Shown one piece after another: positions 1 through 64,000 of a DNA stretch of 64,000 bases. The number at the start of each line of letters is the position of its first letter. Position 1 is the stretch's first letter. The position numbers and the translations under genes are program-made. Below the pieces are notes generated by a model. That model made no database searches, was not told where the DNA came from, and was given only the letters and a program-made list of their open reading frames with translations. This stretch comes from Bradyrhizobium monzae. Its GTDB lineage: Bacteria; Pseudomonadota; Alphaproteobacteria; Rhizobiales; Xanthobacteraceae. The stretch lies in NCBI RefSeq assembly GCF_021458635.1, contig NZ_JAIRDQ010000005.1:434001-498000 (forward strand), read 5' to 3'.

Positions 1-365
1 CGCGTGCCGATACCGGCCAGGTCGCCGTCGTCTTCACCAAGGGCGGCTTCATCGTCGGCGTCGGCGGCGGGGAGGGCGTGCTGGTCTACCACGGCAAGAA
101 ATATCCCTTCACCGTATCCGGCATGAGCGTCGGCTTCACGATCGGCGCCTCGACCACCAAGCTGGTCGGCCGGGCCCTCAACCTGAGGGGGCCGCAGTCG
201 TTCGAGGGGTCCTACGCGGCAGGCGGAGCGGGGGGCGCGGTCGCAGCAGGCGCGGGCGCCGTGCAGCTGCAGAACGGCAATGGCGTGATCCTTCAGCTCA
301 GCGGGCCGAAGGTCGGCGCGGAAGTATCGGCCGCGGTCGGCGGCGTCACGATCCGGCTGAAATAA
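1..365 (+). CDS. Partial secreted-type protein of unknown function (C-terminal part), paralogue of the gene at 9358-9816
   Basis: The reading frame is open from base 3 to the TAA at 363-365 and enters from outside the window, so the start is not visible. The visible 120 residues are rich in Gly, Ala and Val. They follow the pattern GGFIVGVGGGEGVLVYHGKKYPF, a variable middle, then an LQLSGPK-like segment and a short beta-rich end. The protein at 9358-9816 has the same layout (GLLVGGGIGSGTLVYRGKTYPF, then IVLQGPKAG), so the two are paralogues. That copy has a signal peptide, so this one is probably exported too. The glycine-rich pattern recalls small periplasmic families such as DUF1134/EipA or Ysc84, but I cannot assign it. 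A strong terminator follows at 391-420. Confidence 0.7.
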   Translation, partial: RADTGQVAVVFTKGGFIVGVGGGEGVLVYHGKKYPFTVSGMSVGFTIGASTTKLVGRALNLRGPQSFEGSYAAGGAGGAVAAGAGAVQLQNGNGVILQLSGPKVGAEVSAAVGGVTIRLK

Positions 366-390
366 GCCCGAGAACGAGGCTCACGGCAGG

Positions 391-420
391 ACGGGCTGCG
401 TCACCGCAGCCCGTTTTTTT
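391..420 (+). terminator. Rho-independent terminator
   Basis: A perfect 10-bp stem (391-400 with 405-414), a TCAC loop and a run of seven T follow the stop codon of the partial first gene by 25 bases. The site lies between two convergent genes, so it closes the plus-strand unit before the PPK2 gene on the other strand. Confidence 0.85.
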
Positions 421-439
421 CGCTTCAGAATTGCGCGCT

Positions 440-1240
440 TCAGTATCGTTCCTCGACGAACTTCAGTCCGCGCAGGCTGGCCTGGTCGTTGTAGCGTCCC
501 TTGTGGGAGCGCGGCGGCAGCTCGACCTTCTCGCGCTTGATCTTCTTGTAGGGGATCGTTTGCAGAATATGCGAGATGACGTTGAGCCGTGCGCGCCGCT
601 TGTCGTTCGAGCGGATCAGCCGCCAGGGCGCATGCTTGGTGTCGGTCGCCTCGAACATCATGTCGCGCGCGCGGGAGTAATCGTACCAGCGTCCGAACGA
701 CTCGGTGTCCATTGGGCTCAGCTTCCACTGCCGCAGCGGATCCTCGATACGCGCCTTGAAGCGAAGCTCCTGCTCCTCCATCCCGACCTCGAGCCACAGC
801 TTGATCAGGACCATGCCGGCGTCCACGGCGAATTTCTCGACCAGCGGACACAACTCGAGAAAGCGCTTGTGGTCGGCCGGCGAGCAGAAGCCCATGACAT
901 ATTCGACGCCGGCGCGATTGTACCAGCTGCGATCGAAAATCACGATCTCACCGCCGGCCGGGAATTGCTCGATATAGCGCTGCAGGAACAGCTGCGATTT
1001 TTGCCGGTCGGAGGGCGCGGGCAGAGCGCAGACCCGGAAGACCCGCGGGCTGACTTTTTCCGTCAAGGCCTTGATGGTCCCACCCTTGCCGGCGGCGTCA
1101 CGGCCCTCGAAGATGATGATCACCTTCAATTTCTGGGCCTTGACCCATTCCTGGAGATGGCAGAGCTCGACCTGGAGCTTTTCGAGCTCCTTCTCATAGG
1201 CCTTGCGCTTCATTTTCTCCGCGGGCTCATCCTTGGCCAT
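440..1240 (-). CDS. ppk2: Polyphosphate kinase 2 (PPK2 family)
   Basis: PPK2 enzymes transfer phosphate between polyphosphate and nucleotides in the cytoplasm. The 266-residue product has the family's Walker A loop, GRDAAGKGG (about residues 46-54), the Walker B/lid segment with DRSWYNRAGVE (about 103-113), and the conserved EEQELRF and RWYDYSRARD segments. The length fits single-domain PPK2 proteins. I chose the ATG at 1240 (MAKDEPAEK); an in-frame start at 1267 would add nine residues. It lies 37 bases behind the 1278-1730 gene on the same strand. The two probably share a promoter near 1764, under the FixK-type box at 1799-1812. Which nucleotide it uses (ADP or GDP) cannot be read from the sequence. 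Confidence 0.92.
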   Translation of the reverse strand: MAKDEPAEKMKRKAYEKELEKLQVELCHLQEWVKAQKLKVIIIFEGRDAAGKGGTIKALTEKVSPRVFRVCALPAPSDRQKSQLFLQRYIEQFPAGGEIVIFDRSWYNRAGVEYVMGFCSPADHKRFLELCPLVEKFAVDAGMVLIKLWLEVGMEEQELRFKARIEDPLRQWKLSPMDTESFGRWYDYSRARDMMFEATDTKHAPWRLIRSNDKRRARLNVISHILQTIPYKKIKREKVELPPRSHKGRYNDQASLRGLKFVEERY

Positions 1241-1277
1241 GCCTGTCCTTTCCGTTGCACGTGTCATTCGTCCAAGA

Positions 1278-1730
1278 TTACTCGTCCCACGAAATGGTCA
1301 CGCCAATATCGCCAGGTACGCCGCCCGGGAAATCGATGATCTGATAGGCGATGCGGTAACCTCGGGGTCGGAGGTAGTCGGCCCAGAGCTGGAATATCTC
1401 CCTGGGGATCCCGGTCAGCGTAGTTTCCCAGCCTTTCTCCATCTGGTTGATGGCGCGCCCCTTGTCGGTGCAGAGCGAGTTGGGGAAGCGATAGACCAGC
1501 ACCTCGGTCAGGCCGTTTCGCACGGCACGCTGGATGATGGTTGCGGCCAGCTTGATCTTCTCTTCCTCGCTCTTGCCGGAGGGCTTGCTCAGGCGCTCGA
1601 TCAGCGCACGTTTTTCGGCGTCGGCAGCGGTCGCAAGGCGCACGTACTCGTCCGCCTTTTCGGCGTCCTTCAGCGCCGCCTCCTTCCGGATCTGGGCGGC
1701 ATCAGGGATGAGGTTGTCAAACCCGGGCAT
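1278..1730 (-). CDS. Conserved hypothetical protein upstream of ppk2
   Basis: The 150-residue protein has no signal peptide or membrane segment. The first half is charged and probably helical (AQIRKEAALKDAEKADEYVRL). The second half is mixed and contains the Trp-rich stretch IFQLWADYLRPRGYRIAY. I do not recognise a named domain. It is the first gene of a likely two-gene minus-strand unit with ppk2. It is divergent from the DUF3302 gene, and the 142-base gap between them holds a perfect FixK/FNR-type box. The context suggests a role in low-oxygen or stress physiology, but that is inference. Confidence 0.75.
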   Translation of the reverse strand: MPGFDNLIPDAAQIRKEAALKDAEKADEYVRLATAADAEKRALIERLSKPSGKSEEEKIKLAATIIQRAVRNGLTEVLVYRFPNSLCTDKGRAINQMEKGWETTLTGIPREIFQLWADYLRPRGYRIAYQIIDFPGGVPGDIGVTISWDE

Positions 1731-1798
1731 GGCTGCTCCTCAATGGCTGACTGCAGTTCTGCACGGACGAAAGCTAGGTCTGGCAGCGGGGCGTTCCC

Positions 1799-1812
1799 TT
1801 GATTCAAATCAA
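1799..1812. promoter_or_regulatory. FixK/FNR-type box between divergent units
   Basis: TTGAT-TCAA-ATCAA is a perfect TTGAT-N4-ATCAA palindrome. Its centre is 67 bases from the TTG start at 1873 and 75 bases from the minus-strand start at 1730. Transcription starts about 41 bases from the centre, as in class II CRP/FNR promoters, would leave leaders of roughly 26 and 34 bases in the two directions. The same motif recurs at 5547 and 6691. Confidence 0.7.
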
Positions 1813-1872
1813 GCAAACCGACAGACTGCCTGAACACGGTGCCGCAAGAGCACGTTTGACGGGGAGAGGCAT

Positions 1873-2310
1873 TTGAACGATCAGCTGCATCCGATGGCCC
1901 CACACCATCTGCCGTTCTATCTCGCGCCCGGAAGTGGAACCGATACGCTGATGGTGGTAATGGGGCTATTCCTGATTGGCACCGTGCTCTGGGTCGGCAC
2001 GCTCTACTGGAAGCTGCACAGCCTCCCAGAGCGGATGGCACACAAATCGCAGAAGCTGCAGCTCGAGTTTGTCGCCGTGCTCGGCCTGATCTCGCTGTTC
2101 ACGCACATGCACATTTTCTGGATCGCGGGCCTGCTGCTCGCGCTGATCGACCTTCCCGACTTCGGAACGCCGCTGCGCAGCATCGCCGGTTCGGTCGAGA
2201 AGATTGCGGATTCGACGCCCGGGCAGGATGACGAGCCGAACGAGACTGGGCCGGCTCCCACCCCTGCGGGCGCGCCGGATACCGGCCGGACGGAGCACAT
2301 TCATGCTTGA
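1873..2310 (+). CDS. DUF3302 family inner-membrane protein (YiaW-like)
   Basis: The 145-residue product has two hydrophobic segments (about residues 28-47 and 67-92) separated by the loop LHSLPERMAHKSQKLQLE, then a hydrophilic Pro-rich tail. The loop followed by LGLISLFTHMHIFWI fits the DUF3302 family, which in enterobacteria (YiaW) is encoded beside an HlyD-type protein (YiaV). The same pairing occurs here. The TTG start at 1873 follows a purine-rich GGGGAGAGG; an ATG at 1894 is the alternative. The stop overlaps the next gene's start by 8 bases, so the pair is translationally linked. It is probably an accessory subunit of an inner-membrane export or envelope complex. Confidence 0.82.
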   Translation: MNDQLHPMAPHHLPFYLAPGSGTDTLMVVMGLFLIGTVLWVGTLYWKLHSLPERMAHKSQKLQLEFVAVLGLISLFTHMHIFWIAGLLLALIDLPDFGTPLRSIAGSVEKIADSTPGQDDEPNETGPAPTPAGAPDTGRTEHIHA

Positions 2311-3535
2311 GCTCATGATCTGCTCCCTGGTGACGATCCTGCCGGACTATCTCTATCGCCGCTATGCCCAGGGCAAACGCTTCGGAAAGGAGATCACCTT
2401 CTTCTCGATCTGGTATGAGCTGCGCTGGGGCATCACCGGCTGCCTGATGCTGACGGTGTCGCTGATCACGATGATCTTCTACTTCCACCCGACCACCTCG
2501 TCGGCGACCCTCTATTTTCGAACCGTGCCGATCCTGCCCGAAGGCTCGGGCCGTGTGGCGCAAGTCAACATCGGCTTCAGCGCACCGGTAAAGAAGGGCG
2601 ACGTGCTGTTCACGCTCGACAGCTCGAAGCAGAAGGCCGCGTTCGAAACGGCGAAACGGAAAGTGGCCGAGGTCGATGCTATGATGCAGACGGCTCAGGC
2701 TGACGTGGTCAAGGCCGAGGCGCAGGTCGGCGAGGCCAAGGCCAACTATCAGCAAGCCAAGGATGAGCTCGAGGTCAAGAGCGAGCTCCAGCGCCGCAAT
2801 CCCGGTATCGTTCCGCAGCGCGACATCGATAAGTTGCAGGTGCTGGTCGATCAGCGCCAGTCCGGCATCGACGCCGCGAACGCCGCGAGGCAATCGGCAT
2901 CCTTGCAGGTCTCCACTTTGCTGCCCGCGCAGAAGGCCAGCGCGGAAGCCGCGCTCGACGAGGCTCAGGTCGATCTTGACAAGACGTTCATCCGCGCCGG
3001 CGTCGACGGTCGCGTCGAGCAATTCTTCCTTCGCCCTGGCGACCTCGTCGCCCAGATCATGCGCCCGGCGGGTGTGTTAATTCCTGAAGGCGCCGGAGCC
3101 AAGGCCTTGCAGGCAGGTTTCGGCCAGATCGAAGCGCAGGTGATGAAGGTCGGCATGGTGGCGGAGGCGACCTGCATCTCGAAGCCATGGGTCATCATCC
3201 CCATGGTGATTACGACGGTGCAGGATTATATCGCAGCCGGACAGTTTCGCGCAGGCGAGCAACTGATCGATCCGCAAAGTGCCGTCCGTCCCGGCACGAT
3301 CCTGGTGTTCCTGGAGCCGCTCTACAAAGGCGGCCTCGACGGCGTCACGCCTGGCAGCAGCTGCATCGTCAACGCCTATACCAGCAACCACGAGGAAATC
3401 TCGGCGAATGACACGCCAACCAGCCGCAAGATCGCATTGCACGTCGTCGACGGCGTCGGCCTGGTGCACGCGTTGCTGCTGCGCATCCAGGCGCTGTTGC
3501 TGCCGATCCAGACGCTGGTGCTGAGCGGCCATTGA
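2303..3535 (+). CDS. HlyD/EmrA-type membrane fusion protein (YiaV/YibH-like)
   Basis: This is a periplasmic adaptor of 410 residues. It has a cytoplasmic N-terminus, one membrane anchor (about residues 34-54), a biotinyl-lipoyl-like half-motif (GRVAQVNIGFSAPVKKGDVLF), a long Ala/Gln/Lys-rich coiled coil (about 112-225), then the second lipoyl half (TFIRAGVDGRVEQFFLRPGD) and a beta-barrel region. The ATG at 2303 sits inside the end of the DUF3302 gene. There is no inner-membrane pump or ABC protein beside it, so its transport partner is unknown. The C-terminal hydrophobic run (LLLRIQALLLPIQTLVL) is unusual for the class. Confidence 0.87.
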   Translation: MLELMICSLVTILPDYLYRRYAQGKRFGKEITFFSIWYELRWGITGCLMLTVSLITMIFYFHPTTSSATLYFRTVPILPEGSGRVAQVNIGFSAPVKKGDVLFTLDSSKQKAAFETAKRKVAEVDAMMQTAQADVVKAEAQVGEAKANYQQAKDELEVKSELQRRNPGIVPQRDIDKLQVLVDQRQSGIDAANAARQSASLQVSTLLPAQKASAEAALDEAQVDLDKTFIRAGVDGRVEQFFLRPGDLVAQIMRPAGVLIPEGAGAKALQAGFGQIEAQVMKVGMVAEATCISKPWVIIPMVITTVQDYIAAGQFRAGEQLIDPQSAVRPGTILVFLEPLYKGGLDGVTPGSSCIVNAYTSNHEEISANDTPTSRKIALHVVDGVGLVHALLLRIQALLLPIQTLVLSGH

Positions 3536-3633
3536 ACACTCGTAATCGGGAATCCCCATGCCTCTGTCTAAACCACGCAATTCTCGCTAGGATTGCCCCT
3601 GAGAGCGGCTGTTTGAAGCCGCCGGGGAGACGG

Positions 3634-5535
3634 ATGAGCGGGCGCGTGACCGTCGCGTTAGTCAAACCGTGGCGGGCCACGGCTCTGCTTCTATGGCTCG
3701 GCTTGATACTCGCCGCATGCATCCCGTCCAGATCGGCCGTTGCCGTCGAGCTTAGTGACCCCCGCTATCGCGAGTTGAAGCGCGTTCTGGTGCTGTATTC
3801 GTTCGGCCGGGAATTCCGCCCCTGGAGCGAGTATGCACGGAGCATCAAGGCCGAGCTGGAGCGGCAATCGCCATGGCCGCTTGACATCCAGGAGCACACA
3901 CTGCTCACCGCACGCTTCAACAATCCGGGCCCGGAAGCGCCATTCGCCGAATATCTCGGCTCACTCTATCAGGGCGCGCTGCCCGACATCATTATCAGCA
4001 TCGGCGCACCGGCCGCGCGGTTCGTGCAGCGATACCGGAGCAAGCTGTTTCCCGATACGCCGATGGTCCTGACGGTGGTCGAGGAGCGGTTGGTAAATCG
4101 TTCCGATCTTACCGACAAGGACGTCGTTGTATCCGTCCGCAACGACTTCGTGGCGGCTTTCGAGAGTATCCTCCAGGTAATGCCGGATACCAAGACCGTC
4201 GCTGTGGTGATCGGCGCGTCGCCGCTGGAGAAATTCTGGGTCGACGAGGTCACGCGCGAGCTGAAGCCGCTCCAAGGCCGGCTCGCGATCGTCTGGTATT
4301 CGGATCTGTCGTTCGAAGAAATCCTGAAGCGTGCGGCGAAGCTTCCGCCGCATACGGTGCTGTTCTGGGGCCTGATGTCGGTCGACGCAGCCGGAATCGT
4401 TCATGAAGGCGATATTGCGTTGCGCGGGCTGCATGAGGTCGCGAACGCGCCGATCTTTTCCTATCAGGAGCCGTTCTTCGGCGGCAGCACCGTGGGCGGC
4501 CCGATGCATTCGACAATGGAAACGAGCCGCAGGAGCGTCGATGCCGCCATTCGCATCCTCCGCGGGGAGAAGCCGTCCAACATCAAATACGAGCCGATTG
4601 GGTTCGCTGCGCCGAAATACGATTGGCGTGAGCTGCAACGCTGGGGCATCGGCGCAAGCAATCTGCCCGCCGGGAGCGAGATTCTGTTTCGCGAGCCAAC
4701 CATTTGGGAGAGCTATCGCTGGCAGATACTCCTGATCGCCGCCATCATTCTGGTGCAGGCAGGACTGATCAGCGTGCTGCTGCATGAACGCCACCGCCGC
4801 CGGGCCGCTGAGGTCGAGTCACGTCAGCGCTTTGTCGAGCTAGCGCACGCCAATCGCTATTCGGCCGTCGGAGAACTGACGACGTCGATCGCCCACGAGC
4901 TGAACCAGCCGCTTGGCTCCATTCTGACCAACGCCGAGACGGCGGAACTCATGCTCAAGGCTGCCTCGCCCGATCTGGACGAAATCAAGCATATTCTTGC
5001 TGACATCAGGCGCGACGACCTTCGGGCGAGCGAGGTGATCCGTCGCCTCCGCAGCGTCCTGAAGAAGACGCCGTTTGAAATCCGGAAGCTCGAGCTCAAC
5101 GACACGGTGTGCGAAGCGATCGGGTTGGCAGCGGCCGTTGCCAATGGACGTCGCATTGCGCTGAGCTATGTGCCTGCCGTCACCGCTCTGCCGATCAAGG
5201 GCGATCCCGTCCAGCTGCAGCAAGTCGTTCTCAACCTCATCATCAACGCGATGGACGCGATCTCCGATGCGGACATTACGAAGCGCGAGGTGAGTGTGGC
5301 GACGGCCCGCGCCGGCAACCAGGCCGAGATCAGGATCATCGACACCGGCCCTGGCATCGCGACCGGCGATCTCGCAAGTGTCTTCAATCCATTTTTTACG
5401 ACCAAGCCGGAAGGCATGGGGATGGGGCTTGCGATCGCCAAAACCATCGTGGAGGCCCATCACGGCACGATGGCAGCCGAGAACCTGCCAGCGGGTGGGG
5501 CGCTGTTCGTGGTCAGGCTGCCGATCGTCCGATAA
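3634..5535 (+). CDS. Sensor histidine kinase with periplasmic substrate-binding-protein-like sensor
   Basis: The 633-residue protein starts with a lipoprotein- or anchor-like hydrophobic segment (about 13-32, ending LAAC). Next is a roughly 320-residue extracytoplasmic region resembling the ABC substrate-binding family PF04392 (VLVLYSFGREF, PDIIISIGAPAARF). A membrane helix (about 368-388) follows, then a HisKA domain (H-box SIAHELNQPLGS) and a HATPase domain with N box (LNLIINAMDAI), G1 (DTGPGIA), F (FNPFFTTK) and G2 (GMGMGLAI). The chosen ATG has GGGGAGA upstream. No response regulator is adjacent, so this is an orphan kinase. The next gene encodes a free protein of the same binding family, which may share its ligand. 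Confidence 0.88.
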   Translation: MSGRVTVALVKPWRATALLLWLGLILAACIPSRSAVAVELSDPRYRELKRVLVLYSFGREFRPWSEYARSIKAELERQSPWPLDIQEHTLLTARFNNPGPEAPFAEYLGSLYQGALPDIIISIGAPAARFVQRYRSKLFPDTPMVLTVVEERLVNRSDLTDKDVVVSVRNDFVAAFESILQVMPDTKTVAVVIGASPLEKFWVDEVTRELKPLQGRLAIVWYSDLSFEEILKRAAKLPPHTVLFWGLMSVDAAGIVHEGDIALRGLHEVANAPIFSYQEPFFGGSTVGGPMHSTMETSRRSVDAAIRILRGEKPSNIKYEPIGFAAPKYDWRELQRWGIGASNLPAGSEILFREPTIWESYRWQILLIAAIILVQAGLISVLLHERHRRRAAEVESRQRFVELAHANRYSAVGELTTSIAHELNQPLGSILTNAETAELMLKAASPDLDEIKHILADIRRDDLRASEVIRRLRSVLKKTPFEIRKLELNDTVCEAIGLAAAVANGRRIALSYVPAVTALPIKGDPVQLQQVVLNLIINAMDAISDADITKREVSVATARAGNQAEIRIIDTGPGIATGDLASVFNPFFTTKPEGMGMGLAIAKTIVEAHHGTMAAENLPAGGALFVVRLPIVR

Positions 5536-5546
5536 CGACCGGTATC

Positions 5547-5560
5547 TTGATCTCGATCAA
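5547..5560. promoter_or_regulatory. FixK/FNR-type box upstream of the substrate-binding-protein gene
   Basis: The 14-base palindrome TTGATCTCGATCAA is identical to the site at 6691-6704. Its centre is about 94 bases before the ATG at 5648, leaving a leader of roughly 50 bases if transcription starts about 41 bases downstream. Confidence 0.65.
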
Positions 5561-5647
5561 AACTCGCAGATCGGCAGCGCCATTCCTTTCGCAGTAGTGT
5601 CATGCATGACCAAGACGGGCGCGGACAGTCGGGAGTGATAGGGTGCA

Positions 5648-6654
5648 ATGAGACGCCGTGGTTTCATGTCGCTGGTCGGCGCAGCGGCTGCGCTTCCTGC
5701 CCTCGCCATGGCCCAGGATGCGCCTCACAACAGGATGCCGTCGGTTGGCGTGCTGACCGGCAACGTGCCCGGCGATCCCGGCGCGCAGATGCGCGTCGAT
5801 GCCTTTCAGCAGGGGCTGGCCGATCGGGGCTGGCCGATCGGGGCTGGATCGCAAACCAGAATTACCGGCTTGAAGTGCGCTGGCCGGGGCCCAATCCGGC
5901 GCGGCAGCAATCGGAGGCGCTCGAACTCGTCGCCACCCGGCCGGACGTGCTGTTTGCGACCAGCACGGGAGCGACCCTGGCGTTGCGCGGCGCAACGCAG
6001 CGCATTCCGATTGTTTTCGTGGGACTGTCCGATCCCGTCGGAACCGGCCTCGTCGTCAATCTCGCCCGGCCGGACAGCAATCTCACCGGCTTCTCGCTCT
6101 ATGAGCATTCGATGAGCGGGAAGTGGCTCAGCCTCTTGAAGGACATGGTGCCGGACCTGGGTCATGCCGCCGTTCTGTTCAATCCGGAATCGGCGCCATA
6201 CGCGCCGTTTTATCTCCAGGCCGCGCGCCAGATGGAAAATCGTCTCGGCATGAAGGTGACTGGCGCCAGCGTCCGCAACGGCGCGGAGATCGCGGTGGCG
6301 ATCGAGGCCGCAGCGCGCGTCGGCAGCGGCATTGTGGTGCTGCCGGACGGCGGCTTCTTCGCGGCACAGAGCGGGATGACCATCCCATTACTGGCAGAGC
6401 GCCGCGTTCCGGCGATTTACGCCGTCCGCTTCTACACGGTCAACGGCGGCCTGATGTCCTATGGCGCCGATCTCGCCCAGCAGTTTCGCGACGGCGCCGC
6501 CTATGTCGACCGCATCCTGCGCGGCGCTGAAATTCGAACGCTGCCGGTGCAGTTTGCTACCAAGTTCGAGCTGGTCATCAACATGAAGGTCGCCAATGCG
6601 CTTGGGCTCACAGTGCCCTGCCAGCTTCTGATGGAGGCCGAGCTGATCGAGTGA
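5648..6654 (+). pseudogene. ABC transporter substrate-binding protein (PF04392-like), frameshifted by a 14-bp tandem duplication
   Basis: The frame opens with a twin-arginine-like signal (MRRRGFMSLVGAAAALPALAMAQ) and reads as a substrate-binding protein to about base 5830. The rest of the family sequence continues in another frame from about 5846 to the TGA at 6654 (for example IPIVFVGLSDPVGTGLVVNLARP). Between them the 14-base unit GGGGCTGGCCGATC occurs twice in tandem (5812-5825, 5826-5839), followed by 8 more matching bases. Removing one copy restores a continuous reading, QQGLADRGWIANQNY, and a normal protein of about 330 residues. Either the gene is recently broken, or it slips reversibly, or the assembly has a repeat error. 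A FixK-type box lies upstream. Confidence 0.85.
5812..5847. repeat. 14-bp direct tandem repeat (2.6 copies)
   Basis: GGGGCTGGCCGATC is repeated exactly at 5812-5825 and 5826-5839, and GGGGCTGG follows at 5840-5847. Fourteen is not a multiple of three, so the extra copy shifts the frame of the surrounding substrate-binding-protein gene. Confidence 0.95.
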
Positions 6655-6690
6655 GGTTTCGCATTGCAACAGCACTGCGGCGCGGTTCCG

Positions 6691-6704
6691 TTGATCTCGA
6701 TCAA
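6691..6704. promoter_or_regulatory. FixK/FNR-type box upstream of the DUF3300 gene
   Basis: A perfect TTGATCTCGATCAA. Its centre is 62 bases before the ATG at 6760. A class II start about 41 bases downstream would give a 21-base leader that includes the GGAGG at 6750-6754. Confidence 0.72.
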
Positions 6705-6759
6705 CAAACGCCTGTGCGCCGGTCCGATGGTCGCGGACGGAACGCTTGTGGAGGTTGCG

Positions 6760-8460
6760 ATGGTTCGCTGCGGCAAGATCCTGATGGCGCTTACGCTGGT
6801 GATGGCGGTCCCCACCGCTGCAATGGCTCAGGCCACCACGCCGGCGGCCCCGACGACGCCGGTCGCTCCGAGCACGCAGGCGCAGCCCACAAATCCACCG
6901 GCGGCGGCGGCCGAACTCTTGAAACCCGAGCAGCTCGAGGCGCTGGTCGCGCCGATCGCGCTCTATCCCGACGAGCTCCTTGCCAATGTGCTGGCGGCCT
7001 CGACCTATCCGCTCGAAGTGGTGCAGGCCGACCGCTTCCTGAAGGAGCGCAGGAGCCTGAAGGGGGATGCGCTGAAGACCGAGGTGGACAAGCAGGGTTG
7101 GGACGACAGCGTCAAGGCGTTGGCCAGCACCGTCGATGTCCTGACCATGATGAGCGACAAGCTCGAATGGACCCAGAAGCTCGGCGATGCTTTTCTCGCC
7201 CAGCAGCCCGACGTGATGGATGCAATCCAGCGTCTGCGCAACAAGGCCTATGACAACAAGAAGCTGGTCACCACCAAGCAGCAGAAGGTCAGCATACAGA
7301 CCCAGGAGGGCAAGCAGGCGATCGTGATCCAGCAGGCTGATCCCGCGCAGATGTACGTGCCGTATTACGATCCGGCGACGGTCTACGGCACTTGGCCCTA
7401 CGCGGAATACCCGCCGTATTATTGGGGCTATCCATCCTATATCGGTGCCGGTGTGGTCGCGGCCGGCATCGCCTTCGGCACCGCCTGGGCGATCGGGCGC
7501 TGGGGCAATTATTGGGGCGGTGGCTGCAACTGGGGCAATCGCAACGTCTACATCAATCATCGCACCACCAACATCGGCAACGGCTGGCAGCACAATCCGG
7601 CGCATCGCGGCGGCGTGCGCTACAACAACACCAACGTTCAGCAGCGCTTCGGCAACAACAACGTCAGGGCCGGCGCGTCCGACCGGATGGATTTTCGCGG
7701 GCGTGATGGCAACCAGGTGCTGCGTCCGGATCAGGGAGCGCGTGATCGGGTGGGCGATCGTGCTGGTGATCGCGGCAACCCTGGTGATCGCGCAGGAGAT
7801 CGGGCCGGTGACCGTGCCGGCAATCGTGGCGATCGACCCGGTGGAGGCGACCGCGCCGGTGCAGGCGATCGTGCCAAGGGCGGTGGCGACCGGGCCAAGA
7901 ATGCTGGCAAGGGCGGTGGTGATCGCGCCAAAGGCGGCGGCGAGCGTGCCAAGGCTGCAAACCGTGGTGGCGGTGCGGCCGCCAACCGGAGCGGTGGCGG
8001 AAATCGCGGCGGCGCGATGAACGTCTCCTCCGGTCGGTCCGCAGCCGCAGCGTCGGCGCGTGGACGATCAAGTATGGCGAGCATGCCGCGCGGCGGCGGC
8101 GGACCGAGCATGGCCGGCCGTGGAGGTGGCGGTGGTGGCGGATTCCGAGGGGGAGGCGGAGGAGGCGGTCGTGGAGGCGGCGGCGGTGGCCGGCGGTCCG
8201 ACATCGCGCTGAAGCACGACATCGTCCTGCTCGGTCATCTCGGTAACGGCCTCGGCTACTATCGCTTCAGCTACATCGGCAGCGACAAGGCCTATGTCGG
8301 CGTGATGGCGCAGGAGGTCGAGCAGGTGATGCCCGACGCGGTGAGCCGCGGCCGCGACGGATATCTGCGCGTCGACTACGACAAGCTCGGGCTGACATTC
8401 CGCACCTACCGCGACTGGCTCGCCCGTGGCGCGAAGCTCCCGGCGGAGGAGACGCCATGA
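6760..8460 (+). CDS. DUF3300 protein with Gly/Asp/Arg repeats and a C-terminal peptidase-S74-like domain
   Basis: The product is an exported protein of 566 residues. The ATG at 6760 has GGAGG five bases upstream and begins a clear signal peptide ending AMAQ. A Pro/Thr linker leads to the DUF3300 domain (about 45-200; LVAPIALYPDELLANVLAAST is its hallmark). A Tyr/Trp/Gly-rich segment follows (about 205-260), then GDRAGDR-type repeats (about 325-405) and a poly-Gly/Arg stretch (about 445-478). The last 85 residues (SDIALKHDI, YVGVMAQEVEQVMPDAV, VDYDKLG) match the S74 intramolecular-chaperone pattern of phage tail fibres. Ser480 and Lys485 have the five-residue spacing of its Ser-Lys dyad. ATGA overlap links it to DUF2950. 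A FixK-type box lies upstream. Confidence 0.88.
   Translation: MVRCGKILMALTLVMAVPTAAMAQATTPAAPTTPVAPSTQAQPTNPPAAAAELLKPEQLEALVAPIALYPDELLANVLAASTYPLEVVQADRFLKERRSLKGDALKTEVDKQGWDDSVKALASTVDVLTMMSDKLEWTQKLGDAFLAQQPDVMDAIQRLRNKAYDNKKLVTTKQQKVSIQTQEGKQAIVIQQADPAQMYVPYYDPATVYGTWPYAEYPPYYWGYPSYIGAGVVAAGIAFGTAWAIGRWGNYWGGGCNWGNRNVYINHRTTNIGNGWQHNPAHRGGVRYNNTNVQQRFGNNNVRAGASDRMDFRGRDGNQVLRPDQGARDRVGDRAGDRGNPGDRAGDRAGDRAGNRGDRPGGGDRAGAGDRAKGGGDRAKNAGKGGGDRAKGGGERAKAANRGGGAAANRSGGGNRGGAMNVSSGRSAAAASARGRSSMASMPRGGGGPSMAGRGGGGGGGFRGGGGGGGRGGGGGGRRSDIALKHDIVLLGHLGNGLGYYRFSYIGSDKAYVGVMAQEVEQVMPDAVSRGRDGYLRVDYDKLGLTFRTYRDWLARGAKLPAEETP
7729..7990 (+). repeat. Coding low-complexity GDRA/GDR repeat region
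   Basis: Short imperfect tandem units encode Gly-Asp-Arg-Ala, drifting into GGDRAKGG units, inside the DUF3300 protein. The strongly skewed composition makes a long open frame of poly-Pro type on the other strand, which I regard as an artefact. Confidence 0.8.
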
Positions 8461-9374
8461 TTGGTCTGAAATCGTTCCGCCGCACGATCCTCCCCGGCAT
8501 CATGGCGCTCGCGCTGTTCGGCTCGCCGTCACTCGCGCAGGAATCCTACAAGTCGCCGGAGGACGCAGCCGCCGCGCTCGCCGCCGCGGTCAAGAGTGGC
8601 CCGAAAGACATCCTGAAAGTGCTCGGCAGGGCCGCCGAGGACATCGTCTCCTCGGGCGACGAGGTCGCCGACAACGACATCCGCGCGCGCTTCTCGTCCA
8701 TGTACGACGTCAGGCACAGCATCAAGGCGGAGGGCAACAAGACCGCGACGCTGATGCTGGGGCCGGATGATTTCCCGTTCCCGATTCCGCTGCTCAACAC
8801 CAGGACCGGCTGGCAGTTCGACACCGACGAGGGACGGATCGAGGTGCTTCGCCGCCGCATCGGCCGCAACGAGCTCGACGCGATCCAGACGGCGCTCGCC
8901 TATGTCGACGCGCAGAACGAATATGCCGACAAGGACCGCGGCGAGGGCGCCGGTGTTTATGCCCAGCGCATTGTCTCATCCCCCGGGAAGAAGGACGGCC
9001 TGTTCTGGCGCGACGACAGCGATCCGAGCCCGCTCGGCGTGCTGGCGGCCGAGGCCTCCAAGGAGGGCTATCGCGCCGGCGATGCCGGGCCTGCGCCCTA
9101 TCACGGCTACTACTTCCATATCCTCAAGGGGCAGGGCCGGAATGCCACCGGCGGTGCGCTCAACTATGTCGTCAAAGGCAAGATGATCGGCGGCTTCGGC
9201 TTGATCGCCTGGCCTGCCGAATACGGCAATTCCGGCGTGATGACGTTCCTCGTCAATCACGACGGCACCGTCTACCAGAAGGATCTCGGCAAGCGCACCG
9301 AGTTCATCGCCGAGCGCACCACGCTGTTCGACCCTGATGAGACCTGGAAGAAGGTCGATGCCGCAAAACCCTGA
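8457..9374 (+). CDS. DUF2950 family exported protein
   Basis: The 305-residue protein begins with a signal peptide (about 1-27, ending SLAQ). The body carries DUF2950 features: SPEDAAAALAAAVKSG, the DDFPFPIPLL segment, TGWQFDTDEGRIEVLRRRIGRNELDA, YHGYYFHILKGQG and a late AWPAEYGNSGVMTF. DUF3300 and DUF2950 genes are commonly neighbours. Here the start overlaps the DUF3300 stop as ATGA, so the proteins are translationally coupled and probably act together in the periplasm or at the surface. The biochemical function is unknown. The unit is likely driven from the FixK-type box at 6691. Confidence 0.88.
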   Translation: MIGLKSFRRTILPGIMALALFGSPSLAQESYKSPEDAAAALAAAVKSGPKDILKVLGRAAEDIVSSGDEVADNDIRARFSSMYDVRHSIKAEGNKTATLMLGPDDFPFPIPLLNTRTGWQFDTDEGRIEVLRRRIGRNELDAIQTALAYVDAQNEYADKDRGEGAGVYAQRIVSSPGKKDGLFWRDDSDPSPLGVLAAEASKEGYRAGDAGPAPYHGYYFHILKGQGRNATGGALNYVVKGKMIGGFGLIAWPAEYGNSGVMTFLVNHDGTVYQKDLGKRTEFIAERTTLFDPDETWKKVDAAKP

Positions 9375-9816
9375 ACGGCGCGTGCGCGTGTTCCGTCTGA
9401 TTGCATTGCTAGCGCTGGCGTTGGGGCTCGCCATGCCTGCGACACCATCTTGCGCGCAGGCAGCCGGTCATGTCCGCGTCAAGATCGTCAAGGCCGGCCT
9501 TCTGGTCGGCGGCGGCATCGGCAGCGGAACGCTGGTTTATCGTGGCAAGACCTATCCGTTCAGGATCACCGGCCTGAGCTTTGGCATCACGGCCGGCGTC
9601 ACGGTCGGTCGTCTCGATGGCTGGGCGTCAGGCATCCGCGAGGTCGGTGACTTCGCCGGCACCTACAGCTCCGTCGGAGGCGGCTTCGCCCTTGCTGGTG
9701 GCGTCAACGGCGTCCACCTCCGCAACGAGAAGGGCATCACGATCGTGCTGCAAGGCCCGAAGGCGGGACTGGAGCTGGCGGCCAATCTCAGCACAATTGT
9801 GATCTCGCTGAAGTAG
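9358..9816 (+). CDS. Small secreted protein of unknown function, paralogue of the gene at 1-365
   Basis: The start at 9358 overlaps the end of the DUF2950 gene by 17 bases. The 152-residue product has a basic N-terminus, a hydrophobic core (VFRLIALLALALGLAM) and a cleavage-like site (SCAQAAG), so it is exported. The mature part repeats the layout of the partial first gene: VKAGLLVGGGIGSGTLVYRGKTYPF, a Gly-rich middle, then ITIVLQGPKAGLEL. It is last in the DUF3300-DUF2950 unit and probably co-regulated with it. A GTG at 9379 is a possible shorter start. No domain is recognised with confidence. Confidence 0.78.
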   Translation: MPQNPERRVRVFRLIALLALALGLAMPATPSCAQAAGHVRVKIVKAGLLVGGGIGSGTLVYRGKTYPFRITGLSFGITAGVTVGRLDGWASGIREVGDFAGTYSSVGGGFALAGGVNGVHLRNEKGITIVLQGPKAGLELAANLSTIVISLK

Positions 9817-10019
9817 AGTTCGACTACGGACAAGAAAACCCGCGCCGGCCTCTTAAATGTGTTACTCGATCAGCTTCTCAGCGCCTTTAGGCTCCAGCCC
9901 GGCAGAATCGCGTTCAAGCGGTTGTGTGTGGCTGCACCACCGCCGCCACGCAGGCGGCCCCAAATCGACTTAATTCAAATCGAGCTTGATGGGGCCGGAC
10001 TCCCACGGAGCTGATTCCT

Positions 10020-10199
10020 ATGCCCGACATCCAGATCGACCGCGCCCACCTGGCCCCCTCGATTCTGCCGGCCGATATTCCCGAGCTTAGCGACGATGAA
10101 TGCCTGGCCCGTCTCGCCCGCGCGGTCGAGACCCCCGATTCGGCGCGGCTGGACGAAGTGGCGGCCCTGATTGGCCGCCTGGCCGTCGCGATCGAATAG
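10020..10199 (+). CDS. Small acidic protein (59 residues), unknown function
   Basis: An ATG at 10020 with GGAG nine bases upstream opens a 59-residue frame ending at TAG 10197-10199. Third positions are strongly G/C, as in the neighbouring genes. The product (MPDIQIDRAHLAPS...) is acidic and helix-prone (LSDDECLARLARAVETPD), with no signal or membrane segment. It sits in the gap between the 9358 gene and pcm and points towards pcm. Small proteins of this size are easily missed; the ribosome site and codon pattern are the only support. Confidence 0.55.
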   Translation: MPDIQIDRAHLAPSILPADIPELSDDECLARLARAVETPDSARLDEVAALIGRLAVAIE

Positions 10200-10334
10200 G
10201 CCATCTCGCCCCGATGCCTGCGTTGCGTCGCCGTTGGTTCGCCAGTCAACGGACGTGTTGCGTTTTCGCGGAGCCTGCTCCAAATATGCCGCCAAGTTTC
10301 GTCCGCGGCATCGTCCGCCTTGCAGGGTCCGTAA

Positions 10335-10997
10335 ATGTCCGGTTTCTCGACCGCGCGCCTAAAAATGGTCGATGGCCAGGTGCGCACCAATGACGTCACC
10401 GATCGCCGCATTCTCGATGCCATGCTCACGGTTCCCCGCGAGGCCTTCGTGCCGGCGAGCCGGCAGGCGCTGGCCTACCTCGACCTCGATCTCGATGTGA
10501 GCGAGGGCGGCGCCAAGCGCTTCCTGATCAAGCCGCAGCTGATCGGCAAGCTGCTCCAGGCCGCCGAGATCGGCGAAGCCGACAACGTGCTGGTCGTCGG
10601 CTGCGCCACCGGCTACCTCGCCGCGCTGGCCGCGAAGCTTGCGCGCCAGGTCACGGCAACGGAGAGCGATTCGGCGCTGGCTGCGAAAGCCAAGGACGTC
10701 TTCGCCGCAATGGGGCTCGGCAACGTCACCTGCAAGGCCGCCCCCAGTGCCGAGGGCGATCCGGCCGCCGCGCCCTATGACGTGATCATCCTCAACGGCG
10801 CTACCGAAGTGACGCCGAACGGGCTGTTCGGCCAGCTCAGGGAAGGGGGACGCCTGGTGGGGGTCTCGGCCGAATCCCGGCCATCGCGGGCCATGATCGT
10901 GACCCGTACCCACGGCGAATTCGGCCACCGGCCGCTGTTCGACGCCGCCGCCCCAGTGCTTCCGGGGCTGGAACGGGCCGCCGCCTTCGTCTTCTGA
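10335..10997 (+). CDS. pcm: Protein-L-isoaspartate O-methyltransferase family protein
   Basis: The enzyme uses S-adenosylmethionine to repair isoaspartyl residues in the cytoplasm. The 220-residue protein has the family's N-terminal MVDGQVRTNDVTD and VPREAFVP segments, then the motif I region VLVVGCATGYLAALAA (canonical VLEIGTGSGY), an acidic post-I residue (TATESD), and PYDVIILNGATEV. The usual GTGSGY has become GCATGY and the C-terminus is short. It belongs to the alphaproteobacterial branch encoded just upstream of tolC. Activity on isoaspartate is assumed from the family. Confidence 0.87.
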   Translation: MSGFSTARLKMVDGQVRTNDVTDRRILDAMLTVPREAFVPASRQALAYLDLDLDVSEGGAKRFLIKPQLIGKLLQAAEIGEADNVLVVGCATGYLAALAAKLARQVTATESDSALAAKAKDVFAAMGLGNVTCKAAPSAEGDPAAAPYDVIILNGATEVTPNGLFGQLREGGRLVGVSAESRPSRAMIVTRTHGEFGHRPLFDAAAPVLPGLERAAAFVF

Positions 10998-11155
10998 CGG
11001 CCGAAACCCCTTTAAAATCCCGTTCTGAATCAGAAGTGTGGCCGGGATGCTGCACGTGAAGAGTTTCCGCTGAGAACCACCCAGAGGGTGTTCCGTCGCG
11101 CTCGGCCGCGTCCTATGTTGCTACGGGGCAACGACTCCACTTGGATACGGTAACC

Positions 11156-11175
11156 AGGCTCGCGGGCACGAGCCT
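11156..11175 (+). other. Hairpin just upstream of the tolC start
   Basis: AGGCTCG and CGAGCCT form a perfect 7-bp stem with a 6-base loop, ending 3-9 bases before the candidate tolC starts. A second small stem (11117-11121 with 11128-11132) precedes it. No Shine-Dalgarno is obvious, so structure could affect initiation. Confidence 0.4.
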
Positions 11176-11184
11176 GACGTGAGA

Positions 11185-12588
11185 ATGAACGGATTTTCAA
11201 GGATGCATGGGGTGAAGTTCTTCACCGGAGCAGCGGTTTCGGTCCTCCTGGCGGCGCTTGCCGGGCCGGCGCCTGCGTTGGCGGATACGATCGAGGCCGC
11301 GCTGGTGCGCGCCTATCAGAACAATCCGCAGCTCAACGCACAGCGCGCCCAGGTGCGCTCGACCGACGAGAACGTGCCGCAAGCGCTGTCGGGATATCGT
11401 CCCAAGGTCAATGTGACCCTCGGCACCGGGTATCAATATCAGGATGTCCAGCAATTGCAGAAGGGCGCGCAATTCAATGGCGTCCCCCAGTCCAACAGCG
11501 CCAGTCTGACCGTTAACCAGACGCTCTATAACGGCAACATCACGGCCAACAAGACGCGAAATGCGGAAGCTCAGGTATCCGGCTCCCGTGAGGCGCTGCG
11601 CGCCATGGATCAGTCGGTGCTGCTTAGTGCATCAACGACCTACATGGATTATCTGCGGGATTCTGCCACCCTCGAAGTCCAGCGCAGCAACGTCCGCGTG
11701 CTCGAACAGACTCTCAAGCAAACCCGCGATCGGTTCAATGTGGGCGAAGTGACGCGCACCGACGTGGCGCAATCCGAGGCTCAGTTGGCTGCCGGCAAGA
11801 CGCAGGCACTCACGGCCGAATCGAATCTCACGACGACGCGCGCGAACTTCCGCCGAATCATCGGGAACGAGCCGACGAACCTCGCGCCGGGTTCTCCGGT
11901 CGATCGTTTCCTGCCCGCGACGTTAGCCGCTGCCGTTAATCTCAGCTTGGTGGAGAATCCCAACGTCACGGCCGCGATGTACGGCATCGACGTCAACTAT
12001 CTTCAGGTCAAGATCAACGAAGGCGCGCTGCTGCCGACGGTCACGGTTCAAGCTGGCGTGAGTACGGGTTACCAGCAGAGCCTCCAGGTTTTCCGAACGA
12101 ACACCGCGTCCGCCATTGCGACTGTCTCCGTGCCAATCTTTCAGGGCGGCGTTGAATATGCGCTGATCCGCCAATCGAAAGAGAATCTGGCGCAGCAGCG
12201 CCTGAATCTCGAAACGACGCGTGACCAGACCCGGGCCAACGTCGTTCAGGCCTGGGGCCAGTTGGAAGCTGGCAAGGCGCAGGTGCAGTCCGCGCAGGCG
12301 CAGGTCACGGCGTCCGAGATTGCGCTGAACGGCGTGCGCGAGGAGGCCAAGGCCGGTCAACGCACTACCCTCGACGTGCTCAACGCGCAGCAGGCGCTGG
12401 TCAATGCACGCGTCGCGCTTGTCACCGCGCAGCACGACCGCGTGGTCGCGTCCTATCAGGTTCTGGCCGCCGTCGGCCGTCTCGCACCGCAGGTGCTTGG
12501 CCTTAGCACCACCGTCTACGATCCGAGCGTGCATTACCAGCAGGTCCGCGACAGCTGGGTCGGCGTGCGCACGCCTGACGGACGCTAA
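11185..12588 (+). CDS. tolC: TolC-family outer-membrane efflux/secretion channel
   Basis: This trimeric outer-membrane channel serves type I secretion and drug efflux. The 467-residue protein has a signal peptide ending ALAD. Two homologous halves follow, each with long amphipathic helices: first TIEAALVRAYQNNPQLNAQRAQVRSTDE, VNQTLYNGN and VGEVTRTDVAQSEAQLA; second VSVPIFQGGVEYALIRQSKENLAQQ and EEAKAGQRTTLDVLNAQQALVNARV. The length is normal. The ATG at 11185 is chosen; GTG 11179 and ATG 11203 are alternatives. No ABC exporter lies nearby, so it probably serves several inner-membrane systems. Confidence 0.92.
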   Translation: MNGFSRMHGVKFFTGAAVSVLLAALAGPAPALADTIEAALVRAYQNNPQLNAQRAQVRSTDENVPQALSGYRPKVNVTLGTGYQYQDVQQLQKGAQFNGVPQSNSASLTVNQTLYNGNITANKTRNAEAQVSGSREALRAMDQSVLLSASTTYMDYLRDSATLEVQRSNVRVLEQTLKQTRDRFNVGEVTRTDVAQSEAQLAAGKTQALTAESNLTTTRANFRRIIGNEPTNLAPGSPVDRFLPATLAAAVNLSLVENPNVTAAMYGIDVNYLQVKINEGALLPTVTVQAGVSTGYQQSLQVFRTNTASAIATVSVPIFQGGVEYALIRQSKENLAQQRLNLETTRDQTRANVVQAWGQLEAGKAQVQSAQAQVTASEIALNGVREEAKAGQRTTLDVLNAQQALVNARVALVTAQHDRVVASYQVLAAVGRLAPQVLGLSTTVYDPSVHYQQVRDSWVGVRTPDGR

Positions 12589-12601
12589 GTCCCGTAGTCC
12601 T

Positions 12602-12635
12602 CCGGTCGGGCTCGCAAACAGACGAGTCCGACCGG
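12602..12635 (+). terminator. Terminator-like hairpin after tolC
   Basis: A 13-bp stem with one G-T pair (12602-12614 with 12623-12635) follows the tolC stop by 13 bases, then a moderately T-rich stretch. I see nothing else definite between here and the popZ start at 12892. Confidence 0.6.
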
Positions 12636-12891
12636 CGCTTTGCTTGCAATCATCAAAATCCCTGACATAGCCTTGCCGAGAAGCTGCGGGTCGATTCGTT
12701 CCGCATCCGATGTTGCGTGCGTAATGCTTGAGTGACGGGGCAGGGGCGCGCCGCCTCACGTTGAGTCGTGATCTGGGGACAAGTCTGGCTGCCGCGACGA
12801 AAATGTCGGGGCGCACATCCGGAACCGGCCAATCCTGTCGTGCTTGGTGTAAAACAACGCATGCGAGGGCGTTGATGATGTGGAGTCGGAG

Positions 12892-13653
12892 ATGACGCAG
12901 CCTGCAAAGGTCACAGAACCCTCCATGGAGGAGATTCTGGCCTCGATCCGGCGCATCATTGCCGACGATGAGGCCAAGCCGCCGCCGGCTGAAGCTGCCA
13001 AGCCCGCGCCGGCACCCGCCGCGCCCGCACCCAAGCCTCAGGCGATGGCCGACATTCCACCATCGAAGGTCGCGCCAGCAAAGCCTGCGGCTGAAAAGCC
13101 CGCGCCGCCGCCGGCCGCCGCCAAGCCGGCACCTCCTCCGCCCTCAGCTGCGGTCGAGCCCAACAATCAGGACGACATCGACGCGCTCCTGGCGGGCCTC
13201 GACGAGGCCACACCTGCGCCTGAGGTACGTGTCCCGGAGCCTGAGCCCGAACTCGATGTGCTCGAATTGACCGACGAGATGGCGATGGACCCGGAGCCGA
13301 CGCCCGCGCCACCGCCGCTGAGCTTCCACAGGGTCGAGCCGCGCGACGATCTCGAATTCGCCGAAGCACCGCCGTCTCGTCCGACACCGGCGCCGTCCTA
13401 TGCGCCGCTGGACTTCGATGCGCCGCTGCCGCCGCCGCAGCCGATCCTGGCCCAGTCGACCGTCTCGGCAGTCGAATCCGCCTTTAACTCGCTGGCACAC
13501 ACGGTGCTCAGCAGCAATGCGCGGACGCTGGAGGATCTGGTCAAGGAGATGCTGCGGCCGATGCTGAAATCCTGGCTCGACGACAATCTGCCGGGCCTTG
13601 TCGAACGCATCGTAAAGGCCGAAATTGAGCGGGTCTCGCGCGGCGGCCGCTAA
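12892..13653 (+). CDS. popZ: DUF2497/PopZ-type polar organizing protein
   Basis: PopZ self-assembles at the cell pole and anchors chromosome and signalling proteins in alphaproteobacteria. The 253-residue product has the family architecture: a conserved N-terminal helix (EPSMEEILASIRRIIADDE), a long Pro/Ala/Glu-rich disordered spacer (about 30-190), and a C-terminal oligomerisation region (RTLEDLVKEMLRPMLKSWLDDNLPGLVERIVKAEIERVSR). The ATG at 12892 is preferred over GTG 12880. It lies 127 bases before valS, the usual alphaproteobacterial order. Confidence 0.9.
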   Translation: MTQPAKVTEPSMEEILASIRRIIADDEAKPPPAEAAKPAPAPAAPAPKPQAMADIPPSKVAPAKPAAEKPAPPPAAAKPAPPPPSAAVEPNNQDDIDALLAGLDEATPAPEVRVPEPEPELDVLELTDEMAMDPEPTPAPPPLSFHRVEPRDDLEFAEAPPSRPTPAPSYAPLDFDAPLPPPQPILAQSTVSAVESAFNSLAHTVLSSNARTLEDLVKEMLRPMLKSWLDDNLPGLVERIVKAEIERVSRGGR

Positions 13654-13780
13654 ACCCGGCCGCTGGGCCCCGATAAAGCCCTGCTCCTGCGTCATAATCG
13701 ACCTGCCGTCGGGCCGGAAAGCCCTTTTGCCGTTGAGCTTTCCGTTGACTTGAACCCCGCACGCGGCTTTCTAGCGCCCC

Positions 13781-16657
13781 ATGATCGAGAAAAACTACCA
13801 GCCCGCCGATATCGAAGCCCGCATGTCCGTCGTGTGGGAGGACAGCCTTGCCTTCAAGGCCGGTCGTCCCGACCGCCGCGACGCCGTGCCCTTTACCATC
13901 GTGATCCCGCCGCCGAACGTGACGGGCTCGCTGCACATGGGCCACGCCCTCAACAACACCCTCCAGGACATCCTGTGCCGGTTCGAGCGCATGCGCGGCC
14001 GCGACGTGCTGTGGCAGCCCGGCACCGACCATGCCGGTATCGCCACCCAGATGGTGGTCGAGCGACAGCTGATGGAGCGCCAGCAGCCCGGCCGTCGCGA
14101 GATCGGCCGCGAGAAATTTCTGGAGCGGGTCTGGCAGTGGAAGGCCGAGAGCGGCGACACCATCATCAACCAGCTCAAGCGCCTCGGCGCGTCCTGCGAC
14201 TGGTCGCGCGAGCGCTTCACCATGGACGAGGGCCTGTCCAAGGCCGTCATCAAGGTGTTCGTCGAGCTGCACCGCGACGGCCTGATCTACAAGGACAAGC
14301 GGCTGGTGAACTGGGACACCAAGCTGCTCACCGCGATCTCCGATCTCGAAGTGCAGCAGACCGAGGTGAAGGGCCACCTCTGGTATCTGCGCTATCCGAT
14401 CGAGGGCAAGACATTCAGCCCCGAGGATCCCTCGACCTTCATCGTGGTCGCCACGACGCGCCCGGAGACCATGCTCGGCGATACCGGCGTTGCCGTGCAT
14501 CCGGAGGATGAGCGCTACCAGAGGCTGGTCGGCAAGAACGTCATCCTGCCGTTGGTCGGCCGCAAGATCAAGATTGTCGCCGACGACTATTCCGATCCGG
14601 ACAAGGGCTCGGGCGCGGTGAAGGTGACGCCGGCGCACGATTTCAACGATTTCGAAGTCGGCAACCGCCACGGCTTGCGTCGGATCAGCGTGCTCGACAA
14701 GGAAGGCTGCCTCGATCTCCTCGACAACGAGGATTATCTGAAGGGCCTGCCGGAAGGCGCCTCGCAATTCGCCGAGGAATTCCACAAGGTCGACCGCTTT
14801 GCTGCGCGCAAGCGCATTGTCGAGCGGCTGGAATCGTTCGGCTTCGTCGAGCGGATCGAGCCGCACACCCACATGGTGCCGCATGGCGACCGCTCCAACA
14901 GCGTGATCGAGCCGTATCTGACCGACCAGTGGTATGTCGACGCCAAGACGCTGGCAAAACCCGCGATCGCGGCAGTGCGTTCGGGCGAGACGTCGTTCGT
15001 GCCGAAGAACTGGGAAAAGACCTATTTCGAGTGGATGGAGAACATCCAGCCCTGGTGCATCTCGCGCCAGCTCTGGTGGGGTCATCAGATCCCGGCCTGG
15101 TACGGCCCTGATGGCAAGGTCTTCGTCGCGGAGACAGAGGAAGAGGCCATCAGCCACGCGCTCGGCTACTACGTCGAGCAGGAAGTGATCACGGTCGAAC
15201 AGGGCCGCGAGATGGCGCTCGACCGCAACAAGCGTGAAGGCTTCATCACGCGTGATGAAGATGTTCTCGACACCTGGTTCTCCTCAGCGCTGTGGCCGTT
15301 CTCGACGCTCGGCTGGCCCGAAGACGCGCCCGAAGTGAAGCGCTATTATCCGACCAATGCACTGGTGACCGGCTTCGACATCATCTTCTTCTGGGTCGCC
15401 CGGATGATGATGATGGGCCTGCACTTCATGAAGGAAGTGCCGTTCTCGACGATCTACATCCACGCCCTCGTCCGCGACGAGAAGGGCGCCAAGATGTCGA
15501 AATCGAAGGGCAACGTCATCGACCCGCTCAACCTGATCGACGAATACGGCGCGGACGCGCTGCGCTTCACGCTGGCCGCGATGGCGGCGCAAGGGCGCGA
15601 TATCAAGCTCGCCACCAGCCGTGTCGAGGGCTATCGCAATTTCGCAACCAAGCTCTGGAACGCGTGCCGCTTCGCCGAGATGAACCACTGCGCCGTGCCC
15701 GAGGGTTTCGAGCCGGCAAAGGCCAAGGAAACGCTGAACCGCTGGATCGCGCATGAAAGCGCGCACACCACGCGCGAGGTGACTGAGGCCATTGAGGCCT
15801 ATCGCTTCAACGACGCCGCCGGCGCGATCTACCGCTTTGTCTGGAACGTCTACTGCGACTGGTATCTCGAGCTCGCCAAGCCCGTGCTGCTCGGCCCGGA
15901 CAGCCCCGCCAAGGACGAGACCCGCGCCATGGTTGCCTGGGCGCGCGACGAGATCCTGAGGCTGCTGCATCCCTTCATGCCCTTCATCACCGAAGAGCTG
16001 TGGGAGGTGACGGCCAAGCGCGACGGCCTGCTCGCGCTGGCGCCATGGCCGCTGAAGCCGTCCGGTCCGACGCCGGAGCAGCTTGCGATGCTTGCTGCTG
16101 CGGCCGGACCGACCGATCCGCTGATCTCGCCTGCGTTCGTCATGCCGATTTTCGACCATGCCGACTTCACCGATCCCAAGGCGGAAGCCGAGATCGGCTG
16201 GGTGATCGATCTGGTCACGCAGATCCGCTCGGTGCGCGCCGAGATGAACATCCCGCCGGCGACGCTAACGGCGCTCGTGCTCGCGGATGCCTCGGCCGAG
16301 ACCAGGGAACGCGCACCGCGCTGGACCGAAATCATCAAGCGCATGGCGCGGCTCTCCGACATCTCCTTCGCGGACCGCGCCCCCGACGGCGCAGTTCAAC
16401 TCCTCGTTCGCGGTGAGGTTGCGGCCCTGCCTCTGAAGGGGGTGATCGACGTTGCCGCCGAGCGCACGCGCCTCGACAAGGAGATCGCGAAGGCCGACGC
16501 CGACATCAAGCGCGCCGAGTCCAAGCTCGCCAACGAGAAATTCGTCGCCAACGCGGCCGAAGAGGTCGTCGAGGAGGAGCGCGAAAAGCGCGAGGCGGCG
16601 CTGGCCCGCAAAGCCAAGCTGCTCGAGGCGATCGAGCGGCTGAAGCAGGCCTCGTAA
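13781..16657 (+). CDS. valS: Valine-tRNA ligase
   Basis: A class I aminoacyl-tRNA synthetase of 958 residues that charges tRNA-Val in the cytoplasm. It carries the HIGH-type signature HMGH (52-55), the editing domain with TTRPETMLGDTGVAVHP, the AKMSKSKGN signature loop, an anticodon-binding domain (YRFVWNVYCDWYLE) and the C-terminal coiled-coil arm (about 890-955, rich in Glu/Lys/Ala). All family landmarks are present and intact. It follows popZ and is convergent with the glycosylase gene. Confidence 0.98.
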   Translation: MIEKNYQPADIEARMSVVWEDSLAFKAGRPDRRDAVPFTIVIPPPNVTGSLHMGHALNNTLQDILCRFERMRGRDVLWQPGTDHAGIATQMVVERQLMERQQPGRREIGREKFLERVWQWKAESGDTIINQLKRLGASCDWSRERFTMDEGLSKAVIKVFVELHRDGLIYKDKRLVNWDTKLLTAISDLEVQQTEVKGHLWYLRYPIEGKTFSPEDPSTFIVVATTRPETMLGDTGVAVHPEDERYQRLVGKNVILPLVGRKIKIVADDYSDPDKGSGAVKVTPAHDFNDFEVGNRHGLRRISVLDKEGCLDLLDNEDYLKGLPEGASQFAEEFHKVDRFAARKRIVERLESFGFVERIEPHTHMVPHGDRSNSVIEPYLTDQWYVDAKTLAKPAIAAVRSGETSFVPKNWEKTYFEWMENIQPWCISRQLWWGHQIPAWYGPDGKVFVAETEEEAISHALGYYVEQEVITVEQGREMALDRNKREGFITRDEDVLDTWFSSALWPFSTLGWPEDAPEVKRYYPTNALVTGFDIIFFWVARMMMMGLHFMKEVPFSTIYIHALVRDEKGAKMSKSKGNVIDPLNLIDEYGADALRFTLAAMAAQGRDIKLATSRVEGYRNFATKLWNACRFAEMNHCAVPEGFEPAKAKETLNRWIAHESAHTTREVTEAIEAYRFNDAAGAIYRFVWNVYCDWYLELAKPVLLGPDSPAKDETRAMVAWARDEILRLLHPFMPFITEELWEVTAKRDGLLALAPWPLKPSGPTPEQLAMLAAAAGPTDPLISPAFVMPIFDHADFTDPKAEAEIGWVIDLVTQIRSVRAEMNIPPATLTALVLADASAETRERAPRWTEIIKRMARLSDISFADRAPDGAVQLLVRGEVAALPLKGVIDVAAERTRLDKEIAKADADIKRAESKLANEKFVANAAEEVVEEEREKREAALARKAKLLEAIERLKQAS

Positions 16658-16659
16658 GC

Positions 16660-17262
16660 CTATTTCGGAAACGGCTTGCTGAGGAATTTCGAGCCCCTGA
16701 CGCCATAGCGCCAGGGTAGCTCGACGGCCTTGGTGATACCGATCCGGATGCCGGCCACCACCTCCACATCCTGCGTCCGCGCATGCAGCGCGATCGGCGG
16801 GCGATCGAGCGGCAGGGTGTTGTGCGCGATGGTGATGCCGAGTGCCTCCGTCAGCTTGCCAGGGCCCGAGCACAGCGCGTGCGCATCGACCGCATGGCGA
16901 CGCCGGCGCATCGCGGCCAGGCCGTGCGTCGGCTCCAGCGCGCGGATCAGCACGGCGGCAGCAGAGCCTTCCTCCTCGCAGACGAAGTTGACGCACCAGT
17001 GGATGCCGTAGGAGCGGTAGACATAGGCAAAGCCGGGCGGGCCGAACATGATCTGGTTCCGCGGCGTCGGGCCGTTGTAGGAGTGCGCCGCCGGCTCGGT
17101 ATGATGATAGGCCTCGACCTCGACGATGATCCCGCCGACGCCGTCGACCAGCATGGTCGCGCCGATCAAATCCGGTGCGACCTCGCCGACGCTGCGGTCG
17201 AAAAAGCCGCGCTTCAGGGCTTTGCCGAGCCGGGGTGTGGAAGTCTTCGAGGTTGGAGCCAT
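16660..17262 (-). CDS. mpg: 3-methyladenine DNA glycosylase (AAG/MPG type)
   Basis: This base-excision repair enzyme removes alkylated purines. The 200-residue protein shows the AAG core: [35 protein letters not shown] with the catalytic Glu in VEVEAY, then [21 protein letters not shown], the RALEP segment and [13 protein letters not shown]. The ATG at 17262 gives [14 protein letters not shown]; a longer frame reaches 17352 but the added residues look non-coding. Its stop is 2 bases from that of valS (convergent). It faces away from lipA, sharing a 130-base promoter region with it. Confidence 0.92.
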
Positions 17263-17392
17263 TCGAGGTGAGAATCGCCAGAGAACAGAGCAGGATATTG
17301 CCCATATCTGCCATGTTCCCTGAAGCAGGGCGAGCCGGGTTGCGGCAGGCAACCAGACCGACTAGGTAGGACCTGAACAGACCGGACAGATC

Positions 17393-18349
17393 ATGGTCGT
17401 TATTGTCGATACCATCACGAACCCGTTGCGCCCGCGTCACCCCGAAAAGGTGAACCGCCCCGATTCCGCTTCGCCGCCGAAGCCGGACTGGATCCGCGTG
17501 CGCGCCCCCAACACCCGGGGCTATGCCGACACCCGCAACATCGTGCGCGCCAACGGCCTGCACACGGTGTGCGAGGAGGCGGGCTGCCCGAATATCGGCG
17601 AGTGCTGGGACAAGAAGCACGCGACCTTCATGATCATGGGGGACACCTGCACCCGGGCCTGTGCCTTCTGCAACGTCAAGACCGGCATGCCGAATGCGCT
17701 GGATGCGGCCGAGCCGCACAACGTCGCCGAGGCCGTCGCCAAGCTCGGTCTTGCGCACGTGGTCATCACCTCGGTCGACCGCGACGATCTTGCCGACGGA
17801 GGCGCCGAGCACTTTGCCCGGACGATCCGCGCGATCCGCGCCGCCTGTCCCTCGACCACGATCGAAATCCTGACACCCGACTTCCTGCGTAAGGAAGGCG
17901 CGCTCGAACTTGTCGTGGCCGCGCGGCCCGACGTCTTCAACCACAATCTCGAGACCGTGCCGTCGCGCTATCTCACGGTGCGGCCGGGCGCGCGCTACTT
18001 CCACTCGATCCGGCTGCTGCAGCGGGTCAAGGAGCTCGATCCCAGCATCTTCACCAAGTCCGGCATCATGGTAGGTCTCGGCGAGGAACGCCATGAGGTG
18101 CAGCAGGTGATGGACGATCTGCGCTCGGCGGACGTCGACTTCCTGACCATCGGGCAATATCTCCAGCCGACGCGCAAGCATCACGCCGTGATGCGTTACG
18201 TGCCGCCGGACGAGTTCTCGTCCTACGAGAAAGTCGCCTACACCAAGGGCTTCCTGATGGTGTCGGCGAGCCCGCTCACCCGTTCGTCGCATCACGCCGG
18301 CGAGGATTTTGCGAGACTGAAGGCCGCACGGGCCGCGACCGCGCGCTGA
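17393..18349 (+). CDS. lipA: Lipoyl synthase
   Basis: A radical-SAM enzyme that inserts two sulfurs into octanoyl groups on 2-oxoacid dehydrogenase and glycine-cleavage proteins. The 318-residue product has both iron-sulfur motifs: the LipA-specific auxiliary set Cys60, Cys65, Cys71 ([12 protein letters not shown]) and the radical-SAM CTRACAFC at Cys86, Cys90, Cys93. The C-terminal [10 protein letters not shown] keeps the RSS serine that ligates the auxiliary cluster. It is followed after 6 bases by the COQ10-like gene, so the two are co-transcribed. Confidence 0.98.
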
Positions 18350-18355
18350 ACCGCT

Positions 18356-18826
18356 ATGCCCAAATTTTCGAGCAAGCGCCGTGTCAATCACAGCGCATCC
18401 AAGATGTTTGATCTGGTCGCCGATGTCGAGCGCTACCCGGAATTCGTACCGCTGTGCAGCGCGCTGAAGATCCGTCAGCGCATGGCCAAGCCCGACGGCA
18501 CCGAGGTGCTCGTTGCTGACATGACGGTGTCGTTCAAGCTGGTCAAGGAATCCTTCACCAGCCGCGTGACGCTCGATCGCGCCAATCTGAAAATTCTGGT
18601 CGAATATCTGCAAGGTCCGTTCAGTAATCTCGAAAATCGATGGACGTTCGAACCCAAAGGCGATGACGTCTGTGACGTCGGTTTCTTCCTCGCCTATGAA
18701 TTCAAGAGCCGCATGCTGGCAATTCTGATGGGCTCGATGTTCGACGCTGCATTCGCGCGGTTCTCCACCGCGTTCGAGAAACGGGCCGATGCGATCTACG
18801 GCCGGCCGAAGCTGGCGTCGTCGTAG
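18356..18826 (+). CDS. COQ10/RatA-type START-domain protein
   Basis: The 156-residue protein belongs to the polyketide cyclase/START group (SRPBCC). It has the family's opening HSASKMFDLVADVERYPEFVPLC, the central MTVSFKLVKESFTSRVTL, then GPFSNLENRWTFEP and the C-terminal helix MFDAAFARFSTAFEKRADAIYG. Members bind ubiquinone (COQ10) or ribosomes (RatA). In alphaproteobacteria the gene after lipA is normally of the ubiquinone-binding kind and supports respiration. Confidence 0.88.
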   Translation: MPKFSSKRRVNHSASKMFDLVADVERYPEFVPLCSALKIRQRMAKPDGTEVLVADMTVSFKLVKESFTSRVTLDRANLKILVEYLQGPFSNLENRWTFEPKGDDVCDVGFFLAYEFKSRMLAILMGSMFDAAFARFSTAFEKRADAIYGRPKLASS

Positions 18827-18842
18827 AACGTACTCTCTCCTC

Positions 18843-18929
18843 CGTCATTGCGAGGAGCACTTGCGACGAAGCAATCCAGAATCTTTCCGCAGAAAGATTC
18901 TGGATTGCTTCGCTTCGCTCGCAATGACG
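18843..18929. repeat. 87-bp palindromic intergenic repeat, copy 1
   Basis: The element starts CGTCATTGCGAGGAG and ends CTCGCAATGACG; inside, AATCCAGAATCTTTC pairs with GAAAGATTCTGGATT. It can fold into one long hairpin. A second copy of equal length lies at 39456-39542. It sits between the convergent COQ10-like and cytochrome genes, where it may also act in transcription termination or RNA processing. Confidence 0.93.
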
Positions 18930-18950
18930 TGGGGTGACAGATGTGAAAAA

Positions 18951-19766
18951 TCAATCCACCGCCTTCACGACATCCGGCGGCTGCGAGGCGTAATACGCCG
19001 CGGCCGCTTCGATCTCCTGCGGCGTCAAGGCGCGCGCGATGTTGCGCATCTGCTGGCTGATGTCGTTCCGACGCTCGCCTGATGCAAACGCCTGGAGCTG
19101 TGCCTTCATATAGGCCTCGGATTGTCCCTCCAGCCAGGGGCTGCCGGTCTTGTTGTCGAGACTGCCATGACAAGCGCCGCAGGGCGCGACGCCGCGCAGC
19201 GGCGCGCCGTAGATGACGATGTTGGGCTTGGGCAATTGCGGCGTCGGATGATAGGCCGAAGGCCGCGGCAGATAGGCGTAATAGTTCGAGAGGTCAGCGA
19301 TTTCCTCTTCAGTCAGGTTGACGGCGAAGGGCGACATCACCGCATTACTGCGCGCGCCGGAGCGGAAATCGTGCAGCTCCTTGTAGATCACGGCGGCATA
19401 TTGGCCGGCGAGATTGGGCGAGTCGGCGCGGCTGATTCCGGTCGGCCCGTGGCAAATCGCGCAGCGCTGCGCCAGCGTCGCGCCGCGGCCGATCGCCTCC
19501 TGGCTCGGACGCGACAGCGTGTGCGAGGTCAGCACGACCTCCGACAGGCGTTTTGCCTGTTCGGGCGCCGTCACGCTGGCCGCACGCTGCGGCACGCCAG
19601 CGGCGCTGCAGATCGCGTCCCAGACGCTTGCAAACTGAACCCAGGGCTGCGCGAAGGGCAGCACGACGAAGCCGGCGATCGCCGTCACGATCAGGATTGC
19701 GGCGGTGATACCGACACCCCGCGTGAAATGAGGATTGCCGAAGGTGAAGAGGTCGCGGGTGCTCAT
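18951..19766 (-). CDS. Membrane-anchored dihaem cytochrome c of the B-family oxidase cluster
   Basis: The 271-residue protein has an uncleaved N-terminal membrane helix (about 15-40) and two c-haem sites, CAICHG and CGACHG, each in a class I cytochrome c fold with late Met ligand candidates (NAVMSPFA, QQMRNIA). Its ATG overlaps the stop of the subunit I gene by one base, so it is made together with the oxidase. It most likely carries electrons to the CuA site of subunit II. It is the last gene of the minus-strand cluster. Confidence 0.9.
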   Translation of the reverse strand: MSTRDLFTFGNPHFTRGVGITAAILIVTAIAGFVVLPFAQPWVQFASVWDAICSAAGVPQRAASVTAPEQAKRLSEVVLTSHTLSRPSQEAIGRGATLAQRCAICHGPTGISRADSPNLAGQYAAVIYKELHDFRSGARSNAVMSPFAVNLTEEEIADLSNYYAYLPRPSAYHPTPQLPKPNIVIYGAPLRGVAPCGACHGSLDNKTGSPWLEGQSEAYMKAQLQAFASGERRNDISQQMRNIARALTPQEIEAAAAYYASQPPDVVKAVD

Positions 19767-21388
19767 CACTGCGCTCCCACATAGACGGCGGGCACCGATG
19801 TACCCGCGGTGGTCGCGAGGTTGAGGATCGGATAGCCGTAATTGGTGATGGTCAGCGCGATCATCAGCGCCACCCATAGCGCATGCGTGTTAAGTGCGAC
19901 CGGCACGGTCGTCGGCTGATGCACGGCAACCGCAAAGCGATAGGCGCCGGCCTCGGCCAGCGGCGCCCGCATGCCGCGTGCCAGGATGACGATGAACATG
20001 ATGCCCGACGTCAGCAGGATGAAGCCGCCGATCGCGGAGAAAGTCACCGACAGCGCCTGCGGCGCAATGGCAGGATCGCCGAAGTCGAAATAGGCCATGC
20101 GGCGCGGCATCCCCAGAATGCCGACCCAGTGCCACGGGAAGGTCGTGACGATCATGCCGACGAACCACAGCCAGAGCTGGGTGCGGATCAGGCGGACGTC
20201 GATCAGCTCGCGGCCCGTCAGATGCGGCCACAGATCATAGGCGATCGCAAAATACATGATCACGATGGCGCCACCGAAGATCAGGTGGAAATGGCCGGTG
20301 ATCCACTGCGTGTTGTGGATCGATGCATCGAGCTGATAGCTCATGTTGATGAGGCCGCCGGCGCCGCCGAAGCCGAGCATGACGAACGAGAATGCCAGCG
20401 CCAGCATCATCGGATTGTCCCAGGGCAGGGCCCTGATCCAGCCGAATACCCCGCGGCCGCCGCGCAACCGCGCCGCAATCTCGACCGAGGCACAGATCGT
20501 GAACACGGTCAGCAGCGTCGGCAGTGCGACCAATGCCGTGAAGGCCGAGTGGATGAACTTGAAGCCGGCTCCGACCTGCGGATCGGCAAAGGTGTGGTGG
20601 ATGCCGATCGGCATCGCCACCACCAGGAACAGGATGAACGAGATCCGCGCCATGCTGTCGGAATAGACCCGGCCGCCGATCGCGCGCGGCACGATGGTGT
20701 AATAGGCGATGTAGGTCGGCATCAGCCAGAAATAGACGATGGCGTGCAGCGTCCAGGAGAAGAAGATGCGGGCGAGGCCGGCATCGATCGTGTTCTTCAG
20801 CCCCGCCGCGACGGGAATGATCTGCAGCAGCAGCTCGAGCGCTGCGCCGACCGCGGTCCAGGCCCAGAGATACGAGCCGGCGACATTGGCGTACATTGCC
20901 AGCGGCACCGCTGCGCCGGGATGCGCCTTGCGCCAGACGCGCAAATTGATCGACATCAGCGCGACCCAGATCCATGAGCCGACCACGACCAGCACGACGC
21001 CGAGATAGTAGAAGAGATTGCCGATCAGCGGCGGATAGAACGTATAGAGCACCGAGGCGCGGCCGAGTGCGATCGGGATCACCGCCATGATGCTGCCGAT
21101 GACGATCAGCCAGAACCCGGTCCAGGCCCAGCGCACGCCGACCAGGCGCTGCTCCAGCGCGGACTCGCTGATGGCATAGCCAAACCCCATCGCGACCAGG
21201 GTCGGGAACACGTAGCCCATCACCGTGCCGTGCGCGGTCAGGGAGCGGTAGTAGAGTTCGGGATTGGAGAGCCAGGTGCCGATCGGGCTGCGGATGAACA
21301 TCTGCCAGGCGCCGAGCGTGAGCGCGACGCCGAATACCGCAAAGGCAAACCAGAAATGGGCGAGAATGAGCTTCCTATTGACCAACAC
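19766..21388 (-). CDS. B-family (ba3-like) haem-copper oxidase subunit I
   Basis: The catalytic oxygen-reducing subunit, 540 residues with about 13 membrane helices. The ligand set is visible: the low-spin haem His in LTAHGTVMG, CuB ligand and cross-link pair as HAIVY, the His-His pair in GIHHTFADP, and haem ligands in ITGHFHL. Segments such as RGVFGWIRALPWDNP and GGAGGLIN match Thermus ba3 oxidase rather than A-type or cbb3 enzymes. The usual HPIVY has Ala for Pro. It overlaps subunit II by 14 bases and the dihaem cytochrome by 1. B-family oxidases have high oxygen affinity. Confidence 0.93.
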   Translation of the reverse strand: MLVNRKLILAHFWFAFAVFGVALTLGAWQMFIRSPIGTWLSNPELYYRSLTAHGTVMGYVFPTLVAMGFGYAISESALEQRLVGVRWAWTGFWLIVIGSIMAVIPIALGRASVLYTFYPPLIGNLFYYLGVVLVVVGSWIWVALMSINLRVWRKAHPGAAVPLAMYANVAGSYLWAWTAVGAALELLLQIIPVAAGLKNTIDAGLARIFFSWTLHAIVYFWLMPTYIAYYTIVPRAIGGRVYSDSMARISFILFLVVAMPIGIHHTFADPQVGAGFKFIHSAFTALVALPTLLTVFTICASVEIAARLRGGRGVFGWIRALPWDNPMMLALAFSFVMLGFGGAGGLINMSYQLDASIHNTQWITGHFHLIFGGAIVIMYFAIAYDLWPHLTGRELIDVRLIRTQLWLWFVGMIVTTFPWHWVGILGMPRRMAYFDFGDPAIAPQALSVTFSAIGGFILLTSGIMFIVILARGMRAPLAEAGAYRFAVAVHQPTTVPVALNTHALWVALMIALTITNYGYPILNLATTAGTSVPAVYVGAQ

Positions 21389-21941
21389 AGCTCAGCCTCC
21401 CGCCGCTCTTCGCGCGATTGGCGAATTCAGCCTTGTCGATCACCTTGACCTTGCCCCACATGCCCTCATGGCCAAAGGAGCAAAACTCCTGGCAGGGCAT
21501 CAGATAATCGCCGGTCTTCCCAAAGCGCATCAGCTGCTCGGAAATGTAGCCCGGCACCAGCATGGTGTTGACGTTGGTGCCCTGGATCAGGATGCCGTGC
21601 ACGACGTCGGCGCTGGTGGCGCGCAGCGTAATTGGCGTATCCACGGGCACCACGATGCAGGCCGGCGTAAAGGAATATTGCTGGCCGATCGCGCGCACGG
21701 TCACATTGCCGTTGGCCTCCAGCACGCTGCCGAGATTGCTCTCGACGAATTCGCCGGAAAGATGAATCCGCGACGGATCGGTGGTCTCGACGCGCGGCTG
21801 CGGCATGGTTGCCTGGTGGATGCCGGCGAAGGCTGCGAGCAGCGCCATGCCCGAGATGATGATGACGGCAATGATGGCCCAGCGTCGCTCGACGCGGGCC
21901 GCGACCTCGACGCTGCTGCTATGGGTGTCCTCCGCGCTCAT
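21375..21941 (-). CDS. Cytochrome oxidase subunit II with CuA site
   Basis: The 188-residue protein has one N-terminal membrane helix (about 19-43) and a periplasmic cupredoxin domain. The binuclear CuA site is complete: His in DVVHGILI and the late CQEFCSFGHEGM, giving Cys, Glu, Cys, His and Met ligands. The single anchor fits ba3-type enzymes, in place of the two helices of A-type subunit II. The ATG at 21941 shares ATGA with the stop of the small upstream gene. It accepts electrons from a c cytochrome and passes them to subunit I. Confidence 0.93.
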   Translation of the reverse strand: MSAEDTHSSSVEVAARVERRWAIIAVIIISGMALLAAFAGIHQATMPQPRVETTDPSRIHLSGEFVESNLGSVLEANGNVTVRAIGQQYSFTPACIVVPVDTPITLRATSADVVHGILIQGTNVNTMLVPGYISEQLMRFGKTGDYLMPCQEFCSFGHEGMWGKVKVIDKAEFANRAKSGGRLSCVGQ

Positions 21942-22114
21942 TGCAGCGGTCCGCGCGGCAGGAAGACGAAGAGATAGAAAGCGAGCCACATCGCGACCAC
22001 GCAGGCCGTGGCGACGCCGGCCAGCGCGATTGCGCCGGACGGTCCTTGCGCGACGACCTCCTCGATGGCCTGGTCGGCAGCGGCTGGGCTGGTCGGCGGA
22101 TCGGAATTGAACAT
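21938..22114 (-). CDS. Tiny single-span membrane protein, oxidase subunit IIa-like
   Basis: A 58-residue frame runs from ATG at 22114 to TGA at 21938-21940, overlapping the subunit II start as ATGA. The N-terminal half is acidic and polar (FNSDPPTSPAAADQAIEE). The second half is one hydrophobic helix (about 28-52; IALAGVATACVVAMWLAFYLF) followed by a basic end, PRGP. ba3 oxidases carry a very small one-helix subunit IIa, and this is a natural candidate. The overlap, the codon use and the position between cytochrome and subunit II make it a real gene. Confidence 0.78.
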   Translation of the reverse strand: MFNSDPPTSPAAADQAIEEVVAQGPSGAIALAGVATACVVAMWLAFYLFVFLPRGPLQ

Positions 22115-22133
22115 GATGGATCTCTGGCGCCTC

Positions 22134-23378
22134 TCAGTTCAGCGGTGCGGAGCGCAGCTCGTTGGCCTCGCGCGCCGAGACCGGCGAGCCGCGATTGCCC
22201 CAGGCGGTGCGGATGTAGGAGACGACGGCGGCGACCTCATTATCGGAGAGGAGACCGGCGAAGGGCGGCATGCCGTAGGGCATCGGATTGCCCTTCGTGC
22301 CCGGCGGGTAGCCGCCATTGAGCACCATGCGGATCGGGTTGACCGCCGACTGCATCTCGATCGACTGATTGTTGGCGAGCGGCGGCCAGTGCGGCGGCTT
22401 GCCTTCGCCCTGCGGGCCGTGACAGCTCGCGCAGTTCTTGTCGTAGACGGTCTTGCCGAGGCTGATCAGCAGGCTGCTCTCGGTGGTCGGCAGTACCGTG
22501 CTTGCCGCCGGCGGCGACGAGCCTTCCGCGATGCCCTTCAGGTACACCGCCATCGCCTTGGTGTCGGCGTCGTCGAGATATTGCAGGCTGTTGTGCACGA
22601 CCTCGGCCATCGGGCCGTAGACCACGCCGCGCGCGGAGACGCCGGTCTGGAGCAGATCGGTGATGTCCTTGATGCTCCAGTCGCCGAGGCCCGCCTCGCG
22701 GTTGGAGGTGAGCGAGGGCGCGTACCAGTTCTGCATCGGGATCAGGCCGCCCTTGAAGGCATCCGATTGCGAGGTGCCGCCGAGCGCGTTGATCGGCGAA
22801 TGGCACATGCCGCAATGGCCGAGGCCTTCGACCAGATAGGCGCCGCGATTCCATTCGGCCGACTTGGTCGGGTCAGGCTTGAATTCGCCCTCGCTGAAAT
22901 ACAGCGTGCGCCAGCCGAGGATGAGCTGGCGGTTGTCATAGGGGAAGCGCAGCTCATGCGGCTTGTTCTTCTGGTTCACGGGCTGAATCGAGCGCAGATA
23001 CGCGAAGATCGCATCGCTGTCGGCGCGCGTGACCTTGGTGTAGGAGGCGAACGGCATCGCGGGATAGATCAGCCCGCCATTCGGGAAACGGCCGTTGTGC
23101 ATGGTCCTGTAGAAATCGTCCGCGCTCCACTTGCCGATGCCGGTCTCCGGATCGGGCGTGATGTTGGAGGTGTAGATCGTGCCGAACGGGGTCGGCATGG
23201 GTCGGCCGCCGGCGAACAGGCGGCCTTCCGACGCCGTGTGGCAGGCGGTGCAGTCACCGGCGCGGGCGAGATATTCGCCGCGCGCGATGACGTCGCTGGT
23301 CTTGTCCTGTGCCTGCGCGGCCGTCGTGGTGAACGCGGCGAGAGCGAGCAGTGCGATCGACAATTTCGAGCCCATCAT
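22134..23378 (-). CDS. Trihaem cytochrome c (alcohol-dehydrogenase cytochrome-subunit type)
   Basis: The 414-residue exported protein has a signal peptide (ending AQAQ) and three c-haem sites: CTACH, CGMCH and CASCH. The order and the accompanying FGTIYTSNITPDPETGIGKW and AYLRSIQPV segments match the membrane-associated cytochrome subunit of quinoprotein and flavoprotein dehydrogenases. No dehydrogenase subunit lies beside it. Here it is probably the electron feeder of the oxidase, perhaps from the quinone pool. It ends 19 bases before the small IIa-like gene. Confidence 0.9.
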   Translation of the reverse strand: MMGSKLSIALLALAAFTTTAAQAQDKTSDVIARGEYLARAGDCTACHTASEGRLFAGGRPMPTPFGTIYTSNITPDPETGIGKWSADDFYRTMHNGRFPNGGLIYPAMPFASYTKVTRADSDAIFAYLRSIQPVNQKNKPHELRFPYDNRQLILGWRTLYFSEGEFKPDPTKSAEWNRGAYLVEGLGHCGMCHSPINALGGTSQSDAFKGGLIPMQNWYAPSLTSNREAGLGDWSIKDITDLLQTGVSARGVVYGPMAEVVHNSLQYLDDADTKAMAVYLKGIAEGSSPPAASTVLPTTESSLLISLGKTVYDKNCASCHGPQGEGKPPHWPPLANNQSIEMQSAVNPIRMVLNGGYPPGTKGNPMPYGMPPFAGLLSDNEVAAVVSYIRTAWGNRGSPVSAREANELRSAPLN

Positions 23379-23386
23379 CCGCCTCG

Positions 23387-24094
23387 TCAGTTGGGCTGGC
23401 TGCCGCAGCCGAAGGGCAGCGCGTAGGTGCCTTTCGGGACGGGAGCAGGATCAGCGGGGGCAGGGCGCGTCGCAAGCCAGGCCGCGACCGCGGTGACGTC
23501 GGCCTCCGTCAGATGGCCGGCGACGAGCTGCATGCAGTCGGGCGATTTCGCCGTGCGGGTACCGTAGCGCCAGGCGCCGAGCTGGGCGCTGACATAGGCA
23601 GCACGCAAGCCGAGCAGGCCGGGAATGCCGGGCTGCATGCCCGTGAGTCCCGGGCCGTGGCAGCTCACGCACGCCGGTATGTTACGACCGGCATCACCGC
23701 TGGTCGCGAGCAATTCGCCTTGCGCGAGGACGTCCTTGCTGACGCCGCTCGGCGCAGGCTGCGGCAGCGGCGGGTGCTCGCTGGCAAAATAGTCCGCCAT
23801 CGCTTCAAGATACGGATCAGGCAGAAACTCCAGCAGATAGTTCATCGGCGGATATTTGCGCCGGCCGCTGCGGAAGGCGAGCAGCTGATTGTAGAGATAG
23901 CCGGCCGGCTTGCCGGCAAGACGCGGGAAATAGACGTCGCTGGTGCCTTCGCCCTTGTTGCCGTGACACGGCGTACAGGCTTCAACCCTCGCCGCCATGG
24001 TATCCGGCGGCTGGTTGGTCGTTTGCGCAACCGCACCATCGAAGGCGGCCAAAGTGACGATCAGTGCGGCCGAGGCCGCGGCGCGAGCGAGCAC
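23387..24094 (-). CDS. Periplasmic dihaem cytochrome c
   Basis: The 235-residue product starts at a GTG (24094) with GGAGG eight bases upstream and has a signal peptide (LARAAASAALIVTLAAFDGAVAQ). A TTG at 24139 would add 15 residues. Two c-haem sites, CTPCHG and CVSCHG, belong to two class I domains similar to the c4-type fold; PRLAGKPAGYLYNQLLAFRSGRR is a typical helix. It is the first gene of the oxidase cluster, 8 bases before the trihaem cytochrome gene. With its neighbours it brings the module to seven c-haems. Confidence 0.88.
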   Translation of the reverse strand: MLARAAASAALIVTLAAFDGAVAQTTNQPPDTMAARVEACTPCHGNKGEGTSDVYFPRLAGKPAGYLYNQLLAFRSGRRKYPPMNYLLEFLPDPYLEAMADYFASEHPPLPQPAPSGVSKDVLAQGELLATSGDAGRNIPACVSCHGPGLTGMQPGIPGLLGLRAAYVSAQLGAWRYGTRTAKSPDCMQLVAGHLTEADVTAVAAWLATRPAPADPAPVPKGTYALPFGCGSQPN

Positions 24095-24269
24095 TGAGCC
24101 GCCCTCCACAATGCTGGATCGGTTGATTCCGGATCGCAACGTAGAGCGGCATTATTGCGCCAATATTTTTCCGCGCAAGCTCGCATGGGGGTGATGACGT
24201 TTGGTCGCGCCGCTGCGCCGCACATGATGATCGATTTCGACAAATTTGCGTGCAATTTGAAAAGCAATC

Positions 24270-24791
24270 ATGACGCTGCAGTCTCGCGGCTCATTGCGCC
24301 CGAGCTTTGCCTCCTTGCGTCACCCTCTTTTGTCAGAGGGCGCAGGGAAGACCGGGTGCCGGCTGGCACCCGCGGTCCACTGTGCGATGGTTGCGCTACA
24401 AGAGGCTGCACAGCGGCATACAGGTGAAGCCAAACATCCGGCCTTCCCTGCGCAGTGGGTTGACGGCTTATGTCGTGATCTCCCCGGGGAGCGATGCACT
24501 ATTGCCCCCGTCGCCTTGCAGATGGCTGATGCGCGGGCCCGGTTGGGCCACCCATCACCGCAAGACTTGGCGCACAGACTCCGGGCGCCAGGACCACACG
24601 ATTTTGCCGTACGCTGACCGCACCGGTCGTGCGCGCGACGCTCTCGCTCACGGTTGCCCGCCCCGCGAAAACCAATCGCGCCGATGCAGTCGTCGTCCAC
24701 CACGGCTCATCCCACGTTCGTGACGATCGCGATACGCCCCTCTGACCGGGATGAGGTCAGGGACATCTACTGCAAATCAGAATTTCGGTAA
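24270..24791 (+). repeat. Decayed copy of a dispersed bradyrhizobial repeat
   Basis: No gene is convincing here. Conceptual translations in shifting frames give phrases such as RLAPAVHCAMVAL, IRPSLRSGLTAY and FVTIAIRPSDRDEVRDIYCKSEFR. From memory these resemble a repeat found in many intergenic regions of Bradyrhizobium and Rhodopseudomonas and often mis-annotated as short proteins. The phrases jump frame and are broken by stops. The rest of 24095-25067 has the cytochrome promoter side and A+T-richer sequence near 24230-24270 with an imperfect palindrome (AAATTTGCGTGCAATTT), and nothing else I can name. Confidence 0.55.
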
Positions 24792-25067
24792 AGCGGAATA
24801 TGTTTGCGCGGAGAATTGACCTTGCGGTTGGTGTTTTGCCCCTCAGGCCCCGCAAGGGATGGTAGGTCCGGGCGACGCTGCGGCTCGACGTACAGCGGCT
24901 GATTCAAGCTTTGCTCATTTGGGGTGACAAGTGCAATTTGTGCCAAAAGCCGTGGGCTGACGGAACGCCCCTTGTCGTGAGTGCAACACCTGTTCCGGCT
25001 GGATTCCGTGAGGGAGGCAATTACAATCCGAGTCGGGCGCAGGGCTTGTGTAATGGGACCGGGAGAC

Positions 25068-25262
25068 ATGGCGCGCTGGAAGCAATCGTGGAGCGACGAC
25101 GACCTCAATCGGCTCAGGGCGCTTGCAGGAACCAAGCCGATCACGATGATCGCAAAGGAGCTCGGTCGGACCACGGGAACCGTGCTCGCGAAGGCGATCG
25201 AGCAAAAGCTTCCCGTCATGCATCGGATCGAGCGAACGTCGCAAGGATCGAACCTGCCTTGA
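25068..25262 (+). CDS. Small Myb/SANT-like helix-turn-helix protein
   Basis: The 64-residue product starts MARWKQSWSDDDLNRLRALAG and continues with ITMIAKELGRTTGTVLAKAIE. This is the Trp-anchored three-helix pattern of small SANT/Myb-like or sigma-70 region 4-like DNA-binding proteins common in rhizobia. No other domain is present. An ATG at 25053 would add five residues; neither start has a good ribosome site. It stands alone between repeat sequence and the convergent pncC gene, so its target is unknown. Confidence 0.6.
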   Translation: MARWKQSWSDDDLNRLRALAGTKPITMIAKELGRTTGTVLAKAIEQKLPVMHRIERTSQGSNLP

Positions 25263-25319
25263 CTGTCGAATCCCGGTCGTGGACGAGGGGGTCCCGGATT
25301 GCGCTTAGCTACAGAGACC

Positions 25320-25934
25320 TCACCCGCGCGGTGACCGCGGAGTCCTGCGCTTCACGGCATGCCGGCGCGGCGAGCGGGTGACGCGGGGACGCAGTCTCGT
25401 TGCAGCGGTGGCGTTGCGGCGCGGCTTGGCGGCGGCCTGCGGGCCGCGGGCAAGATCCATCAGCATGCGCAGGGCCTCGACCACCGAGCGCTGCCGCACG
25501 GCGGTGCGGCCGATCGCGCCAAAACGCTGCTCGCGATGGACGATGCGGCCGTCGCGCGCGGCAGCCGCAAAATGGACCAGGCCAACCGGCTTGCCTGGCG
25601 TGGCGCCGCCCGGGCCGGCAATGCCGGTGATGGCAACCGCGAGGTCGACGCCGGCACGCTCCAGCGCGCCGACCGCCATCGCGGTCGCGGTCTCCTTGCT
25701 GACGGCGCCGAAATTGGTGAGCGTGCTGGCCTCGACCCCCAGCATCGCGCGCTTGGCGTCGTTGGAATAGGTGACGAAACCGCGATCGATCACGTCAGAG
25801 GAGCCGGGGATGTCGGTCAGCGCGCCGGCCACGAGGCCGCCGGTGCAGGACTCGGCGGTCGCGATCGTCAGCTTGCGCATCCGGCAGAGGTCGAGCAGCG
25901 AGCGGGAGAGGGCGCGTGCGTCGCTGCCGGCCAT
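25320..25934 (-). CDS. pncC: CinA-type nicotinamide-nucleotide amidohydrolase (PncC domain) with basic tail
   Basis: PncC deamidates NMN to nicotinate mononucleotide in NAD recycling. The first 160 residues contain the family signatures TIATAESCTGGLVAGALTDIPGSS, VTYSNDAKRAMLGV, GAVSKETA and AITGIAGPGGATPGKPVGLV. The last 40 residues form an unusual Arg/Pro/Thr-rich tail (KPRRNATAATRLRPRVTRSPRR), likely disordered and possibly nucleic-acid binding. The N-terminal molybdopterin-like domain of full CinA is absent, as in short PncC proteins. It follows ispDF by 3 bases and is co-transcribed. Confidence 0.92.
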   Translation of the reverse strand: MAGSDARALSRSLLDLCRMRKLTIATAESCTGGLVAGALTDIPGSSDVIDRGFVTYSNDAKRAMLGVEASTLTNFGAVSKETATAMAVGALERAGVDLAVAITGIAGPGGATPGKPVGLVHFAAAARDGRIVHREQRFGAIGRTAVRQRSVVEALRMLMDLARGPQAAAKPRRNATAATRLRPRVTRSPRRHAVKRRTPRSPRG

Positions 25935-25937
25935 GGC

Positions 25938-27134
25938 CTAGACGCTCCAGGTTTTCTCGTTAAACGGCAGGCGGATGGTGGCGCTCGCGGTCGCCGCGAT
26001 GCCTTCCTCGCGGCCGGTGAAGCCGAGCCGCTCGCTGGTCGTCGCCTTCACCGCGACCCGGGAGATGTCGACGCCGGAGATCTCGGCGATTCGCGCGCGC
26101 ATGGTGTCGCGCAAGGGGCCGATCTTCGGCCGCTCGCAGATCATCGTCACTTCGAGATTGGCGACACGGCCGCCGCGCGCCGTCACGCGCTCGATGGCGT
26201 ATTTCAAGAACTGGTCGGAGGAAGCGCCCTTCCACTTCGCATCGCTCGGCGGGAAGTGCGAGCCGATGTCGCCGTCGGCCAATGCACCGAGGATCGCGTC
26301 GACCAGCGCATGCAGGCCGACATCGCCGTCGGAATGGGCGAGGAATCCTTTCGTGTGGGGCACGCGCACGCCGCACAGCATGAGGTGGTCGCCCTCGCCG
26401 AAGGCGTGCACGTCGTAGCCCGTGCCGGTCCTGATGTCGCCGAGCAGGCTGGCCAGGCGCGCTTCCTCGCGCACGAAATCCTCGGGGGTGGTGAGCTTCA
26501 TATTGGCAACATCGCCTTCAAAGGTCGCAACCGTCAATCCCGCCCATTCGGCAATCGCGGCATCATCGGTGAAATCGCTTCGTCCGTCCTTTGCCGCACG
26601 ACGATGCGCTTCGAGGATGACATCGAAACGAAAGGATTGCGGCGTCTGCGCGATTCGCAAGCTTGCCCGATCGGGCGTGTCCTCGACATTGCCGTCCGCG
26701 CTGGTGACCTTGATGGTGTCGGTGACGGGGACGACGGGGATCGCCGCACCGGTGCGGCTCGCCGATTCGATCGCGCGCGAGATCACGCCGGCCGAGACGA
26801 AGGGACGCGCGGCGTCGTGGATCAGGACGATGTCGGGCTTGTGCTTGGCGAGCGCTTCGAGACCGGCGAGCACCGAGGCCTGGCGCGTCGCGCCGCCATT
26901 GGTCGGTGCCTCGTGCCTCAGGCCTGCGACCGCTGCCGTGAACATGGCGCTGTCGTCGGGGTTCACGACCGGCTGCACGGCGAACACGTCGGCGTGGGTG
27001 CTGAAGGCTTCCATGGCACGGTAGATCACCGGCACGCCGCCGATCTCGCGATATTGCTTCGGCCCGCCGGCGCCTGCGCGCAGGCCACGACCGGCCGCGA
27101 CAAGAACGACTGCGGTGCGCTGTGATTTCGCCAT
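25938..27134 (-). CDS. ispDF: Bifunctional IspD/IspF isoprenoid enzyme
   Basis: This fused enzyme of the non-mevalonate pathway combines the cytidylyltransferase acting on methylerythritol phosphate (IspD) with the cyclodiphosphate synthase (IspF). The 398-residue protein shows the IspD nucleotide loop ([19 protein letters not shown]) and [12 protein letters not shown] in the first 230 residues. The IspF zinc site (GTGYDVHAF) and [25 protein letters not shown] follow. Fusion is usual in alphaproteobacteria. The ATG at 27134 is chosen; upstream in-frame residues look non-coding. It heads the ispDF-pncC unit, divergent from dusB. Confidence 0.96.
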
Positions 27135-27308
27135 AGGACTCAAATATTCAGCTGTTAAGGGATGCGTCGGGCGTGGGGTGAATTGCCGGCATGCCTCTAG
27201 CACGGCAGGCCCGCAAAAAAAGGGGGTTTCCCCCGATTGTGGGATTCAGCATTTTGCTGCACTGCACTTGAAAGATTTGCAGAACTGTCTAAACTGTAGG
27301 CATGGCGC

Positions 27309-27337
27309 TTGACTGCACAAGAATTGTGCGCAAGATA
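27309..27337 (+). promoter_or_regulatory. Promoter of dusB-ntrBC with NtrC-like operator in the spacer
   Basis: TTGACT (27309-27314) and AAGATA (27332-27337) are 17 bases apart. Most of the spacer is the palindrome GCACAAGAATTGTGC (27315-27329), that is GCAC-N7-GTGC, the half-site and spacing of enteric NtrC sites. A protein bound there would block RNA polymerase, which fits the NtrC autorepression known for rhizobial dusB(ORF1)-ntrBC operons. The predicted transcription start falls close to the dusB start codons. Confidence 0.6.
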
Positions 27338-27341
27338 GGCC

Positions 27342-28418
27342 ATGGCAGGCGCGATGAGGCCCTGTCCACTCAACGAGACCCCTGTGACCGGCTCGGCAAG
27401 ATCAGGCTCTAAGCCGTTGAAAATAGGCGACATTGAAATCGCCACCCCGGTCTTCCTGGCACCGATGTCGGGAGTGACGGACTCACCCGTCCGCCGGCTT
27501 GCCGCCGAGCTTGGCGCGGGTCTGGTCGTCTCCGAAATGACGGCCAGCGATGAACTCGCCAACGGTCACCGCATGTCGCGGTTGCGCTGCGAAGCGACCG
27601 GTGTCGGGCCGCATGTCGTCCAGCTCGCCGGCTGCGAGGCGCATTGGATGGCCGAGGGCGCCCGGATCGCGGAAGCCGAGGGCGCCGACATCATTGACAT
27701 CAACATGGGCTGTCCGGCCCGCCACGTCACCGGCGGCCAATCCGGCTCGGCCCTGATGCGCGATCTTGATCATGCCGTCAGCCTGATCGAGGCGACGATT
27801 GCCGCCGTAAAGGTTCCGGTGACGCTGAAGATGCGGCTCGGCTGGGACGACCGCACCCGCAACGCGCCGGAGCTCGCGCGTCGCGCGGAGGCCGCCGGCA
27901 TCAAGCTCGTCACCGTCCATGGCCGCACCCGCTGCCAGTTCTACAAGGGCGAGGCCGATTGGGATGCGATCCGCGCGGTGCGCGAGGCCATCTCCATTCC
28001 GCTCGTCGTCAACGGCGATATCACCACTTTCGATAAGGCGCTCGCGGCGCTCGAGGCCTCCGGCGCCGACGCCGTGATGATCGGCCGCGGCGCCCAGGGC
28101 CAGCCCTGGCTGCCCGGCGAGATCGGCCGACGCCTGAACGGCGGGGCGGCGGAAGCAACGCCCTCGCTCGCCACGCAACTGCATTATGTTCGCACGCTCT
28201 ATGAGGGTGTCTGCGCACTCTATGGCCTGCGCGTGGGCCTCAAGCATGCGCGAAAACATCTCGGCTGGGCGCTCGATGTTGCCGCCGATGCGAGCGGCGC
28301 GCCGGTCGAGACGCTGAAAGCCTGGCGCCAGAAGATCCTCACGTCCGAGCATCCGGGCCTCGTCCACCAGTCGCTGCAGGATGCCTTTGACGATTTCGCA
28401 TGGAGCGCTGCTGCATGA
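27342..28418 (+). CDS. dusB: tRNA-dihydrouridine synthase B (NifR3 family)
   Basis: A flavoenzyme that reduces uridines in the tRNA D-loop. The 358-residue product has the TIM-barrel opening [19 protein letters not shown], the catalytic cysteine in [19 protein letters not shown], the KMRLGWDD and [12 protein letters not shown] segments, and the FMN-site VNGDI and [10 protein letters not shown]. As ORF1/nifR3 it heads the rhizobial ntr operon, and it overlaps ntrB by 4 bases. Starts at 27342, 27354 or GTG 27384 are all possible; given the promoter position, a downstream one may be used. Confidence 0.95.
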
Positions 28419-29590
28419 CCACAGCCGCTGAGCATCGCCGGCCGCTTCCGTCCGAGAGCGACGCGATCCTGGATGCCTTGCCCAATCCCGTGCTGATGAT
28501 CGGGCCGGACGGCAAGATCGTCGCCGCCAATATCGCGACCGAAGCGTTCTTCGATATCTCGACGCAGTTCCTGAAGCGGCAATCGCTGAAGGAGCTGGTG
28601 CCGTTCGGCAGTCCCTTGCTGGCGCTGATCGACCAGGTGCGCTCGTCGAACTCTCCGGTCAACGAATACAAGGTCGATCTCGGCACACCGCGCATGGGCG
28701 GAGATCGCCAGGTCGATCTGCATGTCGCGCCGCTCACCGAGCGGCCCGGCCATATCGTGGTGATGCTCCAGGAGCGCTCCATCGCCGACAAGATGGACCG
28801 GCAGCTGACCCACCGGAGCGCTGCGCGCTCGGTGATCGCGCTGGCCGCGATGCTCGCGCACGAGATCAAGAACCCGCTCTCCGGCATCCGCGGCGCGGCA
28901 CAGCTGCTGGAACAGCAAGCGTCCTCCGAAGACCGCATGCTGACACGGCTGATCTGCGATGAGGCCGACCGCATCGTGACGCTGGTCGACCGCATGGAAG
29001 TGTTCGGCGACGAGCGGCCCGTGGTGCGCGGCCCCGTCAACATCCATTCGGTGCTCGACCACGTGAAGCGGCTGGCGCAGTCGGGCTTTGCCCGCAACAT
29101 CCGCTTCATCGAGGACTACGATCCGTCGCTGCCGCCGGTGCTCGCCAACCAGGACCAGCTGATCCAGGTGTTCCTCAATCTGGTGAAGAATGCCGCCGAA
29201 GCGCTGATCGATGTCTCCGACGCAGAGATCCAGCTCACCACCGCGTTCCGCCCCGGCGTGCGCCTGTCAGTCCCCGGTCAAAAATCCCGGGTATCCCTGC
29301 CGCTTGAATTCTGCGTGAGGGACAATGGACCAGGCGTGCCGGACGATCTTCTGCCCAACCTGTTCGATCCCTTCGTGACCACCAAGCAGACCGGCTCTGG
29401 CCTCGGTCTCGCCCTGGTCGCCAAGATCGTCGGCGATCACGGGGGCATCATCGAATGCGAGTCTCAGCCGCGGAAAACCACCTTCCGTGTGTTGATGCCG
29501 ATGTACTCGACATCGGCCAAGACAACCGATCACAGCAGTCGCGACGGCTCCGCCGGGAAGTCGTCGTCTGCATCACAGGGGGCAAAATGA
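28415..29590 (+). CDS. ntrB: Nitrogen regulation sensor kinase NtrB
   Basis: NtrB phosphorylates NtrC when nitrogen is scarce and dephosphorylates it when PII signals sufficiency. The 391-residue cytoplasmic protein has an N-terminal PAS domain (about 17-125; [19 protein letters not shown]), the H-box [17 protein letters not shown] with His149, and a HATPase domain ([32 protein letters not shown]). The start overlaps the dusB stop as ATGA. ntrC follows after 9 bases. Confidence 0.97.
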
Positions 29591-29599
29591 GGATTAACA

Positions 29600-31042
<1,443 letters not shown>

Positions 31043-31075
31043 TCCCCGCGGCAAACGCTCGTTTGCGCAGAGGTG

Positions 31076-31106
31076 GCTCAGCTCCCCTACCAAAGGCGAG
31101 CTGAGC
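31076..31106 (+). terminator. Perfect 9-bp inverted repeat after ntrC
   Basis: GCTCAGCTC (31076-31084) and GAGCTGAGC (31098-31106) enclose a 13-base loop, 33 bases after the ntrC stop. No T run follows, so it is either a factor-dependent stop or an RNA-stability or processing hairpin that uncouples ntrBC from ntrYX. Confidence 0.5.
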
Positions 31107-31223
31107 CTGTCCGAATCGCGCTGGCCTGAACGGCTGACGCGGTGAGCAGAAGTCCGAATCAGGCCGAAATGTTCCGCTGGAATGCTCGAATTCGTCATTC
31201 GGGCACAGAGCGCAGCGTCGCAC

Positions 31224-31370
31224 CTACCTGATCAGGCGCGCCGCGACCGGCTCGATGTTGGCCATCTGCGCGGTCTGGTCCTGCCTGCTGGGGCCGTTGA
31301 CCAAGAGATCAGAGGCCACGATCAGCAGCAGAACGGCCGATACCATGATCGCGAGAAAGAATCTGTCCAT
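31224..31370 (-). CDS. Small membrane protein antisense within the ntrC-ntrY gap
   Basis: On the minus strand an ATG at 31370 opens a 48-residue frame ending TAG at 31224-31226. The product begins MDRFFLAIMVSAVLLLIVASDLLV, a single membrane helix, followed by a polar tail with QDQTAQMANIEPVAARLIR. GC3 is coding-like and the shape is that of a true single-span microprotein. It lacks a clear Shine-Dalgarno and points away from ntrY. The 513-base ntrC-ntrY gap otherwise holds the hairpin at 31076 and presumably the ntrY promoter. Confidence 0.45.
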   Translation of the reverse strand: MDRFFLAIMVSAVLLLIVASDLLVNGPSRQDQTAQMANIEPVAARLIR

Positions 31371-31555
31371 GCCGGGTCAAGCCGGGATGGCCGGATTCTG
31401 TTCCGAGCATCGGCAAACGGCCGCCATCCCTGTGGATGCGCCCGTCCGTCGCGGCGGGGGCGCCGCGGAATTGTCGCAATTCGGCAACAATGTGGTACGA
31501 ATACATCAGTACCCGCCGCCCATGGCGGACCCCTTTTCAGCACCCCATTGTCGGA

Positions 31556-34003
31556 ATGACCAGCGCAGACACCTCGGCCGCATCCTTTGACACGGCCCCA
31601 GCGGAAGAGCCCCGGCATTGGTCGGTGTGGCGCTGGTTGGGTCCGTTCGCCGTCGCTCTGGCGCTGCTGTCGGCGCTTCTGACCTTCCTGGTCCTGACCG
31701 GCCTGACCAGCATCGAGCCGACCCGGGAGGTCGTCAGCGTCTTCTTGGCGATCAATGCAGGCACCATCCTGCTCTTGATCGGGATCATCGTCCGCGAGGT
31801 CGGGCAGATGATCCAGGCCCGCCGGCGGGGGCGGGCAGCGGCGCGGCTGCACGTCCAGATTGTCAGCCTGTTCTCGATCGTTGCCGTGCTGCCGGCGGTG
31901 CTTGTTTCCGTCGTCGCCAATGTCACGATCGAGCGCGGCCTCGACCGGTTGTTCTCGGGACCGACCAAGGAGGTCATCCAGAATTCGCTGATCATCGCGC
32001 GCGCCTATGTACAGGAACACGCGCAGGTCATTCGCGGCGACATTCTCGGCATGGCCAACGACGTCTCGCGCGTTCCGCTGCTGTTTGACCAGGATCGGCA
32101 GTCGTTCCTGCAGCTTTTGACCTCGAGCGCAGCGGCACGCAACCTCCCGGGCGCCATGCTTATGGGCAAGGACGCCAATCCGATCCTATCGGCAGAGACC
32201 GGAGGCGTCCCGCTCGCCTTCGCGCCGCCTGCGCCGGAATTTCTTCAGAACGTCAACGAGAATGAGCCCGAGATCGCGGTCTTGCCCGATCAAAATCTTG
32301 TGGCCGCCGTGATCAGGCTCAGGGGCTTTACCAATACCTTCCTCTACGTCGCTCGCCCGCTTGATCCAAGGGTCGTCGCCCAGCTCAAGCAGACCGAACT
32401 GAGCGTCGCCGAATACGCGCAGATCGAGTCGCGCAAGCTTGGCATCCAGGTCGCGTTCGCGCTGATGTTCGCGGTGATCGCGCTGACCATTCTGATGGCC
32501 TCGGTGCTGATCGGGCTCAACTTCGCAAACTCGCTGGTCGCGCCGATCAGGCGGTTGATGAACGCGGCCTATACCGTCTCGACAGGCGATCTGCACGTCC
32601 AGGTGCCGGTGCACAAATCCGAAGGCGATCTCGCCCACCTCGGCGAGACCTTCAACAAGATGACGCAGGAATTGCGCAGCCAGCGCGACGAACTCGTCAA
32701 CGCCAGCGATCTCATCGACAGCCGCCGCCGTTTCATCGAGGCCGTGCTGTCCTCCGCGAGCGCCGGCATCATCGGCGTCGATAGCTCGGGCAGCGTCGGC
32801 ATCCTCAACCGCTCCGCCGAGAAGCTGATCGGGCATTCCGAGGCCGAGACGCTCGGTCATCCGCTCTCCGACGTGCTGCCCGAGCTCGACGAGATGATGA
32901 AGACGTCGCGGGAAGGGACCCAGCGCCTGGTGCAGGGCCAGATCACGATCACGCGCGACGGCACCGAGCGGAATCTTTCAGTGCGCGTCAGCGCGGAGAA
33001 GAACCAGCCGCACGACAGCTACATCATCACGCTCGACGACATCACCGAGCTGGTGTCGGCGCAGCGCACCTCCGCCTGGGGCGACGTCGCGCGCCGCATC
33101 GCCCACGAGATCAAGAATCCGCTGACGCCGATCCAGCTCTCCGCCGAGCGCATCCGCCGCAAGTTCGGCAAGGACATCACCGAGGCCAAGGACAAGCAGA
33201 TCTTCGAGCAGTGCACCGACACCATCGTGCGCCAGGTCGACGACATCAGGCGCATGGTCGACGAGTTCTCGCGCTTTGCGCGGATGCCGAAGCCGGTGAT
33301 GGAAGGCGAGGACGTCGCCGACACCGTGCGGCAGGCGGTGTTCCTGATGAAGGTCGCCCATCCCGAGATCGATATCGAGGCCGAGTTCAGGAACGATCCG
33401 CTGCGCGCCCAGTTCGATCGGCGGCTGATCTCGCAGGCGGTCACCAACATCGTCAAGAACGCCACCGAGGCGATTGAGCAGGTCCCGCCGGAAGAGCTCG
33501 GCCAGGAAAACGGAAAAGGCCGCATCGACGTCGTGGTGTCGCGCGAGGGCGAGGACGTGCTGATCGACGTGATCGACAACGGCATCGGCCTGCCCAAGGT
33601 CGCGCGCTCGCGGCTGCTCGAACCCTATGTGACGACGCGCGCCAAGGGCACCGGCCTTGGCCTTGCCATCGTCGGCCGCGTGCTGGAAGACCATGGCGGC
33701 CGCATCGAGCTGAAGGACGCGTCCGATTTCCGCGAAGGCCAGCGCGGCGCCTGGATGCGGATGCGCTTTGCGATCTCCGGCGAAGCCAAGAAGACCGAGG
33801 GCGCCGAGCACGCGCCGGCCGTCAAGGAACCGGTGAAGGAAGCAGCCGAGGCTGCGGCCAAGGACACGACCACTCCCGACATCAAGGCGGCGAATGCGGA
33901 TTCCGTCACGGCGCGAGAAACAAAAGAGCCGGCGGGCGAAACCAAAGAGCCCGCTGAAAAGACCAATGATTCAACGAGAATCGAAGCCTCAACAGGCAAC
34001 TGA
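31556..34003 (+). CDS. ntrY: Nitrogen regulation sensor kinase NtrY
   Basis: A membrane kinase paired with NtrX in nitrogen, redox and envelope control. The 815-residue product has membrane helices at the N-terminus (about 27-105) and another near 310-330. A periplasmic segment lies between them. Then come HAMP (about 330-385), PAS (about 395-500; AVLSSASAGIIGVDSSGSVGILN), the H-box [18 protein letters not shown] and a HATPase domain (NIVKNATEAIEQ, DNGIGLP, GTGLGLAIVGRV). A Lys/Glu/Thr-rich tail of about 75 residues is unlike the compact family core. ATG 31556 is chosen; a longer frame begins at 31436. Confidence 0.95.
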   Translation: MTSADTSAASFDTAPAEEPRHWSVWRWLGPFAVALALLSALLTFLVLTGLTSIEPTREVVSVFLAINAGTILLLIGIIVREVGQMIQARRRGRAAARLHVQIVSLFSIVAVLPAVLVSVVANVTIERGLDRLFSGPTKEVIQNSLIIARAYVQEHAQVIRGDILGMANDVSRVPLLFDQDRQSFLQLLTSSAAARNLPGAMLMGKDANPILSAETGGVPLAFAPPAPEFLQNVNENEPEIAVLPDQNLVAAVIRLRGFTNTFLYVARPLDPRVVAQLKQTELSVAEYAQIESRKLGIQVAFALMFAVIALTILMASVLIGLNFANSLVAPIRRLMNAAYTVSTGDLHVQVPVHKSEGDLAHLGETFNKMTQELRSQRDELVNASDLIDSRRRFIEAVLSSASAGIIGVDSSGSVGILNRSAEKLIGHSEAETLGHPLSDVLPELDEMMKTSREGTQRLVQGQITITRDGTERNLSVRVSAEKNQPHDSYIITLDDITELVSAQRTSAWGDVARRIAHEIKNPLTPIQLSAERIRRKFGKDITEAKDKQIFEQCTDTIVRQVDDIRRMVDEFSRFARMPKPVMEGEDVADTVRQAVFLMKVAHPEIDIEAEFRNDPLRAQFDRRLISQAVTNIVKNATEAIEQVPPEELGQENGKGRIDVVVSREGEDVLIDVIDNGIGLPKVARSRLLEPYVTTRAKGTGLGLAIVGRVLEDHGGRIELKDASDFREGQRGAWMRMRFAISGEAKKTEGAEHAPAVKEPVKEAAEAAAKDTTTPDIKAANADSVTARETKEPAGETKEPAEKTNDSTRIEASTGN

Positions 34004-34020
34004 CAAGACAGGCGCGACCC

Positions 34021-35391
34021 ATGGCTAGTGAAATTCTGATTGTCGATGATGAGGCCGATATTCGGGATCTCGTTGCGGGCATCCTCGAGGATGAGGGATT
34101 TGTCACGCGAACGGCGCGCGACAGTGACTCGGCCTTGGCCGAAATCGCCAATCGCAGGCCGCATCTGGTATTCCTCGACATCTGGCTGCAGGGGTCCAAG
34201 CTCGACGGCTTGCAGCTGCTGGAGCAGGTCAAGAAGGACAATGCCGATCTGCCGGTGGTGATGATCTCCGGCCACGGCAACATCGAGACCGCGGTCGCCG
34301 CGATCAAGCGCGGCGCTTATGATTTCATCGAGAAGCCGTTCAAGGCCGATCGCCTTATCCTGGTCGCCAACCGGGCACTGGAAAACTCGCGGCTCAAGCG
34401 CGAGGTGAAGGAGCTGAAACAGCTTGCGCCGAGCGCGAGCCAGCTGGTCGGCCGCTCGCCGAGCATGAACCAGCTGCGCCAGACCATCGAGCGCGCGGCA
34501 AAGGCCAACAGCCGCATCCTGATCGTCGGCCCTGCGGGCGCCGGCAAGGAGCTGACCGCACGCACGCTGCATACGGCCTCGGGCCGCGCCGACGGTCCGT
34601 TCGTCGTAATCAACGCTGCCGCGATCACACCCGAGCGCATGGAGCATGAGCTGTTCGGCATCGAGCAGTCCAATGGCGAACATGCGCGCAAGCCGGGCGC
34701 GCTCGAGGAAGCCCACGGCGGCACGCTGTTCATCGACGAGATCGCGGACATGCCGCGCGAGACCCAGAACAAGATCCTGCGCGTGTTGGTCGAGCAGTCG
34801 TTCCAGCGCGTCGGCGGCACCGCCAAGGTGCAGGTCGATGTCCGCATCATCTCGTCGACCGCGCGCAACCTCGAAGAGGAGATCGCGGCCGGCCATTTCC
34901 GCGAGGACCTCTATCATCGGCTTTCGGTGGTGCCGATCCGCGTGCCCGCGCTGTCGGAGCGGCGCGAGGACATTCCGGAGCTGATCGACTATTTCATGGA
35001 ACAGATCTCGGCCGGCAGCGGCCTGCCCAAGCGCCAGATCGGGCAGGACGCGATGGCGGTGCTGCAATCGCATGTCTGGCCCGGCAATGTGCGCCAGCTC
35101 CGCAACAACGTTGAGAGAGTCATGATTCTGGCCGCCGGCGGACCGGAGGTGATCATCACCGCCGACATGCTGCCGCAGGATGTCGGCTCGATGGTGCCGG
35201 CGATGCCGACCAGCAACAACGGCGAGCACATCATGGGCTTGCCGCTGCGCGAGGCCCGCGAAGTGTTCGAGCGCGACTATTTGATTGCCCAGATCAGCCG
35301 TTTTTCAGGAAATATTTCTCGCACGGCCGAGTTTGTTGGCATGGAACGTTCGGCGCTGCACCGGAAGTTGAAGGCGCTCGGCGTCGGCTAA
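34021..35391 (+). CDS. ntrX: Response regulator NtrX without a GAFTGA loop
   Basis: The partner of NtrY, 456 residues: receiver domain with Asp53 (VFLDIWLQGSK), AAA+ domain with Walker A GPAGAGKE and GGTLFIDEIADMP, and a Fis-type DNA-binding end (RFSGNISRTAEFVGMERSALHRKLKALGV). Where NtrC has GAFTGA, this protein reads FGIEQSNGEHARKPGALEEA. It therefore lacks the sigma-54 contact loop and probably acts at sigma-70 promoters or as a repressor. It begins 17 bases after ntrY. hfq follows after a 247-base leader region. Confidence 0.96.
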   Translation: MASEILIVDDEADIRDLVAGILEDEGFVTRTARDSDSALAEIANRRPHLVFLDIWLQGSKLDGLQLLEQVKKDNADLPVVMISGHGNIETAVAAIKRGAYDFIEKPFKADRLILVANRALENSRLKREVKELKQLAPSASQLVGRSPSMNQLRQTIERAAKANSRILIVGPAGAGKELTARTLHTASGRADGPFVVINAAAITPERMEHELFGIEQSNGEHARKPGALEEAHGGTLFIDEIADMPRETQNKILRVLVEQSFQRVGGTAKVQVDVRIISSTARNLEEEIAAGHFREDLYHRLSVVPIRVPALSERREDIPELIDYFMEQISAGSGLPKRQIGQDAMAVLQSHVWPGNVRQLRNNVERVMILAAGGPEVIITADMLPQDVGSMVPAMPTSNNGEHIMGLPLREAREVFERDYLIAQISRFSGNISRTAEFVGMERSALHRKLKALGVG

Positions 35392-35548
35392 CGCCCGACG
35401 CCGCGGCCGGACATCGGGGATACCCGAGGAAAATCATCTATTTCCGTAGTTTTTCGGGGCAAATCCGCATGGCCTGCCGCGTGAAGCAGCTTGCCTAATA
35501 AGCCGTCCTGCCCTCTAATCGACCTGCTGTTCCTCCGAGGGGGATCTC

Positions 35549-35611
35549 ATGAGGAGCGGCAACCGGAAGAAGGCCTCAATTTCGAAAACAGGGTCACAAC
35601 CGGCGCAATAA
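35549..35611 (+). CDS. Possible 20-residue upstream ORF in the hfq leader
   Basis: An ATG at 35549 preceded by a strong GAGGGGG (spacing 5) opens a 20-codon frame, MRSGNRKKASISKTGSQPAQ, ending TAA at 35609-35611, 27 bases before the hfq ATG. The peptide is basic and has no hydrophobic segment. The ribosome site is much better than that of hfq itself, which has only an A-rich tract. It could be a leader peptide coupling translation to hfq, or chance. Confidence 0.4.
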   Translation: MRSGNRKKASISKTGSQPAQ

Positions 35612-35638
35612 AAAGAAACTCAAAGCGAGAAAAAAACA

Positions 35639-35887
35639 ATGGCGGCAGACCGCGCACAAAACCTACAGGACACCTTCCTCAATCACGTTCGCAAAACCAA
35701 AACGCCACTGACGATCTTTCTGGTCAACGGAGTTAAGCTCCAGGGCATCGTGACCTGGTTCGACAATTTCTGTTTGCTGCTTCGGCGCGACGGTCATTCG
35801 CAGCTCGTCTACAAGCATGCGATCTCGACCATCATGCCGGGCGCTCCGATCCAGCTGTTCGAAGGCGGCGAGGATCAGCCGGCTTGA
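35639..35887 (+). CDS. hfq: RNA chaperone Hfq
   Basis: A hexameric Sm-like protein that pairs small RNAs with messages; in rhizobia it is also needed for nifA expression. The 82-residue product has the Sm1 core [41 protein letters not shown] and the Sm2 signature [10 protein letters not shown]. The length is typical for alphaproteobacteria. It lies between ntrX and hflX, the usual order, and hflX starts 11 bases after its stop. Confidence 0.98.
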
Positions 35888-35898
35888 GAGTGATCTGA

Positions 35899-37296
35899 TT
35901 GGAACCCCGGAATTTCGACGGGGATGCCGACCGTCCGCGGGCGGCAGGGGCTAAGCAGACGGGGCGGGTGCTGGTCATCGGCCCCTATTTGCGAGCGCGT
36001 GCAGGCAATGCCGACGCGCAATCGGAAAGCCATGTCTCTTCCAGTCATGTCCAACGCGACGCCGAGGCCCGGCTCGACGAAGCCGCCGGCCTTGCGCGCG
36101 CGATCGATCTCGTCATTGCCGACGCCATCATCGCGCCGATCAGCCAGATCAGGCCCGCGACTTATATCGGCAAGGGCAAGGTCGAGGAGATCGCCGCGCT
36201 GGCCAAGAGCCTCGATGCCGAGCTCGTGGTGATGGATTGCGCGCTGGCGCCGATCCAGCAGCGCAATCTCGAGAAGGAGCTGCATGCCAAGGTGCTCGAT
36301 CGCACCGGGCTCATTCTCGAAATCTTCGGCCGCCGTGCCAAGACCAAGGAAGGCTCGCTTCAGGTCGAGCTCGCCCATCTCAACTACCAGCGCTCGCGCC
36401 TGGTGCGCTCCTGGACCCATCTCGAGCGCCAGCGCGGCGGTTTCGGATTCATGGGCGGTCCGGGCGAGACGCAGATCGAAGCCGACCGCCGCCTGATCCA
36501 GGAACGCATCTCCAAGCTGGAAGGCGAGCTGAAGAAGGTGCAGGCGACGCGACGGCTGCACCGCGCCGGCCGCCAGCGTGTGCCGTACCGCGTCGTCGCG
36601 CTGGTCGGCTACACCAATGCCGGCAAATCGACGTTGTTCAACCGCCTGACCCGCGCCGACGTGCAGGCCGCCGACATGCTGTTCGCAACCCTCGATCCCA
36701 CCTTGCGCGCGCTGACGCTGCCGCATGGCGGCAAGGCGATGTTGTCGGACACCGTTGGCTTCATCTCCAACCTGCCGACGCAGCTCGTCGCGGCCTTCCG
36801 CGCCACGCTGGAAGAGGTGCTCGAGGCCGACGTCATCCTGCATGTGCGCGACATCTCGCATGAGGATGCCGAGGCGCAGCAGAGCGATGTCGACGCGGTG
36901 CTGCGCCAGCTCGGTATCAATCCCGATGATTCAGGCCGTATCATCGAGGTCTGGAACAAGATCGACCGTTACGATTCCGAACAGCGCGAAGAGCTGCTGA
37001 ACATCGCCGCCCGTCGGCCCGAGGATCATCCGGCGATGCTGGTGTCGGCCGTGTCGGGTGAGGGGATCGACGCGCTCCTCCGCGCGATCGAGGAGCGGCT
37101 CGCCGCCAAGCGCACCACGCTCGACCTCTCCATCGACGCCGCCGACGGCGCCGGCATCTCCTGGCTGCACCGCAATTCCGAGGTGCTGGCAAAAGAGTTG
37201 CACGACGGCCGCTTCGACATGACCGTGCGGGTGGACGAGACCAAGCGGGATATCGTCGTGAACCGGTTCGATGCGGTGCCGCGTCTGTCGGCGTAA
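35899..37296 (+). CDS. hflX: Ribosome-splitting GTPase HflX
   Basis: A GTPase that dissociates stalled ribosomes under stress. The 465-residue protein has the N-terminal nucleotide-binding-like domain (RPATYIGKGKVEEIAALAK, RNLEKELHAKVLDRTGLILEIF), the linker GPGETQIEADRRLI, and a G domain with GYTNAGKST, DTVGFISNLP and WNKID. A C-terminal extension of about 80 residues is present. The TTG start at 35899 follows hfq closely and the two genes are co-transcribed. It is convergent with the GNAT gene, 21 bases away. Confidence 0.95.
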   Translation: MEPRNFDGDADRPRAAGAKQTGRVLVIGPYLRARAGNADAQSESHVSSSHVQRDAEARLDEAAGLARAIDLVIADAIIAPISQIRPATYIGKGKVEEIAALAKSLDAELVVMDCALAPIQQRNLEKELHAKVLDRTGLILEIFGRRAKTKEGSLQVELAHLNYQRSRLVRSWTHLERQRGGFGFMGGPGETQIEADRRLIQERISKLEGELKKVQATRRLHRAGRQRVPYRVVALVGYTNAGKSTLFNRLTRADVQAADMLFATLDPTLRALTLPHGGKAMLSDTVGFISNLPTQLVAAFRATLEEVLEADVILHVRDISHEDAEAQQSDVDAVLRQLGINPDDSGRIIEVWNKIDRYDSEQREELLNIAARRPEDHPAMLVSAVSGEGIDALLRAIEERLAAKRTTLDLSIDAADGAGISWLHRNSEVLAKELHDGRFDMTVRVDETKRDIVVNRFDAVPRLSA

Positions 37297-37317
37297 GCCC
37301 GAGCTTGGTCGCCCGGA

Positions 37318-37776
37318 TCACTTGGCGAGGTCGAGGCTCATGAACTGGTTGTGCGGGCTCGCACGATAGTCGGCAAACGGCGCACAAGAGACGAACCCGG
37401 CGCTGCGGTAGAGCGCGACGGCCGGAACATGCAGCGGCGCGGTCCCGGTTTCCAGGCTGAGACGCGCGTAGCCACGTTTACGGGCTTCAGCGATGAGGTG
37501 GTGGAGGATGGCACGGCCAACTCCGGTCCCGCGCGCGGCAGGCGCAGCGCGCATCGATTTCACCTCCGCATGCGTGTCGTCAAGTTGCTTGAGAGCGCCA
37601 AATCCGACCAGCGCATCGTCCTGCCAGACAGTCCAGAACGTCACGGCCGAGTCCGAAAGCCCGCTCGCGTCGAGCGCCTGCGCATGCTCGCCCATCACGC
37701 TCTGTAGCTCTGCGAGGTGATGTGCCAACAGATCGGCGACATGTGGCGCCTTCGGATCGTCCTGCCTGATATCCAT
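37318..37776 (-). CDS. GNAT-family N-acetyltransferase
   Basis: The 152-residue protein has the acetyl-CoA-binding core of the GNAT fold: VGFGALKQLDDTHAEVKSMRAAPAARGTGVGRAILHHLIAEARKRGY (motif A with RGTGVG) and the C-terminal ALYRSAGFVSC. It resembles YiiD/PhnO-like acetyltransferases annotated as acting on small molecules or proteins; the substrate cannot be told. I use ATG 37776 (MDIRQDD); 37794 is an alternative that would overlap mazG. It lies 14 bases downstream of mazG and is co-transcribed. Confidence 0.9.
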   Translation of the reverse strand: MDIRQDDPKAPHVADLLAHHLAELQSVMGEHAQALDASGLSDSAVTFWTVWQDDALVGFGALKQLDDTHAEVKSMRAAPAARGTGVGRAILHHLIAEARKRGYARLSLETGTAPLHVPAVALYRSAGFVSCAPFADYRASPHNQFMSLDLAK

Positions 37777-37790
37777 GACGCGTCCTTGGA

Positions 37791-38609
37791 TCAATTAGCC
37801 GTCTTCGCCTCGTTCCACAGCGCGTCCATCTCCGCGAGCGATGCCTGCTCCAGCGTGCACCCCCGCGCCTCCAGTGCGCGTTCGATATAGGCAAAGCGCC
37901 GCTCGAACTTCGCGTTGGTCCCGCGCAGCGCGGCCTCCGGATCGGCGTCGACATGGCGGGCGAGGTTGACCAGCGCGAACATCAGGTCGCCGGTCTCTTC
38001 CGCGATCTCCTGCTTGTCGTTGCGATCCAGCGCCGCCTCGATCTCGTCGGCTTCCTCGCGGATTTTTTGCAGGACTGCGCGCGGATCGTTCCAGTCGAAG
38101 CCGACGGTGGAGGCCTTGCGCTGCAGCTCCATGGCGCGGGTCAGCGCGGGCTGGCCGGCTTTCACGCCCGACAGCAGCGATTTGTGCGGCGGCGTTGCCT
38201 CCGGCGGCCGGCGCGCGGCGCGCTCGGCTTTCTCCTCGGCCTTGATGCGGTCCCAGACTTCCTTGACGTGGGACGAGGCGAGATTGCCCTCCTTGTCGGC
38301 GAAGACGTGGGGATGACGCCGGATCATTTTTCGCGTGATGGCCTCGACGACATCTCCAAAGGCAAAGGCGTTCTGCTCCGATGCCATCTGGGCGTGGAAC
38401 ACCACCTGCAACAGGAGGTCGCCGAGCTCCTCACGGAGATCGTCGAGATCGCCGCGGTCGATCGCGTCGACCACCTCATGGGCTTCCTCGATCGTGTAGG
38501 GCGCGATGGTCGCAAAATTCTGCTCGAGGTCCCAGGGGCAGCCGGTCACCGGCGTGCGCAGCGCCGCCATGATTTCGATCAGGCGGGAAATGTCGCGGGA
38601 AGGGGTCAT
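37791..38609 (-). CDS. mazG: Nucleoside triphosphate pyrophosphohydrolase MazG
   Basis: MazG hydrolyses (d)NTPs to monophosphates and tempers stress nucleotides. The 272-residue product has two MazG domains. Each carries the metal motif: [24 protein letters not shown] (about 46-69) and [24 protein letters not shown] (about 185-210). Catalytic CPWD is in the N-terminal [14 protein letters not shown] 38609 ([14 protein letters not shown]) is chosen because the upstream frame overlaps queC regulatory sequence and lacks family similarity. Confidence 0.95.
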
Positions 38610-38735
38610 TGCGGGGCGGTCTCCTGGGTCCAAAACCTTATGCCAAAAGCGGGCCGCCGATCCCAGCGCCGGCATGCGGAACAGGCCGATTTCCACCGAT
38701 TGGCTGATACGCTCCGCAATGCTAAAGCGCGGGCC

Positions 38736-39449
38736 ATGAGCGACGCATTTTCATCACAAACCGCGCTGGTGCTGTTTTCCGGCGGCCAGGATTCCACCAC
38801 ATGCCTCGCCTGGGCGCTCAGCCGCTTCGCGCGCGTGGAAACGCTGGGCTTCGAATACGGCCAGCGCCACGCCGTCGAGCTCGATTGCCGTGACCGGCTG
38901 TTCGAGGGCATCAAGGGCCTGCGCGCCGACTGGGCCGCAAAACTCGGCGAAAGCCATACGCTGTCGATCCCGACGCTGGCCGCTGTCTCCGAGACCGCGC
39001 TGACGCGTGACGTCGCGATCGCAATGGGGGCCGACGGCCTGCCGAACACGTTCGTGCCCGGCCGCAATCTGGTGTTCCTGACTTTTGCCGCGGCGCTGGC
39101 CTACCGGCGCGGTATCACGCACGTTGTCGGCGGCATGTGCGAAACCGACTATTCCGGCTATCCCGACTGCCGCGACGACACCATCCGCGCCATGCAGGCC
39201 GCGCTCTCGCTCGGCATGGCGAGAGCCTTCGAGCTGCACACGCCGCTGATGTGGATCGACAAGGCCGCGACGTGGAAGCTGGCGCAGGATCTCGGCGGCG
39301 ACGGCCTCGTCGATCTCATCCGCGAGCAGTCGCACACCTGTTATCTCGGCGAACGCGGCGCGCAGTACGATTGGGGCTATGGCTGCGGGGAGTGCCCGGC
39401 ATGCAGTCTGCGGGCGAAGGGATGGCGCGAGTTTGTGGCGGCGAGGTAG
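38736..39449 (+). CDS. queC: 7-cyano-7-deazaguanine synthase
   Basis: QueC converts carboxy-deazaguanine to preQ0 with ATP and ammonia in queuosine synthesis. The 237-residue protein has the PP-loop [14 protein letters not shown] near the N-terminus, [21 protein letters not shown], the [16 protein letters not shown] segment and the zinc cysteines in [16 protein letters not shown]. Open frame continues upstream to 37953, but that part is antisense to mazG and not coding. It stands alone; the other queuosine genes are not in the window. Confidence 0.96.
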
Positions 39450-39455
39450 TTCGGC

Positions 39456-39542
39456 CGTCATTGCGAGGAGCGCAGCGACGAAGCAATCCAGAATCTTCAC
39501 CGCGGAAAGACTCTGGATTGCTTCGCTTCGCTCGCAATGACG
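39456..39542. repeat. 87-bp palindromic intergenic repeat, copy 2
   Basis: It starts CGTCATTGCGAGGAGCG and ends GCTCGCAATGACG, with AATCCAGAATCTTCA pairing to the GACTCTGGATT side. It is the same length as, and nearly identical to, the copy at 18843-18929. It lies between the convergent queC and nitrile hydratase genes. Both copies sit between convergent gene ends. Confidence 0.93.
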
Positions 39543-39556
39543 GGTGGGGCGCGAGC

Positions 39557-39931
39557 TTACCGAAAATCCTCGTCCCGCAGCTCAATCAGCTTGCCGTGCG
39601 GAGTCCGATCCGCCGCGTGGTCCCAGGCGTCGCGATAGCGATGCAGCGTTTCCGTTGAGGTAACGCCCTTGCTTGCCACGAGGCCCTCCAAGGTGGCGAG
39701 CCAGTGCAAATAGTAGGTCTCACCCGTGTCAGGATCGCCCGCGGCCTGCGCGCGCTTGATCTCGGAGGCCAGGGCCGCGGCCCACTCCGGCCAGGTGAAC
39801 ACGCCGCGATCGTGCAGCGTCAGCGCCATCGCGAAGGCGTGCGCCTCCCAGGGAGCGCGGAACACCGGGCCGTCGTCATCGCGCGGAATGCTCGGAATGG
39901 CTGCCGTCGCGGCAGCCGCCTTGCTGCTCAT
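39557..39931 (-). CDS. Nitrile hydratase accessory (activator) protein
   Basis: The 124-residue protein has the signature of the small activators that load metal into nitrile hydratase: FRAPWEAHAFAMALTLHDRGVFTWPEWAAALASEIK and ETYYLHWLATLEGLVASKGV. These activators resemble the beta-subunit N-terminus. Its ATG at 39931 overlaps the beta subunit stop by one base, so the three proteins are made as a unit alpha-beta-activator. For cobalt enzymes the activator acts as a self-subunit-swapping chaperone. Confidence 0.9.
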   Translation of the reverse strand: MSSKAAAATAAIPSIPRDDDGPVFRAPWEAHAFAMALTLHDRGVFTWPEWAAALASEIKRAQAAGDPDTGETYYLHWLATLEGLVASKGVTSTETLHRYRDAWDHAADRTPHGKLIELRDEDFR

Positions 39932-40590
39932 CACGCCGGATCCAGGTAGGGCTCGAACGCGTCGATCGAGACCTTCAGGGTCGGATCGCCATCCGCGCCC
40001 CAGAGATCGCGGCCTTCGAACACGACCGTATAAAGCCATTGCGGATTCTCGCCGAGCTCCATCGCCGCCGAATCCGGAAACACGTGGCAGCCATGGTTCA
40101 GCTCGACCACACCGACATGGCCGCGCACATAGCGCGGCAGCCGCGTGTGCGTCGTTGGATGGATGTTCTTGGCGCGAACGCGGTCGCCGATGTTGAACCT
40201 GGCCGTTGCCGTGGCAGGGCGGGCAAACTTGCCGCGCACCATGATGCGCTCGACATTGGAGAGGTCGAACTTGCCGTGCTTGAGCACCTTGCCGGGCGTC
40301 GTCGCATGGCCGGCGGCGACTTCGTCGCGGGTGAGGTAGCCCTTCTCGATCAGCATCTCCTCGAGCCCGAGGAACCACTTTTTGTAATAGGAGCTCGAGA
40401 GGTAGACGTGCGGCGGCAGCGTCTCGCGATAGAAGCGCGAGGTGTCGATGTTGAACGCACCGGCCGCGCCCATCGCACGCACCATCGCCAGCACGCGGGA
40501 CTCCCACTCCTCGTGGAACATCGGCTCGTTCGGCTCGGGCTCGACCTTGCCGAACCCGTCCATGCCGCCCATGTCGTGGACGCCGTTCAC
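39931..40590 (-). CDS. nthB: Nitrile hydratase beta subunit
   Basis: It forms the alpha-beta dimer that hydrates nitriles to amides. The 219-residue product begins at a GTG (40590) with the classic [16 protein letters not shown]. It continues with [36 protein letters not shown] and the C-terminal SH3-like barrel ([45 protein letters not shown]). GTGA overlap with the alpha subunit stop fixes the start. No domain is missing. Confidence 0.94.
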
Positions 40591-41222
40591 GACGGCGCTC
40601 CGGGCGTCTTGGGAAAGCCGGTACCGATTATCGAGTCGCGCGTAACGAGGTCGGCGAGTTGCTCCTCGCTCCAGCCCTCCGTGCCTGCGGGGCGCATCGG
40701 CAGCACCAGGAAGCGCGTCTCTGCAGTGGAATCCCAGACCCGGATTTCCATGTCCTTCGGCAGCGTCACGTCGAAATCGGCAAGCACGCCGCGCGGGTCC
40801 TTGACCGCGCGCGAGCGGTAGGGCGAGGCCTTGTACCAGACCGGCGGCAGCCCGAGCATCTCCCAAGGGTAGCAGGAGCACAGCGTGCACACGACCATGT
40901 TGTGCCGCTGCGGCGTGTTCTCGACCACGACGAGATGGTCGCCGACGCGGCTGACATGGCCGAGCGTGCCGATGGCCTTGCTGCCGTCCTCCAGCAGCGC
41001 CTGCTTGAACGCCGGATCGGTCCAGGCCTTGGCGACGACGCGCGCGCCATTATGCGGACCGATCTTGGTTTCGTAGGCCTGGATGATGGCGTCGAGCGCG
41101 GCCGGCTCGACATAGCCTTTTTCGGTCAGAATCGTCTCGAGCGCGCGCACGCGCAGCTCGGTCTCCGACAATTCAGAATGATCGCCGTCGTGGTGATGAT
41201 GGTGGTCGTGATCGTGGCTCAT
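40587..41222 (-). CDS. nthA: Nitrile hydratase alpha subunit, cobalt type, with His-rich N-terminus
   Basis: The catalytic subunit, 211 residues. The metal loop [10 protein letters not shown] places Cys112, Cys115 and Cys117 as ligands. Thr between the first cysteines (CTLCSC) marks the cobalt class; iron enzymes have Ser. [15 protein letters not shown] and [13 protein letters not shown] are conserved. The first 15 residues are almost all His and Asp, an unusual extension that may bind cobalt for delivery. It is the first gene of the operon. No amidase follows in the window, so the amide product must be handled elsewhere. Confidence 0.95.
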
Positions 41223-41342
41223 GGCGAAAGATTAAGCGAATCCGTCCCTGCCTGTCGAGGGTTCGTTGCAACGCAACCCAGCCACGTATTCGTGACGCCT
41301 TTTGTACGCTACGATCAGACAAAATCAGCTTGGAGACGCCCC

Positions 41343-42149
41343 ATGAAAGACTTCGTCAAGATCGAGAAGGGCCTTGGGCCCGAGGGGCGGATCGCGGTGG
41401 TGCGGTTCGACCGTCATGACGGCATCAATGCGTTGTCGCCGGAGGCGCTGCGCCAGCTCACCGCGGCGGCGCGCTCCTTCGAGGACGACGCGGCGACATC
41501 TGTCGTTGTGCTGACCGGCAATTCAGGCGCGTTCAGCGCCGGCTTCGACCTGAAGGATGACGAAGGGCGCTCGCGCAAGGAGATGGATCTCGGCGCACTG
41601 CGGCGGCACCTCAAGCTCGGGCCGCGCCTGACGCGGGCCTGGCAGGAGATGGAGCAGATCACGATTGCGGCGATCGAAGGCTTTTGCGTCGGAGGTGGCG
41701 TGGCGCTCGCGGTCGCGCTCGATTTCCGCGTCATGGGCAGCGATGCGCATCTGCGTGTGCCCGAGATCGGGCTCGGCATGAACATGAGCTGGCAGAGCAT
41801 CCCGCGCATGCTGCATCTGATCGGACCGGCCCGCACCAAGCAGGCGGTGATCCTGGCCGACGAGCGCATCTCCGCTGACGAAGCCTATCAATGGGGCCTG
41901 GTCGAGCAGGTCGTCGACCCCGGCTACGCCTTCGATGCCGCCATGGAGTTGGCCCGCAAGGTGGCCGCGCAGCCGCCGCTCTCGGTCGCCATGACCAAGC
42001 TGACCGTCAACCGGCTCGCGCACGCGCTGGACGATCTCGCCAGCCACATGGATGTCGACCAGTTCGCGCTGGCGAGCTTCAGCGAAGATCACAAGGAAGG
42101 CGTCGAGGCGTTCCTGACGCGGCGCAAGCCCAAGTTTAGGGGAAGGTAG
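41343..42149 (+). CDS. Enoyl-CoA hydratase/isomerase family protein with altered active site
   Basis: The 268-residue crotonase-fold protein has the oxyanion-hole segments GNSGAFSAGFDLKD and IEGFCVGGGVALAVALDFRVM, then RVPEIGLGMNMSWQSIPRMLHLIGPARTKQAVILADERISADEAYQWGLV. The second catalytic Glu (in PEIGLG) is kept, but the first Glu of hydratases (GGGxEL) is Ala here. That points to an isomerase, hydrolase or other crotonase activity, not hydration. It is divergent from the nitrile hydratase operon across 120 bases and otherwise unlinked. Confidence 0.85.
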   Translation: MKDFVKIEKGLGPEGRIAVVRFDRHDGINALSPEALRQLTAAARSFEDDAATSVVVLTGNSGAFSAGFDLKDDEGRSRKEMDLGALRRHLKLGPRLTRAWQEMEQITIAAIEGFCVGGGVALAVALDFRVMGSDAHLRVPEIGLGMNMSWQSIPRMLHLIGPARTKQAVILADERISADEAYQWGLVEQVVDPGYAFDAAMELARKVAAQPPLSVAMTKLTVNRLAHALDDLASHMDVDQFALASFSEDHKEGVEAFLTRRKPKFRGR

Positions 42150-42268
42150 CCAACGCGTTCTTTACCGCTTTGCACAGGCATTGAATCGCCCGCCGATCTG
42201 TGCCGTAACAGGCTTTGGCGGCAGCGGCTCGGTCAACGATCCCGCGCGTGCCGCGGGAGGGACCGAGA

Positions 42269-43711
42269 ATGCATCGCTGGAAGCTGATCGCGCCGCTGGT
42301 GGTATGGCTCGCGATCTACCTGTGGCCGGTTCCGGCGGGTCTCAACGTCAATCAGTGGCACTATTTTGCCGTGTTCGCGGCCGTCATCACCGGGTTGATC
42401 CTGGAATCGATGCCGGTCGGCGCGGTCGGCCTGATCGGGCTGACGGTCGCAGGCGTCGGCGGCTATATCGATGCCGACCCCAACAAATCGCTGCGCTGGA
42501 TGCTGGCGGGATTCGCCGAGAGCACGGTGTGGCTGATCGTCGGCGCCTTCGTGTTCTCGATCGGCTATCGCAAGAGCCAGCTTGGCCGGCGCATCGCGTT
42601 GGTGCTGGTGCGGCGCCTTGGTACCAACACGCTCGGGCTCGGCTATGCGGTCGCGATGTCGGACTTCCTGCTTGCACCCGCGACGCCATCCAACACCGCG
42701 CGCAGCGGCGGCATCGTCTATCCCATCATCAGCAACATCCCGCGCATCTACGGTTCCGAGCCGGGACCGACCGCCGGCAAGATCGGCACCTACGTGATGT
42801 GGACCGCATTCGCGGCGACCGCGATCACGAGCTCGCTGTTCTTCACTGCGCTTGCGCCGAACGCGGCCGCACTCGCGATCGCCAAGAAGACGGTCGGCGT
42901 CGATGTGAGCTGGGGCCAGTGGTTCATCGGCTTCGCGCCGCTCGGCATTCTCCTGATGATCCTCGTGCCGCTGCTCAGCTACGCGATCTGTCGGCCTGAG
43001 GTGAAGCGCAGCCCGGAGATTTCCGATTGGGCTGCGAAGGAGCTCGCGGAGATGGGCCCGATGTCGCGCAACGAGTGGATCATGCTGGCGCTGATCATCC
43101 TCGCGATGTTCCTGTGGATCGCGGGCTCGAGCCCGGACATCCACGTGCCCGTGCTCGGCTCGAACTTCGTCAATGCCACGACCGTCGTGTTCATCGTGAT
43201 CTCGCTGATGCTGGTCACGGGCGTGATCGAGTTTGCCGACATCGTCAGCGAGAAGAGCGCCTGGGAGGTGTTCTTCTATTTCACGTCGCTGCTGACTCTG
43301 GCTTCGGGACTGAACGAGATCGGCTTCATCAAATGGTTCGCCAACGAATTCGCCAAACCGCTCTCAGGGCTTTCACCGTCGACCGCGATGATCCTCCTGG
43401 TCGCGCTGTTCTTCTGGATCCACTATTTCTTCTCGAGCATAACCTCGCATGCGGCGGCCGTCCTGCCGGTGGTGCTCGCAGTCGGCTCCGGCATCCCCGA
43501 TCTGCCGGTCCCGACGCTCGCCGCGCTCTGCATGTATTCGCTCGGCCTGATGGGCGTGATCTCGCCTTACGCAACAGGGCCGGCGCCGATGTATTACGGC
43601 AGCGGCTATATCGGGAAGCGGCAGTTCTGGGGCTTTGGGCTGATCTTCGGGGTGCTGTATTTCGCCGGGCTGCTCGTGATCGTGCTGCCGTGGCTGGCCA
43701 TGGTCCGATGA
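42269..43711 (+). CDS. DASS-family (SLC13/DIT1-like) anion transporter
   Basis: A membrane symporter for di- or tricarboxylates, 480 residues with about 12 hydrophobic segments. It shows the paired substrate/sodium motifs of the family: FLLAPATPSNTARSGGIVYPI in the first half and FSSITSHAAAVLPVVLA in the second. The sequence type is that of plastid 2-oxoglutarate/malate translocators and bacterial CitT/TtdT. GGGAGGGACCGAG precedes the ATG at 42269. It is a single gene; the substrate cannot be read from sequence. Confidence 0.9.
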   Translation: MHRWKLIAPLVVWLAIYLWPVPAGLNVNQWHYFAVFAAVITGLILESMPVGAVGLIGLTVAGVGGYIDADPNKSLRWMLAGFAESTVWLIVGAFVFSIGYRKSQLGRRIALVLVRRLGTNTLGLGYAVAMSDFLLAPATPSNTARSGGIVYPIISNIPRIYGSEPGPTAGKIGTYVMWTAFAATAITSSLFFTALAPNAAALAIAKKTVGVDVSWGQWFIGFAPLGILLMILVPLLSYAICRPEVKRSPEISDWAAKELAEMGPMSRNEWIMLALIILAMFLWIAGSSPDIHVPVLGSNFVNATTVVFIVISLMLVTGVIEFADIVSEKSAWEVFFYFTSLLTLASGLNEIGFIKWFANEFAKPLSGLSPSTAMILLVALFFWIHYFFSSITSHAAAVLPVVLAVGSGIPDLPVPTLAALCMYSLGLMGVISPYATGPAPMYYGSGYIGKRQFWGFGLIFGVLYFAGLLVIVLPWLAMVR

Positions 43712-43944
43712 GCCCTGCCGCAAGGTGATACCCCCGGCAGATGAATTTTCTTCCAGGGCGGGGGATTGGGAAAACTTCGCCCAATCGCCTGCAAATAACT
43801 GAAATTGCAACAAAGACCGGAAACGGCGATGGTGTGCTGCAGTGCAGCGTCGCCGTTGGGCGCCTGCGATTGTTCCACCCTCCGTCGCTTGCATAGCGGC
43901 CTGGTTCTCGTGCGCCTTTGCGGCGGGCGAGCTAAACATCGTGC

Positions 43945-45081
43945 ATGAAAGCCGTTTCCATGAATGCGCACCCGTTGCTGGTGATCGGAGAGCCGGTCGA
44001 GATCCGAGGCGCAGCCCCGGCTGAGTCGCAGGCAATGGTCCGGTTTGAAAACATCTCGAAGACCTATCCGGCCTATCGCGGCAAGCCCGGCGTCAACGCG
44101 TTGCAAGGCATCGACTTCGCGATTGCGCGCGGTTCCATCACCGGCGTGATCGGCCGCTCCGGCGCCGGCAAGTCGAGCCTGGTCCGGCTGATCAACGGGC
44201 TGGAGAAGCCCAGCACGGGCCGCGTCGTCGTCGATAGCAAGGATATCTCGGCGCTTACGGGGCGGGACTTGCGGCTGGCGCAGCGGTCGATCGGCATGAT
44301 CTTCCAGCACTTCAACCTGCTGTCGTCGCGCACCGCCGCGAACAACATTGCCCTGCCGCTGGAAATCGCAGGCTGGTCCAAGGCTGACATCAAGGGCCGG
44401 GTGACCGAGCTGCTCAACCTCGTCGGCATCGCCGACAAGCACGATCGGTACCCCTCGGAGCTCTCGGGCGGCCAGAAGCAGCGCGTCGGCATTGCCCGCG
44501 CGCTGGCGACGCGGCCGAGCGTGCTGTTGTCGGACGAGGCGACCTCCGCGCTCGATCCGCAGACCACGCGCGCGATCCTCGATCTGCTTGCCAACATCAA
44601 TCGCGAGCTCGGGGTGACCATCGTTCTGATCACCCATGAAATGTCCGTCGTGCGCCAGCTCGCCAAGGAAGTGGTCGTGCTCGACGCCGGCCACGTCGTC
44701 GAGAGCGGCCACGTCGCCGATATCTTCACCCACCCGAAGCATCCGATCACGCAGTCCTTCCTGGCCGAAGTGACCGGCGACAGCCTGCCGGTCTCGCTGG
44801 CAAGCCGGATCGTGCAGGAGCAGGGCGGCCACGCCGTGATCCGCGTCCAGGTGCGCGGGGCAGGGGCCGGCGACACGCTGATCGCGCGGCTCGCCCGCGA
44901 GCTCGGGCTCGACGTCTCGCTGCTGTCGGCGCGCATCGACGAGATCGGCGGCCAGCATGTGGGATCGCTGGTGCTCGGCATTCCTCTTGGCGATTCTTGC
45001 GACGAGGCCGCGGCGACGCGCACGCTGGCCTGGCTGTCTCAATATCAATTCTCGGCGGAGCGTCTCGGCTATGTCGCCTGA
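43945..45081 (+). CDS. metN: Methionine ABC transporter ATP-binding protein MetN
   Basis: The 378-residue ATPase drives methionine import. It has Walker A GRSGAGKSS, signature LSGGQKQRVGIARAL, Walker B VLLSDEATSALD and the switch His (LITHEM). The C-terminal 85 residues form the NIL domain (VIRVQVRGAGAGDTLIARLARELGLDVSLLSARIDEIGGQHVGSLVLG), which binds methionine to shut transport down. About 30 extra residues precede the ABC domain; a start closer to 44035 (MVRFENIS) is possible. It overlaps metI by 11 bases. No metQ is adjacent. Confidence 0.93.
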   Translation: MKAVSMNAHPLLVIGEPVEIRGAAPAESQAMVRFENISKTYPAYRGKPGVNALQGIDFAIARGSITGVIGRSGAGKSSLVRLINGLEKPSTGRVVVDSKDISALTGRDLRLAQRSIGMIFQHFNLLSSRTAANNIALPLEIAGWSKADIKGRVTELLNLVGIADKHDRYPSELSGGQKQRVGIARALATRPSVLLSDEATSALDPQTTRAILDLLANINRELGVTIVLITHEMSVVRQLAKEVVVLDAGHVVESGHVADIFTHPKHPITQSFLAEVTGDSLPVSLASRIVQEQGGHAVIRVQVRGAGAGDTLIARLARELGLDVSLLSARIDEIGGQHVGSLVLGIPLGDSCDEAAATRTLAWLSQYQFSAERLGYVA

Positions 45082-45736
45082 ACTCATCAACCTGATCGTC
45101 CAGGCTACCTTCGAGAGCCTGTACATGGTCGGCATCGCGGCGCTGCTCGGCACCGCCTTCGGCCTGCCGCTCGGCGTCTTCCTTGCGACCAGTCGGAAGG
45201 GCGAGCTGTTCGCGGCTCCGACCGTCAATCGCGTGCTCGGCATCGTGGTCAATGCGACGCGCTCGACGCCCTTCATCATTCTGGTCGTGGCCATCATCCC
45301 GTTCACGCGGCTGATTGCCGGTACCTCGATCGGCTCGACCGCAGCGATCGTGCCGTTGACGATTGCGTCGGCACCGTTCATCGCGCGCCTCGTCGAAGCC
45401 GCGATCCGCGAGGTCGATGGCGGCCTGATCGAGACTGCGTCGTCGTTCGGGGCCTCGCCGATGCAGATCGTGTTCAAGGTGCTGATCCCCGAGGCGCTGC
45501 CCGGCCTGTTACTGGCTTTGACGCTCGCGGTGGTCAGCTTGCTCGGCTATTCCGCCATGGTCGGCGCGGTCGGCGGCGGCGGACTTGGCGATCTCGGAAT
45601 CCGCTACGGCTACCAGCGCTTCATGCCGGAGATGATGCTGGCCGTCGTGGTCGTGCTGATCGCCCTGGTGCAGCTGGTCCAGAGCGCCGGCGATTATCTG
45701 GCGCGCCGGGTCAATCGCCGGCTGCGGCAGCACTAA
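45071..45736 (+). CDS. metI: Methionine ABC transporter permease MetI
   Basis: The inner-membrane partner of MetN, 221 residues with five helices. It shows the MetI pattern TFESLYMVGIAALLGTAFGLPLGV, NATRSTPFIILVVAIIPFTR, the EAA loop EVDGGLIETASSFGASPMQIVFKVLIPEALPG, and AMVGAVGGGGLGDLGIRYGYQRF. The ATG at 45071 lies inside the end of metN, so translation is coupled. The stop is 5 bases from the convergent AraC gene. The lipoprotein MetQ is not encoded in the window. Confidence 0.94.
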   Translation: MSPELINLIVQATFESLYMVGIAALLGTAFGLPLGVFLATSRKGELFAAPTVNRVLGIVVNATRSTPFIILVVAIIPFTRLIAGTSIGSTAAIVPLTIASAPFIARLVEAAIREVDGGLIETASSFGASPMQIVFKVLIPEALPGLLLALTLAVVSLLGYSAMVGAVGGGGLGDLGIRYGYQRFMPEMMLAVVVVLIALVQLVQSAGDYLARRVNRRLRQH

Positions 45737-45741
45737 AAGCG

Positions 45742-46725
45742 TCAGGCCGCCAGCCTGGCGCGCCGCAGGGTCTCCGACGGCAGCTCGGAGAAGTGGCGCT
45801 TGTAGTCGAGTGAGAACTGGCTGAAGTGCCAGAAGCCGTGCTGCACGGCGATGTCATAGATCGACGTCTCAGCGCCGCGCTTCAGATCGCGCCGCGCGCG
45901 GTTCAACCGCATCGCGCGCCAATAATGCATCGGGCTGGTGCCCAAGACGTCCTGGAAGCAATAGCCGAGCTTGCGCGGGCTGGCGCCGACGGCCTTGCAC
46001 ACATCGAGCAACGACAGCGAGCGATCGCCGCTGCCATGCATCAGCGCGCGGGCGCGGTCGACGGTGCGCTTGCGCGCCACAGCGCTCCGGCCGGGATCGG
46101 CCGGTCGCGCCGTCGGCAGCATGTCCATGATCTCGACGAGGACGGCATCCTCCAGCGCTTGTCTCGCCGCAGGATCGTCGAAGCGCTGGGGCGTGCTCGC
46201 GATGGTCTCCTGGATCGCGGCCAGATGCGCGCGCAACCGCGCGACCGGCGCTTCTGACATTTCCATCGCCCGCAGCTGGTGCCAGACCGCGCGCGGCAGC
46301 TCGATGTCGAAATTGGCAGCCAGTTCCTCGATCAGCGCCGCGCTGGTGACGACACCGCGGAACTCGAACGCCTTCGGCGTGCACATGTCGATCTCGGCGT
46401 CGATGCACGCGATCACCTGGGTGCCTGCGACGCTGGCGCCGTTGCAATTGACCTCGCCGTCGCCCTGCCAGGGGAGCCCGATGCCAAAGCTGCCGACACC
46501 GAGTTGGCCGTATTGGCGGACCTGCTGGCTGGTGACCTCGCGGAATATTTCGACGCGGGGCAGCGAGAGCTGGGTGAAGCTTCCGGTAAATGCGCCAGCA
46601 CTGATCTGGTCGTAGCTCAGCCGCCAACGGCCAAGCGCGGCGCAATGCTCATCCACATCCGTGCTGCTCGCCTGAAACAGGCTGCCAGCCGAGTCCAGAA
46701 TCGGAAGAGTTGCGCTTAAGGCCAT
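45742..46725 (-). CDS. AraC-family transcriptional regulator
   Basis: The 327-residue protein has an N-terminal ligand-binding-like region (about 1-210). The C-terminal double helix-turn-helix (about 215-320) reads LLDVCKAVGASPRKLGYCFQDVLGTSPMHYWRAMRLNRARRDL then IYDIAVQHGFWHFSQFSLDYKRHFSELPSETL. The N-terminal half resembles the PF14525 sensor found in FeaR/EutR-type regulators. It is divergent from the hydrolase-amine oxidase genes across 178 bases, so it probably controls them in response to an amine or its product. It is convergent with metI. Confidence 0.9.
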   Translation of the reverse strand: MALSATLPILDSAGSLFQASSTDVDEHCAALGRWRLSYDQISAGAFTGSFTQLSLPRVEIFREVTSQQVRQYGQLGVGSFGIGLPWQGDGEVNCNGASVAGTQVIACIDAEIDMCTPKAFEFRGVVTSAALIEELAANFDIELPRAVWHQLRAMEMSEAPVARLRAHLAAIQETIASTPQRFDDPAARQALEDAVLVEIMDMLPTARPADPGRSAVARKRTVDRARALMHGSGDRSLSLLDVCKAVGASPRKLGYCFQDVLGTSPMHYWRAMRLNRARRDLKRGAETSIYDIAVQHGFWHFSQFSLDYKRHFSELPSETLRRARLAA

Positions 46726-46777
46726 GACAGCATGTTAGATTTTTGTAGCCGAGCAACCAGCAAGAACCACGCCAGAC

Positions 46778-46793
46778 TGGCACGGCTGTAGCA
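46778..46793 (+). promoter_or_regulatory. Candidate sigma-54 (-24/-12) promoter element
   Basis: TGGCACGGCTGTAGCA matches TGGCACR-N4-TTGCW at all but one position (A for T at the -13 region) and keeps the exact GG to GC spacing. It lies 110 bases before the hydrolase start, so a transcript would begin near 46805. It points towards the amine oxidase genes, which release ammonia. Confidence 0.5.
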
Positions 46794-46903
46794 CCTGTCC
46801 AGCAAAATATTGCCGGATCTCGATAACACCGGATGTGTCCTCTGTGCAGTGTTCTGCACCGCCATTCCCGGCATCGGAGCCGGGGTTCTGCGGAGGGATC
46901 GAG

Positions 46904-48100
46904 ATGCGACCGACCGAGATCATGCGCGGCAGTCCGCCCGCGCCCGAGGCGCAGGTGACCCGCGCCAACTGGCGCAGTTTTCCCGCCATCCGCTGGGGCT
47001 TTACCCACACCCGCGAAGTGCTGCCGACCGCCGAAATCCGTCGCTCGGCACATCCGACGCCGATCGCGAGTGCGCCGCACGAACTGGCAAAACTCGGCTT
47101 CACCGCGCCCGACGGCAAGCCGACCACGATCGAGGCGATGCTACGCGAAACCTTTACCGATGCGCTGCTCGTAATGCATCGCGGCACGCTGATCCACGAA
47201 TGGTACGGCGACGGCATGAGCGTGACCACGCCGCATCTGATCTGTTCGATCAGCAAGGCCGTTGCGGGCACGCTCGGCGGCGTGCTGGCCGCGCGCGGCC
47301 TAGTTGATCCCGAGGCGAGGGTCGTCCGCTACGTGCCGGAGCTCGAGACCTCGGTCTATGGGTCCTGCACGGTTCGCAATCTCCTCGACATGGCCGTCGC
47401 TATCCAATTCGAGGAAGATTACGAGGACCCCGCCGGCGACGTTGCGCGCTATCGCTTCTCATCCGGCTGGGACGTGCCGCCGCCCGGCGTCGAGCCCGGT
47501 CATCAGCGCGCCTATCTCGCCACGCTCCGCGGCACCGGCAAGCCGCATGGCAAGGTGTTCCACTACGTTTCCACCAACACCGAGGTGCTCGGCTGGGTCT
47601 ATGAGCGCGCCTGCGGCATGCCCTACCATCGCATCCTCACCGACTATCTCTGGCAGCCCTTGGGGGCCGAGGAGGATGGCTCGCTCACGCTCGACAGCCA
47701 CGGCATGGGCCGCCTCGCGGGCGGTATCTCCGTCACCGCGCGCGACCTGCTGCGCTTCGGCGAGATGATGCGCAATCGCGGCGTGGTGGAGGGACGGCAG
47801 GTCGTGCCGGGTTGGTGGATCGACGACATCCGCGAGAACGGCGACCCCAAGGCCTGGGCTGACGGCGACCTCGCCGAGTTCTTCCCGGGCGCGCGCTATC
47901 GCAGCAAATGGTTCACGATCGATCCGGCGCGCAACGCGCTCACCGCGATCGGCATCCACGGCCAGCACCTCTATGTCGATCTCGACTCGGACACCGTCAT
48001 CGTCAAGCTCGCGACGCAGCCCAAGGCGATGGACGTACCCGTCGACCAACGCTGGTTCGCGGCCTTCCGTGCCATCACGACACATCTGGCCCCGCGCTGA
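46904..48100 (+). CDS. Serine hydrolase, class C beta-lactamase fold (6-aminohexanoate-oligomer hydrolase-like)
   Basis: The 398-residue protein has the SxxK nucleophile as Ser115-x-x-Lys118 (HLICSISKAVAGTLGG), a YVSTN motif in the place of the family Tyr-x-Asn, and the GWVYERACGMPYHRILTDYLWQPLG region typical of NylB-like amide hydrolases. The ATG at 46904 follows GCGGAGGGATCGAG. No signal peptide is seen, so it is cytoplasmic and unlikely to be a resistance enzyme. It precedes the copper amine oxidase gene by 15 bases. The pair could cleave an amide and then oxidise the released amine. Confidence 0.88.
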   Translation: MRPTEIMRGSPPAPEAQVTRANWRSFPAIRWGFTHTREVLPTAEIRRSAHPTPIASAPHELAKLGFTAPDGKPTTIEAMLRETFTDALLVMHRGTLIHEWYGDGMSVTTPHLICSISKAVAGTLGGVLAARGLVDPEARVVRYVPELETSVYGSCTVRNLLDMAVAIQFEEDYEDPAGDVARYRFSSGWDVPPPGVEPGHQRAYLATLRGTGKPHGKVFHYVSTNTEVLGWVYERACGMPYHRILTDYLWQPLGAEEDGSLTLDSHGMGRLAGGISVTARDLLRFGEMMRNRGVVEGRQVVPGWWIDDIRENGDPKAWADGDLAEFFPGARYRSKWFTIDPARNALTAIGIHGQHLYVDLDSDTVIVKLATQPKAMDVPVDQRWFAAFRAITTHLAPR

Positions 48101-48115
48101 CATCTGGACATCATC

Positions 48116-50113
48116 ATGCTCGATACCGTCAAAGCCAAATCGCAGGCACAGACCGCGACACCGCATCCGCTCGATCCGCTGACGGCGGAAGAGATCACCG
48201 CTGCCTGCACGCTGGTTCGTACGGCCTCAGCCTCGCCGGAGATTTGTCGCTTCCCAACGGTGCGGCTGGAAGAGCCGACCAAGCAGGAGCTGGCCGCGGG
48301 TGGCGTGCCGCGTCGTGCATTCGCGCTGACGCTCGATGTCGCGACAGGAGAGGCGATCGAGCACATCGTCGATCTCGCCCGCAACGAGATCGTCGCTCGA
48401 AAAGTCATTCCAAACCGGGAGGCGCCCTATGGGCAGCCGTCGGTGATGCTGGAGGAAATCATCAAGTGCGAGGCCATGGTCAAGGCCGATCCCGGCTGGC
48501 GAAATGCGATGTACAGGCGTGGCCTCACCGACAAGGACATCGAGCTGGTCCAGGTCGATCCTTTCTCCTCGGGCTTCTTCGATTTCGAGTACGAGCGCGG
48601 CGCGCGCATCGTCCGCGCTGTCAGCTTCTTTCGTGAGCATCTCCAGGACAACGGCTATGCTCATCCGATCGAGGGCGTGGTCGCGGTCGTCGACCTGATA
48701 AGCGGCAAAGTGCTCGACCTCACCGATGGGGACCCGATCGTGCCGATCCCGCGCAAGAAGCGGAATTATGGCGCGCATGAAGTCACCAATACGCGGACCG
48801 ACATCAAGCCGCTGCATATCGAGCAGCCCGAGGGCGCGAGCTTCAAGGTCGATGGCTGGAAGGTCGACTGGCAGAAATGGAGTTTTCGCGTTGGCTTCAC
48901 GCCGCGTGAGGGGCTGGTGCTGCATCAGATCGCCTATCAGGACGGCGAGCGGAAGCGCTCGCTGATCCATCGCGCCAGCGTCACCGAGATGGTGGTGCCT
49001 TACGCCGATCCGACCGCGAACCATTTCTGGAAGTCGGCGTTCGATGCCGGCGAATACGGGCTCGGCATGCTCGCCAATGCGCTCGAGCTCGGCTGCGACT
49101 GCCTTGGCAACATCCATTATTTCGACGTGCCGGCCGCCGACAACAATGGAAAACCCTTCGTCATGCAGAACGCCATCTGCATGCATGAAGAAGACTACGG
49201 AATTGCCTGGAAACACTACGAATTCCGCAACGGCCTGTTCGAGGTGCGGCGCTCGCGGCGGCTCGTGATCTCGTTCTTCGCCACCGTCGGCAATTACGAT
49301 TACGGCTTCTACTGGTACCTCTACCAGGACGGCACGATCCAGCTCGAGACCAAGCTCACCGGCATCATCCAGACCGCCGCCATGCAATCCGGCGAGAAGT
49401 ACAAATGGGGTGGCATGGTCGACGACAATCTCGGCGGCCCCACGCACCAGCATTTCTTCAACGTGCGCCTGCACATGGATCTCGACGGCGGCGGCAACAC
49501 CGTCAGCGAGCACGATTTCGTGCCGCGACCCTGGGGCCACGACAATCCGCACGGCAACGCCTTCGACACAACCACGCGGGTTCTCTCACGCGAGCGCGAC
49601 GCCGCTGCCATTGCCAATGGCGAGACCGGCCGGTTCTGGAAGATCAGCAACCCCAACGAGACCAATTCGGTCGGCAATGCGCCCGCCTACAAGCTGGTCG
49701 TCAACCCGAGCCCGCTGATGCTGGCACAGGAGGGCAGCTATGTGCGCAAGCGCGGCGGCTTTGCGACCAGGCACGTCTGGGTGACGGCCTTCGACAAGGA
49801 AGAGAAATACGCCAGCGGCGACTATCCCAACAACCATGCCGGCGGCGACGGCTTGCCGCGCTACGCCGCGCAGAACCGCAACATCGAGAACACGGATATC
49901 GTAGTGTGGCACTCCTTCGGCCACACCCACATCTGCAAGCCCGAGGATTTTCCGATCATGCCGGTCGAATATGCCGGCTTCACGCTGAAGCCGACCGGCT
50001 TCTTCGCGGCCAATGCCGCCGGCGACATCCCGCCGGAGCGCAACAGCCGCAGCGTGCTGGCCGGCGAGCCAAACAGCGCCGGCGGCGGAGGGGCGTGCTG
50101 CCACAAGAGCTAG
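48116..50113 (+). CDS. tynA: Copper-containing primary-amine oxidase
   Basis: The enzyme oxidises primary amines to aldehyde, ammonia and hydrogen peroxide with the self-made cofactor topaquinone. The 665-residue protein lacks a signal peptide and the E. coli-type extra N-terminal domain, like the Arthrobacter enzymes. The cofactor tyrosine is Tyr394 in VGNYDYGF, the catalytic base is probably Asp310 (FDAGEYGLG), and the copper ligands are His444 and His446 (THQHFF) plus a late His (SEHDF region). It ends GGACCHKS. It is co-transcribed with the serine hydrolase. Confidence 0.95.
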   Translation: MLDTVKAKSQAQTATPHPLDPLTAEEITAACTLVRTASASPEICRFPTVRLEEPTKQELAAGGVPRRAFALTLDVATGEAIEHIVDLARNEIVARKVIPNREAPYGQPSVMLEEIIKCEAMVKADPGWRNAMYRRGLTDKDIELVQVDPFSSGFFDFEYERGARIVRAVSFFREHLQDNGYAHPIEGVVAVVDLISGKVLDLTDGDPIVPIPRKKRNYGAHEVTNTRTDIKPLHIEQPEGASFKVDGWKVDWQKWSFRVGFTPREGLVLHQIAYQDGERKRSLIHRASVTEMVVPYADPTANHFWKSAFDAGEYGLGMLANALELGCDCLGNIHYFDVPAADNNGKPFVMQNAICMHEEDYGIAWKHYEFRNGLFEVRRSRRLVISFFATVGNYDYGFYWYLYQDGTIQLETKLTGIIQTAAMQSGEKYKWGGMVDDNLGGPTHQHFFNVRLHMDLDGGGNTVSEHDFVPRPWGHDNPHGNAFDTTTRVLSRERDAAAIANGETGRFWKISNPNETNSVGNAPAYKLVVNPSPLMLAQEGSYVRKRGGFATRHVWVTAFDKEEKYASGDYPNNHAGGDGLPRYAAQNRNIENTDIVVWHSFGHTHICKPEDFPIMPVEYAGFTLKPTGFFAANAAGDIPPERNSRSVLAGEPNSAGGGGACCHKS

Positions 50114-50192
50114 GACCTCCGACCGCTCGGTAGGGGCTTGCTCAAGTACAAGCAGGAGCGCAACATCCACGACGATCGTGGAGAGGCGTCCG

Positions 50193-51514
50193 ATGAGCGA
50201 TTTCGAATTGCCTGTGACCCGCTACGCGCTAAGTGGCGAGCTGAACATCGCATATCAAAAGATCGGTGAAGGACCTATCGATCTCATTATCGTCCCCGGC
50301 ATGGTGTCACACGTCGAGTTCATGCATGAAGGCCCGGGATACACGGCCTCGTTGCGGCGTCTGTCTCATTTTGCCCGAGTCGTCACCTTTGACAAGCGAG
50401 GCCAGGGCCTGTCCGACAGAATGGGGGACGCTCCTTCGCTTGAGCAGCGGATGGACGACGTCCGAGCCATCATGGATGAAATCGGCTCGCCGCGTGCGGC
50501 CCTGATGGGTATCTCCGAGGGTTCGGCAATGAGCATCCTATTTGCCGCAACATACCCCGATCGTGTCTCTCATCTCATCTTGTACGCCGGCTTTGCGAGT
50601 TCACCTGCCCAAAAGATCGCGAATTACGCAGCGCTCGTGTCTGAACGCGCAACGCTTGGGGGACCGGGACGTTGATCAAGATGATCAATCCTAGCCAGGC
50701 ACATAATCCGGAGGCGGTGAAGCATTTTGCCAAGTTTGAAAGGTTGTCGGCGAGCCCGGGGGCGTTCAAGTCTTTTTCGTTGCTGAATGCCGCTATCGAT
50801 GTCGAACCCGTATTGCCGGCGGTGCGGGTACCGACGTTGGTCCTTCATCGTGCGACAGACACCTTGATACCAGTTCAGGCTGGCCGCCATCTCGCAAGGC
50901 AGATCCCCGACGCCAAATATATCGAGTACCCGGACGGCGATCACTTACTGGGATATGGTGATGTCGACACTCTGCTGGGAGACATCGAAGAGTTCATCAC
51001 GGGCAGCCGCGAAATCTTGTCGCGTGAAAATGAGCGCGTTCTGGCGACGGTGCTTTTTACTGATATCGTCGACTCCACGCGCAACGCCGCAAATATGGGC
51101 GACCTGAAATGGAGACAGGTCCTGGATCGGCATGATCAGCTGGCGAAAGAAATCGTCCAGCAGCATCGCGGTATGTTCATAAAATGCACCGGTGATGGCA
51201 TCCTGGCGACATTCGACGGTCCCGGTCGCGCGGTTCGTTGCGCGCTAGCTTTCAGCGCCTCTTCGAAGCAACTTGGATTGGCAGTCCGGGCGGGTCTTCA
51301 CACAGGTGAGATCGAGATCAGAGGCCACGACATCGGCGGGATTGCCGTGCACGCGGCAGCGCGAGTCATGGGGCATTCAAACGCTGACGAGGTTCTCGTC
51401 TCAAGGGTGGTCACCGATCTGGTGGCCGGCGCGGGCTTGAGCTTCGCGGATCGCGGCTCGCACGAATTCAAGGGCCTTCCGGGCCGATGGGACATCTTCG
51501 CCGCCAGCCTATGA
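50193..51514 (+). pseudogene. Alpha/beta-hydrolase fused to class III adenylate cyclase, frameshifted
   Basis: From ATG 50193 the first frame encodes an alpha/beta-hydrolase (IIVPGMVSHVEF, VVTFDKRGQGLSD, nucleophile elbow GISEGSAMS) and stops at 50673. The remainder (WGTGTLIKMINPSQAHNPEAVKHF, the VPTLVLHRATDTLIP and DGDHLLG segments, then a cyclase domain from about 51040 with LFTDIVDSTRNAA, KCTGDGILATFD and GLHTGEIE) lies in the next frame. Loss of one base around 50652-50657 explains the break; adding one base gives ERATLWGTGTL. Bacteria have intact fusions of this type. The cyclase part keeps its metal Asp residues, so an isolated downstream product from TTG 50672 is conceivable. Confidence 0.82.
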
Positions 51515-51583
51515 TGCCGACCGCAGGAGCCCTTGTCCATGGATCTGGGCGCGTCGGCAGCAGAGTTGACCCGCTGATCGCCG

Positions 51584-51976
51584 CTAGGCAGCTGGCGGAT
51601 AGTAGAGAAACTCGATCATCAGGCAGCCATCGCGGCTAAAAAACGGTCCATGCTCGATATGGGCGGGCCTCACGGCATAGGTCCCGGCCGCCAGGACTCG
51701 TGTTTCCTGTGACGCGGTGCCGATCGACAACGTACCCGAAACCAGAAAGACCTCCTCGCACCAATCATGCGAGACCGGCTGGCCCACACAGGCGCCGGCA
51801 GCCCAGCGCGACAGCCGCGTGACCGCGCCGGTCCGGCTGGGGTGATCGAAGCGGCCGGACAGGACCTTCTCCTCGACCCCGACATAGCTGGGGACGGCGC
51901 GCCATCCCTCATCGGCCAGGGCGTTGAAAAACTCCCGGTGGTCCTTCATGAACCGACCGAAGGCGGGCTCCGCCAT
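51584..51976 (-). CDS. Cupin-domain protein
   Basis: The 130-residue protein has a single cupin barrel. Motif 1 is degenerate (SHDWCEEVFLVSGTLSIG) and motif 2 is YAVRPAHIEHGPFFSRDGCLMIEF, with metal-ligand candidates His, Glu and His. The pattern is that of small ChrR/RemF-like or acetylacetone-dioxygenase-like cupins. It stands alone on the minus strand after the frameshifted cyclase. The substrate is unknown. Confidence 0.8.
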   Translation of the reverse strand: MAEPAFGRFMKDHREFFNALADEGWRAVPSYVGVEEKVLSGRFDHPSRTGAVTRLSRWAAGACVGQPVSHDWCEEVFLVSGTLSIGTASQETRVLAAGTYAVRPAHIEHGPFFSRDGCLMIEFLYYPPAA

Positions 51977-52082
51977 GCGATCATCTCCCGCGCCGACATT
52001 GACACGGGTGCGAGCTTACAGCAGGCGACGGGCGTTTCCCACATGGACCAGCAGAGCAGGCAGTCCCGCAAGGGTAGTGCGT

Positions 52083-52622
52083 TCACTCCGTCATCAGCTC
52101 GGCGTCGCTGGACGCCGGGCCGGCAACGAGACTGTCGAGATCGACCAGAAACAGATCCGCCATGTGGATGAGCTGGTGGAGAGGAATGCTGATCTCACCG
52201 TTCTCGGCGCGTGAGACAAACTCGGGCGAGACACCGACGAGGTTGGCAATCTGGGCCTCGGTATAGCCACGCGCCTCGCGCGCGCCCTTGACCTGGGCGC
52301 CAATATGCCGCCGGTGCAGGGCCTGTTCTTCCTCGGTCATCATGAGGGCCTGCTCATCCGCGCTCGCGACGCCATCGGCGAACGCAATGCCGAGCAGCCG
52401 GCGCTTCTGCCAGGCCACGCGGCAGGTCTTTCGCAAGCCGTCGGCAAAGACCAGCGTGGCCTCTTTCGGAAACGACAGCGACCAGTCGAGCTTCAGCCGC
52501 GCGCCGGTGCCGGAGACATCAACGATGGTGCAGGGAATGCTCACCGTGCCCCTGGCGCCGTCGAATTCGATGATCCCGGTCCTGGCCGTCGATTGCCTGG
52601 TCGCAGCGCGTAATTCGCTCAT
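52083..52622 (-). CDS. PilZ-like domain fused to XRE-type helix-turn-helix
   Basis: The 179-residue protein starts MSELRAATRQSTARTG and its first 95 residues look like a PilZ domain: basic start, IPCTIVDVSGTGARLKLD (DxSxxGAR signature), then CRVAWQKRRLLGIAF. The C-terminal part (about 110-165) is a Cro/CI-type helix-turn-helix, IGAQVKGAREARGYTEAQIANLVGVSPEFVSRAENGEISIPLHQLIHMADLF. If the PilZ part binds cyclic di-GMP, this would be a directly c-di-GMP-sensing repressor or activator. The first PilZ motif RxxxR is weak (RAATR). The upstream frame continues to 52871 but looks non-coding. Confidence 0.82.
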   Translation of the reverse strand: MSELRAATRQSTARTGIIEFDGARGTVSIPCTIVDVSGTGARLKLDWSLSFPKEATLVFADGLRKTCRVAWQKRRLLGIAFADGVASADEQALMMTEEEQALHRRHIGAQVKGAREARGYTEAQIANLVGVSPEFVSRAENGEISIPLHQLIHMADLFLVDLDSLVAGPASSDAELMTE

Positions 52623-52822
52623 GGACGTCGCCCCCGGATGCCCAGCACCTGCTGAAAATCTGCAGCCGATTTTACCTCCCGGGTTCCCCGCGCTCAATCG
52701 AACCCGCAAGCCATGGTGAAGGATTCGTTCTCGGCGGAGCAGGGCGGGCCGCCGGGCATGAACCTTCCAGCCCGGCAACGCCACCAAGACGGGAGATCGC
52801 CCTTCGCCATCCGGACATCGCA

Positions 52823-53638
52823 ATGAGATCGCTCGCCTTGCTCTGCCTGCTCGCCTTCGCCACCCCCGCACACGCGGCGTCCTCCGAGCAGCATTATCTC
52901 GATCTGCGCGACCGCTACATCGCCAAATTCTCGAAGGCCAAGGAGAGCGACGAGACCTTCAAGCAGCACGATGCCGCGCTCAACGAGCTGACCGGGGTGC
53001 TGCGCGGCCTGGTCGGTCCCGTCACGATCAAGGGGCTGCCGGCCGACGGCAAGTCGAACGCCGACACGCTGTTCAAAGGCGACAGCGGCTTTGGACATCT
53101 CGACGGACTCGGCTTCGCCACGGAGGGCGACAAGCAGCAGGCCGTGGTGACCACGACATCGCTGCTCAAGCACTGGCTGCGCGAGCACGGCAAGGACGGC
53201 ATGCCGCAGGAGATCGACGCGGCGTTCAGGTCGGACCGCTTCTACTATCAGGCGATCCAGGACTCAGCCTTCGCCAAATATGCGAAGCTGCCGATCACAA
53301 AACCCGCATCTGCAAGCGTCGCGGTGGCCGTGCTCGGCGTTCGCGGCAATGGCGATTTGAAGGGCCCGCCGCACGAGATCGACGTGATCGCGATCCAGGG
53401 CGACAAGGTGTTCTTCCTCGCCGCAAGCGACGCCGTGAAGACGGCCGAGATCCCGGCTTGCGAAAACATCTGGAAGCAGATGATGGCCAAGAAGGTCCCG
53501 CAGGATTCCATGGCGAAGGAAGATCAGGCGATGGACGCCTACACCAAATGCTTCGCCAGGGAGGCGCCGAGCCAGAGCTGGTTCGCGGGAGCGATCAAGA
53601 AGGCGCAGAGCCAGCTGGAGCAGCTGCCGCTGCGCTAA
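52823..53638 (+). CDS. Exported protein of unknown function
   Basis: The 271-residue product has a clear signal peptide (SLALLCLLAFATPAHAAS). The mature part starts with a helical stretch (HYLDLRDRYIAKFSKAKESDETFKQHDAALNELTGVLRGL), then mixed alpha/beta sequence with a single Cys pair (ACENIW and TKCFAR). I recognise no family. It reads as a periplasmic protein. Its stop overlaps by 4 bases the stop of the convergent SMP-30 gene. Nothing in the sequence links it to the neighbouring catabolic genes. Confidence 0.78.
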   Translation: MRSLALLCLLAFATPAHAASSEQHYLDLRDRYIAKFSKAKESDETFKQHDAALNELTGVLRGLVGPVTIKGLPADGKSNADTLFKGDSGFGHLDGLGFATEGDKQQAVVTTTSLLKHWLREHGKDGMPQEIDAAFRSDRFYYQAIQDSAFAKYAKLPITKPASASVAVAVLGVRGNGDLKGPPHEIDVIAIQGDKVFFLAASDAVKTAEIPACENIWKQMMAKKVPQDSMAKEDQAMDAYTKCFAREAPSQSWFAGAIKKAQSQLEQLPLR

Positions 53639-54510
53639 CCGACCAGGAAACGGTGTTCGGGCAGGCCCTGTGCGACGCCGTGAATGGCGAGGAGATGGCC
53701 GGCCATGGGCTCGCGACCGAGCTGCTGCTGATCGAGGAATTTCCGAGCCGTCGTCACGTACAGCGTCTTGAGATCGCTGCCTCCGAAACACAGGCACGTC
53801 GGATTGGTCACAGGGACAGGAATGACCGTGTCGATCGTTCCGTCCGGCCGGTAGCGCACCACCCGGCCGCCCGAGAAGAACGCCGTCCACAGCCCGCCGG
53901 CAACATCGACGCAGGCGCCGTCGGGCCGCTGCTGCGAGGCGCTGTAATCAGCAAACAGGCGTCTGTTTCGGATCACGCCGTCATCGAGATCGAAGTCGAA
54001 CGCCCATGTGCGGTATCGCCGCGTGTCCGTGAAATAGAGCGTGCGATTGTCGGGCGAGAAGGCGATCCCGTTGGTCACGATGACGTCGTCGAAGATGCGC
54101 GCCACCTGTCCGTCTCCGGTCACGCGATAGAGCGCGCCGTTCGGGCGATGCAGCTGGTTGTCCATGGTGCCGATCCACAGGCGGCCACGGGCGTCGACGC
54201 GGCCGTCGTTGAGGCGGTTGTCGAGGCCGTGTTCGACTGCGATGACGGTCTGGCGATGGTGGAGGGTCAAATCCTTCGCGAGCAGGTGGGAGCCGTCGGC
54301 CGTCAGGGCCTGGCTGCCGAGGAATTGGCAATCGTAGGAGGTGACGTGATGGACGCCCGTCGCCGGGTCGAAGGATTGATGCAGCCTTCCGTCGATATCG
54401 ACCCACCACAGCTTGCAGGAACGGTCGCACCACAACGGGGTCTCGCCGAGAATATCCGCGCTGGCGACGGCGGTCTCGACCCTGTACGCGGGGAGAGAGT
54501 TCACGGTCAT
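53635..54510 (-). CDS. SMP-30/gluconolactonase-family lactonase
   Basis: A six-bladed beta-propeller of 291 residues that hydrolyses sugar or related lactones using one divalent metal. Ligand positions are recognisable: Glu in ADILGETPLW, Asn in VTNGIAFSPDNRTLYFTDT and Asp in QQRPDGACVDVAGGLW. DGRVDARGRLWIGTMD is also typical. Its ATG overlaps the M24 gene's stop as ATGA. It probably opens a lactone made during catabolism of the compound imported by the TRAP system across the divergent promoter. Confidence 0.91.
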   Translation of the reverse strand: MTVNSLPAYRVETAVASADILGETPLWCDRSCKLWWVDIDGRLHQSFDPATGVHHVTSYDCQFLGSQALTADGSHLLAKDLTLHHRQTVIAVEHGLDNRLNDGRVDARGRLWIGTMDNQLHRPNGALYRVTGDGQVARIFDDVIVTNGIAFSPDNRTLYFTDTRRYRTWAFDFDLDDGVIRNRRLFADYSASQQRPDGACVDVAGGLWTAFFSGGRVVRYRPDGTIDTVIPVPVTNPTCLCFGGSDLKTLYVTTARKFLDQQQLGREPMAGHLLAIHGVAQGLPEHRFLVG

Positions 54511-55679
54511 GCCGGAATCCGGTTCCAGCCGCGCGCGTCGTCACCAAAGGCCTGATAGCCGTCCGGAGTCACGGCGATGGTGTCTTCGAGCTTGATGAAG
54601 CCTCGTCGCGGATGCGGCAGCGTCGTCTCAATCGAGATGACCATGCCGGCCTCCAGCGGCGCGTTGGCGTCGTCGGCCGGATAGGGAATCGGGCCGCTCG
54701 CGGTCAGACGCGGTGCTTCGTGGCTGACGATGCCCATGCCGTGGGCGACGAAATGCATCTGCTTGCCGTGAGGGGACCGCGCCAGCGCTTCCGTGGCGGC
54801 GACATAGATCTCGCTGCCGGTGAGCCCCGCGCGGATCGGCGCACGCGCCGCCTGTTGAATCAGGTCAATCTCGTCGAGCAGATCGACAAGCTCGCCGTCC
54901 GGCTCCCCGTGCACGGCCATCCGGCAGAGATCGCCGATATAGCCCCTGTAGTTTCCGCCTGAGTCCAGCGAGACGATATCGCCGGGCGCGAGGCGCTGGT
55001 CGGACGGCGCGCGGTTGAGGCTCGTTCCCATCGTCACCAGCGCGTATTCAAAGATCATGTCGCGCGACCGCTCCGCGTGGCGCAGATGATCGATGATCTC
55101 GCGCTTGCTCTGTCCGGCGCGGGTACGGCTGGCCGCGTCCATCATGGATGCGACCACGCGCTCGGACGCCTCGCGGAGAATCTCCAGCTCAGCCGGTGTC
55201 TTGATCGACCGCAGTTTCTCCAGCGGCCGCATCGCCTCAACGAGCCGGCAATCGGATCGCTCCCGGCGCAGCACATCCGCCGCATCGGCCGGCAGGAAAG
55301 AAAGCTCCGCGCCGATGCGAAGCGCAGGCATGGCGATGGCCTTGATATGCTTGAGCGCGAGCGTCATCGCCTCGACAGAGGTCGACGATCCGAACACGGC
55401 GGGCGGCATCCAATAGCCGGCGCTGGTCCGATTCTGGACGCTGTCCCGCTCGTTGCGGTTGGCGATATAGGCCGACTTGTCCAGTGCGCCCGTCACATAG
55501 ACGAAGATCGGGAGATACCGGCTGATGCCGATCGCTTCCATGTATTCGAACTGGAAATGATAGTAGCCGCCGAGAAGGTACTGGATGTTGTGCTTCGACG
55601 TCACGATCAGGACGTCGATGCCAAAATCATCGAGCAAGCCGTCGAGCCTGGCCGTGGAGAATGGAATGTTGGCGTGCAT
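54507..55679 (-). CDS. M24-family metallohydrolase (Xaa-Pro peptidase/creatinase type)
   Basis: The 390-residue pita-bread protein has a creatinase N-terminal domain (about 1-145) and the catalytic domain with all five metal ligands in place: Asp pair in SLDSGGNYRGYIGDLCR, His in VAHGMGIVSHE, and Glu in SIETTLPHP and LEDTIAVT. Besides Xaa-Pro dipeptidases the fold includes creatinase and ectoine hydrolase, which act on small non-peptide amides. In this operon a small-molecule role is likely. ATG 55679 (MHANIPF) is chosen. Confidence 0.9.
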   Translation of the reverse strand: MHANIPFSTARLDGLLDDFGIDVLIVTSKHNIQYLLGGYYHFQFEYMEAIGISRYLPIFVYVTGALDKSAYIANRNERDSVQNRTSAGYWMPPAVFGSSTSVEAMTLALKHIKAIAMPALRIGAELSFLPADAADVLRRERSDCRLVEAMRPLEKLRSIKTPAELEILREASERVVASMMDAASRTRAGQSKREIIDHLRHAERSRDMIFEYALVTMGTSLNRAPSDQRLAPGDIVSLDSGGNYRGYIGDLCRMAVHGEPDGELVDLLDEIDLIQQAARAPIRAGLTGSEIYVAATEALARSPHGKQMHFVAHGMGIVSHEAPRLTASGPIPYPADDANAPLEAGMVISIETTLPHPRRGFIKLEDTIAVTPDGYQAFGDDARGWNRIPA

Positions 55680-55729
55680 TGATCGTTCTTCTACGTCGAC
55701 GATTTGATCTTGCGGGGCAGGCGAGGCGA

Positions 55730-56389
55730 TCAGGCGTCCTTCCAGGAGGACAACGCATGCGCGACGCAGCCGCTGATGTGCTCGCTGAGGACCGTTCTCG
55801 CGCCCTTGATGTCTCGTTTCAGAGCGCATTCCAGCAGCGCCTTGTGCTGGTTGATCGTCTCCGTGCCGCGATAGCGCAGCGCGTAGCGGAAATATTTGTC
55901 GAACACGACGGCGTGCGTGTGCATCAACTCGCGTGAGCCGCAGCTCGAAATCAGGGCCTGGTGGAATTCACCGTCGTAGCGCTTGCGCAGCTCGGGATCG
56001 TCGCCCGCCTTGAGGACGGTGCGTTCAGTCGCCGCCAGCTTGTGATGCGCCGAGACCACGCGGCCTTCCCACTCGACATCACCGGCGCGGAACGACTCGG
56101 CCATCGCATGATGCTCGAGCAGGATACGGAGATCAGCGAGCTCGCGCAGGTTCTGGATCGAGATCGGCGCCACCTCGAAGCCGCGCTGGCCTTCGGCCAC
56201 CACGAAACCTTCTGACGTCAGTCGATTGAGGATCTCACGCAGCGTCGAGATGCTGACGCCGTAGTCTTCCTTCATGGCATCGAGCTTAAGACGCCCCGAA
56301 GGCGTCAGCACGCCGAAAATGATGTCGGAGCGGATGCGCTGATAGCCGCTGTCGCCCGCCGACAAGGGCCGTTCCTCGAGTGCCGTCAT
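55730..56389 (-). CDS. GntR/FadR-type (FCD domain) regulator
   Basis: The 219-residue repressor has an N-terminal winged helix (YQRIRSDIIFGVLTPSGRLKLDAMKEDYGVSISTLREILNRLTSEGFV) and a C-terminal all-helical FCD domain with the metal/ligand pocket residues in LEHHAMAESF, YDGEFHQAL and INQHKALLECAL. It is first on the minus strand and divergent from the TRAP transporter genes. It probably represses both sides of the island until the substrate or an intermediate appears. A palindrome suited as operator lies at 56513-56526. Confidence 0.92.
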   Translation of the reverse strand: MTALEERPLSAGDSGYQRIRSDIIFGVLTPSGRLKLDAMKEDYGVSISTLREILNRLTSEGFVVAEGQRGFEVAPISIQNLRELADLRILLEHHAMAESFRAGDVEWEGRVVSAHHKLAATERTVLKAGDDPELRKRYDGEFHQALISSCGSRELMHTHAVVFDKYFRYALRYRGTETINQHKALLECALKRDIKGARTVLSEHISGCVAHALSSWKDA

Positions 56390-56512
56390 GCCTTCTGATC
56401 CCGCTTGTCCGGATCGCCGGCTGCCCTTCGGGCAGGCGAACCATCAATGTTGCCAGCACTATAGCAGAATCCAAACATCAGACGTCCAACAAAATCTCAT
56501 ATGAAATTGATA

Positions 56513-56526
56513 ATGTCGTTTGACAT
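56513..56526. promoter_or_regulatory. Palindromic candidate operator in the GntR-TRAP divergent region
   Basis: ATGTC-GTTT-GACAT is a perfect inverted repeat in an A+T-rich stretch (about 56480-56570) that is unlike the rest of the window. Its right arm overlaps a TTGACA -35 hexamer. A repressor there would block transcription towards dctP. Confidence 0.5.
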
Positions 56527-56617
56527 GAAAATATATGTATGATGTGTAAATAAACTGAGGGCACGGAAAACAAGCGCATAAGCCGCCGTTCCTGCCCCAG
56601 GGAACAGGGAGGAAACG

Positions 56618-57637
56618 ATGAGCTTGTGGGTACGGACGCTGTCTGCGACGGCGATCTGCGTGGCGCTGACGGTCGGCGCATCCGCCGCTGATGACATTCA
56701 GGAGCGGACGATCAGGTGGGGACACCTGAACAACACCGATCACCCCGTCAGCTTTGGCGTACAGAAGTTCGCCGAGATCCTGTCGGCGAAGAGCGGGGGC
56801 AAGATGAAGGTCCGCGAGTTCGCGGCCTCACAGCTCGGCAACGAGCTGCAGCAGCAGTCCGCGCTGCGCGGCGGCACCCAGGAGATGCTGTCCGCCTCGA
56901 CGACATCGCTCGCCACCGTCATTCCCGAATTCGGCCTCGTCGATTTCCCGTTCCTGTTCAACACGACCGAGCAGGCCGATGCGCTCGCGACCGGCAAATT
57001 CGGCAAGGCGATGCTCGATACCTTGCCGTCGAAGGGCCTGATCGGTCTCGGCTATTGGGGCCTCGGCTTCCGCAACGTCACCAACAGCACTCGTCCCATC
57101 ACCAAGCTCGAGGATTTCAGCGGCCTCAAGCTCCGCGTGATTCCGAACCCGGTCTATCTCGAGACCTTCGGGGCCTTCAAAGCCAACCCGGTACCGATGG
57201 CCTTCGGCGAGCTCTACTCGGCGCTGGAGACCCGCACCGTCGACGGCGAAGAGAATCCCTACACGGTCATTCTCTCCAACAAGTTCTATGAAGTGCAGAA
57301 ATACGTCTCCGCCACCAATCACACCTTCACGCTCAACATCATTCTGGTGAGCAAGGCGTTCTGGGACAAGCTGTCGCCGACCGAGCAGCGCCTGATGCAC
57401 GAAGCCTATGAAGAGAGCCGCGGCTACCAGAAGGAGCAGACGCGCCTTCAGACCGACAAGGCGCTGACGGAATTGCAGGCCAAGGGCATGCAGTACAATG
57501 CGATCGCGCCTGAGGAGACCGAGCGCATGCGCAAGACGTCGCTGCCGGTCGCGGACAAGATCTCTGCCAGCTTCCGTCCCGAGACGGTGAAGCTCTTCAA
57601 CGACGAAGTCGAGCGTATCCGCAAGGACGTGAAGTAG
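56618..57637 (+). CDS. dctP: TRAP transporter substrate-binding protein (DctP family)
   Basis: The 339-residue periplasmic receptor captures an organic acid for the TRAP permease. It has a signal peptide (ending GASAAD), IRWGHLNNTDHPVSFGVQKFAEIL, and the conserved arginine segment LGFRNVTNSTRPITKLEDFSGLKLRV, whose Arg grips the carboxylate. VDGEENPYTVI is also typical. GGGAGGAAACG precedes the ATG. It heads an operon with both permease subunits, aroQ and three further genes. Confidence 0.95.
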   Translation: MSLWVRTLSATAICVALTVGASAADDIQERTIRWGHLNNTDHPVSFGVQKFAEILSAKSGGKMKVREFAASQLGNELQQQSALRGGTQEMLSASTTSLATVIPEFGLVDFPFLFNTTEQADALATGKFGKAMLDTLPSKGLIGLGYWGLGFRNVTNSTRPITKLEDFSGLKLRVIPNPVYLETFGAFKANPVPMAFGELYSALETRTVDGEENPYTVILSNKFYEVQKYVSATNHTFTLNIILVSKAFWDKLSPTEQRLMHEAYEESRGYQKEQTRLQTDKALTELQAKGMQYNAIAPEETERMRKTSLPVADKISASFRPETVKLFNDEVERIRKDVK

Positions 57638-57712
57638 CGGACCTCTTCATCACGCAGGCGGCTGGGCCGGCCCTTGGCCGGCTCAAAGCCCTCTTTGGTT
57701 TGGACACCACGC

Positions 57713-58222
57713 ATGGCGCGAGTTCTCGACCTCTATTGCTCATTCTTGAAGGCCGTCATTGCCGCATGTCTTGCGGTCATGGTGGTGCTGGTCTTCGGCA
57801 ACGTCGTCCTTCGTTACGGCTTCAACTCCGGAATCACGATTTCGGAGGAGCTGTCGCGCTGGTTGCTGGTCTGGCTGAGTTTCCTCGGCGCGATCGTCGC
57901 GCTGCGCGAGCATGCCCATCTCGGCGTCGATACCCTGGTCCGGATGCTGCCGCCTTTCGGCAAGCGCATCTGTTTCGTCATCAACTATTGCCTGATGCTG
58001 TTTGCCGACTGGCTTCTGCTCTCCGGCAGCTGGCGCCAGACCATCATCAACATCGACGACCGCGCGCCCGCCACCGGTTTGTCGCTCGGAATCTTTTACG
58101 CCGTCGGCGTGGTCTTCGGCGTCTCGGCCGGCGTGATCCTGCTCTACGACCTCGTCCGGGTGCTGACCGGGCAGGCCAGCGAAGCCGACATGGTCGCCGT
58201 CAAGGAATCGGAAGAGCACTGA
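57713..58222 (+). CDS. dctQ: TRAP transporter small permease (DctQ family)
   Basis: The 169-residue protein has four membrane helices and the family marks VVLRYGFNSGITISEELSRWLLVWLSFLGAIVALREHAHLGVD. It packs against DctM in the inner membrane. It starts 75 bases after dctP and overlaps dctM by one base (TGATG). The substrate is set by DctP. Confidence 0.93.
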   Translation: MARVLDLYCSFLKAVIAACLAVMVVLVFGNVVLRYGFNSGITISEELSRWLLVWLSFLGAIVALREHAHLGVDTLVRMLPPFGKRICFVINYCLMLFADWLLLSGSWRQTIINIDDRAPATGLSLGIFYAVGVVFGVSAGVILLYDLVRVLTGQASEADMVAVKESEEH

Positions 58223-59502
58223 TGACGATCGCAGTTTTCACCTTCTCGCTGCTCGGCGCCATGGCGCTGGGCATGCCGATCGCCTTTGCGCTCATCGTCT
58301 GCGGCGTGGCCTTGATGAGCACGATCGACATGTTCGACGCCCAGATCGTGGCGCAGAACGTCATCAATGGCGCGGACAGCTTTCCGCTGATGGCCATTCC
58401 GTTCTTCATGCTTGCCGGCGAGGTCATGAACAAGGGCGGCCTGGCCAAGCGCATCGTCAACGTCGCGCTCGTGGCCGTCGGGCATTTTCGCGGCGGACTT
58501 GGTTACGTCACGATCCTGGCGTCCTGCATTCTCGCCTCGCTCTCGGGCTCGGCCGCGGCCGATGCCGCCGCGCTCGCGGCGCTGCTGGTGCCGATGATGG
58601 TGGCGGCCGGACACAAGAAATCCTATGCGGCGGGTCTGGTCGCGGCCGGCGGCATCATCGCCCCCGTGATTCCGCCCAGCATCGGCTTCGTCATCTTCGG
58701 CGTCGCTGCAGGCGTCTCGATCTCGAAACTGTTTCTGGCGGGCATCGTCCCCGGGCTGCTGCTCGGGGCAGGGCTCTGCCTGGCCTGGGCGTGGGTGGTG
58801 CGGCAGGAGAACCTGACGCCGCCGCCGCGGGCCTCCTTGTCCGAGATCGTGAAGGCCGTCATCGACGGATTCTGGGCTTTGATGCTTCCGGTCATCATCG
58901 TGGTCGGCCTGCGGTTCGGCATCTTCACGCCGACGGAGGCGGCGGTCGTCGTCGCGGTCTATTCGCTGTTCGTGGCAACCTGCATCTATCGCGAACTCAA
59001 GCTGTCGCAGCTCTACGACGTGTTCGTCTCCTCCGCCGTGACGACGAGCATCGTGATGTTCCTGGTTGCGGCGGCGCTGGTATCCTCCTGGCTCATCACG
59101 GTCTCGGAGATCTCCGCGCAGGTCGTCCATCTCTTGCAACCCTTCATGGGCAACAACACACTGCTGATGCTCGCAATCATGGTCGTGGTGGTGATCGTCG
59201 GCACCGCGCTCGACATGACGCCGACGATCCTGATCCTGACGCCGATCCTGATGCCGATCGTCAAGGCCGCGCACATCGATCCCGTCTATTTCGGCGTGCT
59301 CTTCATCATCAACAATGCCATCGGCCTGATCAAGCCGCCGGTCGGAATCGTGCTCAACGTCGTCTGTGGCGTCTCCAGGATCAGCATGGAGGACATCATC
59401 AAGGGCGTCTGGCCCTTCATGATCGCGCAACTGATCGTCCTGTTCGCGATGGTCCTATTCCCCGGACTGGTGACGGTCCCGGCGAAATGGTTCGGCGGCT
59501 AG
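58222..59502 (+). CDS. dctM: TRAP transporter large permease (DctM family)
   Basis: The sodium-driven transport subunit, 426 residues with about 12 membrane helices. It shows LGMPIAFALIVCG, FPLMAIPFFMLAGEVMNKGG, SGSAAADAAALAALLVPMM, GGIIAPVIPPSIGFVIFG, GTALDMTPTILILTPILMPI and INNAIGLIKPPVGIVLNVVCG, all DctM signatures. The A of its ATG is the last base of the dctQ stop. aroQ follows after 27 bases. Confidence 0.95.
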   Translation: MTIAVFTFSLLGAMALGMPIAFALIVCGVALMSTIDMFDAQIVAQNVINGADSFPLMAIPFFMLAGEVMNKGGLAKRIVNVALVAVGHFRGGLGYVTILASCILASLSGSAAADAAALAALLVPMMVAAGHKKSYAAGLVAAGGIIAPVIPPSIGFVIFGVAAGVSISKLFLAGIVPGLLLGAGLCLAWAWVVRQENLTPPPRASLSEIVKAVIDGFWALMLPVIIVVGLRFGIFTPTEAAVVVAVYSLFVATCIYRELKLSQLYDVFVSSAVTTSIVMFLVAAALVSSWLITVSEISAQVVHLLQPFMGNNTLLMLAIMVVVVIVGTALDMTPTILILTPILMPIVKAAHIDPVYFGVLFIINNAIGLIKPPVGIVLNVVCGVSRISMEDIIKGVWPFMIAQLIVLFAMVLFPGLVTVPAKWFGG

Positions 59503-59529
59503 TCACATCGAAAACAACGGAGCAGGGCA

Positions 59530-60024
59530 ATGGCCGCGAAAATCATGATCCTCAACGGGCCCAATCTCAATTTCCTCGGCATCCGGGAGCCGCATATCTA
59601 CGGCCGGACGACGCTGCAGGAGATCGAGGCGAGCTGCCAGGCGCTGGCCGACCAGCTCGGCGTCTCGATCTCGTTCCACCAATCCAACATGGAGGGCGAG
59701 CTCGTCGGCCTGATCCAGTCCGCCCATGGCAAGGCGGACGCGATTATCATCAACCCGGCCGCCTATTCCTTCACCTCGATCGCACTGATCGATGCGCTGA
59801 AGATATTTGAAGGCGTGAAGATCGAGCTGCATATCTCCAACATCCATGCGCGCGACGAGCTTCACCGCCACTCGATCACGTCGAGCGCCTGCACGGCCGT
59901 CATTTGCGGCCTGGGCCCATACGGCTATCTCGTCGCGATGCTGGCGGCCGTCCAAAAGCTCGGAGAATTGCCTGCAACGATCCCACCGGCTCTTCACGGG
60001 CTGGCGGCCGCAGGCAGGGCGTAA
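59530..60024 (+). CDS. aroQ: Type II 3-dehydroquinate dehydratase
   Basis: AroQ interconverts 3-dehydroquinate and 3-dehydroshikimate. The 164-residue product has ILNGPNLNFLGIREPHIYGRTTL with the catalytic Arg and Tyr, FHQSNMEGELVGLI, IINPAAYSFTSIAL and the late ELHISNIHARDELHRHS with its catalytic His. It is slightly longer than average at the C-terminus. The position inside a TRAP transporter operon points to a catabolic (QuiB-like) copy for quinate/shikimate use, not the biosynthetic one. Confidence 0.94.
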   Translation: MAAKIMILNGPNLNFLGIREPHIYGRTTLQEIEASCQALADQLGVSISFHQSNMEGELVGLIQSAHGKADAIIINPAAYSFTSIALIDALKIFEGVKIELHISNIHARDELHRHSITSSACTAVICGLGPYGYLVAMLAAVQKLGELPATIPPALHGLAAAGRA

Positions 60025-60039
60025 AGAACGGAGGGCGTG

Positions 60040-60696
60040 ATGCGCGGATCGGGATTTCTCGCCATCTGGAGCGACGTCGCGGCGCAGGACCTGACGGATT
60101 ACCGGCACTGGCTGACGCGCGAGCACACCACCGAGCGCGTCACGACCAAGGGCTTTCTGGCATCGCGCGTGTTTCGCGCGGCGCGGGACGATCTCAATCG
60201 CTTCTTCATCCTGTACGAGCTGGACGCGCCCGAGGTCCTCGATGGCGAGGCCTATCTGGCGCGCCTCAACGCGCCGACGCCGTGGTCGCAGCATATCATG
60301 CCAAGGCTCGGCAACTTCATGCGGGGCGGAGGCACCATGGTGGCGCGGGCAGGGCGGGGCGAAGGAGCCACGATCATCGCGCTTAGGATCGAGAATTTGC
60401 CCGAGACTCCTCAAAAATTGGCCGAGGCGCTCGTTGCATGCGACGGCATCGCCGCCGTGCAGATCGGAGCAACCGACGAGGCACGGACATCGGTGCCAAC
60501 GACCGAAAAGGGTATGCGGAAGGAGGAGGGTTTCTTCTCGGGCCTTCTGTTGATCGAGGCGCTCGACCTGACCTCGTTGCAGGCCGCTCTGCAGCGGGCC
60601 CGCACGATTGCGCCTGACGTTCTCGGCCGGGCGAGCGAGCCGGAGATCTATCAAGCCATGTTTACGCTCGATGCCCGCATCGCGGATTTCGGCTGA
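60040..60696 (+). CDS. Unknown protein in the catabolic operon, possibly dimeric alpha/beta-barrel
   Basis: The 218-residue protein has no signal or membrane segment. MRGSGFLAIWSDVAAQDLTDYRHWLTREHTTERV and FLASRVFRAARDDLNRFFILYELDAPEVL, then a second half with GLLLIEALDLTSLQAALQRAR, suggest two ferredoxin-like halves such as those of ABM/EthD-type proteins, but I cannot name a family. GGAGG stands before both GTG 60037 and ATG 60040. The gene is 15 bases after aroQ and overlaps the next by one base, so it works in the same pathway. Confidence 0.8.
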   Translation: MRGSGFLAIWSDVAAQDLTDYRHWLTREHTTERVTTKGFLASRVFRAARDDLNRFFILYELDAPEVLDGEAYLARLNAPTPWSQHIMPRLGNFMRGGGTMVARAGRGEGATIIALRIENLPETPQKLAEALVACDGIAAVQIGATDEARTSVPTTEKGMRKEEGFFSGLLLIEALDLTSLQAALQRARTIAPDVLGRASEPEIYQAMFTLDARIADFG

Positions 60697-61514
60697 TGGC
60701 AGGTTTCTCGCTCGCCGCCCTGACCGTGCTCGAGCTTGCGCCGCCCGAGATGATCGAGCTGGCGGCCCGCTGCGGCTACGAGAAAGTCGGGCTGAGGCTG
60801 CTGCCGGCAACGCCGTGCGGAATTGCCTATCGCCTGATGGACGATGCATCGCTGCTGCGGGAGACGCTGGCGCGGCTGCAGGCGACGGGCGTGACCGTTG
60901 CCGATCTGGAGGTCGTGGCGTTCAGGCCGGAAACGGAGGTCACGTCCTTCACGCCCTTCTTCGAGGCGGGCGCGCGTCTCGGCGCCAGGCATATCCTCGT
61001 TGCCGCCTACGATCCGGATCTGGTCCGGTTTTCCGATCGTTACCGGCAGTTTTGCGAAGCGGCCGCAACGTATGGACTGACGTCCGATCTCGAATTCATG
61101 CCCTGGACCAGCGTTCCGGACCTCAAGACAGCGGTCCGGATCGTCGCCGATGTCGATCATCCCTCTGCCGGCATTCTGGTCGATGCGCTGCATTTCGATC
61201 GGTCGCAAAGCTCGCTTGCGGATCTCCGCACCATCCCGGCGCGCCGGCTTCACTACTGGCAGCTCTGCGACGGCCCGGCCGAACGTCCGGCCACGACGGA
61301 GCAGCTCATCCATGCCGCACGCGAGGAACGCATGTTTCCGGGCGAGGGCGGCATAGACCTTGTTGGCCTGACGAGAGCGATGCCGGACGACCTCACCATC
61401 AGCATCGAGGTTCCGACCGTTCAACTGGCGAAGACCGTCGATGCCGCAACGCGGGCGCGGCGAGCGCTCGCGGCGGGCAAGGCCGTGGTCGAGAGGGCGC
61501 GCGCGAATTCCTGA
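60696..61514 (+). CDS. TIM-barrel sugar-phosphate isomerase/epimerase-family enzyme
   Basis: The 272-residue protein belongs to the AP-endonuclease-2-like barrel group. Metal ligands are suggested by Glu in SDLEFMPW, Asp and His in GILVDALHFDRS, Gln in YWQLCDGP and Glu in ISIEVP. The group contains epimerases, inosose dehydratases and 3-dehydroshikimate dehydratases (AsbF/QuiC-like). Next to a catabolic aroQ, the last activity, giving protocatechuate, is the attractive guess. It overlaps the unknown gene by one base. Confidence 0.87.
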   Translation: MAGFSLAALTVLELAPPEMIELAARCGYEKVGLRLLPATPCGIAYRLMDDASLLRETLARLQATGVTVADLEVVAFRPETEVTSFTPFFEAGARLGARHILVAAYDPDLVRFSDRYRQFCEAAATYGLTSDLEFMPWTSVPDLKTAVRIVADVDHPSAGILVDALHFDRSQSSLADLRTIPARRLHYWQLCDGPAERPATTEQLIHAAREERMFPGEGGIDLVGLTRAMPDDLTISIEVPTVQLAKTVDAATRARRALAAGKAVVERARANS

Positions 61515-61530
61515 GGGAAGGGTGCTCCGG

Positions 61531-63241
61531 ATGCCGCAAGACGATCGCTCCTTTGATGTCGAGACCGACCTGCTGGTCGTCGGCGCCGGTGCGGCCGGCA
61601 TGACAGCCGCGTTGGTCGCAGCCCTCGAAGGGCTCGATGTCATCCTTTGCGAAAAGTCGGACATGGTGGGCGGCACGACCGCAACCTCCGCCGGGACCGT
61701 CTGGATTCCGGGCAACCGGGAGGGACAGCGCGCGGGCACGCCTGATACTGTCGAGGCCGCGCGCATTTATCTCGCCGCGATGCTCGGCGCGCAGGCGACG
61801 GACGAACGGCTGGACATGTTCCTAGAGGCAGGCCCGATCGTTCTCGATTATCTCGCGCAGCGGACGAGCGTGCAGTTCGCCGCGCCGCCGGTCCATCCCG
61901 ACTACAAGAACTTGCCGGGCGCCGCCATCGGCGGTCGAGCGCTCGGTGCCGTGCCGTTCGACGGCCGCAAGCTCGGTGACGACTTTGACCGTATCAGGCC
62001 GCCGCGCCGGGAGTTCATGGTTCTCGGCGGCATGATGGTCGGAAAGACGGACATTCCGCCTTTGCTGGCGCCCTTCCGCAGCTGGACGCACTTCAAGCAC
62101 GTCATTGGCCTTCTCACGCGCCATGCGCTGGATCGGCTGAGCTACAAGCGCGGCACACCTGATCATGGGCAATGCACTTGTCGCCAGACTGTTTGACAGT
62201 GTCCGTCGCGCCGGCGTCGGCTTGCGATTTGAGACGGCGCTTCGCGAGATCATCCGCCAAGGCGACGACATCGTCGGGGCCGTCCTGTCGTCTCCGAGCG
62301 GAGAGGTGGCCATCCGCGTCCGCAAGGGCGTGGTTCTGGCGACAGGCGGCATCGGCTGGAGCCGTGACCTTCGCGAACGGCTATTCCCGGACGCCGCGCG
62401 GCGCCTCTCGCTTGCGCCGCCGTCCAACACCGGAGACGGCATCCTCGCGGCCGAGCGCATCGACGCCGTGATCGAGCGCGATCTCGAAAGCCCGGCCTTG
62501 TGGATGCCGAGCTCGGTGATGACGCAAGCCGACGGTCATGTCTCGGTCTTCCCGCACATCATGCTCGACCGGGCCAAGCCGGGACTGCTGGCCGTGGACA
62601 AATCGGGACGCCGCTTCGTCAATGAAGCCGATTCCTATCACGACTTCGTCGCAGCGATGTTGGCTACGTCAACGACACCGGCTTTCCTGATCTGCGATCG
62701 CAGCTTCATCGTTGATTTTGGCCTCGGGCTGGTTCACCCGGGAACCAGGAATTTGAGAGGCTTCCTTGAGGCCGGATATCTGGTGGAAGGCGAAACCATC
62801 GAGGCGTTGGCCCGCAAGATCGACGTGGATGCCGAGCAGCTTGCGCAAACAATCGCGCGATACAACGGCTTTGCGGCAACAGGTCTCGACGAAGACTTCG
62901 GCCGAGGCTCAAGCGAACTGAACCGGTTCAATGGCGGTCCCAGGGGCAAACCTAATCCTTGTCTACGGCGGATCGGGTCAGGACCTTATTATGCGGTGGC
63001 CGTCTGGCCCTCGGACCTTGCCAGCAGCGCCGGCTTGCGCACAGATTCATGCGGCCGGGTCTTGTCTCGCGACGGGAAGCGTTTGTCCGGGCTGTACGCA
63101 GTCGGCACGGATGCATCTTCGATCTTCCGCGGCACTTACCCGGGACCCGGCACGATGATCGGCCCGGCGATCGTCTTTGGCTGGTGCGCCGCGATGGACG
63201 CGGCGGGAACGCTACGCAGATTTCTCGATCCGCCTCGTTGA
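61531..63241 (+). pseudogene. FAD-dependent dehydrogenase (fumarate reductase/3-ketosteroid dehydrogenase type), frameshifted
   Basis: From ATG 61531 the FAD-binding start LLVVGAGAAGMTAALVAALEGLDVILCEK and KSDMVGGTTATSAGTVWIPGN match KstD-like flavoproteins. The frame ends at 62196. The family sequence resumes in the next frame, LIMGNALVARLFDSVRRAGV, GVVLATGGIGW, up to the C-terminal GTYPGPGTMIGPAIVFG at about 63190. One missing base between 62152 and 62159 explains the break. If corrected the protein would be about 570 residues. It is last in the TRAP-aroQ operon and may dehydrogenate a cyclic ketone or acid. Pseudogene versus sequencing error is open. Confidence 0.85.
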
Positions 63242-63271
63242 AGTGCGCTGCCGCAGTCCCCTCGGACATGC

Positions 63272-63289
63272 TGATTTGTTCGCAAATCA
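63272..63289. terminator. Hairpin with UUCG loop after the catabolic operon
   Basis: TGATTTG and CAAATCA form a perfect 7-bp stem with a TTCG tetraloop, 30 bases after the flavoprotein stop and between convergent genes. There is no T run, so it may be an RNA 3'-end stabiliser. Confidence 0.45.
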
Positions 63290-63419
63290 TTCCGACACGG
63301 AATTAGTGCTCGGGCCGCACTCGTCCAATGTAGTCCGCAAATCAACAAGAGAATCGTCGGCCACGACCGATGGCCGCGCCGAGTAGTTCGCGACGGCCAT
63401 CTTGCCGAGAGCGTTCCAG

Positions 63420-64000
63420 CTAGCGTCCGCGCCTCAGGTCTTCGGTGGCGCGCCTGAGGATGTCGTGAATCCAATCGTGCGACGGCTCGCCCTCGATGCG
63501 TTCGTGCCACAACAGCCGGACCTCGACCGGGGTCGTGGCGTAAGGCAGCTCATACGTTGTGATCGCATGCGCGCGTGCGAACGCCCGCGCCAATGGCCGC
63601 GGAACGATGGCCGCCAAATCCGAGTCCGCGAGGAGGGCGGGCAGGGCCAGAAAATGCGGTAACGAAACAGCTATTCGCGGCGGCCGGTCGCTTTCGGACA
63701 ATGCCTTTTCGAGTGCGGCGCGGTCGTACATTTCCGATCGCCTGGCGAGGCCGCGTTCGGAGATGAATCCGCCGATCGCCCCCTCCTGCTCGCCGCCGAA
63801 GGAGACAACGACCAGAGGCATGCGCGCCAGAGCCGCGTTGTCGATCCGGCCGAGCTTGCGCTTTCCGCCCACGATCAGCACGTCGTCATATTCGAACAGC
63901 AGCGACGTCCGGAATCGGCTCGGCGGATCCGAGAAGACGCCGATCGCAACGTCGATGCGACCAAGGTCGATCTGCTCGGCGAGGTCGATCCGTGTCACCG
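63420..64000 (-). CDS. Partial LysR-type regulator (effector-binding domain)
   Basis: The visible 193 residues run from the window edge to a stop at 63420-63422. They match the C-terminal periplasmic-binding-like domain of LysR regulators: DLGRIDVAIGVFSDPPSRFRTSLLFEYDDVLIVGG, then DLAAIVPRPLARAFA and VRLLWHERIEGEPSHDWIHDIL. The DNA-binding end lies beyond base 64000. It is convergent with the catabolic operon, so it need not control it. Confidence 0.88.
   Translation of the reverse strand, partial: VTRIDLAEQIDLGRIDVAIGVFSDPPSRFRTSLLFEYDDVLIVGGKRKLGRIDNAALARMPLVVVSFGGEQEGAIGGFISERGLARRSEMYDRAALEKALSESDRPPRIAVSLPHFLALPALLADSDLAAIVPRPLARAFARAHAITTYELPYATTPVEVRLLWHERIEGEPSHDWIHDILRRATEDLRRGR

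Follow-up and report, generated by a model that had tools for sequence, protein, structure and literature searches.

The window, our name for the whole 64,000-nucleotide stretch of DNA that was analyzed, comes from a Bradyrhizobium-type soil bacterium: the relatives of dusB in Bradyrhizobium records are 96-98% identical to it at the protein level. One of these relatives, a 98% match at L001, is labelled Frankia sp. RB7 and is probably misnamed or contaminated. The genes of interest begin with ispDF on the minus strand, whose product matches the Pfam models IspD and YgbB, followed by an intergenic region and then by dusB, ntrB and ntrC on the plus strand. The dusB gene (27384-28418, with a re-assigned GTG start) matches the Dus and nifR3_yhdG/DusB models. 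Kinase domains are encoded by ntrB (28415-29590), for which the NCBIfam NtrB model was matched at 202 bits, short of its cut-off of 240, and ntrC (29600-31042) matches TIGR01818 ntrC at 747.5 bits (cut-off, 558.6) and encodes a GAFTGA motif. The start of ntrB overlaps the stop of dusB as ATGA and 9 nt lie between the end of ntrB and the start of ntrC, a gene order with the layout of an operon and a predicted single transcript. All 67 genomes had ntrB adjoining dusB, and none of them offered a dusB without ntrB as a natural negative for the operator described below.

Two further features of the locus were recorded. A terminator-like sequence, GGGGGAAACCCCC followed by TTTTTTT, occupies 27222-27234 on the minus strand, facing ispDF and within its upstream region; its stem is imperfect or altered in several relatives among those listed. 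At the other end of the operon, one sense and one antisense RNA of B. japonicum begin within the 3' region of ntrC (PMC4842269), which corresponds here to the 3' end of ntrC, near 31042.

Conservation was assessed by comparing the upstream DNA of 78 of 80 dusB relatives, 30 order-wide loci and 40 further stretches. The order-wide loci were drawn from 121 genomes across the order, 109 of which were matched. Sixty-one of the 78 named loci, belonging to Bradyrhizobium, Tardiphaga, Afipia, Rhodopseudomonas and unclassified relatives, are referred to here as the close group.

The initial annotation described a GCAC-N7-GTGC palindrome between two promoter-like hexamers upstream of dusB. TTGACT (27309-27314), GCACAAGAATTGTGC (27315-27329) and AAGATA (27332-27337) are indeed all present, with the hexamers 17 nt apart. 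GCAC-N7-GTGC alone occurred in the window at chance level (2 sites versus 2.36 expected), and the exact form was dropped as evidence on that count. A longer form, GCACAA-N3-TTGTGC with at most one mismatch, was found once compared to 0.16 expected, and at least once in 16 of 100 shuffles. Also dropped as evidence were TGCAC-N7-GTGCA with at most two mismatches (16 versus 37.75 expected) and a genome-wide search for TGCACNANNNTNGTGC (2 sites versus 1 for the reversed control). The exact palindrome was retained in 43 of the 61 close-group loci, and most of the others have a related dyad in the same place. The palindrome stands above chance because it is conserved and not because of its frequency in the window.

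Outside the close group, 78 stretches, some of them near-duplicates, served to re-estimate a two-site model with a gap of 8-13 allowed between the sites; the seed strings of the model had been picked by eye after all loci, the window's own group among them, were viewed. The site pair was present in 67 of these 78 training loci, with a gap of 11 (42 loci), 10 (22) or 12 (3), and was missing from the other 11. When the gap was freed to between -10 and 60, it was 11 in 59 of the 61 close-group loci; of the 84 outside loci, 74 passed the score filter and 67 had a gap of 10 or 11. In the window, NtrC-type site 1, TGTCTAAACTGTAGGCA (27286-27302, plus strand), lies 28 bp, centre to centre, upstream of NtrC-type site 2, TGCACAAGAATTGTGCG (27314-27330, plus strand), which contains the palindrome. 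Each was scored with its own matrix over the 127,968 window positions, site 1 ranking first and site 2 ranking second. As a pair (27286 + 27314) they scored 35.7, compared to 4.8 for the best pair using neither site and 13.6 for the best pair in 20 dinucleotide shuffles of the plus strand.

Site 1 is conserved more widely than site 2. The NtrC-type operator claimed for the dusB-ntrBC promoter is upheld by comparison, but not as a single site, and the palindrome is best read as the downstream half of a putative tandem NtrC operator of dusB-ntrB-ntrC. In close-group loci the two arms of site 2 changed together, with a symmetry of 0.674 compared to 0.613 when shuffled (maximum of 500 shuffles, 0.667). 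Symmetric co-change was absent at site 1 in the close group (0.682 versus 0.690 shuffled) and at both sites outside it (0.554 versus 0.568 and 0.569 versus 0.587), so the case there rests on fixed half-site letters. As a separate observation, the likely dusB ATG falls inside NtrC-type site 2 in five relatives from the order (L102, L117, L118, L122 and L130), in which operator and translation start therefore coincide.

Two promoters were predicted on the plus strand. P1 (27268-27295) consists of a -35 element TTGAAA (27268-27273), a spacer of 16 nt and a -10 element TAAACT (27290-27295), with a predicted start near 27302, and was the only promoter-like match of the consensus scan in 27100-27500 (0.1 expected). 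The RpoD consensus of B. japonicum is TTG-N16-18-TATA (PMC4842269). Relative to the predicted start near 27302, site 1 extends from -16 to +1, with the P1 -10 inside it, and site 2 from +13 to +29. In 58 of the 61 close loci the TTG of P1 is placed 18 nt ahead of site 1, and in 37 of 69 others it is 18 (27 loci) or 19 nt (10 loci) ahead. As TTG was also frequent in the close group at offsets 32 (53 loci) and 29 (24 loci), the offset of 18 is telling mainly in the outside loci. P1 was found order-wide and is the predicted main conserved promoter of dusB-ntrBC.

P2 (27309-27336) pairs TTGACT with a weak -10 element, CAAGAT (27331-27336), across 16 nt, with a predicted start near 27343 and a spacer filled by site 2. 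It was not reported by the consensus scan of 27100-27500. TTGACT was invariant in all 50 Bradyrhizobium/Tardiphaga-type loci, as was TTGACTGC, and a CANNAT -10 stood 16 nt from it in 47 of the 50; TTGACT was missing from all 10 Afipia/Rhodopseudomonas-type loci listed. The invariance of TTGACT makes a second promoter plausible, and P2 was probably gained, and would be used, in the Bradyrhizobium/Tardiphaga lineage. The promoter TTGACT-N17-AAGATA that had initially been drawn here was not borne out: its -35 is invariant, but AAGATA is not the conserved -10 in these loci and P1 is the main conserved promoter.

A GTG equivalent to that at 27384, 33 nt before the conserved core, was found in 60 of the 61 loci (L046 at -30). 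An in-frame stop lay between -72 and -45 in 26 of the 61, and the upstream ATG was out of frame in many. The ATG codons at 27342 and 27354 were rejected as dusB starts, the frame being broken in L001 for the former and in L012 for the latter. A Shine-Dalgarno-like CGAGA, read from the sequence, is present at 27374-27378 on the plus strand, 5 nt before the GTG. We conclude that dusB probably starts at GTG 27384, which fits one of two options raised in the initial annotation, a start codon later than annotated. The other option, a leaderless message, is unlikely given the conserved GTG and the predicted starts, which leave a leader of approximately 82 nt from P1 and approximately 41 nt from P2.

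The leader segment at 27344-27367 (plus strand), between the operator and the GTG, can fold in most close relatives into a hairpin whose RATGNN-type hexaloop is nearly invariant. In 27 rows selected for equal register, 74.1% of cells were paired compared to 63.8% when shuffled (0 of 500 shuffles), and 31 cells were changed on both sides compared to 14.5 (0 of 500). The number of pairs with two-sided change in the same rows was unremarkable (7 versus 5.7; 95 of 500). Controls in which the register was slid scored lower, except that +2 tied on the number of pairs with two-sided change. A 39-row alignment was weaker, with only 4 consensus pairs, 2 of them with two-sided changes; the lowest-energy fold of the window's own leader differs from the conserved hairpin, and no Rfam match was found in 27000-31400. 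The hairpin may act as a 5' stabilizer or in translation control, or may be a DNA dyad.

To assess which protein binds the two sites, both site matrices were folded into one symmetric matrix (consensus TGCCTA-N5-TAGGCA), which was scanned over 450 nt upstream of five genes in this genome. The two dusB sites scored 17.9 and 12.6, and the next-best site in the window 8.0. Matches were also obtained upstream of glnII (17.4), glnB-glnA (11.7) and one glnK (13.6, 8.9 and 8.6); the motif was missing from the 450 nt upstream of a second glnK (2.9) and of a GS-like gene (3.0). As glnII, glnK and glnB/glnA are classic NtrC targets, the presence of the motif before glnII, one glnK and glnB points to NtrC as the binder. 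NtrC-type sites thus lie over the dusB promoter and are common to other NtrC targets. The core of the NtrC regulon has been given as glnA, amtB, glnBK, ntrB and ntrC (PMC5343134).

Counting against this assignment, the order consensus with at most two mismatches was not enriched genome-wide (165 sites versus 201 for the reversed control). TGC-N11-GCA has been given as the NtrC motif (PMC10746234); used as a regular expression upstream of the gln genes it was uninformative. An NtrC-type site, TGCCTAAAAAATAAGCA, was also noted in the same genome at about 1501-1517 of L161, approximately 340 nt before a formate/nitrite transporter gene, which is a candidate NtrC target.

On these comparisons, 27286-27330 is very probably a tandem NtrC operator through which NtrC represses its own operon, dusB-ntrB-ntrC. 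Comparison shows two sites at a set distance, of which one overlaps P1, a motif in common with glnII, glnK and glnB, the gene order and the GTG start; NtrC as the binder, repression on binding, and the use of P1 and P2 are inferred. An NtrC dimer on site 1 would cover the -10 of P1, the main sigma70 promoter. A second dimer would occupy site 2, 28 bp further on, a short way into the P1 transcript and over the spacer of the probable promoter P2. Together the two dimers would exclude RNA polymerase from P1 or P2, and rising NtrC would limit its own synthesis and that of DusB. Self-repression, proposed from the outset for this promoter, is the simplest reading and agrees with the comparison. As the activity of PdusB in S. 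meliloti rose in nitrogen-starving media (PMC10746234), repression would not simply be strongest under nitrogen limitation.

Other arrangements were considered. One is a lone NtrC site within the spacer of a sole promoter, TTGACT-N17-AAGATA, together with a leaderless or nearly leaderless dusB message. It would be in keeping with the invariance of TTGACTGC in the Bradyrhizobium/Tardiphaga-type loci and with the exact palindrome in 43 of 61 close loci, but we consider it improbable: site 1 and P1 are far more widely conserved, the consensus scan did not report P2, AAGATA is not the conserved -10 and the GTG is the conserved start. NtrC on the tandem sites might instead activate the operon, or both activate and repress it according to nitrogen status. 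The GAFTGA motif of this NtrC and the S. meliloti response to nitrogen starvation (PMC10746234) favor such a role, but site 1 over the P1 -10 and site 2 downstream of the predicted start are where a repressor would sit, and in Caulobacter the operon is raised once NtrC is lost (PMC10274813); activation, alone or alongside repression, appears quite unlikely here. Finally, a different regulator from the cluster, for example NtrX, could occupy site 2. Site 2 contains CAA-N3-TTG, which we take to resemble NtrX sites, and CAAGAATTG occurs in the window site and in several close-group variants. This is very unlikely, as CAA..TTG is lost from the order-wide consensus, in which the TGC..GCA-type ends are kept, and the same matrix finds glnII, glnK and glnB. 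Repression by NtrC on both sites remains our preferred reading.

Beside P1 lies a PhaR-type box, TGCAGTGCAGCA (27255-27266, minus strand), which exactly matches the published TGCRNYGCASMA. Its nearly symmetric core, TGCACTGCA (27258-27266, plus strand), is directly upstream of the P1 -35. The B. diazoefficiens work that yielded TGCRNYGCASMA drew on footprints and on an alignment of promoters (PMC6201568), and the PhaR palindrome of S. meliloti has the core YGCRNYGCR (PMC12542648); 27255-27266 matches both and in this is like the PhaR/AniA boxes of these species. TGCRNYGCASMA alone was not significant in the window (2 versus 1.39 expected). The core was present in all 64 close loci, the window's own genome counted, 62 of which have it at offset -28 and 2 at -29, and the full 12-mer in 37 of the 64. 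Outside the close group, 28 of 68 loci had the core within 75 bp, at offsets varying from -44 to -12; the background was 9.2% of dinucleotide shuffles and 9.9% of background windows, and, as controls, the reversed pattern occurred in 5 of 68 loci and the following 75 bp contained the core in 2 of 67. This enrichment corresponds to a binomial probability of approximately 1e-11, ignoring relatedness, with 27 distinct sequences. The box thus matches the PhaR consensus and is conserved at the promoter. Of 70 genomes, 67 encode PhaR, among them this one, whose phaR upstream region has a like box. Three of the 70 are without PhaR, too few to decide: no box was found at L148 and L158, and the third, L110, failed the site filter.

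PhaR reads PHB carbon stores, and PHB accumulates when nitrogen is short and carbon is in excess; a direct PhaR input into ntrBC would therefore give a molecular reason for carbon-nitrogen coupling. We tentatively propose that the promoter of dusB-ntrBC acts as a switch for carbon and nitrogen together, with PhaR at about -44 to -36 and NtrC on the tandem operator, so that PHB status would set the level of NtrC. The S. meliloti sRNA mmgR reportedly provides a precedent for paired control by AniA (PhaR) and NtrC. The box could also serve the divergent ispDF and not dusB, a possibility to which we give somewhat less credence. ispDF is divergent upstream of dusB in all 29 named loci among those listed, and it is the minus strand that fits the published consensus, but the core keeps a fixed place beside the P1 -35 throughout the close loci, approximately 120 bp from the ispDF start, and is itself close to symmetric. 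In the main texts of the PhaR studies consulted, no dusB, ntrB or nifR3 turned up as a PhaR target, and dusB is unmentioned in the literature joining PhaR, ntrC and PHB topics, among the matches listed. In a study of PHB-cycle mutants nitrogen was linked to PHB, but not via such a site, and ntrC was not up-regulated under its nitrogen-limited condition (PMC5596199).

The architecture proposed here concerns the master switch for nitrogen in one of the major groups of legume symbionts. It comprises two putative operators, a different promoter from that first drawn, a probable revised start for dusB and a candidate site for PhaR. The PhaR site, if true, would tie carbon storage to nitrogen control, with PHB status setting how much of NtrC, the master regulator of nitrogen, is present.

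Autorepression by NtrC has reportedly been described for ORF1-ntrBC of R. etli, in work said to be that of Martino et al. in 1996. In S. meliloti, EMSA showed NtrC binding to PdusB, and the same source describes negative autoregulation in rhizobia (PMC10746234). In Caulobacter, NtrC was located at the promoter of the operon by ChIP-seq and its loss raised the operon about 20-fold (PMC10274813). NtrC self-repression of dusB-ntrBC is therefore already published for Sinorhizobium and Caulobacter. Our locus resembles that of S. meliloti (PMC10746234) in having the same operon with an NtrC-type operator at the dusB promoter; the positions of the tandem sites, P1 and P2, and the dusB start, proposed here by comparison, go beyond that account. 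Caulobacter NtrC is without GAFTGA (PMC10274813), whereas the NtrC encoded here has it. What is new in the present analysis is the proposed sites, promoter and start codon, and its most novel part is the candidate PhaR-type box.
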